A stretch of 64,000 nt of DNA. It comes from Centroberyx gerrardi. Its lineage: Eukaryota; Chordata; Actinopteri; Beryciformes; Berycidae. The position numbers were made by a program, and so were the translations under genes. Shown here piece by piece: positions 1-64,000 of the stretch (positions within the stretch are counted from its first letter, which is position 1; the number at the start of each line of letters is the position of its first letter). Below the pieces are notes generated by a model, which was not told where the DNA came from, ran no database searches, and worked only from the letters and a program-made list of their open reading frames with translations. The stretch covers positions 17,630,176 through 17,694,175 of the forward strand of contig NC_136016.1 of the NCBI RefSeq assembly GCF_048128805.1. Reading direction: 5' to 3'.

Positions 1-1751
1 GTGATAAGCCTCACTGTTTGCCCACCTCCTCAGTGTCAAGACCACATTTTCACCTGAAAGCTCTCCACTGACTTGCACCATTTTACAGGAGACACATGCC
101 AGGCAAGCTGTGTCAATACATGGGCACAGAAACACCTGTTTGCCTTCTGGGAAGTGCCCTCAAAGTCAAACACTTGACAATGAGAAACAAGAACAAATGC
201 TCTGTCAAGAAATACTGGTAATTATTGCAGTCTCGGATTGGAGCTGAAAGCAGTCGGTCTGTCCTTCCAGATTGCTCTGTTGTTCTTCAGCACTAAAATA
301 CAAAACCTCTTGTAATGAGCGCCTTCTGTTACACTTTAACATTAAAGTTGGTACTAATTCTTTAGAAAAAAGGCATACACCTAAGGCAAAATAACACGGA
401 TAAAGTAGCCAGGAACTCCTCAAGGTCCCTCAACTTAAACTGGACCTCAACTCTTTCATTTTTAGTTTGGTATCAGATTATTAGGTCTACCAGTATTGAT
501 TATACTCCGCAATAGATGCACACATTAACATAAAAGGCTTTTTGTGATTGGCAGGCCGGAGTAACTCCAAGTCGTTGCTTTTCCACCGGAGACATGAACG
601 GACACCCAGTGAGTTCAGCTTGGCCAAACTCCTCTTCCTTCCACGCCCTGAGTGGCTTTGAAATCCCAGTCCTTACAAATCAGACCTAATTCTACTCCCG
701 GTCAATCTAGGTGAAGGGGGAATAAAGCGAACATGCTATTTGCACCTCTCTCTTTGTTATTGAAAGAATGATCCTCAGCACAGCGGCATGTTGGTGGTGA
801 TTGAAGTGGGGTGGCTGAAGAGATTATATTTGAGGGGCCCTTTGCTTCTCTGTCGCTTTCAAAAATCTTGCTTTCACTTCTTATCGGCTCAAATGATCTG
901 TGGGTTTGCTGATCACCAAATGGACTGTGATTACGATGTACTGGTTGCATCAAACTTTGAATGCAATAGCAAGTGTTTTGTTTCTTTACTTTGCATTTAT
1001 TAATCAGTTAAAGATGGTAAGTATGAATTTGTTGTGGGGGTTTTTCATCCTTATCATATCTCTATTCTACAGAATGTCTTCGTTGTCTGTTCTTTGTCCT
1101 CTGTATTCTCTAATAACACAGGTGTGTCTGCCATAAAGGAGCTCTTTGTTCTTTGTTGAGCAGTCCATCTCTGTGTCTTGCTCCTTACCACGAATCCTTC
1201 TTCCCTCTTCTCAGAATTTGTCATTTTGCTAATATCATGGAAACAATTTTCCTTTGCTCTGTCACTCTGGATTTGACTTGAAAGCAGGACATAAAAATCA
1301 AGAGACAAGGGGAAAAAAATGAAAATAGACCAGTGGTGTCCAATAATGTGCTATGGAGGGCCAAGAGTCTGCTGGTTTTCCTTCCAACCAAACCCTACAG
1401 CAGCTGATTTCACTGAATAGCACACCTTCAAGCAGAGAGGGAGAAACTAATCAGTGAAATGTGTGTTGAAATGTCTAGTGATTAGTTGGAAGGAGAACTT
1501 CCATACCCCTGGCCCTCCATGATATATGAATGGACACCACTGCAATAGACAATAGGTACAGTATAGAGTACATGTACTTCATTATTTAAAAAGGTTCATG
1601 TGTTTATTGAATGAGTTTTGACATTCAGTATTCAGTATTTTTATTTTTATTTTCCTCTTGTATTCCTTTTCTTTAGTCTTTGTGCGACCTCACCTCCCTT
1701 CATCTCCTTTCCTCTTCCCACCCCCTCCGTCCGTCCCCAATCTCTCCCCAG
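1..1751 (+). other. mprip intron upstream of the first visible exon
   Basis: No coding exon is seen here. The first exon in the window begins after the polypyrimidine/AG acceptor at 1750-1751. The stretch holds a small hAT-like element (1331-1542) and otherwise unremarkable AT-rich sequence. The exons for the first PH domain of MPRIP are not here and must lie to the left. Confidence 0.75.
1331..1542. mobile_element. Small non-autonomous hAT-like element (MITE)
   Basis: The termini are inverted: CAGTGGTGTCC at the left and GGACACCACTG at the right. They are flanked by 8-bp direct repeats that match at 7 of 8 bases (AAATAGAC at 1323-1330, CAATAGAC at 1543-1550). An 8-bp duplication and CAGNG-type ends fit the hAT superfamily. 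At 212 bp it has no coding capacity. It lies in an mprip intron. Confidence 0.7.
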
Positions 1752-2003
1752 GAGCCCGGTCCGGCCAAGGTGACGGTGACCAGCAGCAGCGGCGGCAGCA
1801 TCCCCTGCCTGCCCAGCAGCATAGCCAGCGCTGAGCGTGTCCCGGCCAGCCGTGCCAGCCTGTGGCAGGAGGAGGCCCGCTGGAGCCGGGCCACCATCCC
1901 CTGCAGCCGCAGCGCCTCCTGTCTCAGCCAGCTGGCCCAGAGCCACCCGGGCTCCAGTGTCACCAGTCAAGACGGTGAGGACTAAGGAGAGGGCGTGGAA
2001 ATT

Positions 2004-2044
<41 letters not shown>

Positions 2045-4627
2045 CAGCTGCTGTTTCACTGAGATCACCTTGGGACATGGTTTGCAGGTCACAGTCAACA
2101 GAAATGCGTTGCCACTTGCCATTTTGTTTAACTCACTTTAAGTTTCTAATCTTTAACTAAATTGTAATTTGTATGAAATTGTCAATAACTGTCTCTGGAT
2201 CTATCCTTTCCCAGATGGCAGCACCATCAGCAGTGGACGCAAGGTACGAGTGGAGAGCGGTTACTTTTCCCTGGAGAAGACCAAGTCGGAGCCGTCAGCA
2301 CCGCCCATGCAGCCATCCCAGCCACCCCAGCACCTGCCCCTGTCCTCTTCAGCATCCTCCTCCTCGCTAGGAGCCCCCAACCACAGGTACAGCTCCGAGT
2401 CAGATCCCCACAACTCCCCTTATTACCCCTCCCCAGACCCCCTCCCTTCCCCAGGCGCCCTCCTCTCCCCCAGCTACTCCACCATCAGCTCCTCCCAGAG
2501 CTCGCTGGACTCTGAACCCAGCAGCAGCGCGCCCAGCTGGGACGGGCGCAGCGGCGGTGGAGGGAGCGTTAGTAGCGTCAGTGGAGGAGGAGGAGGAGGC
2601 GGCAGGGTGGGCCGGCCCGGCAGGGAGTACGCAGCGCTGTCGGACGTGCCGCGGGCTCGCAGGCTGAGCTACCGCGAGGCGTTCCGCTCGGAGAAGAAGC
2701 GGCAAGAGCTGAGGGCGCGGACGCGGAGTCCCGGCAGAGAGGAGGTGGCCCGGCTGTTTGGGGAGGAGCGCAGGTAAGACGGCATGGATTAGAGACATGC
2801 ACAGCACACTGAAAGATTATACACAGGCGACACTGTCAGTTTCTTGCCACCTGCTGTAAAATGATGACTTATACTAGAAGACTAGACTAGTACTAGAAGA
2901 CCAAATCAGTTCTGACCACAAATCATATACCAGAAACATAAATACAGATTCACTTGTGGTGATGATGCAGCCAAACATAATAGGTAATCATAAACAGGCA
3001 ACTGATTGTTAGCCCTACCCATAGCCCTGCATAGAAATTATTGATGTAATGCAAAGACCTCTATTATGTGAAACTCATAATCAGCATTTCTGTCCTGTAG
3101 CGCCACCTTGTGGCTGCTGTCTTTAGGCACCTTTTATCTCTTGAACATCAATTTCTTTGCCCCCTACACTAGCTTATCAACGGTTTTCAATTAATGATTT
3201 ATGGGAATTAAATGCATGTATTACTTTCTGCGCCTTTTCTATTGGTCTCTGCCTCTTGCTCTTGCTACTTTGCTATTTGGTTTTGTTGTTTTGATCTTTT
3301 CCAGGGGCTTCTGAAAGGAGCTTCCCGGAGCTAATGCTCTACCAACCCTTCCGCCCCTGTCCCAATGCTGCTCCCTGCTGGTCACCGCTGATACCTGCTT
3401 TCTATCATTTCATCTCTGCACTGCCTGGGAGCGCACACATACATTATTTGATTATATACATACCTACACAAACAGACACACACCCTGATTGTGTTTTATA
3501 CATACAGTTCCTTCTTGCTCTCTCTCATACACACACACACTAACAGGTCCAGTGTCTTCAGGTAACGCTGATTGTGCTGCCATTGCTGCTACTCCTGGGA
3601 TCTGGTTATTAATCCTCCAATGACCCATCCTAGACTTCTTCCTCTTCATCTTAAATTTAATCTCTCCCCATATCACACTAGTCTTTCATACTTTGACATA
3701 CTTCTGGCTCATTCTCTTTTGGGGATCATCCTTCTACTTTAATTTACACATTGTTGTCTATGAAAGGGACTTTGTGTCAAGATTAATGTCCAAACTTCCT
3801 ACATATGTAAATGTATCTGCACTTGTATTCTGCACTTATATTGTAATTAGTCCATTGAGGACATTGGTTTTGTCTCAAAGTTGCTTCCATGTTGTTGATT
3901 TTTATGCTGATGCCTGACACCATTTGAGGAAGATGTGCTGCAGCCTGTTCTTATGAACAACCTATTACATGTTATGGCTGATCTTTTATATTTTACTGGG
4001 TTTTCATTGGTATGCTGCAGAAAAGGCACTTTTATAGAAGGATTAAGATGTTTAAGCTTACTTTTTAACTTTGTTAGACTCTATAAGACTTTTTTTTAAT
4101 CTAATTTTAAGTGTGATATGTGTACTGTGCCACACTGTGCGTTGTGCCTGTCCCGCTAAAGCTTGTCTTTTTGTGTCTCCTAGGCGTCCTCAAGTCATTG
4201 GCCGGTTTGAGGAGGGGCAGCATGTAGAGCGTATGGACACAAGCAGCTCCACTGAGCCCTCCTCTAATACCACGCTAACCCAGAGACAAGGCCGCAGCGA
4301 GAGACGCTACCTGGCTAACAAACATGTATGCAAACCTGAATAACCAAATCCAAAAAAAGTGTAAAACACAGTATCAAAGAATTCACTGAAGGACGTATGT
4401 ATGATAAGAAGAGTTATGAGTTAGAAATGATTTCCCTGGTTTGATACGGGGGAATTTCTTAGATCTCCACATTATGTCAAATCATGTAACATGTGATTCT
4501 GTATTTTTAGGAGATGTCACTGGATGCTGGGAAGGAGCGTTCAGTCCCTGACGTGTCCAGCTCCACATTTGCCAACTTAAGAAGAGCCAAGTCACTGGAC
4601 CGCAGAGTCACAGAGTCCTCCATGACT
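1752..4627 (+). CDS. mprip: mprip exons 1752-1974, 2215-2773, 4184-4325, 4511-4627 (linker between the PH domains)
   Basis: Four exons encode the low-complexity linker between the two PH domains, which in mammalian MPRIP belongs to the F-actin-binding N-terminal half. The first starts in phase 0 with [16 protein letters not shown] and splits a codon (G + AT gives Asp) into [24 protein letters not shown]. Exon 2215-2773 is Ser/Pro-rich with a Gly run ([13 protein letters not shown]) and a basic stretch, [21 protein letters not shown]. Exon 4184-4325 carries the conserved [11 protein letters not shown] and RQGRSERR. Exon 4511-4627 carries [14 protein letters not shown], which resembles a 14-3-3 or AGC-kinase target. 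The Ser/Gly expansion is longer than I recall for mammals. Confidence 0.93.
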
Positions 4628-7600
4628 GTGAGTTCTAAGTACAGTTCTCTAAAAGTATACAGAGCCATAACCAGTGGACCACAAAACCATTTTCATGGCT
4701 GGTTGGCATAAATTCTCCTGCTCATGGAGCATGTAGGGTCAAGGACAAGGTGTTTAATGGGAAGGAGGGAGATATGTCAGCAAACCTTTTACTGTGCAGA
4801 AAATAGGGCTGTGATATTTCAAATGATTGATATGTCCTCTAGGGGAGCTGTTGATTGAAATATGTAATCAACATTGGCAGTATGAAAGACAATAGCACAC
4901 TTCTTTGCTTAATGGAAACTCGTAATTGCGATTGTTTGACAGAATTTTTTTCTGGTCAGAATTTTTTAGAACTTTAAAATTGTTTAAATAAAAGTGATTT
5001 CGTTAAAAAAAAAATATGATGTCAGTGTGCAGGATTTAGTGAGTTTGAGTATGATGAAAGGTTTTCACCAATATTGTACTTGATTCATGGACCAAAGATT
5101 ACCTGGAGCTCTAAAGCACCTTGTTTAGAAATCAATTTTGGACACAACTCTCTCTTTAGCAATTAAGTGCAGCCTCTGCGATTTGGAAATTGTTCATATT
5201 GAGATTTGGATTTTTTTTTTTTAATTAATCATTCAGCTCTAGATTACAGTGGCCCTCAGTTCTGCTAAATGCTGCACCGGGATCCCCTCAGGTTTTAGCT
5301 CTACTAGTCCAGCCAGCAGCAAGCTGCTGCTGATCTGAGGTCTGTTCAGGGAATGCTGTTGGGGTGTTCCTGTCAGTGTGTGGTTGGTCTGGCTGGCAAA
5401 CTTGCAGCTGCCAGAACCCCCCACCCACATAGACAGACACACACACACACACACAGAGCACCACCCCGGATATAAATAGCCAGCACAGAGGCTACAGCCG
5501 CAGTTGTGTGTATGTCCATGAGAGACGGAAAGAGACAGATTGTCAACATATGAAGTGTACTGAGTGTGAAGGCAGTTAGCCATCAGAATGACTCTCTGCC
5601 AGACGGTGCCACCACACCTGATGAAGCTCAGCAAAAACAAGGTATTGTTTGAGTGAGCAGAAACCAGTTTTTGGAAGAATGGTTTACTTTAGAGTCTATA
5701 AACAGACTTGAGCTTGGTTTGAATGACTGAGCGAGGCAGTTTGAGTTTCACAGGGAAAGTCCAGCTCACGCCAGTCCGGAGCCACATATTGGCACTGTGA
5801 CTGATTGAACTGATGGTGGTGAACTAAATGTAAACAAATAAAACATAAATGGAGCATTGTTTAGGGAATGTATTCGGATTACATCAGTAATGAGGACTTA
5901 CCTTTTAATACAATGGCAAAACTTAGTAGAAAATGTTTCAACAAAATGTAAACATTGACCACAATGTTAGGATTTGGATTGCATAAGCTAAAAACTTTTC
6001 AACATGATCGTTAAGTTTGTGGGTAACTTGCTGTAGTAGTGTTACGCCTGGCTATTTCTTTTTGCCTGTGTTTTTTTTGTACTTATTTGGTTGAAGTCTA
6101 CTTATTTAGTTGAAAATCTCTCCAGACTAACTGGTAGCCAAGTTAACTATCATTGATAAGGATGAGCTACTTTAGTTGCATCACATATCGCATCACATCA
6201 CATTGATGCCTCTCTGATTTGTTTTCTCTGCAGCCAGATCTGTTGAACTTCAAAAAAGGATGGATGACCAAGCTATATGAAGATGGAATGGTAATTTGTT
6301 TCATTAGTAGAAATGAATGACTGGAGACCTCAACTCTTTTCCCAATTGAACTGCATAAACATCCTGATATTGTATAAATATGGTGTCTTATCCCCCTTTA
6401 GTGGAAGAAACACTGGTTTGTTCTTACAGACCAGAGTCTGAGGTACTACAAGGACTCAATAGCTGAGGAGGTAAGGCTTTTTTCCTTCAAGGGGTTTGTC
6501 AGTATTGTGATTAAGTGGTCATTATTTTATGCCAGTGAATAGGTAAATAACAAGGATTTTTCTTTTTTTTTTCCCTAGGCTTCAGATCTGGATGGTGAGA
6601 TTGACCTTTCCACATGTTACGATGTGACCGAGTTCCCCGTCCAGAGGAACTACGGCTTCCAAATCCTGGTGAGTGTTGATTCTGCATGCCATCAATTCTC
6701 TGCTGTCATTGATCACATCTAAAAAGCTTAAGGTAAAACCCATCGTCTATACGGTGCTGCTCCGCTGTGACCTGCCAGTCTATAAACAGCCTGAGACACC
6801 ATGTGGTGCAAATGTCGGGATCAGGTTTTGCCATTTCTCTTTTTAAAACAATTCTTTGTCCCATCACGAAGGATGTCACTTGACCTGTCATCCCTCTGTG
6901 AAAGGCTGACATCATGGGGGTCTAAATCTGCCACAGACGTTGCCACCCCTGGTTGTCCCCCTGAACCCACGTGCCCCTCATCCTGCACAATATGTTTACC
7001 TAACCTCCTGCATTCAAAAAGCCTGTCCTTGTGTCCACACTTGCTCAACAACACTCATGTTTTGAAAACCCTTATGTATAAGCTATTTTTAAGGCTTTCA
7101 CCCTGAACCATAACGGCATAACAACTATGCAGTTCCATAGAACGTCCTGTGAAACTAATGTAAGGATGCTTAGCTCATATAATCCTTTGGCTGTGAACCA
7201 AACATCTCATCCCTTTAGCATATGCCAAACACTTGCTGGACCTATGTACTTGCTTGAAAGTTAATCATAACTCACCAGCTGATGTCAGTGGGCATTTTGT
7301 TCATGTTACTTATAGATTTCAACTTTACATACAAATCCAGCCTGTATGAGTATGAGGAGAACAGTGACTACAAGGTCATTTGTTTTGTTTACATTGGCTT
7401 GAAGCAGCTTACTCTGGCTATTTTCTCAGGGAATCCAGAAATAGAGTTGTAGAGAGGATCGTTGTCTCTTTGGCTGAGAACAACATGGGTTTAGTGACGA
7501 GAAATTAATAACTACAGTATTTATAACTACTCCCTCTGCTCCATGTTCAGACTGGTGGGGGGCTAGAATTGATCTGAGTGCAGAACCAAAACATCACATT

Positions 7601-10600
7601 GTTGTCTGCATCAAATAAATGGGGTGCCTAAATATTTGATAGGATTCTTGTAAAGTACTACCTCTATTAGAGACAGTACTTATATAGATTAGGGGATGAT
7701 ATTACTGGGTGCAATGTGGTATGTAAATGATTGATTGTATGACACACTGAACAAAACCGTCCTCCACTGTGTTTTGTTTTCCATTCAAGTTTAAAACTGT
7801 GTCTGTTTAATTTATATCAAAGCCCTCCTCCAATGACCTCACCACATATTTGAAAGTAAGCGTTACAAGTGAATAGGTTACAATCGAATAGGTTACAATC
7901 AATTAAGGAGAAGTAACTGATATCTGCTAACTGAAATGGGAAAAGCCATGCTGCTGCATACCAGAAAAGCTTAGGCTTAGAATTTTAAAATTGGCAATAA
8001 GGTCACTGTAAGAGGTCTTTTAAATCGGCATGTTGTCTCATCCCTGTCAGTCATTCTAATGTCATGCCTGCTCTGTTTCCAGTGTAAGGAGGGGGCATGC
8101 ACTCTGTCGGCCATGACCTCTGGGATCCGTCGCAACTGGATTCAGGCCATCATGAAGAATGTGCGGCCCACTATCGCCCCTGATGTCACCCGGTAATGCC
8201 CAAAGAGGATCAACACTCAACCACTGGCAGATATAATAACTGTTTTTCTCACTTATTTTATCTCATTAATCTCTCTCTCCTCCTCGCCCTCTCTTTCCTC
8301 TTTCTCTCTTCCTCCCTCGACTGGTATTTCCAACCTGCTTCCAGGAAAAACGTCTCTTTGAAACTGTCCGTTCTGAAGCCCAGGTTGGAGTGCTTGTGTG
8401 TTGAATATCTCCCCTCCTCAAACAGTGATGTAATTGCTCAGCAATGTCAGCCTCGGCGTGTTTGTCGTCCCACCCTGTGTCATGTGATTGTTGAGTAATG
8501 TCTCCCTGTCAGTTGTGCCACTGTAGAGGCTTGAAGGCCCCACACACTGCTACTATATCAGCCAATTAGAATGATCCACCTTACCTGATAATAATGGTCA
8601 TAATGTGACTATCCACAGAGTAATGTTTGGAGGTGGTCACATAACAATCACAAAACCAACACACAGAAGAAAAAAATGCCATTGAGTTAACAGTAAGGAA
8701 CAGCTGGGGAAGAGAAGTATTTTGTTGCATTCCTATATTCCAAAGCAGCCGTAACAACAATCAAGTATTCAGCTGAGGGTTTTGTTTTTTTGGATACTTT
8801 AACACTGTTATGTCAGTGTTTTTAATGTTGAGTCTTGCCTTTCAGAGGACTCATCACATGTACGTATGGTACTGTATACATGCTTTGAGCTGCATTTACC
8901 GATTAGTCAGACACCTTGCTGTGCGCAAGTCTGTCTCTCAGGCGGCTCTCTCCAGGGGGAATGTGTGATATTTTTGGCATTTCTACACAGACGCCACACA
9001 GACACCTCTTCCTTATTCTGGGGCTGTGCCCCTTCTCCTTTTCCCCTTACCCCCCACTCCTGCCACCTCCACACAACGTGATGGAAATAGATTATTCGGT
9101 CAGGCTACTTTTTTTAAGTGCTCTGCTCCTCAACACTAAAAGTGCCAAGCAGTGTGCGGATTACTGGGAACACATTGCAGTAATTGCAAAAGCTACTGTA
9201 TAAACGGGAGTGGACAAAGAAGCTGAAGGCAGGCGACTGCACCAGAACCATTAGGCCTGAGCCTCAGACTACAGCTGTGGACACCAAGAGAAACACCAAA
9301 GCTGCTTTGAGCCCAATGTGCAATTACAAAAGTTTGCCAAATAAAATGTTGAATGTTTAGATGCTTTGACTTTGATACATTCCTTTCAGTTAATCTCGCT
9401 TGTAGTAGTATGCTGCACTGCCAAAAATGTATGCACTAATGGTTTGTCCATCAAGGCTTTATGTAATAGTAATGTGAGTAGCTTGAGCTGATGGAAATGT
9501 TGGCATTCATCATCAGGTTGTGGTTTAAGCCATCCGGTCTAACTATTTTATTTGTTTTTGGTTTTTGTTCTTATCCCCTCAGATCCCTCCCTGAGGAGAA
9601 GGTAAAAGGGCAAGTGGTGTTGGAGCCATGTCCACAGGCCTCCACTGAGCCCAGCCCCAGTCCTGAGGCCCCCAAGATGGATGTCCACACACAGCCAGCT
9701 GGTAGCAGTGTCTCTGTGCCGGCCTCTGAGCCACGCAAAAGTCGGGTTCGTGAGCGCAGACGAGAGGGCCGCTCCAAGACCTACGACTGGTCTGAGTTCA
9801 AAGCGGGACAGACAGAAAAGTCCATGAGGGATAGAGCGGACACAGTCGACCTCAGCTCTCCGTCATCATCCTCCACAACCACTTCCTCTTGCTGTTCCTC
9901 CTCATCCCCTTCCTCCTCAGCATCCTCTCCTATCTCTAACACCTCCTCTCCCCAGACCTCCTCTGTCTCAGGTTCTCAACCACTTTCCGTGGCAACTGCA
10001 GAGATAGAAAAGGAGCGAGCACGCTGGCTCGAGGAAAGGAAGGGCATCCTGCAGCACACCACAACCAGTGCAACCCACACGCCAAATACTGTTACGGTTA
10101 CCATGACTACCACATTAAACACTACATCTGGGGTGCAGCCATGGACTTCTGAACGTCAGGACCAGGGGAAGATGGAAGTAGACCACCCTACAGCCATGCA
10201 CACTGACCCCAGTGAAGAAAAGAGTGGGCAGAAGGGTAACAGGACCTCAGATGTCCAGGTAGAGATTGAGCAGCGCTGGCATCAGGTGGAGACAACACCG
10301 TTAAGAGAAGAGAAGCAAGTGCCCATCAGTACAAATATAGGAAACTCTGTTAACTCTGATAGATTGCCTGCACATGAACTTGCTGCCCTTCTAGACAAAG
10401 AGGTATGTTTCCCGAACATGTTCAGATACAGTATGATTATGGTACTAATGGTATGATACTATGGTACTGCATCTTCTGTCATTCATTCATTTTTTTTGTA
10501 CCTGGTACTTTGTTCAGCTGGGACAGAAGCAAAAGGAGCTGGACCGACTGCAGCAACAGAACAATCTTTTACAGGAACAACTGGAAGATGCAAGAGGGAG

Positions 10601-13600
10601 AGAACAAAGTGCCAGGGAGGGCTATGTACTGCAGGTACCACACTCACCATCCATTAGAGAGGATTCATTTGGTATTGAATAGTTGACACCATGAACAAAA
10701 AGCATTGTAACATGTTTTTAGGCAAGGGAATCTTTTGTATGTTTGGAATGGTTTGCAGACTTTGTAAAATAGAATAAATGTACTGGTCAAATACAATACA
10801 AAGCTGTAAATGTTGTACTGTATGTATTATTGTAATACAGTGTACTGGCTCATGGTAGATTTGTGTGGCTACTGTAACTTGTATGAAATTCTACTAACAG
10901 GTGTGGGTGCTTAGTCTCTAAAACTGATATGCATGGTTGTGGTGTTCTTAGCATGAATTTTCACTAACTGTTTTACGGAGTTTCACATCTCCTGGGAAAA
11001 TAATTGATTTGGACTGATATGCTCAAGGTAAGAAACTTGATCAAGAAGCCTTGCGCTGTGCTTTTTCTCTCTGTTCATCTGTGCTTTGTCTGTGTGTCTT
11101 TTCCAAGCTTGATTTGTGCATGCTTTTGGGTGTTTTGGAATTGCATAATTTAACTAATTCCTTTATACATCATGCACATGTTATTATATTTTTTAAATGA
11201 GATTATAGAACAGGCAGGATGGGTATTTTGTTGTATGACATCACATTCACTGTTCACAAGTTTAATGCAATTAAGGAAGTTATGGGTTGGTCTTAAAATA
11301 AGCACTTGATTGCTTTGCTGTCAGTTCACATCCATGTTTATATCTCTATATTATTCACCCACTTTTAAGTTTATTTTTTTGTCATTCAAACTTTTCAACT
11401 TCCAAGTCATCTCTGAAAAAGCACAGTGAAAGCTTGGGAAAATGCTTCTCAAAAGAAAGGTTTTGGTATGAACATTAAATGGAAAAGGGAAGAAAACATT
11501 TTTTTCCCTGGTTACCCCTGAGATGTGGTTCTCCGTATGTGGTAGGGGAAGTGAGGTGATGTCACTAATGAAACTGTCTCATCAATCTTTTCAAGAGTGC
11601 AACACCCCCCTCCACCTCACCACACAGAGTGCCATGGCAACGCTTGCACAAGCTCAACCAAGATTTGCAGGGTGAGGTGGAGGCCCAGAAGCGCAAGCAG
11701 GACCTTGCTCAGCAGCAGGTTCAGACACTAAGGAGAAGCTACACCGAAGCCCAGGACGCTGTAGACCGACATGAGGTTGACATCCAGGCTCTGCAGGCTA
11801 AACTGGCCTCTGCAATGGCTGAAATCTTAGCTAGTGAGCAGGCTGTGGCCCGCATGCGTAACGAGCTCAAGCTAGAGCAAGAGCGTTCCAGGGAACAGGA
11901 AGAGGAATGGGGATCCAGTGAGGCCACCCTACGTGCCCAGCTAAGGGACAGCGAGGACAGACTCCGTGAAGTAGAGGCCAGCCTCTTGGAGAGAAATCAG
12001 GCCCTCAGGCACCTGGAACGTCAGCAGGCCCTGCAGAGGGACCACCTGAGGGAGGTACAGAGGCTCCAAGAGAGGCTACAGGAGGTGACTGCCAGACTAT
12101 GCGCTACTGAAGAGGGTCAGGCACTGAAGGAGGAGCGCCTGAGGAAGGAGCAGCATAGCATACAAGAGAATCATGAGAGGGAAAGACAGAGCCTGAGTAG
12201 AAGATTAGCTGAAGCTGAAAGTGTACGGAAAGAGATTGACGACAGACTGCTGGAGGCTGAGCAGCAGGTGGAGACCCTGTTAAGAGGGAGGCAGGCCTTA
12301 GGAGGAAAAGAGGGCAGGGAGGAAGTGCTGAAGCTGCAAGAGGAACTGGCCCAGAAGACTGGTATGGTTGAGAAACTGAGAGAGAGTGTCCGTAGGCTAG
12401 AGGAAGAGAAAGGCCATCTCACATGCCACTGTCAGGAGCTTCTCAACCAGATTGCAGAGGCAGACCGCGAGGTGAACAAGCTCCGTAATCGTCTGGAAAC
12501 GGAAGAAGCTGATTACTACACCCTTGAACACTCTTATGAGAGGGCTTCTGAAGAGTTCCAGAAGATGAGCCAGTTCCTCAGAGAAAAAGAGGAGGAGATC
12601 CGGCAGACTAAGGAAATGTACGAGAGGCTGGTGGAACGCAAGGACAATGACCTGAAAGAGGCCCTTGTTAAGATGACTGCACTTGGCAACAGCCTGGAGG
12701 AGACGGAACAGAAGTTGCAAGCTAAGGAGGAGCTTCTCTGTCAAATAAGTAATAGCCTCTTAGATAAGGTTGAGCCCTGCAGTGCTGAAAGGGATCTGCA
12801 AGCTAAGCTTGTGGTTGCAGAGGACCGTATTGCAGAGCTAGAGCAGCACCTCAATGCCCTGCAGTTGGGGTACGCTGGCCTCCGCATGGAAAGGCAGCGA
12901 ATCCCAGAACAGCACACACAGGAAAGGGTTACGACCTCACCCTCCTTGCCAACAAATACAGAACTGTCACTTGCCTTTGACACTCCATCCAAGACAACAA
13001 ACTCCTCAGATGATAAGGAGTCTCAGGCTAAGAGGCCAAGGATACGTTTTTCCAGCATTCAGTGCCAAAAATACATCAACTTAGAGGGCCTGGACTCCAG
13101 TCATGTGAGCAGCACCTTTATAGATACAAGCCAGAAAGTTAACCAAGATGTGAGCCAAGATGTCGGTCCAACTGTAGGAACAAGCTCCTCTGATATCACA
13201 TTCCATTACACGAGTGATCCAGAGAAGTTTATCTCCATCATACATGCCCTAGAGACTAAACTGCTGGCCACTGAGGAAAAGCTAAGAAACCTCACACAGA
13301 ACCTTGCAGAGCAAAGAGCTGTCCAAGTAGAAGACCTGTCCATGACTGATCTAAAGGAGATGGATGATAAACCTCACCAAGAGACAGAACCCAGTTGTGG
13401 AAGTGGGTGTCAGATTAGTGCTGCCAATAACGAGTATGCCAAGGCCCTAGTGTGTGTGGAAACAAGTCGAGAGAAAGTCAGGGCTATTCTCAGTGGCTCT
13501 CATGAGACCACCGATTCACAGTTGCACTCCTTGTCAGAGATAGAGAATGAGTTGTTCAATGCAACATTGTACATCAGACAAGGGGAAAAGACCTTGGAAG

Positions 13601-16600
13601 AGCCCTCACTAGGGGTCCATCAAAATCAAACCCAAGAGACTCTTAATAGCAAGGACTTAGATGAAGAAACAATGCGCCTCTTTGCCAAAACCCTGTCTTT
13701 TGAGGCAATTGTTTTGAACAAGATGGCTTTGTTAATACAAAATTCAAAGTCTGACCTGCTACAAGGTCTTGCTGAGATATGGGAAGACATCGAGAACATT
13801 AAAAGAGGTGATGAAGATTGCTTGGCTATAGTTTATGCTGATGTCTTGACCAGGAAGTTGATGTTGGAGAGTGCATTTTGGAAAGAACGGGAGAAAGCAG
13901 AGACAGAATGTGAACATTCGAATGTTGCTAAATCAAGAGAGGGCGGAGTTTCAGCTGATGCAGATATTGATGCCACAGTTATCTTAAACACCTTCATTAA
14001 AGCTGAACTAGCTTACTCTATTCAAAACCTCAAAGTTTTCTATGAGGAAAAATTCAGAATGCTCAAAAGGGAGCTGGCCGAAGCCCATAATAACCTACAA
14101 CAAAGGGAGTTGGCCTTGAAAGCAATTTTTGAAGCTTTCAAAAGGCCTGATTTGAAAAACGTAATCAAAGAAGTGAGAAATAACTTTGGTTTTAGTCAAC
14201 AGAGGTTAGCTGATATTCGTCCTCCTGAACTTGCTCCCTATATGGAGCAGATTGAAATGGAAGAGGCCAGAGACCTGGCAGAGGAAATCATAGATAGACA
14301 ATTGGCTGGAGACATGCCATCTTGCAGTGTTGACTCTATTGAGTCACTGCAAAATGCACAAGACAGCCTGGCTGCCGAGCTTCAAAGACAGGCAGCAATC
14401 CTTCATAGATATGCTCACGAGATGGAGAGTGGTGGCAACCATCCTGGAGTGGCCAACATGATCCGTTCTCTCGCAGGGCACCAAGCTACACATAATTTCA
14501 CAAGTAGCTCCCTTTGTATGCGCGAAGCTCTTATCCAGGCTCAAGTGGCTTATGTTGCCTGCAGGTTACGAGCCATGCATGAACGGGACTTGGGTCGGTG
14601 TCAACAGGCAGGTCAAAACATGGATGCTCTTGTCCAGGAGCATGCCCGCAATGTCATTGCCATCCAAGAGAAATTCAAAGCATCCTTGCAGGAGGAGCAC
14701 CTGAGCTTCACGCAAACAGTGGCCACTCTCCAGATGGAGAACCAAACACTGAAGAGTGAAATCGGAAAACGTGTGAACCAGCTCTCCCAGCAGCAGGAGC
14801 AACTTGCCCACTTGGAGGAGCAATTCCATATGGAGACTGAAGAGCTGAGGCAGAGGCACAAGCAAGAGCTAAGCCAAGCAGAGCAGGGCCGTGCCTCCAC
14901 AGAGCTGGCCCTCATGGAGACCACAGCTGACAGCCAACGAAAGCTAGAGGTTCTGCTGGTGGATATGGACACCATGGAGGAGCGGCATGAGGGCCACGTG
15001 AGGAAACTGGAGGAGCAGTTCCAGGAGAGGATCTGTGAGCTCCAGCATATCCATGAGGAGGAGATTCAGAAGTTGCATGCCCAGTATATGGATACCATTC
15101 GCTGTATCCAAGAGCACCAGCAGGGCAAGAAATACCCTGAGGTCTCCCACTCACCCCAGAGTGATGAGGCCGCAGCACCAATGGAAGAGGAGGAGCAGGG
15201 GAAGGGGGAGGAAGCACAGACCATGTCAGAGGTGGACCCCATGGTGGTTCTGAAGGACAGGATCCAGGAGCTGGAGACCCAGATGAACACCATGAGGGAC
15301 GAACTGGAGAACAAGCACCTAGAAGGAGATGTGGCCAGCCTGAGAGAGAAATACCAGAGAGACTTTGAAAGTCTTAAGGTTTTTGCTCTTTCATTTTACC
15401 TTAGTATTTTTTTTTTTTATGAATGAGTAGTAGAATAGTAAAATAGCAAAATATTTGGTTGCTTTTGTCCTTCAAACAAACAGTAGTGTTCATCATTCCA
15501 TATTAGGCCATTACTAATCTTCAAGGAGGAATTGAAATTGGAAAATGGCATAAATTGAGAAATTATTGTTCATTTAGAAACTGCATCTTGGATTATATCA
15601 ATTTGCTTGTAACCAGTAATGTGATTATAACTGTTCATAGCTTTTACTTAATGAAAAACAAAACTATCCACAGCAGTATGTCATCACTTAAGTCCTAGGT
15701 CCTAATGAGTAAAACAATAATTCTCACCTGCATGTCTCACTTTCACCACATCATTGCCTCTTCATTTAGGCATCAGTAGACTGTACTCATTTCCCACCTT
15801 CAGAAATAGACTGAACCACAGTCTGTCAGTGACGAAATGCAGCCTCTCAGGAAAATAAATTTACTGCCTTAACTCGCTCTCTTACTAACCTAGCTTGGCT
15901 TTAGTTAATAAAAAGCTTGCATGGCTTCCTGCAATGTGATTTTGCTTGAGCTTGTCAATAATGCACCATGTAGCCTAGTGAGCTGTTAACAGATATTGCA
16001 CTGAAGTCGTAGTCACAAATTAGAATATAGTTAATTGATAAGTGGAAAATTCAGGGGATTTTCATGATGACAGCATGTTAACCCTTCCGTCCCCTAGGCC
16101 ACATGTGAACGTGGCTTTGCAGCAATGGAGGAAACACACCAGAAGGTCATAGAGGACATCCAGAGGCAGCACCAGAGGGAGGTCTCTAAACTCATGGAAG
16201 AAAGAGAGAGACTGTTGGCTGAGGAAACTGCAGCCACAATTGCTGGTAAAGAAACCAACTGTATTACCAACTGTAATTGATATAATCTCTTTTAAACAAG
16301 ATTGACATAATCGTGTGTGATCTATCTTTAATCCAGCTATTGAAGCTATGAAGAATGCACACAAGGAGGAACTGGAGAAGACCCAGCGCTCCCAACTGAG
16401 TGGACTGAACTCTGACATTGATGAGCTTCGCTTACAATATGAGTATGTTTTCTGACAAGAACATAACTTTCTACACCACTAGACTGTGTTTATCTGTGTG
16501 AATGAGAAGCAGGGTAGCTTTCAGTTGCAGTAGGGCAAATGTAAAAAACATGAGCAATGGTCTTGTAGAAATGGAACATGGAATTTTCATCATTATTCAA

Positions 16601-19379
16601 GATTGTGGAGGTATGGAGTTGTGCAAACTGTGTATTTTTGGATAGTTTTGATTTTATCCATCCACCAATTCTTTCTCGACAACTGGACTCATAGCAGAAA
16701 CTAAATCTAGGTCTTCCGATCGGTGCATGAGCTTGCCCCACCCATAAGGTTGTTTGAGGTCGAGTAACTGGAGCACCCTATACTTGGAATGTTGTTAACT
16801 GGCTTTTAGGAAATGGTCACTGTGACATGAAAGGGTCCACTCTCTTCTGGGCTGGGTAAAAGCTGTAATATATTTGGTAATGTGACATGAAATGGGAATT
16901 GATATCATGTTGTATCAACTGTCCAGGGAGGAGCTGCAGTCCATCCAGAGGGAGCTGGAGGTTTTGTCAGAGCAGTATTCCCAGAAATGCCTGGAGAACG
17001 CTCACCTGGCCCAGGCGTTGGAGGCCGAGAGGCAGGCCCTCAGGCAGTGTCAAAGGGAGAACCAGGAGCTCAACGCACACAACCAGGTTAAAAACACATA
17101 CACACACACACACACACATACAAACACCTTCCTTTCTACAGACAAAAATTGACATCTTTGTGCCCCACAGGAATTAAATAACCGACTGAGTGCAGAGATC
17201 ATTCGAATGCGCTCCTGCTTCAGTGGTGAAACCGCATTGTCACCGCTTACCCAGGGCAAGGATGTCTATGAACTAGAGGTATGTACACACACACACACCC
17301 CACACACAACCCATATACATCAAGGTTTTGCTCTCTAATCTGAGCTTTTCCTCTCCATTTTTAGGTGTTGCTACGAATTAAAGAGTCGGAGATCCAATAT
17401 CTTAAACAGGAAATCCACTCTTTGAAAGATGAACTGCAGTCTGCTTTAAGGGTATGGGAAATATACATCATTCTTTCAAGCCACATTTTCAGGTTCTCTT
17501 ATCAAAATACCAAAAATTGAGTTGCCTTTTCACTGATTTCTCATCTCATCAGGATAAGAAATATGCCACAGACAAATATAAGGACATCTACACAGAGCTC
17601 AGCATTGTGAAAGCAAAGGCAGACTGCGACATCAGTAAACTGAAGGAGAAACTGCTCGTTGCCACAGAAGCACTTGGGGAGAGGACTGTAGATGGAGCCG
17701 TCACACCTGGATATGGTTAATACAAAACTATGACATTTTGATTTTCCTATTAGGAAAACACAATTTAATTTTTATAGTTTTGAAAAACTAAATACTGTTA
17801 ATATCTTGTGTCAACATGGTGATTTCATTCTGTTACTTTAAGTTATTGTCATTTTGCCCAAAAGTAATATTCCATTAATATGTTCATTTTCTATTTTTTT
17901 TTTTAGATATCATGAAATCAAAAAGTAATCCAGACTTCTTGAAAAAAGAACGATCAACGATCGCCAAGCAAACAAGAGGTTTAAGGTCAAAGGTGAGAGA
18001 CTAGTTGGACAAATTTTACCTGTTTTTCTTTCCCAAATACTGACACATTGTCTCAAATCCAAAACATATGAATGGAGTAAAATCCACACATTCTTAAGTC
18101 TACCATTGCTGTTTGTTTGCACAAAGTGAGGTGATGTGTTGAGCTTTCAGTGTGCAGACTTGACTTCATTCTTGTTAATTGTTAGTCTGGCAATGTGCTC
18201 GCCTCTATAGGCCACTTCCCAAAATCCGCAAAATATTTCGAGTTGCATCAAGGTTGTTTCTCCATGTATCTTTGTTGCTTTTTGGAAGGCTTCCAGTTTT
18301 GCTGTTTTAAAATGGGTTAGGAAGTGATTATGTAAGTTGTTTGTCTTGTAAGTTTGTCATCTGTCTTTTTTGTCCATCAGTCTGTCACTGAACAGGTCTC
18401 ATGGGATAGCTGACACTCCCATTGTGGGGTGATTCCCCCCCTGCCCCAAGATGTGCTGTAGGTATAGCATGACCCTAGAGCAAGCATGCCCTACCCCACC
18501 TCGCATGATCTCCCCTCTACCCCAACCTGCACCACCACCAAGAGTTGATTGTAGTGTCCCACACGTCCAAAAAATATCACAGTTGCGGTCATTAGCAAAT
18601 CAGGTTTGTAGACAATGCCTAAAAAATAAACTGTCCTGCGAAAGCCCACCTGGTTACATTCCTCCCTGAAAAAACTGTACACTTAAAAATCTCTGCAACA
18701 GCCAATGAAATGTATTCGCAATATACTGTAAACCTACTGGAGCAGTCAACCTTAGTTCTAGTAAGATTTAATGACATGCCACCCCTATTTCACTGCAGCC
18801 ACCACTGTTTGGGTCAGCAGTGATAGCTGGGGAATATCAGTCTTACCCAACAAGTGCGTCGATGAACTGTCTCAACATGCATGATATACAGAAATGACAG
18901 CTGTCTTTTTTTTTTTATGCGAGACATCTCAGACGCTCTAACTTTGTGATGCTCTATTGATGTGAAATAACCTTTTCTGTGAAGTGTGTTTGTCTTTGGT
19001 CAGTTTGTCAGTCTTTTGTGTCTTCAATGGTGGAAGGTATTTGTACTCCAGAAATACTGTATGCACATCATGGTTGTTTGCAGTTATCTCTGGTGTGGCA
19101 ATTTGCACGACTTTGTTCCAACAATAACACTTTTTCCTGCACATCTTAAGTTGAGACCTGCAATGAGGAAGAAAATATGTCTTCCAAAGCAATTGACAAA
19201 TTTCCTGGTTTGTTTTCTGAATGTTCTTCTCTGCCCACATGAGCCCTTATCATCAGTTAAATATCAATAACATTTCTTTTCTCTCTCTTTCTCTCTCTCT
19301 CTTCTAGAGCCTAAAAGAGGGACTAACTGTGCAGGAGCGCATGAAGCTATTTGAGGCAAAGGATTCCAGAAAGATTTGA
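1752..19379 (+). CDS. mprip: Myosin phosphatase Rho-interacting protein (partial gene, 5' end off window)
   Basis: MPRIP is a scaffold that binds F-actin, RhoA and the MYPT1 subunit of myosin phosphatase on stress fibres. Exons joined in phase: 1752-1974, 2215-2773, 4184-4325, 4511-4627, 6234-6290, 6402-6470, 6579-6668, 8083-8192, 9583-10402, 10518-10634, [11596-15378 cassette], 16098-16245, 16337-16442, 16927-17086, 17171-17278, 17365-17451, 17553-17715, 17907-17992, then either 18381-18413 or 19308-19379. Without the cassette the visible part encodes about 1077 residues; with it about 2338. Family-specific strings such as [44 protein letters not shown] and [20 protein letters not shown] match mammalian MPRIP rather than its paralogue TRIOBP. 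The first PH domain is missing because the window starts mid-gene. It is convergent with the TLR gene downstream. Confidence 0.95.
2007..2042. repeat. (CA)n microsatellite
   Basis: An uninterrupted CA repeat lies in the intron just after the donor at 1975. Length polymorphism is likely. Confidence 0.95.
2774..4183 (+). other. mprip intron
   Basis: The intron contains no exon I can support. It holds a short CA-rich stretch near 3520-3540. A good-looking acceptor near 3300-3304 is followed at once by stop codons in the frame needed, so I treat it as unused. Confidence 0.7.
5405..5500 (+). promoter_or_regulatory. Candidate internal mprip promoter with TATA box
   Basis: TATAAATAG at 5471-5479 is a near-consensus TATA box, also one base from a MEF2 site. 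About 30 bp downstream (5500-5510) would be the start site. A CAGCTG E-box lies upstream at 5405-5410. The region is followed by an in-frame ATG exon (5588-5641). This is the only strong TATA followed by a usable exon that I see inside the gene. Use in cells is inferred. Confidence 0.5.
5588..5641 (+). CDS. mprip: Candidate alternative first coding exon of a short mprip isoform
   Basis: ATG at 5588 (A at -3) opens 18 codons, [18 protein letters not shown], ending exactly at a donor, AAG|gtattg. The phase is 0, which matches exon 6234-6290, so the product would read ...[16 protein letters not shown] and begin with PH domain 2. A TATA box sits about 115 bp upstream of the ATG, leaving room for a 5' UTR of roughly 80-90 nt. 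A short upstream ORF (ATG 5512, [13 protein letters not shown], stop) lies in that UTR. The paralogue TRIOBP has a short isoform (Tara) that starts at the equivalent point, which makes the arrangement plausible. It could also be chance. Confidence 0.5.
6234..8192 (+). CDS. mprip: mprip exons 6234-6290, 6402-6470, 6579-6668, 8083-8192 (PH domain 2)
   Basis: Four exons encode a complete pleckstrin-homology domain, starting [13 protein letters not shown] and ending [14 protein letters not shown]. Typical PH features are present: [17 protein letters not shown] (strands 2-4), [31 protein letters not shown] and the invariant C-terminal helix Trp. Phases run 0/0/0/0, and the last exon ends two bases into an Arg codon completed by the A at 9583. 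PH domains bind phosphoinositides or protein partners at membranes or actin. I see no missing core residue. The 1.4-kb intron 6669-8082 holds no other exon. Confidence 0.96.
8193..9582 (+). other. mprip intron
   Basis: A 1.39-kb intron between the PH2 and linker exons. I see only unremarkable, pyrimidine-rich and AT-rich sequence and no supported exon. Confidence 0.7.
9583..10634 (+). CDS. mprip: mprip exons 9583-10402 and 10518-10634 (linker and start of coiled coil)
   Basis: Exon 9583-10402 (820 nt) continues [10 protein letters not shown] and carries conserved basic [19 protein letters not shown], a long Ser run (about 9860-9970), [11 protein letters not shown], and [19 protein letters not shown], all diagnostic for MPRIP. 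It ends in phase 0 at LLDKE. Exon 10518-10634 begins the coiled coil ([20 protein letters not shown]) and ends REGYVLQ. In the short mammalian protein the next residues are [12 protein letters not shown], which here begin at 16098. The 820-nt exon is likely phosphorylated given its Ser/Thr content (inference). Confidence 0.95.
10635..11595 (+). other. mprip intron before the cassette exon
   Basis: The 961-bp intron holds no supported exon. Its 3' end is a usable acceptor: a pyrimidine-rich run then TTTTCAAG| at 11595. A second AG at 11627 would put the exon out of phase. Confidence 0.7.
11596..15378 (+). CDS. mprip: Giant in-frame cassette exon of mprip (1261 codons, coiled coil)
   Basis: The acceptor TTTTCAAG|AGTGC at 11595/11596 gives phase 0 and opens [19 protein letters not shown]. 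The donor AAG|gttttt at 15378 also gives phase 0. The exon is 3783 nt, exactly 3n, so inclusion or skipping both keep frame. If skipped, REGYVLQ joins ATCERGF as in the short mammalian isoform. Its protein is heptad-rich: coiled coil over about residues 15-440, a Ser/Thr-rich central part with a basic [10 protein letters not shown] stretch, a helical middle ([14 protein letters not shown]), and a second coiled coil from about 960 to the end with an acidic [12 protein letters not shown] break. The donor is weak from +3 onward, consistent with regulated use. The GTG at 11629 is an internal codon and not a start. Confidence 0.85.
15379..16097 (+). other. mprip intron after the cassette exon
   Basis: AT-rich intron. 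If it were retained, translation from the cassette exon would stop at 15424-15426 after 15 more residues. I see no other exon. Confidence 0.7.
16098..17992 (+). CDS. mprip: mprip C-terminal coiled-coil exons (seven)
   Basis: Exons 16098-16245, 16337-16442, 16927-17086, 17171-17278, 17365-17451, 17553-17715 and 17907-17992 join in phase (0,1,2,0,0,0,1 to 0). They encode the highly conserved coiled coil: [94 protein letters not shown] and [15 protein letters not shown]. In mammals this part binds MYPT1 and RhoA, so it is the functional end that targets myosin phosphatase. Introns 16443-16926 and 17087-17170 hold only CA repeats and unremarkable sequence. Confidence 0.96.
17993..19307 (+). other. 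Intron/3' UTR region between mprip exon 17907-17992 and last exon B
   Basis: This stretch contains alternative last exon A (18381-18413). The remainder shows no further coding exon. It ends with a very long (T/C)n polypyrimidine tract before the acceptor TTCTAG| at 19307. Confidence 0.7.
18381..18413 (+). CDS. mprip: mprip alternative last exon A (C-terminus [10 protein letters not shown])
   Basis: After acceptor TGTCCATCAG|, ten codons [10 protein letters not shown] and TGA follow in phase 0 from exon 17907-17992. Mammalian MPRIP has an isoform ending SVIEQVSWDT, so this terminus is conserved. Sequence downstream to 19307 would be its 3' UTR or intron. I did not see a strong AATAAA directly behind it. 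Confidence 0.85.
   Translation, partial: SVTEQVSWDS
19308..19379 (+). CDS. mprip: mprip alternative last exon B (C-terminus [23 protein letters not shown])
   Basis: Acceptor TTCTAG| and phase 0 from SK of the previous exon. It codes 23 residues starting [17 protein letters not shown] and stops at TGA 19377-19379. Mammalian MPRIP has the matching isoform end ([17 protein letters not shown]...). Both alternative ends are therefore retained in this fish. Confidence 0.93.
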   Translation, partial: SLKEGLTVQERMKLFEAKDSRKI

Positions 19380-20760
19380 ATATTGGGAATCTGAAGTTTC
19401 TTTTCTCTTTGCTAGCCTTGGTTTTTGGTCAGATTGTTAAGGCCATGCCACCATCAGGCGGAGACTCTTACAGCAAATGGACAAAATCTATCAGTATCAA
19501 TTCTAAACCTGGACTGGCTGCTTCTCTGTTCGTAATGAAAAGTTGTCACTTTTTTTTTTTGTATTCTTGGAAAAAAGTCTCTTCATTTTAGTTTACATAA
19601 CTGAATCAATCCTGTGTAAGTTTTCTTTAATAACCTTAATATGGAATCTGTCCAAGGTGGATAAGTGTCAAGCTTAAGCTGTGTTACCTTTTGAGAGGGA
19701 TAAGTGACAGCATTTTATTTTTTTATTGATCCACCAAAATGCCAAAACAGACAGCAATACACGGTATGAATAATATATATTTCCCAGTATGAATTAATTA
19801 AATATCTGCTGTATTTTATTGTTTTGGTTACAATTTCTATATCTAATAATTTTGTTTATGTGTTTTATGTTGCACCAGTTGTGTTGTACATAACTACTGG
19901 ATATGTGGAAGAGTATGGTTTGCCATTGATTGTTGGGGCATCTGCTGTACTATACCTATGGTTTGATTGATAGTGGAAAAAAATGTGATGCTTATATTGC
20001 TGATTGATGTATGAGAGATTTATAAAATTATGAGTGTCTGTGTGTGAAGGGGTACAGAGGGGGGGGGGGGTTGCACTTATCACTTGACTACTTGAGGAAG
20101 CTGTTTCTTTTATTTGTCTCAAATTGGTGTAGTGACTTCAAGTCTATTATTGCAGTGCAACCAAACATCATGACTTCTGTCAAATATGGTAAACAACCGT
20201 GACTTGTTAGTGATACTGAGGTTTTTTTTATTTTTAATCTCTTACAACATGAATTTGAGTTTGCTCAGTTTTGAGTTTGGTGTGAGAATTTCATCTCAAA
20301 AAAATTGACACTATTTAGGACTTTGCATGACTGTATGGTAATTTGAATTGCAGAATGATCACTTTGCCTCATTTTCCTACTTTATGCTTTTGTGGAACTC
20401 TTAACATTAATAAGCTTTGCTTTGCAAGTCCTACTGTTTAGGTGTTGAGATTGAAATGTTTTACTGTAAGCGGCGGTCTTGAAGCACTTGGCCCAATCCC
20501 TGACCTCTCACTGAAATCTGTCTTTGAAATAGTCTTTGTGCCTCAACTGAGTGAAGAATATACACATCCATGAAACCTGTGCAGCTATGGATACACACTG
20601 TATAGTATTCAGATCACGCCTTGTATATATATGCCACACGGAAAACTTCTGTGTTTTGTTTTAAACTTGTACCTTGCTTACTAGCTCTATATTAAATATA
20701 TATATGAATATTTTTTATTTTCATTTGAATGTATAATGTCAAATAAATGAAGTGTTTCTG
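19380..20760 (+). other. mprip 3' untranslated region
   Basis: AT-rich sequence after the TGA of last exon B, with a run of G at about 20061-20070. It runs to an AATAAA signal at 20742-20747, about 1.36 kb from the stop. The exact cleavage site is not visible from sequence alone. Confidence 0.65.
20742..20747 (+). promoter_or_regulatory. Likely mprip polyadenylation signal
   Basis: AATAAA is followed within 30 bp by a GT/T-rich stretch. It is the best signal downstream of last exon B. Confidence 0.6.
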
Positions 20761-20962
20761 AATCTTCTGAACCTGTTTCCTAATCTCAAACTCTGGTGTC
20801 CTGAAATTATGGAAATCCCTGATACATTGCAGTAGACATCTGTGATGAGAAATGACACAATTTAATACCATGAAGGAGTTTAATGATGTTTATGCTGCAT
20901 TAGAAAGTAGTTAATCGTGGTAGTTGTTTTTGCCACAGTGCACTGTAGAGGAACACTGCTCC

Positions 20963-20968
20963 TTTATT
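20963..20968 (-). promoter_or_regulatory. Candidate polyadenylation signal of the TLR gene
   Basis: TTTATT on the + strand reads AATAAA on the - strand, about 770 bp beyond the TLR stop. It would place the convergent TLR and mprip 3' ends roughly 200 bp apart. Confidence 0.4.
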
Positions 20969-21735
20969 TCAACTCAGTGGAACAGCAACCATCCTTCCTT
21001 GCTTTACTAACAACTAATGAAAGTAACAAAACTTATTATTGTCTCAAAACAAATTGACTATAAAATAAGTAATAACAATAATCACTATGATCACTATTCA
21101 GTGACAATCAACATGGTATTGGAGTGAGTTGGCAGTAACAGACTTGAGCAGCAGATGGAGACATAAAACTTTGTCCCCAGTTAATGATAATGATAGTTCT
21201 ATATTTAAAAAAAAAAAACTTATCTTAAAGAACTTTTCTTAACAGAGTTAAGATATTGCTAAGTCTATTTTAGGCAAGTTGGGACCTATAGGTTTAGTGG
21301 CCCAGATTGCAAATGTAAAATCACCTTTTGTCTTCAATCTAGAACAGGAAGAGTGAAGAGTTTTGTCTAAAGGTCGAAGACTACAGATTGCTCTAGACAG
21401 GGAGTTGAAAGCTCTGTAATACATGCTGGGGCCAAGTGACATCTTCTATGGGACGAAATGGGACGCAATTGCTTGAAACTGAATGGTATTGAATTTAACT
21501 TAATTTTCAAATTCAGTTTTCCCTATTGAAATTCAGTTTTCTTGATTAAGATCTCTGACACACAGCTTAATATTAATTTCTGTTTTTCCATATTTGCAAA
21601 GAATATTAAAATTTCGTTTTGTCCATAGACAGCTCCTAAACTAAAGCTCTATCCTAACTGGCTGCCTCACTTAAAAAAGCCAAGGCATATTTAATCTCTC
21701 ATGTCAAACTTCTTCATATTGAAATAGCTTTAAGT
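20969..21735 (-). other. Likely 3' UTR of the TLR gene
   Basis: No coding sequence is supported. It is AT-rich, with an A run near 21210-21220. Assigned as UTR only because it lies between the TLR stop and the candidate poly(A) signal. Confidence 0.45.
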
Positions 21736-24700
21736 CTAGCCAATTAGCCTAGCCAACTCATCCACTCTTCCTCCTTCCTCCTCCTCCTCTTCCTCCTCAT
21801 TTTCTCTCAAAGCATCTACCAGTCTGACCCAGAAAGCGTCCTGCTCCTGTGTGTTTCCAGGCCAGAGGAGGTAGGTCTTCTTGCGTACGATCTTGCGCAG
21901 GCGTGTGTATGGAGAGAGGCAGTGCTCTGGTATCTCCTCCAGGAACACCAGCAGCAGGACATCACTGCCGTCACACAGAAGCCTCAGACTGGCCAGCTGG
22001 AACTCCATCGTGCACCACTCACTCCGCAGGAAGTGACGTGTCACCACACAGATGGTGTGGCGGGAGCTGTAGATGGCCGCCTCGATGTTCTCCATAACGG
22101 CGCTGCCGGGGCGGAAGTCTCGGTGGTGGAGGCACAGCCTGAACCTCGGCCCACCGGCAGCCGGCCTCTCCAGCCGGGGCAGCAGTTGTCCCATCACCCA
22201 GGCCTCGTCCCTGGAGCTGTAGGAGATGAAGGCGTCATACCGGAAGTTGGCCCCCTGCACCCCCCTCCGTCCTCTGAGTTTTGCCCTGAGGACGAGCGCC
22301 AGGTAGCGCAGGGTGGGGCCCTGTGTGTGCCAGGCCAGACACACACATACAAACAGCACGTCTATCACAGAGCTGGCAATGAAGAGAGCGTAGGACATCT
22401 GGTCATAAGAGCAGGCCTTATCATCAAACTGCCACAGGTAGGGCGACCTCCTGTTGTTGTCACAGCGGAGGTCGTACAGGTAGGACACCTGGAGGGAACG
22501 AAATGAATGAAACTGCCATCAGATTTTCCACTAGGCCTAAAACTTGAGAGAAATGTATCATTTGAGAAGAAAAGCTACCACACACTTGGCTTAAAGTCTT
22601 GGAGACAGGTGCAAAGGGACTAATGGAGCCAGCCTTAGACCAATAGGAAAACAAGTCCTGTACACTGATTAAACTTACTTTATTCCAAACAATGCATACA
22701 ACGTTTCGGTCTGTAAGACCTTCCTCAGGTATTCAAAACACGTGTACTCTACCTGACATTTATAGTGGTGCCAATGGATCAATTAGCCGACACATTTTTT
22801 TGTATACCTGAGGAAGGTCTTATAGACCGAAGCGTTGAAATGTTATATGCATTTTTTGGAATTAAGTAATTCTCAATATATGTAACAATGTCTGTAGCTT
22901 CTACTACCTGTGTGTGAGTATTATGGACGGCCCAGGTCTTGAACCAGGCGTTTTCACAGGTGCAGGCAAATGGGTTGTCGCTGATGTCCAAGAAACGCAA
23001 TCTGGAAACAAACACAAAGGTTACTGATTTGCTTAAATTACATCCTAAAGTCAGTGTTTTGGAGTTTGGCCTGTGTCTTGCTTCTAAGGGAAGCAAGAAA
23101 GGAGGTAAAGTCGGAAATTAAGAAGGCAAGAATAAATATCAAGAGATGATAGAGGCTCATCTTAGCAACAACCTGATGACAGGGTCACATAACCAGAAAA
23201 ACAGTGGGATGGTGAGCCTGCACGGTTTTAACTCAAACACACAACCAGTCAATGAACTGGATAGTTTTTATTTGCGTCCTGATTTTCAACATGATGACAA
23301 GATGACAACTGGTCCTGAAACAGACTTTACTGTACAGGAATTTGAGTTTTTTGAGGGCCCAGATCCATATAATGTACTTAGGGAGGTACCTAAGACTTGT
23401 GCTGGTCAACTCAGCGGTATTTTTAAACTACATTTTATAAAATCGCTGTAGAGTACCGAGCCCCCAGGCCACTGTTGTTCCCATTGATCAAAAGAACAGG
23501 CCTTCGACTGTGGCATTAACCGCTTCTAATGGTGTAGGCCTATATGAGAAGCTACAATCTGGTTTCAGACCCAAATCAAATTACTGAGAAGTTTTGTTGA
23601 GGTCCTGAATGACCAATTCTGTTGGTAGCTGATTCTCCTTTGAGAACTATTTGCTTTAGATATTTCAGTGGCCTCTGTACCTTGGCAGAGCTTCCAACAG
23701 CGGCTTGTCCATAGTGTGGAGGTGGTTAGACTGGACCTTCAGGATCTCCAGTGAATTCCCTGGGGGCAGCAGGTTAGCAGGCAGAGCGTCCAGGTCGGCC
23801 CTGTAAAGAGTCAGCTTCTTCAGCCCTTTGAGAGGTAAGAGCACTGCACTCAGGTTGGTCTTGCTCATAACCATGCCAGCTATGTACAGAGCCGTCAGAT
23901 TGACCAGAGGAACGAAGGCGTCGGGATGGAAGTCACCCATGATGCTGTGTCCGATGGCAAGACTGACAAGTCGCCGCTGACCCTCAAAGAAATGCGGTCC
24001 AATATACCCAATGCCACGGCCACCGGGACCCTGGTAGTTCAACTCCAATACCTCCAAAGTGAACATGTGGTTAATGAGACCGACAGACAAATAGATCTAT
24101 ACTTGCAATGCATTACATTTCTACTGCCAATCATGAAGTGCATAATGACTATAAGAAACTGGTCATACCTTCAGAGAAGTCAGGTTGATGAAAGGAGTTT
24201 CATACAGCTTAAAATAGAGGCGGTTGTTGTACAGAATGAGTCCGCTCAAACTCACTAGGCCTGATAGAATGGATGGTGTCAGCCTCTTGATGCGGTTCCC
24301 ACTTAGGTCCAGGTATCTACAGGATGGATGGATGGATGTACAGTATATATATATAATTGGATGGACAGAGAGGACAGTTGGATGAATGCACAACCATACA
24401 CATGCACAAGCAGAATAAATAATACTAAATACCTGAGTTCTCTGAGGTCTTGGAAGGAGCCCTCTTCAATGAAATCGATAATGTTCAAACTGAGGTTGAG
24501 CTTCACTAGTCTCCACAGTTTACAGAAGGGCTGGTTGGTGATGTATTTTAGCAGATTGAACTGCAAGTATAGCTGCTGAAGGTGGGTGAGGGCACTGAAT
24601 ATCTTCGGTGTGAGCTCAGTGATTTCGTTTTTCAGGATAGACAGGCGAGTCAGCTTCTTCAGAGGGACAAACCAGTTAGGGTCCAGTTCGCGTATTTTGC

Positions 24701-25955
24701 TTCGGTCAAAAGCTAAAAAGTCGAGGTGGATCAGGTCTCTGAATGTATTCGGGTGAATGGCTAGCTTGTTTCGATTCAGCTGTAGCGTTTTCAGGCCTTC
24801 ATAGCCATCAAATGTAGTTTGAGATATCTCCTTCAACCCACAGTTGTTGAGATCAAGTCTGCTGGTGTTCCTCGTGGCCACCGCCAACCGGGCAACATTC
24901 CCCAGGTTAGCATTCTCAATAACAACCATTTTTGGAGTGGCACAGTCCAGGAGACTGGAGTTATGCTGCGGAAACCTGGATCCTCTTAGGTCAACCTGAA
25001 TCAAGTTATTAAAGTCACATTAGATTCATTTAAAACTGATTCTCATAGCAGAGTTAAAGCACACATTATAAGAACTATAAATAGATGTTGTATAATAATG
25101 AGGAAAGAAATGCTGCATAACAATTACATGTACCTCCACTCTCTCAAGTTGGTCCATTCCTTTCAGCAATCCGCAGATGGTGAAAGAGGATTTCTCCACA
25201 AACACAGAAAACGTCACCCAAGAAAGATTCCTCTTGGTCTCCACAGAGAGTCCTGCCAGCACCTCTGCTTTAGTCCCCTTCAGAAGCAGACTCTTCAGCC
25301 TGGGGTTGTAGGCAAAGACATCGGCCTGGAGCTCCAGCTCTGAGTTGTTGGACAGCTTGATGTACTCAAGAGCAGGGAACCCGCTCACGTTTAACCTCTG
25401 GATGTTGTTTGCTAAAAGATATAGCCGCTTAAGAGTGGAGGAGACGCCACACTCTCCACAGCTGAAAGTCTTCAGCCTGTTCAGAGACAGATCCACTTCT
25501 TGAATCCCAGGGAGGAAACGAAAAAAACCTGGCAAGATTCTGACAATTTGGTTATGGGTTAAAAGGAGGATTCGTAGGCTGGTGAGTTCATCGAAGGCAT
25601 CGGGGTGGATGTGTGAGATGTTGTTGCAGGTCAGGTTGAGACGATCCAGGCGCTTCAGTCCTCTGAATTCTCCTCCTCTCAGAGAGACCAGCTGGTTCTG
25701 GCTCAGGTTCAGGTCTGCGAGCTTGAGCAAGCGTCTGAAGCATCCAGAGGGGATGGTCCTGATCCTGTTCTTGCACAGGTTGACTGCCGTTATGTTTTCT
25801 GGGATCATGCTAGTGACTTCAGAGAGGTTGGCGATGTTCTTGTTGAAGCACCACATGGTTTCCCCGGCTGGGTAGTTCTGAGAGCAGCCCTTAAAGCCAA
25901 AACCCCAGCAGGCCGAGGCGCTGAGCAGAAGCAAGAACAGAGAAGTTCGCACCAT
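21736..25955 (-). CDS. Toll-like receptor, fish TLR11-family type (six coding exons, 916 aa)
   Basis: Type I innate receptor that senses microbial ligands through leucine-rich repeats and signals through its TIR domain. Coding exons, 5' to 3': 25955-25134, 24995-24433, 24316-24169, 24051-23681, 23001-22908, 22488-21736, joined in phases 0/2/0/2/0; total 2751 nt. Signal peptide MVRTSLFLLLLSASACWGF, then an N-terminal Cys motif, many LRRs (LxxLxLSxNxL), and an LRRCT split across exons (ACTCENAWF, then LRCDNN and KACSYDQ). The TM helix is near residues 698-720 and the TIR about 748-896, with box 1 YDAFISY, BB loop RDFRPG (Pro793) and box 3 FW at 885-886. It ends in an acidic tail with eight Glu in a row. 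The TIR resembles TLR22/TLR23-type receptors, but I cannot fix the member. It is convergent with mprip. An AG acceptor at 25999-26000 hints at a 5' non-coding exon upstream. Confidence 0.9.
22673..22875. repeat. Inverted repeat (fold-back) in a TLR intron
   Basis: Two arms of roughly 65 bp face each other (about 22673-22740 and 22799-22870) around a loop of about 60 bp. Each contains ACCTGAGGAAGGTCTT followed by AGACCGAA and CGTTG, with about 80-85% match by eye. The GAGGAAGG...CCGAAACGTTG motif recurs in vertebrate repeats. It lies between the LRRCT and TIR exons. Confidence 0.7.
23541..23629 (+). repeat. Decayed non-LTR retrotransposon fragment (reverse transcriptase-like)
   Basis: Translation gives YEKLQSGFRPKSN, a stop, then a shifted frame with VLLRS. 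This resembles the conserved (F)EKLQSGFRxxHSTETALLKV block of LINE reverse transcriptases. It is frame-broken and sits within a TLR intron. The match is from motif recognition only. Confidence 0.4.
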
Positions 25956-28440
25956 CTTCGCTGTACAGTTCCCCTACACAAGCTGCACAGGAGTCCAACT
26001 AGAAAAAATGTTTTGACATAGAAAACCCACTGCATTATGAGGAAGTTGACAAGGAATCACATTGAGGCTGTAATGAATGATCAGTCTTATTGTTTCTTGT
26101 ATAGAAGTGTGTTAAAGAGACAAAGCACTGAATGTTCAAGGATTTCTTCATGAAAAGGCTATCGCTCTTAAAGTTAATGCCCTTATTAAATATTAAACTA
26201 TATTTAATAAATAATAAATATAGTTACTCCTGTTACTGTAATTGAGTAGCTTTTTTGTTTAATAGTAGTTGTAATTAATTGTAGATTATTTTTTGAAATC
26301 AGTAATTTTACTTTTACTTAAGTGTGTTTTGACTGAAGTATTGTACTTTGCTGAATTTTAAATCACATTCATTACAAAGTAGCATTTTCTAGGCTCTCCA
26401 TAAGCACTGCATCAGAAACTAGACTGTTGTCCAAAGTTGGCCAAATGTGGAGCCATCCACAGTGAACAGCCAGTCAGCCGAGAAGAGAAGAGTAATCTGG
26501 CTTTACTTTAATTAATTTTCCAATTAAAATAATCTACTTTCAACTTTGTCCTCTCTGCCTTTTAGAATAAATCGCTGAATGCATTTTAAATTAGCTACTT
26601 TTAATTCTACTTAAGTAGATTTTTACACCGGTAATTTAAATACAATTTCAGCAAAGTAGCAACCCCTGAATATAACATTATATATTCAGTTAACAATCCA
26701 AAAGTTAACATTCAGTGTTCTTGCCAACAACATTGATGTACAAACCATGACAAATTATATTAAATCCTCCTTTTCATAAGAATATCTTGCATCACATTAA
26801 AAGGAAAACATATTTATACAGTATGACTGTGACAGCATGAAGACTAAAACATACCCTTTCATCTCTTCTGATGCTGCTTTACTTTTTGCAGCTGCACTTC
26901 CCATTTTGACCGTTATCAAGTTCTCTAAATGTCTTTGCGTGGGAAGGAGGTTTTTGTGTGTAGAGTTGTAATCACACTATTGAATGCAGTTCTTATCTTG
27001 CTCAGTTAGCTGTGGTAATGTTTTTTTTTTTTTCAACCAACACATTAATTTTGTCTCAATGTCAGATGATTTTGAGGATGTGCAGCTGCAGGAGTGTACA
27101 AAAATCAAGACATTGCAGATCTCAGCAAGCACCACTTCATCCATCTTTACATGGCAGCCCCAGTTATGTCCTTTTTTATGTGCAGTAACTTAAGTCATTT
27201 TTTCCATTGAATCAATCTGTGAAAATGTTGAAAAGATCATTTTTTGAAAAGCCAGCAATATGGGTGTATTTCATTGTGAGGCAATGGCAACACAAACTAT
27301 AGCATTCATTGTTCAATGTTATAATTCCTGATGTGAGTTGCAAGCCTCTATGAAATATTCTCAGTGTGTGAATCAGGACAAAGGTTTGAAAAGCAAAGAG
27401 GAAATAAATGTTAGTATTCAGAACACAATCAACAATTATGTTGCAATGGAAGTTCATGAAATTGAGTAAGAAATACAAGTTTCATATTCAGTTACTCCAT
27501 GAGATATTGTCACTCAAACTATTGAATGTGTTATCATCTGTGTCATTGATGTAACATTATACAACAACATTTAAACTGAGCCTATCAACTCTCAACTCAC
27601 TGTCATGCCCTGTAGCTCTTACTGCATTGAATACAAAACATAGACAAAATATTGTTGATATGATATTTTTTTTTTTAAAAAACAAAGAAAGAAAGGATAA
27701 AATGCAGGCATTAGCAACACACATCCTTGTTCTCAACAGGACTCATGGTCATCCAAATGTAATTTCACTCCGGTAAATCTTTGCCCACACGAGGGAGCTA
27801 TCGGCTTTGGTCCTATTTCAATGAAGCTATACTGCATATAGAGACTGTACTGTGTTTGTAGGAGAATTTATATTTTTTCATGCCAAAGACACCCAGATGG
27901 ACATTTGGCAGAGAACCCCAGAACAGACAGAGAGACATTGTGTTAACTGGTAGCTTAAATGAAATTACCTTAAAATTTATATATTTTCCTTTTTTCAGAA
28001 GACCCACCATCAGGAGTCTCTGGGTGTTCCCAGACTGTTGGACTGACAGACTGACTGCTGTAAAACTTCAGATTAATGCTGCCTAAATTTAAAATCTGTC
28101 TCAGTAAAGCACTGAGCGCTCTGCATCGTTGAAAGGCTATGGGAGTCTTACAGCAATTATGTCTTAGTGGGAAACTAGAGAAACTATAGATTTCTATTTT
28201 TCATTTTTGAAAACAAATGACAAAAAATTGTTATGGTGCACATCTGATGCTTCCAACATTTTCTTATTAATATGCTAAATATGTTACATTTTCATTGATT
28301 GAATGATAGCTGTTTTTTTTTTTTAAAAGAACTAGTACAAATATGACTTTAGTAATAATATCTTTAAGTCAATTAAGATATTCAGTTCACATCAAATATG
28401 GATTTAAAAAAACTCACGGTTAAAGAGAGCAGACAGGCAT
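25956..28440. other. Intergenic region between the TLR 5' end and the prr35 3' end (part)
   Basis: AT-rich with no supported coding gene. The - strand near 25998 (CTTTTTTCTAG-like acceptor) and near 26858 (donor AAAGG|gtatgt) could mark a non-coding first exon of the TLR; this is speculative. A decayed repeat is listed separately. Confidence 0.5.
26222..26660. repeat. Decayed hAT-derived repeat (tentative)
   Basis: Segments such as TTACTTTTACTTAAGTG and TCTACTTAAGTAGATTTTTAC, with repeated AAAGTAGC, resemble the widespread fish repeat rich in ACTTTTACTTGAGTA (compare the intact copy at 56271-56754). Ends and target duplication could not be defined. Confidence 0.35.
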
Positions 28441-28740
28441 TTTGACCTCTTCAGGATGAACGTCCATTGCGGTTCTTCTGGTCATGGCAGCTGACCTTTG
28501 CGGCCGTGTGTTGGGTGTGAGGGTGGCGAGGGGGCAGGAGGAAGCAGGCCAGCCCGGCGCTGTGTGCCCGACCTCGGGGCAGACAGGTGCTCCTCCGCTT
28601 AGCCTATGTGGAGCTCGGCCCCGGGGCCCTGACCTTTGCAGGGGGGCTCCTGGACCTAGGAGCCAGGCGCAGGTGACCCCGCTGACGGCGTTTTAGCTTA
28701 GGGAGTCCCTTCACCTTTAGCACAGGCACCCCACTATGTC
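28441..28740. promoter_or_regulatory. GC-rich block with paired nuclear-receptor-like sites
   Basis: A sharply GC-rich, non-repetitive block in AT-rich surroundings, downstream of prr35. It has TGACCTTTG at 28492-28500 and again at 28630-28638, plus TTGACCTC near 28443. These resemble HNF4/NR2F-type half sites. I see no exon. It may be a conserved regulatory element, inferred from composition only. Confidence 0.35.
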
Positions 28741-29686
28741 AGGGCGGATAGAGGAGAGTCACAGGGGTCGTGCCACTACGTATCAGCGGAGCCTGCTTGT
28801 CTTTTCGTTTGCTAACCTGTAAGCCCCTGACTCTGTTTAGCAGGCCAGTCATCATAATGTTTAGCCTCACGGTCTTTACAAAAGGAAACTTGACGTACAG
28901 TACACTGATGAATCCACGTTGAAACATTATTATATTCCATCTCATACTGAATGTTATTTTCTTTTATGCAATTACATACAAATCTTTCATTATTTTATTC
29001 TTTTCTGGTGTTTCGTGTTCCTCTGATATGTGGATGTTTGTTTCCTTTCTGTTCATCTTTATTGCCACAATTTCATAAAGAAGAATAAGACACGTTCTTG
29101 TTTCTTCTCTTTGTTTATTCAAAGAAATACAGTGTGTATAATACAATTTTATTTTCATCAAATGCAATAATACAGTCCAACATGACATCATCCATATAAA
29201 ACATAACATTTACCCTTTAAAACATTTTACTTACATTGATCAAATAATTACATTATTTACAAATCAGCTCAAAGGATTGTCTCTCAATATTATTCTAATG
29301 GCCTTACATTAAAAATTCTTGTTCTTTCACCTTTTGTCTTGGTAAGTGCTGGGCTGTTTTTTCATTTTATAAGTCGCTCATTCATATTACATTTTACTAT
29401 TATCTTTAAGAGAATCCTATAGTAACAATCAATGTCCAGTTAGTGCATTAGTATCACTTCTCATTTTCCATATTTTGTCCTTCATTCTCTGTTTGTCTTA
29501 TAAGGTGCTAAATTTTTTGAGGTTGATGTGAAGGGAACTTGGGGATGAGAGTGACAGGCTTCTTTTGAGCAGTGAAAATCGAAGGGCATGCCAATGATAA
29601 AGACAAATTCATGTAGCTGTAGCATTTGAACAACTGTATGGAATCAGATTTATTCAGGCTATAGACATATACAGATTAACAGAGTT
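28741..29686 (-). other. prr35 3' UTR and flank
   Basis: AT-rich sequence beyond the prr35 stop with candidate AATAAA signals (- strand) at 29649-29654 and 29114-29119. Which one is used is unclear. No coding exon is seen. Confidence 0.5.
29649..29654 (-). promoter_or_regulatory. Candidate prr35 polyadenylation signal
   Basis: AATAAA on the - strand, 33 bp beyond the TAA stop. The next candidate is at 29114-29119. Confidence 0.35.
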
Positions 29687-32153
29687 TTAGTTGTCTATAG
29701 CTGTCAAGGGGCTAGGAGGACACTGGGCTTCTAGTCGCTGTATGGACGGTGGTCTCTTTTGGGTTTTGGCAGAGGAGGGGATGTCGGTGAAGACCACAGG
29801 TCGGCCGTCGGGGCAGAGCAGGACGCTGGAGTCGGCCTCACACTTAGTGGTTCTGCTTGGCCATAAGGCCTCAGCCGGACTGGGCCTCAAACCCAGGCCG
29901 CTGGGGGAGAGAACCTCTGTGTTTACCACCGACACACCCGCCTGACTCATCTTGATCAGCATGTCCAGCGACTGCTTACGACTCTCCAGCGAAGCCTTCA
30001 TTGCCTTCCTCTCGCTCTCCTCCTCATCGTCGTCCTTTTCTTCCTCTACCTCCTCGTCTTCCTCCTCCGTCTCTGTTGTGTTGTCTTTCAGGCCGCCATC
30101 CTCTCTCACGCCCTGGTCACCGTGGGCGACCGCATCTGTGGAGTCTTTCTTCACCGACAGGTCGAGAGGCCCTTCGCTCTGGCGGGCCGTCCGCTCCAGC
30201 GCCTGGTGGATGTGGGAGAGCTCGCTGCGGATTTTGTTCAGGTGTTCCCAGAGGTGGCGCTGGGCGGGAAGGTCCTCTTTCTCCAGGTGGGAGATTTTGC
30301 GCTCAGCCTCCTGGTACTCCTGCAGGGCCTTGGAGAGGTCGCTGAGGAGGGCAGCCACTGACTCTGAAGCTCCCTCCCCCATTGTCCGGGCAGAGGTCGA
30401 GTCCTGGCTATTGGGTCCCCCACAAGTCGGAAGAGAGGATGATTCACTATTGGGACTGGTGAGGGAATCACTGTACCAGGATTCGGTAGGCCGAGTCTGA
30501 GGCTGAACGCTCTGTAAACTAAGGAGGAGAGAAGTATTTAGAGATTTTCAGTTAGATACCTACGACATTTACGTCTACCACAAAAAGAAATACCCCTACA
30601 TGTATGACACATACTATAGATAATTCTATGATGAAAATAACGATGATCACACTACTACTACTGCTACTGCTTCTAGTACTGTTACTATTAATAACAAGAA
30701 GAAGAAGAGGAAGAAGTAGAAGAAGAAGAGTGTATGGGGATTCTTACCTGCTATGGAGGAGAAGCTTGTCCGCTGCCATAGTAAGAGTTGAAGCATTCTG
30801 GATGTTCTTTAGAAGGTCCAAGGTGAAGCCCATGGCCGGCTTTTTCTCCACGGGGGCCTCGTGGTTCCCCAGTGGGGCCCCGGTCCTCTTGAGGCCCCAC
30901 CCTGCTTTACCCTCCTTGGCTGTAACCTGCAGTTTATCCCCCAGCCTGTAGCCTGGGTCAGGGGACTCTCTCTGCGGTGACACCCAGCCAGCAGGGGACA
31001 CCGTGGTGGTCCCCGGCCGCAAAGCAGGCACTTTCCACAGATTGACTTTGGGCTGGTAGCCGGACAAGGGATTAGCCTCCAAACTGTTTGCGGAGGTTTT
31101 GAGCCCTTTGCTGGCGTCAGTCTGCCCAGAGGCTGGTCCGAAGGTGTGCTCACACAGGAAGGGGTAGTAGAGACGAGGAGGGAGGAGGGCTCTGTCTGCG
31201 TGAGGGTGCGCGCTGGAGGCAGGGTGCATGAGCTGAGCGGCCGAAGCGAGGAAGGGAAGCTGGGCTAGCTGCGCGTGGGTTTGGGCAGTGACGTTGGCGG
31301 CAGCAGTGGGAATAGCTGAGTTCACGTAGGAGAAGAGGCTGGGGCTTATGGGGTAGCCCACCCCGAGGACTGACAGGTTGAGTCCGGTGGGATCCTGGTA
31401 GTCCACCAGGTTGGGCGGAGGAGGGTAGCAGGGGATTGAACTGGCCACGCGGGGCTGGGCACCTTCAGCCTTGGCCTTAGTGTGGCTGGTAGCTAGCAGC
31501 CGCCACTGCTCTGACAGCAGACCGGGGGCTGTTAGACATGTTTTGGACAGCTTATAGTGTTTCAGCTGGGCCTCTACCTCCACCGAGCGTGCCCGTAGAA
31601 GCTGGTCTTCCAGGGAGAACATGTCAGCCATCAGGAGCTCTGATTCTGGCCGTTTGGTTTTCTTGGTGGCGCCTTCTACAGCGTCTCCTCTGTTGCTGCC
31701 GTTACTGGAGCTCTCCTTTGTGAGCTCTGCTCCCTCCGCTCGTCCTCCCTCCTCTTCATCTTCTGGCCCCTGGCTTTCCCTGTCCTCTCCTTCCTCCTCC
31801 ATTATCCTTCGCTGCCTGGGTCGCTCCTCAGTCCCTGTTACTTGCTCTGGCTCATCTTTCCCAGTTGCATGGATGCCGTGTGCCTGCTGGAGGGGTCGGA
31901 GCTGGTCCGGGTGCAGAATGTTTCCCTTTTTATACGGCCAGTCTGACTCTATGAGCAGGGACAGGGAGTTCTTACATAGGCTGTACTTCATATGGTTGTA
32001 CAGGTGGGACTTCTCCATGCAGGTGAAGGGGCACTGGAAGCATTTGTAGTTGTAGGGTTTGCCCCATGGCCGGGGAATGTAGTGGGGCTTCTTGGGTTTG
32101 CGCTCCTTGTGTTTGCAGGCGGACGTCACTTTACATGCGTCGTCCTTGGACAT
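29687..32153 (-). CDS. prr35: PRR35, C2HC zinc-finger protein of the ZNF750 family
   Basis: Probable nuclear transcription cofactor; its function is little studied, while its relative ZNF750 regulates epidermal differentiation. Coding exons 32153-30748 and 30518-29687 are joined through a split Ser codon (AG + T) across a 229-bp intron; 745 residues, longer than human PRR35 (about 570). The N-terminus has KPKKPHYIPRPWGKPY (19-34) followed by a single finger C-x2-C-x12-H-x5-C (C38, C41, H54, C60). Further family blocks are SIPCYPPPPN, LSVLGVGYPISPSLFSY, a helical DLSKALQEYQEAERK / LSHIHQALERT, PLDLSVKK (PLDLS at 586-590) and TTKCEADSSV. PLDLS is a classic CtBP-binding motif. An acidic run, EEEDEEVEEEKDDDEEE, lies between these blocks. 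It has two likely 5' non-coding exons and a TATA promoter upstream. Confidence 0.93.
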
Positions 32154-32269
32154 GATTGAGATAGACCGCTCACAGTCTTGGTGTTTATCAAGATTATGTG
32201 ACTGAGTTAGACTAATGAGAATTCAAGATAAGTTTTTTAGATTTTTTTTCTTTTCTGCCAGGGTACATT

Positions 32270-32326
32270 TCATTTGTTGTGAACGTCTCCTCGGGCTTGA
32301 ATGTAGATGGGTGTGAAAAAGAGCAT
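32270..32326 (-). other. Upstream ORF in the prr35 5' leader
   Basis: ATG at 32326 opens 18 codons (MLFFTPIYIQARGDVHNK) and stops at 32270-32272, about 117 nt before the prr35 ATG. The stop overlaps another ATG (AAATGAAATG). It lies in the same exon, whose acceptor CCACAG| is at 32352-32353 (exon start 32351). Confidence 0.5.
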
Positions 32327-32740
32327 TCTCTCTACACAAGTGGAGCGGGGCCTGTGGAATACAAAAGACAAATTGTTAGAATGATGAGTAAAGAAAAAAA
32401 AAAAACGTCAAAACATCAAAAACATCAGATTGACAGTGTAGCTATTATCTTTTCAATTTATCAATTTTACTTCTTGACTTGTTCTTCGTAACTCGTAACT
32501 GAGGAAAGAAGGAGACAACTTGCAGAAATGCAGTCATGTTACGGTGTGTGTCAAAAATGAGCATCTTAGCATCTGAGATGAGGTTGTGTGTGCACTGAAG
32601 GGTGTTATGTATCAGCATGCACATATGTGTATTATGTGAGTGCATCATGTGTTGTCTGCCTACGCTGAGTGTTGCCACTAACCTAACTGCAGGGAGGCCC
32701 ACACTGCTCTGTTCTCACTGTACCTGCCACTACTCATTAG

Positions 32741-33070
32741 TTCCAGTGCAGTACCAGGCGCTAACAGGGCCCAGGGCTGGGGGGCAAACAGGCCGTCCCG
32801 GGGGGCTCTGCACCTGTGCAGGGGGCCTCACTCACGGGCCCGCCTGGGTTCAGGGCTGGACCCTCGGAGGTCGGCTACAGGCATAGTGAGGCCTGGGTGA
32901 GGGTTGCATAGGGCGGGCTTGGAAGGGAGAGGGAATGGGGGTATGAGCCCTGGTTCCTAATGAGAGCCTGGCGTCATGCCTATAGGGCATCATTAGTGCC
33001 AGGGAGGGATCTGGGTCAGGGCGCAGTGCCCAAGTTCAACTGCTCCCCTGTACTCTGCCTCGTCTTGCTA
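32741..33070. promoter_or_regulatory. GC-rich unique block in the prr35 intron
   Basis: Strongly GC-rich, non-repetitive, no open exon with splice sites, between AT-rich flanks. The composition suggests a regulatory element; no specific factor can be named with confidence. Confidence 0.3.
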
Positions 33071-33939
33071 CTTCTGCATTTGGAGTTGGGATGGCGGTTT
33101 CAAAGTTCAGAATTTGTCAATATACAGTCATAGTATGGACTATGAGCGGTTCAATTTATGATGCATATATTAAAATGAATTAAAATGGCTTTACTTCTAT
33201 ATGCCGTGACTGACAAGGCAAACAACCTCTCAGCACCAATAAACCTTCCAGCTGCATTTATTGTAATATTTATATTTTAAGCAATTTAACTCTTGCTTTC
33301 TTCCCTCTATGAAATACATGATAAAGTATAGCTTGTACATCTACAGTAATCTACTATTTACCTAGGATTTAGTTACTGTTCACTCTCCAAAAATTGTCTA
33401 TTTCTCTTTTGCAATTTCTCTTTCTCCTCCTCTTTCTCTATCGTTCTCTTTTTCTTTCTCTTTCTAGTTCTTGTTCTCTTTCTTTCTCTTCCATTTTCTC
33501 TGGTATTTTTTTAATATATAGGTAACATGAGTTGCATTGCATTGGTTTAATTAATATCCCTCTCTCCTACTCCTCTCAAATAGATTAAAATATCCAACAA
33601 TTAAATGATTTTTTTCTTCTTCAATTAAATCAGAGAAACTTTGTGATCTTTCTCTACTTTGAGCGAAGCCGCTGGGTGAACCCTGCGGTGAAAGAAGGCG
33701 TGAGTGAGCCTGCTCCTCAATTTAAAAGACTCTGCTGTGAGGCTTTTATTTTGTCTTTTTCCCCAGGTCATTCAAGGATGAAAGTCTGTGTGATGTTCGG
33801 GGTCCATGCTGAGGTAAAACAAACTTTACCAACCCGTTTTTTTTTTCCTGTCTTTACACTGACTTGTCTTTTTACAAGATAACTCTTCATCACAAAGCTT
33901 TGAAATAAAGGCGAATGTCTCTGACACAGGTGAGGGATG

Positions 33940-34210
33940 AAGTCGGGTGTCCGGATACAGTCAGAGACGGTGGACAACCTCATCCATAACACCCACAGCA
34001 CGAAGGGTGATGATGAGAGCGAGACACTGTGACTCTAACACAGGATGGCAGGCTGCTCACCCGATTGGCCCTTCAGAACTGGCCCGTTAGTGTTCGACCA
34101 TTTGATTGGCTCGCTTGTCTGCCCCGGGGCTCTGACCTGGGTTTTGAGCTCATAATGGAGTCTAACAGCTGCTACTAGAAGCCAATCAATAAAAATCATT
34201 TTTACAGTTG
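33940..34210. promoter_or_regulatory. Possible enhancer in the prr35 intron (CCAAT, E-box and homeodomain-like sites)
   Basis: The block has two GATTGGC / GATTGGCTC inverted CCAAT boxes (about 34060-34112), a CAGCTG E-box near 34166, and CCAATCAATAAAA at about 34182-34194, which resembles a PBX/HOX site. It is unique sequence and better structured than its flanks. Function is inferred. Confidence 0.35.
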
Positions 34211-34620
34211 ATTTTTCCCTCTCCTGGACACTGCTATCTGCTCCCCTCCCTGTCGACTGTGCACTTTGGCCCCCCGCTGTCCCATATCCAAACCCTGCGG
34301 TCTTGTTTTAAGCTTTTAGGGTTGATGATCATACAAGCCTAAACGCTTGAACATCTATCGTTTCAATTAAAGAGGTTCACCACACTAAAAGCTTTGACAA
34401 GTTACATGCAATAAAAACCACACCAATGACAGCCTATGGGACTGGGTTACGGAAAAGGGGGCCTTTGTCCAAAGGATCCAATATGAGCTATTGATTTACT
34501 TCAAGTGAGACGAGTAAAGGCACAGAATTGTCCAATCCAAACACCACCTACCCACAGGCTGTAATTGATATTGTTTATAAGCTGTTATGTTTTTTAAAGT
34601 CATAGAGTTGCACTCTTTAC

Positions 34621-34673
34621 CTAAGATGGAGGTCGGGATAGTGTTGACCGTCTCCCTCTGAAAAATAAAGGTC
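34621..34673 (-). other. Probable 5' non-coding exon 2 of prr35
   Basis: On the - strand a pyrimidine-rich acceptor CTCTTCCAG| precedes 53 bp ending CATCTTAG|gtaaag, a good donor. There is no ATG with a long frame. Its position between the TATA-proximal exon and the coding exon fits a leader exon. Confidence 0.5.
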
Positions 34674-35431
34674 CTGGAAGAGAAGATGAGAGAGAGTTTA
34701 AGAGTTATTATTCTCATTTTCATGCTTCATTTTCAATATAATAAGCATGAAACAAATTTCCTCCCCTATCAATAGGCTATTTCATCAAACAACATTTTGA
34801 CAAACATTTCCAACAAACACTATTTGTTGTATAATTGGATGTTAAAATAGAAAGGGGATTTGCTGACATTTACATTTGCAAGTAAAATATTGGATAATGA
34901 TGATGAAAACTGATTCAAGGTTCAAGGATTCTTGGTTCAAGGAAATGTTACATCCATCAGTATTATAGTATTATATCATGTTATACTAGTATTATATCAT
35001 GTTATATTACAGTTATGTAAAACTGTCATAGTACAATTACAGTCTATAGATTAAAAGATGTTATCACAAAAAGTACAAATGATAGCAAATAAACTTTAAG
35101 ATTACTTCTTCCCTGTATTTAATGTAATTTTGTCACAGAATTCAATCTTATAATTGAATAGCAGCCTAGTTGCATCAAAGTTGAAATAAATAAAAGCTCA
35201 CATGCCATTCTTAACTACAAAACACTGATGTAGGCCTACTACAATTGAAAGTAAAAAATAAAAAAAAAATAAAAAAAGCTAAATAAAAATCTCCATGCAA
35301 ATAAAACGTGGACCATTTACAGCAGGCCTCTCGTCTTAATTTCCAAACACACACATCAACTTAACCCACTAACCGGCTTTAATGTCACAGGGAAGTTGAA
35401 AGCAGGGAATAAACGTGGTGTTCATCCATAC
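34674..35431 (-). other. prr35 first intron
   Basis: AT-rich with A-rich runs near 35250-35290. No exon is supported. Confidence 0.5.
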
Positions 35432-35515
35432 CTGCAGAGTGCAGAGTGTCCCGGTGTGGCTGGCTGTCACTCCTCTGCGCAGCGGTACCGAGAGGGCAGC
35501 GCGTCCCGCTCAAAT
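35432..35515 (-). other. Probable first non-coding exon of prr35
   Basis: It begins about 25-30 bp downstream of a TATA box and ends CTCTGCAG|gtatgg at 35432. The sequence is GC-rich with CpGs. The start site is estimated from TATA spacing. Confidence 0.5.
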
Positions 35516-35540
35516 GGGAGCGCAGGAGCGAGAGTGGGAG

Positions 35541-35548
35541 ATATATAT
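35541..35548 (-). promoter_or_regulatory. TATA box of the prr35 promoter
   Basis: TATATAT on the - strand in a GC-rich context, upstream of a plausible first exon with a good donor. A CT/GA-rich tract (about 35590-35630) lies just upstream. Confidence 0.5.
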
Positions 35549-36118
35549 TGACTAGGAGCATTGCCCGGAGGCACTACAATACAGCAGCTCCCCCTCCCTC
35601 CCTCCCTCCTCTCTCCTGCCTCCCTCCCCTGGATTGTCAAATGTGGTCTCTACCTTGCAGCCAGGATGCAATATAACAACTTCAACAATATTGGCAAAGG
35701 TTAGGTTAGTGGGTTCTGTCGTTATAACCGAGGTTAAAAATGAGATTTGTCTGGATGAATTCCTTCAGGATAATGCAGTTTTCATGGAAGCTATAGTCTA
35801 CACGGAGCTGCTTAACTTGTCTGCCTATTTTATTGCTGTCACTGGAGTAAAGCAGGAGACAAATACAGTAGGCTACTTACCTTGAAACTGAGATAATGAG
35901 GTGTTTTAGTTATTACAGTCTCTCTGTCTAAACTCTCCTAAGCATTATCCACTAAACGGTACTGTATATGTAACTGTTTGGAGTGCAGACGAGAAGTACA
36001 ACTCTGTCAGCCGCACAGTGTGTACACAGGCATTACTGTGTTGATTTATTTCTATGGTAAGGCCTGTATTAAAGGAGGCATGAGACAGCAGGGGCCAGTG
36101 TATTATCTCTAATAGCCC

Positions 36119-36480
36119 CACTGCAAAAATAAATGTCACTAAACATAACTTAAGACGTGATCAATCTTGTACTGAAATCGCATTTTTCTTAAAATACCTG
36201 AAATCAATTTTTGCCAGTGATAATTTCACTTCAATTTCACAGATTTTTCTTGAAGTGAGTGAGTCACTCCATTAGAATGAAGATAATCTCAGTTAATTTA
36301 TGAAAATGCTTGAATTTGAAACAAGATGATTTGCAATGGAAACAAATGAAATTAAAGCACACCATTGGCAGACTTTTATTTTTTTATGGGTTATTTATTT
36401 ATTTTACAAATAAAATAGATTTTAAGACTGTTATAAAATGAAATTGTTAAGTGAATAATAATTTCTAGCGCTGCAGAAAA
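36119..36480. repeat. Possible non-autonomous DNA element (CACTGCAAAAA type)
   Basis: Begins CACTGCAAAAATAAATGTC and ends near CGCTGCAG, with internal AATTTCACTTCAATTTC and TTCTTGAAGTGAGTGA. This resembles abundant fish MITEs with CACTGCAAAAA ends. Boundaries are approximate and no target duplication was confirmed. Confidence 0.3.
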
Positions 36481-36684
36481 ATCTTTTTTTTTTCAGAACA
36501 AATGCAATGTTGCTCAATTTTGTTCTTGTTGAATCCATTATGCTTAAATTTAACACTGCAGTTCATACTGCATTTCAAAACTGTTTAGCATAAAAAAAAA
36601 CTAAGCTCCGACTGTGACTATTAAAGCTTTAGATATAGGTTAAATCAGATGGATACTTTTCTCTAAAATGTTTTCATGTGAAGG

Positions 36685-36730
36685 CTCTATCTATCTATCT
36701 ATCTATCTATCCATCTATCTATCTATCTAT
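36685..36730. repeat. (CTAT)n microsatellite
   Basis: Eleven tetranucleotide units with one CCAT variant. Confidence 0.95.
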
Positions 36731-37409
36731 GGTATGTAATGTTTTCCATTGTGAAATAGGTCTGATTGTTTTTAAAGTTGTGTAGTGCTTTCGAATTAAT
36801 AATGTAGGTCTATAATTTAATAGAGACTGAAACTGTCAATCTGCCACACAGAGATATTCCTCACATCTGTCAGTTTATGTGACAGACAGCTTTCCGGATG
36901 AGAGAGTTTGCAATCTCTTCTCTGCTGAAGCATGCATTTAAACATACAATTGTTTTAGACTAGATTTTCATTTCCCCATTTTTTTTTCATCATCTATTAA
37001 TATCTTTGTGAATTGCAGTGCATTGTATTCCATATTTTAAAATGTATTATTACATTTCTTATTAGATTTTGTTGATTTTACCTCTTGTAATTCTTCATAC
37101 AATCAGAAGAATGGGAGCATGTCTGTAAATGTGTAACCTGTGTGTTTTTGGTGTGTGCACGTGTTCATGTGTGCACGTCTCTCTATGTATGCTTGCACAT
37201 GTGTGTATGTGTCCATGTGTGTTTGAATGAGAAGTGTGTGTATGCACTCACGACGGCTGTGTGCTTGTGCCTCTCTGTGACTCTAACACAGTAAGTATGA
37301 GTGTTTAAGTCAGCAGGTGTATTCAGGTGGAAGTGCGTTTTGGGGCAGCTGGGGGTTCTTTCCCCTCCGCTTCACCTCACCCACAATGCCGGGCGGGTGA
37401 GCGGGCAGG

Positions 37410-37456
37410 GTGTGTGTGTGTGTGGGGGAGGGGGGGGGGGGGGGGGTTGGGGGGGG
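37410..37456. repeat. (TG)n followed by long G tract
   Basis: A TG run continues into more than 30 nearly uninterrupted G residues. This is capable of G-quadruplex formation and prone to slippage and sequencing error. Confidence 0.9.
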
Positions 37457-37589
37457 TGAGTCAGTGCAGCCTTCCTCCAAGGGAAGTGATTAGTGCAACG
37501 GTACCAAGGCACCAGATAGGTTACTGACATAAGCTGCAAGATCACATCCACAGGCGATGACTGACATATGTCGCCTCTGACAGTTCAGA

Positions 37590-37850
37590 CTCACTTCATT
37601 TCTCTCTTTTCCTCTAACTCTCCCTCTCTCCCTTCCCCTCTCTCTCTCTCTCTCTCTCTCTCAATCCTCTTTCCTGCCTCTCTCCACTCCTCTTTCTTTA
37701 CCCTCTTTTCCCCACACTCTCCGTCTCTTTCCCTAACTTTCCTTTCATGCCGTCTTTCTAACCCCACCCTCTCTCTCTCTCTCTCGCATCCCTCTCAAGC
37801 TCCCCTATCTCTCTCCCTGCTCCACCCCCCTCCACCATCGCTGACTCTCT
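37590..37850. repeat. Pyrimidine-rich (TCTC)n tract
   Basis: About 260 bp almost entirely of C and T on the + strand, including (CT)n runs. It could form H-DNA. No gene is supported. Confidence 0.85.
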
Positions 37851-37904
37851 TAGCCTGTGGCAGGCTTTGGGTCAACTCCAGGTTTCTTCATTTCTCTCCT
37901 CTGG

Positions 37905-38100
37905 CTGGGTGGGAGGCGCGCATGCGAGCCCCTTTGAGAAATGTCAGTGTCCGTGTGCTGGGAAAGTCGGGGGCCCTTCACGAGCCATCAGGCCCGCTGT
38001 CACGCCGAGGCGGCCAAATGGAGACTGACAGGCCACTCCATAGGGCCTAACCATCTGTACCAAATGTGACAGCAGGGGAAAGAGGATGTCTGGTAAATCA
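37905..38100. promoter_or_regulatory. GC-richer unique block, possible conserved element
   Basis: Non-repetitive sequence with GGGCCC, CGCGCATGCGAG and CACGCCGAGGCGGCC between simple-sequence flanks. No exon is supported. Proposed only from composition and complexity. Confidence 0.25.
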
Positions 38101-39264
38101 GGAGGAACGACAGGAGCGCACGACGAGATGGAGGAGAGCGAAGGAAGTAGAGAGGGAAGGGAGGCAAGAGAAAGAGAGAGATCCTCCACTTCTTAAAGCA
38201 AGGGCACATGGGAGATGATGTCAGTTTTTTTTTCTAGGGAGTAAGAGAGAGACTATTTCTCTCCAACTATGGAGACACTTGGGAGGCTGTGTCAGTTCCT
38301 CCTGTTAAGTGTTACTGCGTCTAAGTGCGGGACTTGCTCCTTCAGTGCTGCCACTTCCTTCAACCTCTTTATTGTTGGATCCACAAGTCTGTTGTGGGTT
38401 AGAGAGAAGAGTGTTGGTGTGTGATATGTCAACTGTTATAGCCTAGATAAAAGTCTAGGCTAAAACAGAAAAAAACTGTCGTGGGATCCATCAACATCTC
38501 ATGCTATGATACACAACTCCATCTGTCCTATGCTATATATATTGTTTATTACTGATGGGCTCTGATGTGAGACAATGTGAGACAGTACACTGTTTCCCAT
38601 TGCTGACCACATTTACTTCCTATGGAAACAGGGAAAATAGTCCATGGTACTATAAAAAAAATAGTGTTATTTTTTTATAGGCCTATATAAAACTGCCAGA
38701 CTTAGCTGCATATCATTTAAGATCACTGACCATTTAGTTTTACAGCTACTACAAGTTCTCATTTTCTCACTTTTGAGATAATGCTAAACACTTCACTCAA
38801 CAGTGTTAGCATGATCTACCGGGAAGCCAATTGCTGATTTTGGTTTCTATGTCCTCATCACTTGTTATACGGCTTTGTTGAATACTCGATTCTGATTGGC
38901 CTGTCTGTGATTTCTGAATATCAGACTAGGCAAGCAGTCCACTTGGCTAACCTGGAAACACGGAAGATTTTTCCAATTTTACTTTTAATTTATTCAGAGC
39001 GCACAAAACTTTTGATTGCTGGTTAGAGGCTAAACGGCAATCTTACTGAATTTGTTTACATTGCTATGGTTGTACTTCTGCTACAGTGCAGCCCATGGAT
39101 GCTAGCCTCAGTCGTTTCTGTGGCTGCACTCCTGCTGGACGTTTTTTTTTTATTTTTTTGGCAGAAGCTTGTAAATTACTTTAGCTTGTAATGAATCATA
39201 TTAAATCAATATTTTGTGACAAATGATTAATGTCTTTGGTAAGTAGCTGTGTAATAAGTGGGAT

Positions 39265-39342
39265 AATGTACAGTGAGCTGGTCAGGGTCTTGATTCACCC
39301 TGTCGGGGCTTTTTTCCGATACTGATCAGCTCACTGTACATT
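39265..39342. repeat. Long perfect hairpin (21-bp arms)
   Basis: The arm at 39265-39285 (AATGTACAGTGAGCTGG...) is inverted at 39322-39342 with one mismatch in 21. The loop is 36 bp. It may be the end of a repeat whose body (about 38870-39264) contains the TTGTTGAATACTCGATTC sequence seen in fish repeats. Confidence 0.8.
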
Positions 39343-42000
39343 CCCCAAAACACTCCCAAAAACTCAGTGTATTCCTTTAAGCCCGAGTGCAAACTGCAGT
39401 CTTTTTTACAGAGTTGCCTTCAGAGGGAAAAGTAGAGACAGAAATATCAGGGATATGCTGGGTGAGACTTGCAGTGTGAATGCAGAAGTCTCCTGGCGAG
39501 TTGAGGGAGTTGAGGCTCCTTATGGAGAGGCATCTGGGGAGGCTGACAGGAGCACTCTATTACCGCTCAGAGAAAGGAACCCAAGGGCTGCTACAACACC
39601 GCTACCAGGGAGATCCAGCTGTGCAGATGCCTCCCAACACACACACACAAACTCATGCAAATTAAGAGAAATTTTCAGCACACACATGCACCCACCCTGT
39701 GTGCACACTCACACAAGATGGACTACGGTGTGAATAGAAAGATAAATAGACAGGTAGGAGGAGGGATGGACGGAGGACTGATGCTGGTTGGAGCGTTAAA
39801 TGGCGGCCTCTCGCCCAGGTGAGTCTCCTTCAGCCTCTTCCAGTGAGTTTAGGGCCTGAGGTGGAATAGCTAACAGCTCCTCTCTTAGCCTGCGCTGCTG
39901 GGCACATTAACTAAACTCATATCGCTCTCAGCCACTATCAATTATTCACCACCCCCTCCCTTCTTTCCCTGCTTCCCCTCCTTTTCAAAGGAGAACAACT
40001 CCAACAGCCATTCCCAGCTTTACTAATACACAGCCACAGAGAAAAAACAACCAAATGCCTTTGGTGCCTTCCTTTGGTTTTCTTTAGCCCCCAATGTGTT
40101 TTATAACTGGAAACTGGCAGCAATGGCTTGGAATAGTCTTTAACATGCTAATAATGATCTTACATCATTATTGCATGATATGGTTTATATATACAGTAGC
40201 TGTTCCATGTATAATTGAGTTTGAACTAATTTTGCACAGTGAGAATGTTAGATATATATGTGATACTTAGTTAATCCCATTGAAAAAGTCTATTTTCACT
40301 TCACAGTGGTCGTGGCGCGAGATTCAGTTCCACTAGGCCACACTGCCACTCAAATTATATTGACCTATTCAAAAATTATTAGCTGTGAGTGGTTTGTCTC
40401 ATTTACAGTATGCGGCTGCTGTGCAAACTGAACCATCATATTTCCCTGAGATTTGACTGGTCTTTGAGTTTATTTCCTTATTATAATACAGAAAAGGCAT
40501 TTGATGTCTTGTAAGCTTTCAGACCCACTTTCCAGATCCAGCAGTCTTGACGAGACAGACAACTGTCCATCTTTTTTAGGTGAACTGCCCCCACAGTATG
40601 TCAGGGAACACCGCTGGGAGCACACAATGAGACATTTTCAGCTTCACACTTAAATGAACCCATGCAATTATACAGACGAGGGCCGGACGAGCGCTGGCCA
40701 GTTTCCAAGGCGAAAAAGCAGCCTCCAAAGTGAGCTGGGTTGATATCTGAAAAGGGCAGATGTCAAGGTTCAGTCATGACTGGACGTATGACTCCATTTT
40801 CCTCTCCAGATATCTATGCCCTTCTCTGGATCTTAACTAAATAGGAAAAGCATCAGATATGGATGCTGCTTTACGTGGATCTGCATAGAATCACAATAGG
40901 TGAGAAGGGTGTGTTCAGTTGGAATGACGCTTCAGCTGAGGCCTAACACTCTTATCGTTCACAGTATCGATATATGCCGGCTGTATCTGTCTGTGTGAAG
41001 CGACATGGAGTTAACACTTGACGCCGTTGCTGTGGGTCACTGACAGGAAGCAGCTGGTGCCTCGGTCGCCGGGTTTCGCTCATCGTCTCAGTCTCCGCCT
41101 CCCGTTTTACCAGCTGCCCCCGAACACACCCGCGGGACGCGGGGTCTCTCTTGCCAAGGCACCTGTGGGTGTCACCTGATGGGGGAAAAGCAACTGGAAA
41201 TGAAAGGAAGCAGCCGATTCTGTCAGAGCGCATCAGGACTCCTGTCCGTCAAAGCGCTGACCTCCGGGGTGTGTGCGTGCGTGTGTGAGAGTGTGTGAGC
41301 GCTTGTTTACATGCGTGTATTTGTGTGAGTCTATCAACAACTCCGCTGAGCCACTGTGTGTATATGTGTGTGTGCATATTAAGTCACTGACCCACAGGGA
41401 GTGTATGTGAGTGTGTGCATATGTTTGTTCATCAATGCAGGGTGTGTGAGTCCATGTGTGTACATTAGCGCCTTGATCCCAGGGAGTGAGTGTGTCCGTA
41501 AACACATAGACCTTGAGGGTGTGTGTGTGTGTGTGTGTGTGGTGACTGTCTATCTCAGTGCAGTGATCTGTACAAGATATAGCTGCTGCGGCTGGTAAGT
41601 CATTGACAACCTTCTACTTCTAAAAATAAAACATCCTGGCACTTCAGTATCTTCACATAAATCTCAGCATCGCCGACTGACAAATTCCCAAAGCTAGTAT
41701 CTGTTACCAAACAAACAGATCCGTAATACGAATGCTAACCCCCAGTAACCATCCATATGTGTTGGGACCACAGTACCAGCATGTCTTCTTGCTGGGACCG
41801 GGGCTGCTATTCCCTCAGCAGCAGTGCCACCTCTCAGCGCTGCACTCTGGGGACCGGGGACAAGAGGATGGTGTCAGCCAGTGGCCCAGCTGCAGCCAAG
41901 GCCCCCTGTACACCCCAAAGCCAGTGACCCCCCCCCTCCAACCTCCCTCCATCTCTGGTTTTAACTGGACGGGTGGTGGGGGGAGCAGCCGAGAAAGCGA

Positions 42001-42039
<39 letters not shown>

Positions 42040-42200
42040 TGCGCCGCGAACTCCTGGAGGACGGCTGGTCGGCTCTGGCTGTCCAAGCGGGAGGAATTGA
42101 GGGAGACAGGGACCAAAGCCCGTCAGCTCCATCCCTTAGGGTGCCTCGGCCTCCCAACTACAAGTCCATGTTTTAGCATACCATATGTTCACCCTCCCCG

Positions 42201-42211
42201 CACACACCCCC

Positions 42212-42242
<31 letters not shown>

Positions 42243-42262
42243 ACACACCCCACCCCCCCGCA
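42201..42262. repeat. Poly(C) and (CA)n tract
   Basis: A run of about 22 C is followed by (CA)n and a further C run. There are no genes in these bases. Confidence 0.9.
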
Positions 42263-43696
42263 CCCAGTTAGCAAATAAACAAGTCAAGAAGCTATAGCTA
42301 GGGGGAAGTCTTGTTTCCCTCTTTACTGGCTGTCGCTCTCTCTCGCACTCGCATTCGCTCTCCTCTCCGTGCGGCGTCCTCATGCAGTACATTTGGGAGG
42401 ATCACGTGATTTGGGGAATATAGAATCATGTTGGGTATGAGATGGATGATGTAGAAAGTGTGATAACATTTTGTGTTTTGTGAACTGCGTGTATTTTATT
42501 GTGAGCGCATCCTTTAAACAGAAGGAACACTGTCAGGCTTCATATCTGAAAAACAATACAAGTGAAATGTTGTCTTAAGTCTGACATATCCTTCAAATGT
42601 CCGGGCCTTGTTTTACATTGAAGCTTTTTCATTGAGTTAAGTTTAACTATTGCTGATTTGAACAAGGCAGTGTGCTCTCTCCACTCAAATACAACCCTCA
42701 TGACCCCAGCGTGTCCTCAATTAAACATAAAGCCGCTTTTTTCTTTTTTTTTTCAAAATGAACCAAGTTGTCTGGTGATGTTTTCCAGGGGGTGAATGAA
42801 AGACAGTCCAAAACAGATGGGCAGAGTGTGTACAAGGTCCGTGGGGCCAGTCAGTCCTCCCTTTGGGCAGAGAAATTGGCCAGAGATGGACAGCTGTGCC
42901 CAGGGCAGGGCATATAGGAAGTGAAATCACACACAGTATTTATGGCTCCCCCAGGGTCCATCGACTCACTGACCTGGCCATCCAGAAGCAGACAGGCAGA
43001 CAGTTGGCTGTCTAAAGTTTATTACAAGGTCAGCCTCGGTCCAGCACAGTGGTAGGTTTACAAGATAAGTCAGCAATCAAAGCATTGTTTATCTGAACGC
43101 CATTTCATTCTTACGGTATCTCACTATTTCTTCCTTCCTGTGGTGGACATATAGTCATGGAATTCGAGGTTTTGTTAATATATGTGTTTTTCAAAATATT
43201 TCACAGAGCTTAGTGCCTGTGAAAAGTTCAAAAGAATTCCCAATTTTGCTCAGCGATGGACGATGGATAGTTTACTTTTGAATTGCTTTCCCTGTTTGCG
43301 CATAATATTGACCATCTCTGTGTGGGGTTGACTTCTGCAATTGTGATTATAAACACGTTTAATGCATGATTTATCTGATGGCATGTTAAGTCTAAATGGG
43401 AAACATACAGTATGTTTGATATAGTCTGATAAGTTTGATTTGCCATCTCCATGAGAACGAGACAAGTGTCATGGAATTTTCGACATCCTGATCACACCTT
43501 TATTGATTTAGTCTTCATTGATCTTGGCAGGGGCTTGGTCAGACACACACACACACACACACACACAAACACGGACACACGCATAGTGACATGACAGCCT
43601 GCCTCACTGACTGGTCCATTGAGTCATCAGTGACCTTCCGTGGGATTGGAGTTGCCAGGCCAATTGACCAAATCACTGATCTTTAAAAGCAGCTCT

Positions 43697-43750
43697 GGGG
43701 GGGGGGAGAAGGGGGGGAGTAGGGTTGAGTCCCCCCCCCCCCCCCCCCCC
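43697..43750. repeat. G tract and opposed 20-bp C tract
   Basis: Ten G (43697-43706), seven G (43711-43717), then twenty C (43731-43750). The two tracts are complementary and could pair as a hairpin or form G4/i-motif structures. Confidence 0.9.
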
Positions 43751-44419
43751 TCGCTTCCTCCCTCAACACATACACACACACCACCACCACCACCACCCTC
43801 CTCCCCTCCCTCCTTCCACCTCACTCTCTAATCAAGGAGCAGGCAGGCAGGCAGGACTCTGGGTCGCCGCGGCGACACTAACGAGAGGCGACAGCTCCTC
43901 GGCGCTCGGGGCAACGACCAGCTCGGCTGTCGAGACCGCGGAGAGAGTCCGCCAGGCACGCACTGAGGCGAGGTTTGCTGTTTTGGGAGGAGGAGGAGAA
44001 GGAGGAGGAGAGATGGAGGGAGGAGGGGTGGAGGGGTGAAGGGGTGGAGGGGTGGAGGGGGGAGGACAGGGAGCGAGCTGGTGGTGTAGCTGCGTGGGGA
44101 GTTGATGAGGAACCACAGGACTGAGAAATGATACACACTGACTTCCTCTTTTGATCTAGTCACTCACTCGCTGTCGTATGAGTGCGCTCACACATTTATA
44201 TTTGCATTTGAAGACACACGCAAACACACACAAGGCAACACACAAACACACACAGCAACACACACATGCACACACTCTGAACCAACGCACACCCTCCCAA
44301 GCCATCCAGCCCTGGGGCCTACTTGCAGAGTGCTGTTGCCCTCCTCCTTCCTCCTCCTCCCCCCCAACTCCCCCCCCCCCCCCCCTCCTCCTCCCTCCAT
44401 CCCCCCCATCTCCTCTGGA

Positions 44420-44660
44420 ACACAGTTTAACTTCTGTCATTTGGATGAAGCGAGTGAGTCAGTCTAGCAGTGGCGAGCGGATGTGACAGGCCGGTAATGG
44501 ACAGGACAAAGAGGGGATTTATGAAGTATTAGTAAACCTTAATAATTCACTACGCCAAAGACCCCGGAGTCCCCCGACCGACCCCCGCTCTGTCTCTCGT
44601 CCTGGCCCCGGCTCTCTGTGGCTCTCTCTTGCAGCGGTTGTTAAGAACCAAAGTCAAAGA
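44420..44660. promoter_or_regulatory. Unique block with homeodomain-like sites
   Basis: Complex sequence following simple repeats, with GATTTATGAAG, AGTAAACC (forkhead-like) and CTTAATAATTCAC (TAAT sites) at about 44514-44553. No exon. Candidate conserved enhancer by appearance only. Confidence 0.3.
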
Positions 44661-44739
44661 CAATAGGAATCACTCCTGATCTTAACCGACTGACAGCATG
44701 ATGTAGTGCAGCACAATATACATTATTCTTTGGATTATA

Positions 44740-45097
44740 CAATACCAGTCAAAAGTGTGGACACACCTGATTGAATGTACTATGTTTTTCATTATCTTAA
44801 AGCCATTTTGATCTAAAGGCTTATGCTTTAATTGAAATTTGTTTCTTAGACAAATATAAATAGTGAAGTTGATCCTATGTATGGATTTCTTTCTAAAGCC
44901 ATTGCCTTTCCATCAAGGCAAAGGGCGGCTACTTTAAAGAATCTAAAATATAAGATAGTTTTGATTTGTTTAACACTTTTTTGGTCACTGCATAATTCAA
45001 TTTGTGTTATTTCATAGTTTTGATGTCTTTATTATTATTCGAAAATGTGGAAAATAGTAAAAATAAAGAAAAATGTCCAAACTTTTGACAGGTAGTG
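44740..45097. mobile_element. Internally deleted Tc1/mariner element
   Basis: Left end CAATACCAGTCAAAAGTGTGG and right end CCAAACTTTTGACAGGTAGTG are inverted copies, flanked by TA (44738-44739 and 45098-45099). Internal phrases such as GGCTACTTTAAAGAATCTAAA, AACACTTTTTTGGTCA and CATAGTTTTGATGTCTT are typical of fish Tc1 elements. Only 358 bp remains of a usual 1.6 kb, so there is no transposase. Confidence 0.85.
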
Positions 45098-46437
45098 TAA
45101 TCCCTGCCACTAGTGAAAGCAAACACAGGTGCATGCTGCTCTGATATGAGGGTTTTTCCCGTCTAATAGTTTTAGGATGCCCGTCTAAATGTTTTCTCTG
45201 ACCACCGGAAGGAACATCTAAAATACTGTAACTCTAAAATTTACATCTAAAATGTGTTGAATCATATTGTGTTGAAATGTATTGAATGAATGTATTGAAT
45301 TATACTTTTAGTTTCAGGAACCTGAGTGAGTTCTGATAGCATCTATTAATTGCAAATGGCTGCTGAATGAGTCCCAGTGGTCTTATATTTACTCCTAAAG
45401 ATTGTTGTTCGCTCAGACAATTCAACCTCCCGTCTCTTTTGCCGACAACACCAAGCTGTCACACAAGCCTCTAAAAATATCATGATACAGTCCTTGATAT
45501 GAGTCTTGAAGGGAGCATGAAAGCCTCATCCATGTCTGCAGATTAAAAATGTAAGGTCATGAGCGCATCCTAATTTTAGTGGCATGTTTTGGACCCGGTC
45601 CCCTCCCTCACCTGTCTGGGAACAGCCCAAAAAAAAAATAAACAATAGCCACTGTCTCAAATTTAGGGTGCCTCCTCTCACCGCCACCAGCCACCAATTA
45701 ACCGTTATCAGAGTTTAGCAGGTCACAATCAGTCAGACAGGCGGCCTAAAGGGACACACACACACACACACACAGACACGCACGCACACACACAACCAGC
45801 AGCACATCAGCCCTCTCCCAGCTGCTCCAGCGAGGGTCCATCACCAAACAAACAGTGTGGGACTAATTCCCTCTCTCAGCAGCCATCTCAGTGATGACTG
45901 CACCCATGGCTGTGAGTGGCAGGCGCAGTCATTACATCCCTGGATGCCCCCACTGGCTGCTCTTTTTACCCGCTTTGTGTGTGTGTGTTGAGAGGGGGGG
46001 GGGGGGGGGGGGCAGAGGACCAGTGACGGGTGTCAGCACTAAGGCCTGGTCCAGTCTGCTGTGGCCTGGTGTGACAGCGCTGCTGCCTGGCCACCTCTGA
46101 CCACTCCCCCCCCCAACCCTGACCCCCTCTCTGCTGCCTGCATCGCCCCGAGAGACATGGAGGGTGATGGGGACTGGCACCGCAGGGGCCTCCCTGGCTG
46201 GTGCCTTTGCTGGTGGTCTCCGTGGCCTATTAGTGTCTTGCTATGGGCCTGTCAGACTGACAAAACAGGGGCCTGTCAAATTAAGTAGGGGCTGGATATC
46301 GGAGATATGTATTCAAACGCACCGAGGGGAGATGGAGGCGGGGGAGGGGTGAAGAGAACCAGGATGAGGAAACCACCGGTGCTAATGTCGACGCTAAGTG
46401 AGAGTGACAGGTTGAGAGCTGATCGGAGGGAAAGGAC

Positions 46438-46483
<46 letters not shown>
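46438..46483. repeat. (GA)n microsatellite
   Basis: A GA repeat with a single CAGA interruption. Confidence 0.95.
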
Positions 46484-46660
46484 TAACAGTAACAGTAGTT
46501 GATAATGGTGGTGTGGTTGTCCTGAGGAGACTTGTTAAGGGCCAGTCCAGACAGGGCTAGACAGCCACCATTCCCAGGGATCTGAACGCAGGTAAACTGC
46601 TCCAAGTTTGGCCCAAACAGCTTGGAGTTACTTCCACTAGATGAGATCAGACTGATGAGC

Positions 46661-46663
<3 letters not shown>

Positions 46664-46696
<33 letters not shown>
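46664..46696. repeat. (TG)n microsatellite
   Basis: An uninterrupted TG repeat. Confidence 0.95.
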
Positions 46697-46697
<1 letters not shown>

Positions 46698-47440
46698 CTT
46701 TATGAAGTGTCCCGAAACACAAAAGTATTCATGGCAACAATAACTATTTCCTCTATGTTTGCCTTTTACTCACCCATGTACCTAATTATGTTCAACTGGC
46801 TTCTTGTGTAAGACATGCACTTTACAAAATAGACTCATCTGTGCACTAAAGGCATCCAGCACTTTCTTTCCACATCCCCGTGCACTGCAACTTGAACTTT
46901 TTCTCTCCTCCCTGTTTGTGTCACTTTACCTCTAGAGTCACATCCGTTCTTCACACTTCAAGGCAAAGCTATTGTAACCACATTATAACCACAGACACCG
47001 TCAGCACAGTACGTCACTAATACACTCTAATACACTCTAATACATTATCCAACTTCATGGAGAGTTGCTGTGCCTGGCTGGCTCTGCTCTGTGTCTTGAG
47101 GGTCCTGCTTTAACTGCATCACCAGTTCAGGTCCCATAAGAAGACACTGCAGGTGGAAGAGCGTCAACAGCATGGGAGTTGTACGTTGAAGCCCCCCTGT
47201 GTGTGTGTGTGTGTGTATGTTGCGAGGGGGAGCTACTGTGTGGCGGTGGCTGTGTGTTTCGGAGAGAGAGAGGGCTGCGACTCTCCCTCTCATGTCGCTG
47301 CGCGTTGCTGAGACTGAGAGGCTGATGCACAGTGGCAGCTCCCCCCTCGCAGCCACGGGCCAGCCCAGAGCCACTGCAGATGATAGTTTTAATTGCTTTC
47401 AATCTTTCAGGCTAGTCCCTGCCCAGTGGCGCAGAGTGCT

Positions 47441-47473
<33 letters not shown>

Positions 47474-50049
47474 GCATGTGCGGAGTTGTGTTTCTGTTTC
47501 TCTGTTTGCGTTTCTCTGTGTGTGCACGATGCGTGTGTGCGTGTGCGTGTTCATGTTGAACTGTTATTGTCTATGGCTGCTATACACACATGTGGTGTGC
47601 GTTTGATGGATGTGTTTGTCCGTTATGAGAGGCAAATTAACAGAGAATTAAGACCTTGCAGTGATACATCTGATGCACCATTCTGCAGAAGAAGATGACT
47701 GAGAGAAACATATGTTTATCAGGACGCACATTATAACGGCGCTGTGATGTCAGGGTAAAAGCAAGTCCAATAAAGGTGAACGGATAGAGCGGGTGATTAA
47801 ATACGTCCCCTTTCCATCTGTAAAGGTTATGTGTGTTTATAAATAATAAACTTCAGGGTTTTCATGCAAAGACCTCAAAACATGCACTCACATCCCTAAA
47901 AGCATTTTAAACCCAGCGAACTACAAAACCAACCAATCAATAATTCAGCAGGAATGTCAGGATGGCATAACAGAACACAGAGAACAGCCTGCAATTAAAA
48001 TGACAGTCATTTATTTCACGTGTGAAATAAATATTTTGCTTACTATGACTGACTCCCACAGTAAAACAGAATGAATTTGATGTAAAAATGTTTTTCTCTG
48101 CAGATCGCTCTGTGGTATAGGGAGAGGCTGCAGGTCGCTCAAAATCAGGTAGCAGGAACAAGTCTGAGTTGCAAAAGAGAAATGTCGTCTTTGAATATGT
48201 GTAACAGTCTTGGATGGCCATCAGAAATAACAGACTCTTTCTCATAGGGTTCATTATTGTATTTGTATAGTATAATGGCTAGAGCCAGTGTGTAATACAG
48301 ATATACAGTACTTCTATGCATTTGCATAACTATCATCATGCTGTTTTCTTTACTCTTCAGTTTCAATTTTCCATAATTTCATCTCCAATTGTGTGTGATC
48401 TGTTTTGTCTTGAGGACTCTTGGATTAAAAGCCCAACTAGGCTAAAACTATATGCAGATGAAAACTAACTATTGGTAAAAGCTTAACTATTAGCTATTGC
48501 TTTAATCAGTTATGTTGATCCACATTGAATGTAATTAATGTATCATGTAATAATAAAGTAATACAGTAACAATGTAATAAACAGCCAGATCATCTTTCAT
48601 ATGAACATCTGCAGCTTTAACAGGAAATGTAGAAGAACTGAACAATGATGGAAAACCACAAAGTGATCTGTCAGTTACTTGTATGAAGAACTTATTAACC
48701 TCCTATATTAGAAAAGAACAAGAGAGATTTTATTTTTTCTATTTTTATTAATTCCTGGCATTCTGAATGTACATATGATTGGTTTTCAGTTATTATTGCT
48801 TTACTATTTGCAAAGCCACTTTGCTAGACTGTTTTGAAAAGTGCTATATGAACAAAGCATATTCGTATTATGATTACTTTTATCAAAGATAACCATAATA
48901 ACCATAACCCTAATCCTGAGAAGAAAAAAAAACAAACATTATATTCAAATGCTTTTACTGCTGTATTTCTAAATTCGAAGCGAATCAAACTAGTTGAAAT
49001 ATTTAATACCAGCCAACATCACTCTCCTGCTGTTCAGTGTGGGGGGTTCAGTCTAGACTGGTGCATATTCTTAGAAGTAGGAACAAAGATGTTGACATAT
49101 TTCCTGTTTGCATTTATGTGATCACATCTAATCACGTTAACATCCAATATCTGAGCCTACAGCTTACTCTGGGTCAGCCATCCATTTAGGCTGCAAACCT
49201 TCATACAATGCAGTTTCTGAACTGCTGAGTGGGCTGTTTGAAGCCAGCGGGTCAGCCCTCCCTTTGGCCTGTTGTCCAGGTTGATATTGAGAATGGAAAT
49301 TACAGGGTGAGATGGTGTTTAAGAGTAAATATAGGGGCAGGTTCAGTGTAGTGTAGTTGAGCGCAGGTCTGATGGGTGCTGAGTGGGTATAAAGGAGGTG
49401 ATGAGATGCCAAAATTTGGTGTTGAGTCTTCTGGAGGTGTTGTGGATCAATGAGTTGTCTGTGATAAGAGATGCTCACTTCAAAACCCCAATGACCCACT
49501 GTGCCTCCTCTCAGCCAAACCCCATTCCCACCCTGCACTCTAACATCCAAACCAGGTTTCTACATCATTTGATACCTAGTTTAACAGCACGAGAGATTGC
49601 TAGATCTGATCCTGTACATTGGAAATTGAATATTACATGCAAAAACATTGACTCATTTAGTCAAAATTGAAAGAGACTAAAACTCTTCTTTGAAACTGGA
49701 GAAATAACAATGAAACTTTGAGTACAACCCCATCACTAATCGTCACATAATTCCTCCTGCTCACAAATTTAAGAGGTTGGAAATGAAAATAAAAATAAAT
49801 AGCGTACAGTTGACACTATTTTGATGTTTAATATCTATTTGTGCCATGTATAACCAGACAGGACAGATCTCATCACCCTACTTGTACCTATGAACTGCTG
49901 CAGAACAGTCAGCACATGTAACCGCAGCACATCCTCCGTTGACCTAGTCCTGGAAACATGCAATCCATTTACACCAGGGCACATGTACAACAACCCCAAC
50001 CCACCCCGCCTTTCCTTTCACATCTACACACACACACACACACACACCC

Positions 50050-50350
50050 TCCTAACGACGGCGGAGTCCTCTGGCCGGGGGGTAAATTAAGCCCTAACAT
50101 TCCCACAGAGGCTAATCTCCATCCATTTAGAGCGCTGTAATATTTAATCAGGAGGCCCTGGACCGTCTCCCAGCGCCACACGCTGTGGCACGGCTCATAT
50201 GTTCACAGGAGAGGCCAGCCCAGAGGCGACGGAGGGGAATTCACTGCTAAAAGCCACAACGCATTCAACCACAGAGCCTCTCGCTCTCTTTCACTCTCTG
50301 ATGCCGCGCTCCTTTGGGGTGGAGGAGAGAGGAAGGCGCTGAGATGGGTT
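50050..50350. promoter_or_regulatory. Unique GC-richer block, possible conserved element
   Basis: Complex sequence after a CA repeat, with GGTAAATTAAGCCC, GAGCGCTGTAATATTTAATCAGG and GGCACGGCTCATATGTTCAC. No exon. Proposed as a regulatory candidate on appearance only. Confidence 0.3.
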
Positions 50351-51202
50351 GGTACTGGAAGGACATGCGGGAGAAATCAGGCTGAATTTCAGTGTATTTG
50401 TAAAACATCCTGCTTACAGTAGACACTGTTAGGATATTTTCCTTGCAAGAGTTTTTCATTACAGTGTTTCCTTGCTTAGTCAGAAAATCATCCCCTCTAT
50501 TATTATCATACAATGCATAGCAGCTGCCAACGGTGTTGCTGTCTTATGAATATAAACATGGAAAGAATCTCTTTGTTTATGAATTCATCACATCTGTCGC
50601 ACCACATCACATCCAAAACACAGAGTATCTAACCTCACCCACAGTGTTGAAGTTTTCAGGCTGCCTGACGCGGGACACATGCTCAAAGGTAGTGCGTGTG
50701 CTGCTAGCCCCTCTGCCTGGAGGTATCGCACCGCACAGAGCCAGACACTCACACTCACACATGGTAAAGGTCAGGCCTCGCACCAGAAGTGTGAAAAGCC
50801 TGTATTGAAAAGGGTGTAGTTGCTCTGTTGTTAACAAGTGAGGAACTGTGGTTATTGTGTGCGTGTGTGTGCGGGCACATAAATACGTGTTACATATACA
50901 CATGCTGTATGTATGTGCATAGAGTATGTGCTTGTTTGTGTGTCCAGGGTCAATGCAAAGGTGTACAACTCATAGTCCATTTAAAAACACCAGACGTAGT
51001 GAGAAATTTTGGGGCGGCTGTGATTTTGTGTTTTTTAAACGTAACGTTTGCGTTGCTAAGTGTCGAGTGGTAAAAGTGTCATGCGTGTGGCCATTGCAGC
51101 GCCTGCTCCCTGATTCAGACTGACTCTAATGGGAAGGCCTGGTGAATTTTTCATACAGCCCAGAGGGGGAGGACGAGCGAGCATACTGGCAGATTACAAC
51201 CT

Positions 51203-51206
51203 CTGA

Positions 51207-51258
<52 letters not shown>

Positions 51259-51269
51259 GGGAGAGAGAG
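51203..51269. repeat. (GA)n microsatellite
   Basis: A long GA tract with a few GGGA interruptions. Confidence 0.95.
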
Positions 51270-51984
51270 TGACGTCCAGATCCCCACTCTCTCTCATCAT
51301 GCTTTTGATGGGCATTTGCTAAATGACAGGTTAATCAAACTTGAACAGACAGTGAGATTGTTGAACAACGTCCCTTGTGAAGATGCAAACCCAGGAGAGA
51401 ATTGTCTCTGGAACAAAGCCAAGCTGCGGCCGAACAAAAAGAGAAATGTTTGCTGCAAGAATCTTTGGGACAAATGAGTAACTTGTATCTCTCTTCCTTT
51501 GAGCAGTGTAGGCTGTAGCAGAGCAAAGATGGTCATGAGCCACAACAGCCAGAGAGCTATTATCTGTTTGATGTGTTAACTTTTACGGGTGAAATTTCAC
51601 TGTTTTTCAGTCAAATTCATGTTTGTTCTACTTTCTGTGATAGTAATGTTTGCAGATGATATGCTTTTGTGACTCATTTTGATAAAACATGAGACATTCT
51701 TTACTCATCTCCGCTGTGCATTTACATGTCTTTGCTAATGCATGGATTCCCACAAGCCAATTAGTGAATGTATTGTAAAACAGTTTGAATTATATGCATT
51801 TTCTGTAATATTTCATATTCTTCTATTGGGAACCATACACCAAATCTGATATAGGAGAGCAATTCAATCTTGATGACAGTGTGTGGGTTTATTTCATGAA
51901 CAAAAGCAGGCTGAATAATGCCCAAGATCTCAATTTAATGGGCTGAAATTTCTGCAAGAAAGCTCTAAAAAAAAATTATCCATC

Positions 51985-52400
51985 TGTTCAATGCGCACAT
52001 GCCACAGCTCACTCAGATAGCTCGTAGCACTGTCTTGCGTATGCAAATATGTTTTGCCTGGAAATCTATTTGGAGTTGCTCGAAGGAATCCAGAACGGCC
52101 CTCCTTCTGTCTCCCTCGCCGGCTCACGCGGGGCCTCCCTCTCGCCGTCTATCTCCTCTCGCGTGGAAAACATTTCACCAGCTCCACACGCACGGACATA
52201 CAGTCAGCCGCACCGCCGCGCCTCAGACAGCCTCTACCACCATGGGCCAATATGCAGATCTTACAGTCCGACACTGCCGGCCCTATCAGCGCGCGGGACA
52301 AGGAGCCCTGCAACTGTTTGCTCAGTTGGATAATACACGCAATACAGGACACATGGGGAATAATCATCTGCTCTCTGGAGCGGCCGGGCCACAGCTTTTG
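51985..52400. promoter_or_regulatory. Unique GC-richer block, possible conserved element
   Basis: Complex sequence between AT-rich flanks, including ATGCAAAT (an octamer-like POU site) near 52040 and several CpGs. Short reading frames overlap it in several frames, but none has splice signals or recognisable protein. Confidence 0.3.
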
Positions 52401-52908
52401 TCTTGCTCTTAAATGCTCAAAACTCCTACTTTGGTGTTGAAACAGTGGACTGTGTGACCCCAAAGAATTTCACCTGTTTGTAAAAAAAAAAAGTCAAAAT
52501 GTCAAGTAATAAAAAGGCTTTAAGTGTTTCCAAAAGAAAAAAGAAAGAGGAAAATGTATCAAAATATCAGTGTATTATAGTGAAAAAGGCTTTTCCTTGT
52601 TAGTCGCAAGACAAATACTTAGAGATGACCTATGCTACTATGATTACTGAAATGCAGTGGGGTTTTTTTCATTATTAATCTTAATGAGATAGGATTGAAG
52701 AGAAGAGTCAGGTAGATGTGTATTTTTCATTCATGTTTTAAAAATTCAAATTCCTGAAACAGGAAAAGCACTCAGTCAAACTTACACTTTATAAGACAAA
52801 ATATGGATGGACCAGACTGGCATGTGGGGATCTTTGCATGTGTACATGTGTGTGTGTAGGATTAGTACCCCTCTTGGGCAGAGATGCAAAAAGAAGGAAA
52901 TAACAGGC

Positions 52909-52912
<4 letters not shown>

Positions 52913-52941
<29 letters not shown>
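52913..52941. repeat. (TG)n microsatellite
   Basis: An uninterrupted TG repeat. Confidence 0.95.
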
Positions 52942-52944
<3 letters not shown>

Positions 52945-55373
52945 CCAGAGGGCTGAGATGCCAGGCTCGGGCAGATGGTCCACAAAGGTGTTACCACACA
53001 GTGAGTGGGCACTGCGATTGATGCATTGCAACATCCAAGAAGGTGGAACATTTGGCTGCTGACCCGCAGTCAGAACTCATTGGCCCTGCCTTCTCCTTAT
53101 TTAGCTGCTGCGAGAGAGCCGACGGGTGATTTGGTCGGAATAAACACACATTGGGAACGCAGCACTTTCCCACCCTCAAGGGAGCCTGGGCCGCGCGCCG
53201 GAAACTTCTCCCCGTCTCTGCAAGGAGGTCAGGATGAGAGAGGAGACCAGAGACAGAGACTGGAACTTAGCGTTATTGTGTTACACTTGGATGGTGATGA
53301 TCTGACCTCAAGCTTATTCTGAGGGGTCATTATTAGTGAAGCGATTCCATATGACTGGATTTCTGCAAGTAACATGTAACACGTCCAGCATGTTAAGTCT
53401 ATTGGCCATGGCTTGCCGATGCACAGTGCAGAAACAAGGAAGTACGGGGACCAACATTATATTTAGATAACTGACAGAGGCCCAGAAGGAAGAGGTGCAA
53501 AAATAGTGACTTGCAGAGCGCCAACTTTGTTCAGACCAGTTGGAAAACCGTCTTCTGAAAACTGATATTTTATCAATCAATGCAGCACCAGCATTAGAAA
53601 AAAAGGGTGAGCTTCCAAGAAACAGTTGGATAAGTCAAACTCAATTTACACTTTCACAGCAAAACACATTGATCAAGAACATTAGTGTCACAAAACAGCT
53701 TTCCAAATCATGAAAGAATGAGACATTTTTTCTATCTGTGAGTAACAATCCACCCCGAAAACACATCAATTTGAACAGGTGAAATTCTCCCCCAAAAAAA
53801 ACAACAAGCCTACTGCATTCCTAATGAGAAATAACACATAAGTTAAAACTATGCCTCTATTGGACTAATACGTAAAAGTAATATTTCTCCAGAATGCCAG
53901 AATGCCTCAAATAATACAATTAGAGTTCAAAGAAGAAATATTCTCTTCAATGACAAACATTTTTAGTTATGCACATGGCAAGATTTTATTTCAGACCCAA
54001 AAGCGTTCTTACATCAGTTGGAACATGGAAAATTCATGAGTGAGTATGCTAACCGAAGGCAACATTATGGCAATGGCTTTTAAACATCATAATTGCTATT
54101 TGTCTCTCCGTGCAGTTAAATCATTAAGTATAGAAATAATAAATTAGCCAGTTTTCTCATTCACACTCTCATTCACAATAGAATTTGGTTAAAAACATAT
54201 TTCTGCATATTTTCAATGCTTCACAGCAACTTTTTGAAACATGTCAGGGTTTGTTACAAAATTATTATGAAGAATGAACTGAAGATGAATTTATTGGAGA
54301 CATTTAGTTAATTGGACTTAGTTTTACTGAACAGTTTTACCACTTATTTAGCTAAGGTAATTAAATTGTAAACTGATGGTTGCATTGTAATAGTTGATTA
54401 CAGTTTTTGTCTCATATTTCAAGTCTGTTTTGATTTGCTATAACAGGCATTGTAGTATCATTGTAATGTAAGCTGTCTTAATTATTAGACATGACTACAT
54501 TTCTACACAATCTTCACAATAACACAATAATACAATTCCTTTGCATGCAGAACAACTGTAAATTAGTCTAGAGTTTAACAACTAAACGGTGCTGCTTAAC
54601 ACTTCAATCAGCTATTCATGGCCTCGTTATAACCTCAATTCCTAAGCATAACCATACCAAGTCATACTGATGGATGCATGTATAATAATGCTTTGTTTAG
54701 CGCACCTTTCTCTATGATGTGGACTAGTATAGAGTGCCACCCTATGGATACATCTGGCACATCAACATCATGTGTTTTCACAAACACAAACTGAACGGAC
54801 ACTCAATGGAAACAGCTTAATATAACTCAAGTAAGAGCGCAAAAACAAAAACAGAAACTGAGAACATACTGTATTAAATTCAATCTAGCATAAGATTTGA
54901 CTGATGAGTGAGGAGCCACTGAAGTAAAGCAACTGACTGGTTTGTGAAACTGTGTTCAGTTTCTCACAGGTTTCACAAATACTTTCGTGCGGCACAAAGT
55001 ATTTTCCTTACTGCCAAAGTATTTTGCTGCTGAAAATATTTAGATTACATATAGGAAAGATATACAATTAAGATCCTAAAAAACACCAAATACTCCTGAT
55101 TTCTGTTCTTAATCTGTTAGTAATCAAGAGTTCCTTCACACAAATCAAAAACTCCTAATGGTAAATCTTGGGGAACAAACACTGTAAACTAAATACCTCA
55201 GCATCAGGTAGAAAGGGCAACAAAAGGAGTTTTGCTCCTTGAAGAAGAACAGCTGAAAAGCCCTAACATAAAGAAACACAGAACTCCAGAAAGAAATCAA
55301 ACAAAGACACCAGTATGAGTCCGACACACGCCTCTAAACCCTCGCCCCTCTCCGCACGGGACTCCACAGCGAG

Positions 55374-56881
55374 TCAGTCATCGTCCACCACCATCACGTT
55401 CCCGTTCAGCTCGTACTCGATGGTGCCCCAGTCGAAGATGTCGCCCTTGGGGACCCTGTGTCCGTAGTGCCAGGCCTGGATCAAGCTCCTGGACAGCACA
55501 AAGTCCCACATGTTGAGATCGGTCACCTCCCCTACGAAGCTCTGCACGGCCTCCAGGTCCCCCAGGTGCTTGTCGGGGTCCTGCCCCAGGAGGACGGTGC
55601 CCTTCGGACGGATGGTGTGCCCGGGCTTGTAGACCTGGTAGGTGCTGCGGCGCCCGTCCACCCAGAAGGCGGCGAGGCCCGTCCCGGACTCCCAGGTCAG
55701 GCAGAGGCTGGTGCGGAAGGTGGTGATGGGCGGCAGGTGGAAGAAGGCGCCGTCGCCGCTCAGGTAGAAGGAGATGCGTCCGTCCTTCTCGCGCCACACG
55801 TTGAGCTCGTCGTAGTCGGGCGTGCGGTAGGCGAACAGGATGATCTGCCGCTCGCCCTGCAGCTCGGTGGCCACGCGCATGCAGAGGGTGAAGGCCCGCA
55901 GCTCCATCTCCTTCAGGGGGATCAGGGCCACGAAGCTGAAGTCCGTCTCATAAGGGAAGACCAGGACTTTGCTGCTCAGACCCACTGGATCAACACAGGA
56001 TAGGATAACTAAGACAACAGAACTGTAAAACTGAACTGAGTGCGGAGAACATAACCCCAGAGGTGAAATCTGCACACACAGCCAAGTAATGTGGGACAAA
56101 GAAACTGATGTGGAAGTGTTATTATTACCATTACTTCTGATAGGATTCTGCTCCTGAAACCATACCTTGTGTGGCAGAGGAGAGGCCAAACAGGCCCGAG
56201 GACAAACTGAAGACACCAAGCAGAAATACAGCAAACTTCTCACTGTTGACACTCTGCAGACACACAGAACCAGTGGTGGAAGAAGCACTCAAATGCTTTA
56301 CTCAAGTAAAAGTAGAGATACCTTAATGGGAAATTACTCCAGTAAAAGTGAAAGTCCTGCATTCAAAATTCTAGTAAAAGTATCAAAGTATTAGCAATAC
56401 TTTAGCCTCAAAAGTAAAATCATTTATTCTTAAGGACAGTCTATTATAGATTGTGTTAAAGTTGTTGTTCATTTACTGCTCCCTTTTTCAGTTTGGTGAC
56501 TTGAACTTTGATAATATATCATATTTTATGAACTTATCCTACACACATCTTATATGCAAAACCTCATTCTACAAACTAGTGACTTCAGGTGTCAGAATTG
56601 TAGTGGAGTAAAAAGTGCAATATTTCCATTTTGAAATGTATTGGAAAAGTGCAAAGTCTCATTAAATGTAAATACTAAAGGAAAGTAAAGGTACCTCAAA
56701 ATTCTACTTAAGTACAGTACTTGAGTAAATGTACTTAGTTACTTTCCACTACTGTACAGAACATCCATCTATTATCTCAGAATAATCCTCATTGAAGTCA
56801 TATCCATTATCATAGGCTGAAGACATATTGGAAACTAAATTATGTTGAAAAGTAACAGGGAAAAACAACTTTTCTTACCAT
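55374..56881 (-). CDS. Short pentraxin (C-reactive protein / serum amyloid P type)
   Basis: Secreted pattern-recognition lectin that binds phosphocholine or other ligands with calcium and forms pentamers. Three coding exons: 56881-56879 (ATG alone, donor ATG|gtaag), 56253-56166 and 55984-55374, joined in phase to 233 residues. The start MSVNSEKFAVFLLGVFS is a signal peptide ending near residue 29. The domain shows FPYETDFSFV, the disulphide pair C65/C125, the pentraxin signature region SLCLTWES (the usual His is Ser), FWVDGR, VLLGQDPDKH, and VGEVTDLNMWDFVLS. Against human CRP, the calcium ligand positions Glu138/Gln139 read Asp166/Pro167, Asn61 reads Tyr88, while the Asp140, Glu147 and Gln150 equivalents are kept. 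A hAT-like element fills most of intron 1. stub1 lies upstream on the same strand. CRP versus SAP cannot be settled here. Confidence 0.9.
56271..56754. mobile_element. hAT-like non-autonomous element in the pentraxin intron 1
   Basis: Ends CAGTGGTGGAA and TTCCACTACTG are inverted copies, flanked by 8-bp duplications with one mismatch (CACAGAAC 56263-56270, TACAGAAC 56755-56762). At 484 bp it has no transposase. The interior carries the common fish ACTCAAGTAAAAGTA motifs. In transcript direction its end lies 17 nt before the acceptor of exon 56253-56166. Confidence 0.85.
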
Positions 56882-56974
56882 TTTGAAGTTGGTTTGTTGT
56901 CCCTCTGTGTTGCTAAGTCAGTCCCACTTGCTAATGCTCTGTGCACAGACTCCTCTCCCCTCCTAGCACAGGCA

Positions 56975-56982
56975 TGACGTCA
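56975..56982. promoter_or_regulatory. Palindromic CRE in the pentraxin upstream region
   Basis: TGACGTCA, a perfect CREB/ATF site, lies 94 bp upstream of the pentraxin ATG. TTGCTAAG, a weak C/EBP-like site, lies near 56910. No clear TATA box. Activity is inferred. Confidence 0.4.
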
Positions 56983-58548
56983 ACTCTCCGGACGGATGCT
57001 CTGACAATAGGCCCGGTGTGTGAGGGCCCGTGGCTGGATGACACTGTCCTGGCTGTGTGACTGACACACACACACACACACACACACACATGAATACGCC
57101 TATGTGTGTCGAGATCATGTGAGAAACTAGCCTACAGTGTTTATATTTAAAGTGACTGATCTTTAGCATCCAGGTGCCTGATCCATGGTGGGGATTTTGT
57201 AGTTTTTGTGGTTAACAGCATGTTTGCATCAGGCATTTGAGAGTCATTATTAGTGTTTCTTAAACTATGGGTTGGGACCCTAAATAGGTCATTGCCCTTT
57301 ATTTAGTGAGGATATCTTGCTTTAATTAGCTTGAGTTCCAGGAGGAAAACTAAATCTGAGAATATAAAATTGCCTGCAGCAACATTGATTCTTATTGTGA
57401 GAATGAAGCACTCTGAAGGTTGAACTGAGACGGTAACACTTTCTATGAAGCATTATAAGAACATTCATTACGTGCTATAATGCATTTCTAAGAAATTATA
57501 GACCTCATTATAAATGTTTATAATGAACCCCTTAGAACAGGGTTTATTATGTATTATAAGGTCAGGGTTCATAAAGCTTTATAACACCAATGCCAAAGTT
57601 TATTATGGTGGTACTGTTGTTGATTTTCACTAACAAAATAGTTGAGCGTGTGTGTTTGTAGTGAGCAATAAACACTTGACATCGCTCTCACAAACTTATG
57701 CGCAAAATTTACTTACACTTACTTACACTAACTTAGAGCCAGCAAATACAGCTCATAAATTCTTAGATTATAGTTGTCATAACAACTAAATAAAAATGAT
57801 TTAGTTGTCTCACCACTAAATTATCTCACCACACCATTTATTTCACTTTAAAGCTTACAAAGACATGCTATAGCTTATTAATAATATTTATAAGACATTA
57901 TTCCACTTGAATAATTCATAATCTGTTATGATACATCAGAACAGTTCTCCAAGTGTCTTTATGATATATAGCCTATGATATAATGCGCTATGCAACCCGA
58001 CACTCACGTTTCTTCTTTCATACACTGTAGTCACTTTGGCAATGGTGTTATAAAGCGTTATGAACCCTGAACTTATAACGTATTATGTCAATAACTTTTA
58101 CTACATAGTACACCCTTTTATAAGGTGTCATGCATAATTATAAACATTTATGAGGTCTATAATGCCTGATAAATGCTTTAAAGCACATAATGAGCGTGTT
58201 TATAGTGCATTATAGACATGGTCTTCATAAAAAGTGTTACCATATCAATCATAGCTTAGAGGTGGACTATGTGAAACCATTTCCTTCCCCTTGATAAACT
58301 CCCCATGAGCAGCACAGAACTGTCATCACACTCAGTCTCTCATTAATGTTACTCTAGTGTCAGAAACTCCACAAGAAACAACAAACTCAAAGTTCACTGT
58401 TTAATGGGGACAAATGAAAACTAAAACAGGCATTTATGTTATCAACATATCTACATTTAATACAGTTTTCTCAAGCTCTAGGAATTCTCAAGAAAAAAAA
58501 AATCAAACCTATTTTGTCAAGAAGTAAAATCTGAGATACACAAGCAAA
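56983..58548. other. Intergenic region between pentraxin and the stub1 3' side
   Basis: Holds a (CA)n repeat at about 57063-57090 and a long inverted-repeat transposon (57432-58241). No coding exon is seen. Confidence 0.65.
57432..58241. mobile_element. DNA element with long terminal inverted repeats
   Basis: Left end GGTAACACTTTCTATGAAG mirrors the right end CTTCATAAAAAGTGTTACC (18 of 19). Complementarity continues through GGGTTCATAAAGCTTTATAACACC near 57567-57590 and its mirror near 58040-58066, so arms are about 170-210 bp. At 810 bp it has no transposase reading frame. Such GGTAACACTTT elements are common in fish. A target duplication was not clear. Confidence 0.8.
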
Positions 58549-58549
58549 T

Positions 58550-58793
58550 TTATTTACACTGCCTGTACCCCAACATGAACCGCCTGTAGGCCCAATTCAT
58601 CACAGACACACATTCAGCTGAGAGAACCTGTAAACTAACAGCACTGAACTGAAAATGTGTTTTGCACAGAATGCCAGTGCACAGGCCCTCCGAAACTTGG
58701 ACTGAGGTATGGATAAGGTAAGATTGTAACTCTTCCAGCATTTCTGACACGGAGGAGATTGGTACAGTGAAGCCAGAGAACCTCAAATCCCTG
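58550..58793 (-). CDS. Unidentified candidate terminal exon (unknown protein)
   Basis: On the - strand, acceptor TTCTGTTACAG| at 58794 opens an 80-codon frame with no stop (DLRFSGFTVPISSVSEMLEE ... ) ending QCK and TAA at 58550-58552. The stop overlaps an AATAAA signal (58549-58554). I do not recognise the protein and found no upstream partner exon. It may instead be part of a long stub1 3' UTR, whose best poly(A) signal would be this same AATAAA, with the reading frame arising by chance. Confidence 0.2.
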
Positions 58794-59823
58794 TAACAGA
58801 ATATTCCACAACTTCAGCTTTGAGTCAGTCGGTCACAGATGATTGGCCTACAACCATTTTCTTTACGACTCGTGACACCATGGAGAGAAAGTGTGTGAAA
58901 TGAAGAGTGGAGGGGGGGGGGGGGGGGTCGTGCTGAGCCAAATCACAACCATTTTCTTGTCCTTTGCAAAGGAAAACAGAATTCATTTCATGCTTGATGT
59001 GAGCGTCCCGTCATTTTTGAGCAAAGAGCACTAGCCAAACACAACGTCCGAGCACATTTTTTTTTTTCTATCAACAACACACAGACAGCGCAGACCATTC
59101 TTCAAAGCAGTTTTCATTAACGTCAAACCCAAAAAGACAGATGAACTGATCTCAAGACTATCAAAATTCAAACAGTTTGACATTTTCAATTATTATCCAG
59201 TAAAGTCAGGACTTCTGTTTTTTTTTTTTTCTATGCAGCTGTTGTTTCCATTCATTATTTTTATATAGTTCAACTCCCCTTTTCATAAAAACAACATTAT
59301 AGTTTACTGATAAGAGAAACATTTCAACTTAGGTCAAATCTAAACCTAAAGAGTATATTATGCATACATTCAACTTATTTCAATTGTCTGTAATGAGGTG
59401 ACTGATATGCAAAAAAGGACAATCCACTCAAAAACTTACCTTAATGGACTTTTTTTTTTTTTCAATCTTCATTTCTGAAAACTTGCATACAAAGTAGTCA
59501 CCCTTGTTGAGAACAAAGTTTTTGGCATTTTGTTTATCACTTCAGCAAAAGGTACCACCAACACTGAAAAGTGGGCAAATCATTTGAGTAACCAGCTACT
59601 TATATAAATGTTCTATCGTTTAAAGAAAAAAATAATAACTAAGGAATACTGGAGTAAAAGCCAGACGAAAGGCCAACGTGTTTATAATTTCTGCCGCCAT
59701 GAGGAGGAAATCCTTTTTTTTTTCCGTTTTTGTTTTTTAAAACATTGGTGGTATGTCAAACACTCGAGTGCAGCACTGATGTTTTCCAAGGATTGTGGCA
59801 CTATAGAGAGGAGAGAGAGAAAA

Positions 59824-59856
<33 letters not shown>

Positions 59857-60250
59857 GAGATGGAGAGAAAGAGACCTGAGAAACATGGCCCCTTGTTTTT
59901 GAATAAAGGAAGGAGTCAGGCTCGAGGGAGGAGAAACAGCGTGAGAGAGAGAGGAAGAGGGAGTAAAGGAGAAAATATGGACAGAGTAGAATAAGGGAGG
60001 GACTTAAAGGGAGCAGGAGACCACAAAGCCTCCTAAATTTGGGAGCGGGAAGATTTACAGCAAAGACAAAAATGTGGGGAGGATTGGCGGAGAGAGAGAG
60101 AGGCAGACCGAGATACATGGCTCCCATTCGGTAGTCCATGGTGTGGGTTTTTCCCGCTTGTGTAAAGTACATATCCAGGGGAGAGGGGGGGGATCTGTTC
60201 TCTCTAGTCTTGAGTTGTCCAGGCCTTGTGTTGAACATTGGGGTGTAACG

Positions 60251-60289
<39 letters not shown>

Positions 60290-60300
60290 AGGGGGTCCGT
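58794..60300 (-). other. Likely stub1 3' UTR or flank
   Basis: AT-rich sequence with a G tract near 58912-58927, T runs, and several (GA)n tracts (about 59806-59862, 60250-60292). No coding exon is supported except the doubtful one at 58550-58793. The nearest - strand AATAAA is at 58549-58554. Confidence 0.45.
60250..60292. repeat. (GA)n microsatellite
   Basis: A GA tract just downstream of the stub1 stop codon. Confidence 0.9.
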
Positions 60301-61681
<1,381 letters not shown>

Positions 61682-62003
61682 TTAACAGAATTATTTATTC
61701 AGTGAGCTATTCAGTTTGCAGTGAACACTAAAGCTGTCAACACACGATCACCGGTAAAACCGCTTTGCCCCAGCTGAGCCGTTGTTTTCCTATGGAGACA
61801 GTGAGGCTGAACCTAGAGGCAGCGCTACCTTGAGCGTCACACACCGCTCCGATTTTCCACCTTGCCACTGCGCGCAAAGTTACAATTATTCACCCGGTTT
61901 GCTGCTAACCTTTCAAAGCGTGTCCAATCAGATTACTGCTTTGTGTGATGTACAAAGAGCTGAAAGATGGAGAAGTTAATATTGTGTGTGTCTGAGATTC
62001 CAG

Positions 62004-63112
62004 GGGTCTCATTTATAAAACAGTGCGTAGGATCCATACCAAAAGTGTAGGTGCGCACAAAAGCCGAAAATGGCGTGCGCCCAAAAAAAAATCAGACTTA
62101 TAAAACCGTGCGTACGCACACCTGCAGGCAATTTTCCCTTTATAAATCACAATCCAACTTGAAATGTTGCGCACGTGCACAAGCCTCATACTCCGCCCCT
62201 TAACTCCCACAATTAACCATAGATGGTCAATGAAACGCCCTGAATGAATACTGATGTGTATGCAAATATGTTTGTCATTCCATTCTCCCGTGTGAGAAAA
62301 CACCTCGATGACGGGGGAAACCCTATTTAGTGGCATTGTGCCAGAAACACAGCGTGACACTGACTTAACGTTAGAGAGGAAGATGAGATGCTGCGACTGA
62401 CCCAGGTATCGTAAATGTGCCTTTTGATTTTGGAAAGAGTGAACGTAACCACGCACTCAGCATTTCACATTCATTTAATTTGAATAAAAAAACGCATAGA
62501 CAAGTTCTGTATTCTCGTTTTCTGGGGATCAGACAGTGTGCGACCGGGGTGAACAAGAGGACGCTGCGCCTGGCACCGGCGTCTCCAACGCGCCCTGTGC
62601 GTCATAACGCATCATTATTTATTACCTTGAGATATCCAGTCCAATTGCCTAACACCTTGAATTTGTCGGATTTAATTGTGACAAACTGGGTCTCTGCTAA
62701 AATACTGTAATGTACGTACTTGAGACTAATTCACACCATGTCAGCCTATAATGACATATAGATGCTTTTTGGACAAATGATCGGGTTTGGAACTAAAGCA
62801 ACAAAGACACTATTTAGTTGTAGCCTAGACGTTCTACCAACAAGGACTATTATTATTAGAGGGGTTTCTAAGTTGATGTGGAGTCGGCGGAGTGTAAAGG
62901 CCATTTTTTGCTTTATTTTACTACTTTGCCATCTCAGTCACCGTTCCCCACTGTCTCCAAAATGTTCGTACGCATGGGTCAGAGTTAGCGTACAGGTGCG
63001 CACATTCTCCCGTCAGGTTTGTTTTTTATAGATCACAACTTTTGCGTGGGAAGTGCCGTACGCCTCTTTCAGGCCCCGTTTTGTGCGTACGCAACGTTTA
63101 TAAATGAGACCC
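62004..63112. mobile_element. DNA transposon with 16-bp perfect terminal inverted repeats
   Basis: Termini GGGTCTCATTTATAAA and its inverse TTTATAAATGAGACCC are perfect over 16 bp and then partly matched (TGCGTAC). They are flanked by CAG/CAG (62001-62003, 63113-63115). A 3-bp duplication suits PIF/Harbinger, but the superfamily is not proven. At 1109 bp, the longest reading frames show no recognisable transposase. Confidence 0.75.
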
Positions 63113-63829
63113 CAGAGCTGTACAACACAACATTAAAATGTTACCATAACCTCGGGAAAAAAACACAATTTGCTTTTTGATTTTAGCAGTAGTAGGGACA
63201 ATTTGTACGTCCCGCCTTCCTGATACGAACACTTCTGTGATGATGTATCGGCCAGCCACCCTGTGCCTCGCCCTGCACCCTACCTAGCAGGGAGCGCAGT
63301 CCAGAACGCTCATCACATGCTGACAGCTTAGCACTCTCAGCAGCACCAAAATCCCACCAAGCCACTCTGAACCCTCTGGCCTCGACTCCGTCTAACGCAC
63401 TGGGATTTGAAACAGCCTGCTGCCGGTCAACATGGTGTCATTTCAACTGACAATTACATGACAACTACTTCTCCTGAGTCAACAACTATCTATAGCCTGG
63501 GTAATTCATCGCAACAAGCACAGGCAAGCAAAGAGAGGTGGTGGTTACCGTAGGAACGGCTTGGGCTGGAAATAGGATATGGATGCTGGTCTATATCGGT
63601 GCACTTGACACACACAAAGCCGCAAGTGTTAATGGAAGTGGGTGGGTCAGATACACAAGATAGGAACAATGCAGAGAGAATGTGCACACTTTTAAGATGA
63701 GAGATGAGCTAACACAATTGTGCATAAATCTGACAGAAACACCTGATTAAGTCTGTTTGAGTCTCTTTCTGCTGTTGCTATGTCAACGCACAAAGAAGCT
63801 AGTGTAAAGTAGGTGTCCCACATTCCGCA

Positions 63830-64000
63830 GACATGCAAATCAGGTGAACTGGAGACTCTAAATTGCCCATAGGTTTGAATGTGAGCATGAGTGTCTGTTT
63901 GTTTGTCTATATGTGTTAGCCCTGTGACGGCCTGGCGACCTGTCCAGCATGTTACCCTGTCTTTCACTCAATGCATGCTGGGAAAGGCTCCAGGCCCCCC
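63830..64000. repeat. Common fish interspersed repeat, running off the right edge
   Basis: Contains phrases typical of a very abundant teleost repeat: GACATGCAAATCAGGTGAAC, GAGACTCTAAATTGCCCATA, TGTGTTAGCCCTGTGACGG and CTGGCGACCTGTCCAG. Likely a non-LTR retrotransposon-derived 3' end. The right end is outside the window. Confidence 0.75.

Follow-up and report, generated by a model that had tools for sequence, protein, structure and literature searches.

Introduction

Work on MPRIP treats the protein as a scaffold recruiting myosin phosphatase to actin, and its binding sites for myosin phosphatase and RhoA lie in the coiled-coil half of the protein. Canonical MPRIP (M-RIP, p116Rip) possesses a first PH domain (PH1), a predicted nuclear-localisation region and an actin-binding N-terminus, as described in PMC8068864. 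The closest described system is that of the paralogue TRIOBP, which is described as being expressed via two promoters, the second of which gives Tara/TRIOBP-1 (PMC5996455), with a translation start located in alternative exon 11a and six putative TRIOBP promoters also being mentioned (PMC5712175). Exon 11a contributes 61 residues, or 2 from a second start codon, so that TRIOBP-1 has two possible starts 59 residues apart, corresponding to forms of 652 or 593 residues, and the extra peptide is described as disordered and comparatively poorly conserved (PMC7663296). The long forms of the two genes differ in that TRIOBP has upstream R1/R2 repeats (PMC5996455) while MPRIP has a first PH domain. The duplication that separated the two genes probably occurred early in vertebrates.

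A further isoform difference of MPRIP is a reported variant that skips a 63-bp exon in vemurafenib-resistant melanoma cells (PMC9312936); it comes from human cells and arises by skipping of an internal exon, not from an alternative promoter, and is in these respects unlike the candidate considered here. An earlier note on this DNA proposed an internal TATA promoter and an in-frame ATG exon inside mprip, and knew of no description of a short isoform for that gene. An open-licence literature search agrees, as the titles and abstract openings among the matches listed contained no mention of an internal promoter of MPRIP.

Results

Host gene and intron

The window, that is the whole stretch of DNA that was analysed, comprises 64,000 nucleotides from the fish Centroberyx gerrardi. 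A tblastn search with a human MPRIP query identified mprip through + strand matches to successive exons between 1737 and 19373, the same search also returning many chance rows elsewhere at E <= 10. On the + strand below position 20,000 and at E <= 1e-3, human MPRIP (1038 residues) yielded 15 rows and 1018 bits, as compared to 9 rows and 484 bits for human TRIOBP-1, which is a shorter query (593 residues); a like-for-like comparison of the first three PH2 exons gave 107 bits for MPRIP versus 86 bits for TRIOBP. These matches favour mprip over the paralogue triobp as the identity of the gene. From the tblastn matches with MPRIP, the window holds the gene from approximately human residue 164 to its end, with PH1 presumably located upstream of the window. 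The parts of the gene that bear on the candidate are as follows.

4544 to 4627, + strand: 3' portion of the canonical mprip exon preceding the intron (tblastn with human MPRIP; junction translated)
4628 to 6233, + strand: intron of 1606 bases holding the candidate, with acceptor TTTTCTCTGCAG/CCA
6234 to 6290, + strand: first PH2 exon, phase 0 at both ends (junction translation)
6402 to 6470, + strand: PH2 exon 2 (junction translation)
6579 to 6668, + strand: PH2 exon 3 (junction translation)
8083 to 8192, + strand: PH2 exon 4 (junction translation)

The canonical exon reads ...RRVTESSMT at its 3' end at 4627, where a phase-0 donor, ACT/GTGAGT, is present, and the acceptor CTGCAG directly precedes 6234, at which the PH2 exon begins in phase 0. 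Among solved structures the best sequence matches of PH2 were the PH domains of PLEKHA7, PLEKHA6 and kin, which are of no help with regard to the candidate.

Between the coiled-coil exons of mprip, 11572 to 15426 (+ strand) form one open stretch of 1284 codons, with a sub-threshold Pfam match to TMF_TATA_bd (24.4 bits, where the cut-off is 29.1). Since this stretch matches the 1038-residue human MPRIP only through weak, repetitive coiled-coil-like alignments, a longer MPRIP form is likely.

Candidate promoter

In agreement with the earlier note, TATAAATAG is found at 5471, inside the mprip intron 4628 to 6233, the position being exact to the base. The elements of the candidate are listed below.

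5405 to 5466, + strand: possible proximal elements, namely an E-box CAGCTG at 5405 and CCACCC at 5421 and 5461 (motif scan)
5470 to 5484, + strand: TATA box ATATAAATAGCCAGC (15-position TBP matrix)
5499 to 5504, + strand: initiator CGCAGT (BBCABW), with the predicted +1 A at 5502 (motif scan)
5502 to 5641, + strand: predicted alternative first exon of 140 nt, with donor AAG/GTATTG, as deduced from the sequence
5512 to 5579, + strand: three out-of-frame upstream ATGs (5512, 5518 and 5550) with short uORFs, none having a purine at -3
5588 to 5641, + strand: 18-codon frame, with a second in-frame ATG at 5621 (7 codons; ORF reading, junction translation)

With the 15-position TBP matrix the TATA box at 5471 scores 12.0 of 16.7 bits and ranks first among 63,986 + strand positions, a rank that was unchanged under three backgrounds. 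Shorter versions of the matrix, run with the window background, gave 9 sites on the + strand and 18 on the - strand that are equal or better (8 positions) and 4 and 8 such sites, respectively (10 positions), 5471 being counted in each case; the site is singled out by the 15-position matrix and not by the 8- or 10-position versions. The window's only TATA-matrix match above that at 5471 is GTATAAAAAGGGAAA at 31935 on the - strand (12.1 bits), which is without an initiator at 28-33 bases, and a TATA site of 10.2 bits with an initiator at 30 begins at 36066 (+ strand, matrix start). TATAAATAG itself occurs in the 64-kb window in three copies on the + strand and none on the - strand; some in-phase exon follows two of the three copies, and one of at least 10 codons follows a single copy.

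The A of the initiator (5502) lies 31 bases past the first T of the TATA box. The background rate at which an initiator is encountered is 5% of positions for a distance of 30-32 and 10% for 28-33. On both strands, initiators accompany 2 of the 22 TATA sites of at least 9 bits (5471 and 36066) and 4 of the 45 sites of at least 8 bits, which is about the chance rate of 10% for the window; 5471 is the only one of the 22 that combines an initiator with an in-phase exon. The initiator at this spacing, together with the start context of ATG 5588, the best at hand, renders the promoter half of the proposal somewhat stronger than was known when it was first made.

A scan of the region 5250-5650 for 13 motifs found four that were clearly above expectation, CCACCC (2 seen versus 0.25 expected), CANNTG (4 sites, or 8 counting both strands, versus 4.35), CAGCTG (1 site, or 2 counting both strands, versus 0.48) and TATAWAWR (1 versus 0.31), while MEF2, CArG, MCAT (strict), GATA, BREu and MTE were absent from it. 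A muscle promoter is not claimed: E-boxes and CCACCC exceed expectation, yet no strict MEF2, CArG or MCAT site accompanies them. G+C content is 0.50 at 5251-5750 and lower in overlapping or adjacent 500-base windows (0.33-0.44 before and 0.37-0.40 after). The CpG observed/expected ratio is 0.19 at 5250-5650, and there is no CpG island, which is compatible with a TATA promoter and is no proof of one; low CpG combined with a TATA box would be more in keeping with activity in particular tissues than with housekeeping expression.

Candidate first exon

The frame opened by ATG 5588 continues for 18 codons to a phase-0 GT donor after 5641, as the earlier note had stated, and translation confirmed that this phase equals that of the first PH2 exon at 6234 (both 0). 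Joining 5641 to 6234 gives a product that reads KNK-PDLLNFK across the junction and whose PH domain is complete (Pfam PF00169, 68.3 bits, profile positions 3-104 of 105). ATG 5588 alone among the five ATGs in 5480-5659 has a purine at -3 (A). An in-frame TGA at 5567 precedes it in the same frame, so that the exon is either a first exon or would need an acceptor within its last 72 bases. A cassette exon was considered and is not our main reading, given this TGA and given that no pyrimidine-rich acceptor was evident by eye between it and the ATG.

The donor AAG/GTATTG is mediocre, with 4.7 bits. When the best GT within 15 bases was sought for each of 18 mprip exon ends, 17 ends had one; 12 of these 17 sites outscore the candidate donor, and among the five that score lower some may not be true donors. 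Among all 3728 GT dinucleotides on the + strand, 350 score as well as or better than it. A second donor, TGA/GTGAGC after 5652, scores 3.8 bits and would put the 5588 frame out of phase. Opposite the candidate exon, 5239-5688 on the - strand form a 149-codon stop-free stretch that probably arose by chance.

Chance expectation

Of 9100 positions sampled on each strand, 7.7% (+) and 7.0% (-) are followed by an ATG exon of at least 18 codons that ends in phase 0 at a donor scoring 4.6 bits or more, and inside the intron 4628-6233 the same is true of 12% (1346 positions). Taken by itself, an in-phase ATG exon is nothing out of the ordinary. Just one of the 49 TATAWAWR sites in the window, namely 5471, is followed by such an exon of at least 18 codons. 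In 2000 first-order Markov copies of the intron, TATAAATAG appeared in 0.4%, TATAWAWR with any in-phase exon in 4.1% and TATAWAWR with one of at least 18 codons in 0.85%. The features on which the proposal was originally based thus exceed chance weakly when taken alone.

Addition of the initiator lowers the expectation for a single intron, as a TATA box of the score at 5471 with an initiator occurred in 0.13% of 3000 Markov intron copies. Random 64-kb windows, searched on both strands, contained a TATA and initiator pair of this quality in 85 of the 300 order-2 runs and 80 of the 300 order-4 runs; when an in-phase exon was also required, with a purine at -3 of its ATG, 6 and 15 runs remained, respectively. 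These figures flatter the site somewhat, as the initiator and the -3 rule came in only once the TATA box had been noticed. A filter that drops some TATA sites gave the pair in 46/150 and 37/150 random windows and the full arrangement in 6/150, 3/150 and 0/20. The whole arrangement is somewhat better than chance, with 2-5% of random Markov windows containing it.

Discussion

A short MPRIP driven by an internal promoter is plausible and unproven, and it would arise as follows. Transcription by RNA polymerase II would begin near 5502, at the initiator 31 bases past the TATA box (counted from its first T), ribosomes would bypass three weak upstream ATGs to initiate at 5588 or 5621, and the transcript would be spliced from 5641 to 6234. 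The predicted product would lack PH1, the nuclear-localisation region and the greater part of the actin-binding N-terminus, and would retain an intact PH2 and the coiled-coil exons, in a layout like that of TRIOBP-1 (Tara). Such a form might, for example, still bind myosin phosphatase and RhoA and be targeted differently.

Coincidence is narrowly the likeliest single reading of the locus, and we put its probability somewhat below even; an intronic TATAAATAG would then happen to have a fortuitous initiator, an ATG and a cryptic GT beside it, and no meaningful initiation would take place. Several of the results above are in keeping with this, as an ATG-to-donor stretch of this kind follows 7-12% of positions, the donor after 5641 is mediocre, a TATA box with an initiator arises in 80-85 of 300 random windows, initiators occur beside good TATA sites here at the chance rate (2/22), 27 sites on both strands, 5471 among them, match the TATA core at least equally well, and the initiator and the -3 rule were applied only after the TATA box had been seen. 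Against it, the joint arrangement is uncommon (6/300 and 15/300 random windows), and the candidate lies on the right strand, in a G+C-richer stretch and in the very intron that houses an exon of this kind in the paralogue. Of the functional mechanisms we favour an internal promoter, with a first exon of its own, in the intron before PH2, and we regard it as a tentative but serious contender, with somewhat better than one chance in three.

It is also conceivable, and in our estimation unlikely, that a real promoter or enhancer initiates transcription here and no short MPRIP results, the transcript being non-coding, subject to decay through its uORFs, or spliced from the donor after 5652 or another out-of-phase site. 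The three upstream ATGs with their short uORFs and the presence of the second donor (3.8 bits, out of phase with the 5588 frame) would permit this, whereas none of the upstream ATGs has the purine at -3 that 5588 has (A), and the in-phase donor outscores that at 5652. If the gene makes a Tara-like protein, its start could instead be ATG 4622 of the canonical exon, used through internal initiation or a different promoter, and not 5588. The exon before PH2 ends in ATG ACT, and the sequence at the canonical junction, 4622-4627 joined to 6234, equals the start of the 593-residue Tara. However, ATG 4622 has a poor context (T at -3), no TATAWA begins between 3901 and 4629, and human MPRIP has V in place of the M; we consider a start at 4622 highly improbable.

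The proposed internal promoter of mprip resembles the TRIOBP-1/Tara system in combining an internal promoter with an in-frame alternative first exon ahead of the homologous PH domain (PMC7663296, PMC5712175, PMC5996455), in a product composed of a PH domain and coiled coils, and in having two possible in-frame start codons. The earlier note had Tara begin at the equivalent residue; the analogy is apt in kind, since TRIOBP uses alternative exon 11a, and the equivalence of residues is loose, as that exon supplies 61 (or 2) residues and the mprip candidate 18 (or 7). TRIOBP-1 has, moreover, been shown experimentally, whereas the short form of mprip is a prediction from sequence. With canonical MPRIP the candidate short form would share the gene and the PH2 and coiled-coil exons, and would differ in being without PH1, the predicted NLS region and the actin-binding N-terminus that PMC8068864 describes. 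Conservation of the 18-residue peptide, which had been suggested as a test, is too strict a demand because the exon 11a peptide is itself described as comparatively poorly conserved (PMC7663296); the TATA box, the initiator spacing and the phase of the donor constitute a better conservation test.

That both members of the MPRIP/TRIOBP family have kept an internal promoter at the same intron since their duplication, each gene having a long and a short form, seems doubtful to us; were it true, the long form would be the actin-targeted one and the short form a PH2-coiled-coil protein, and this isoform design would be older than the split of the two genes. A short MPRIP, if real, would be a new isoform of a known design; as it would lack the N-terminus that targets actin, it could act as a competitor of the canonical scaffold or redirect it, and knock-outs that hit early exons only would be incomplete. 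As alternative promoters are common, the interest of the locus would be moderate even then, and an old design shared with TRIOBP would raise it.

Other searches and neighbouring features

The possibility that the candidate is part of a repeat was set aside: 5240-5700 gave 87 self-match rows in the window at E <= 1, and beyond the match to itself only two 19-base matches (E 0.29) lay outside the CA-rich stretch and its edges. No tandem array was found at 4600-6300, nor did a structured RNA reach the Rfam gathering score in that region, and a scan for bacterial-type promoters, irrelevant here, found nothing. Comparison of 5400-5650 with plasmid sequences gave no match. A pattern search with the PH2 protein gave 3 pattern-matching stretches in viral contigs and 19 in genome contigs, with 0 confirmed in either set, and an exact 22-base pattern had no match in viral contigs.

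Downstream of mprip, on the opposite strand, open stretches at 21736-22515 and 24303-25016 (- strand) contain a TIR domain and leucine-rich repeats, respectively, and together look like one Toll-like-receptor gene. Further open stretches on the - strand are situated at 30744-32219, with a zf-C2H2_7 zinc finger (101.4 bits), and at 55374-56285, with a Pentaxin domain (150.4 bits).
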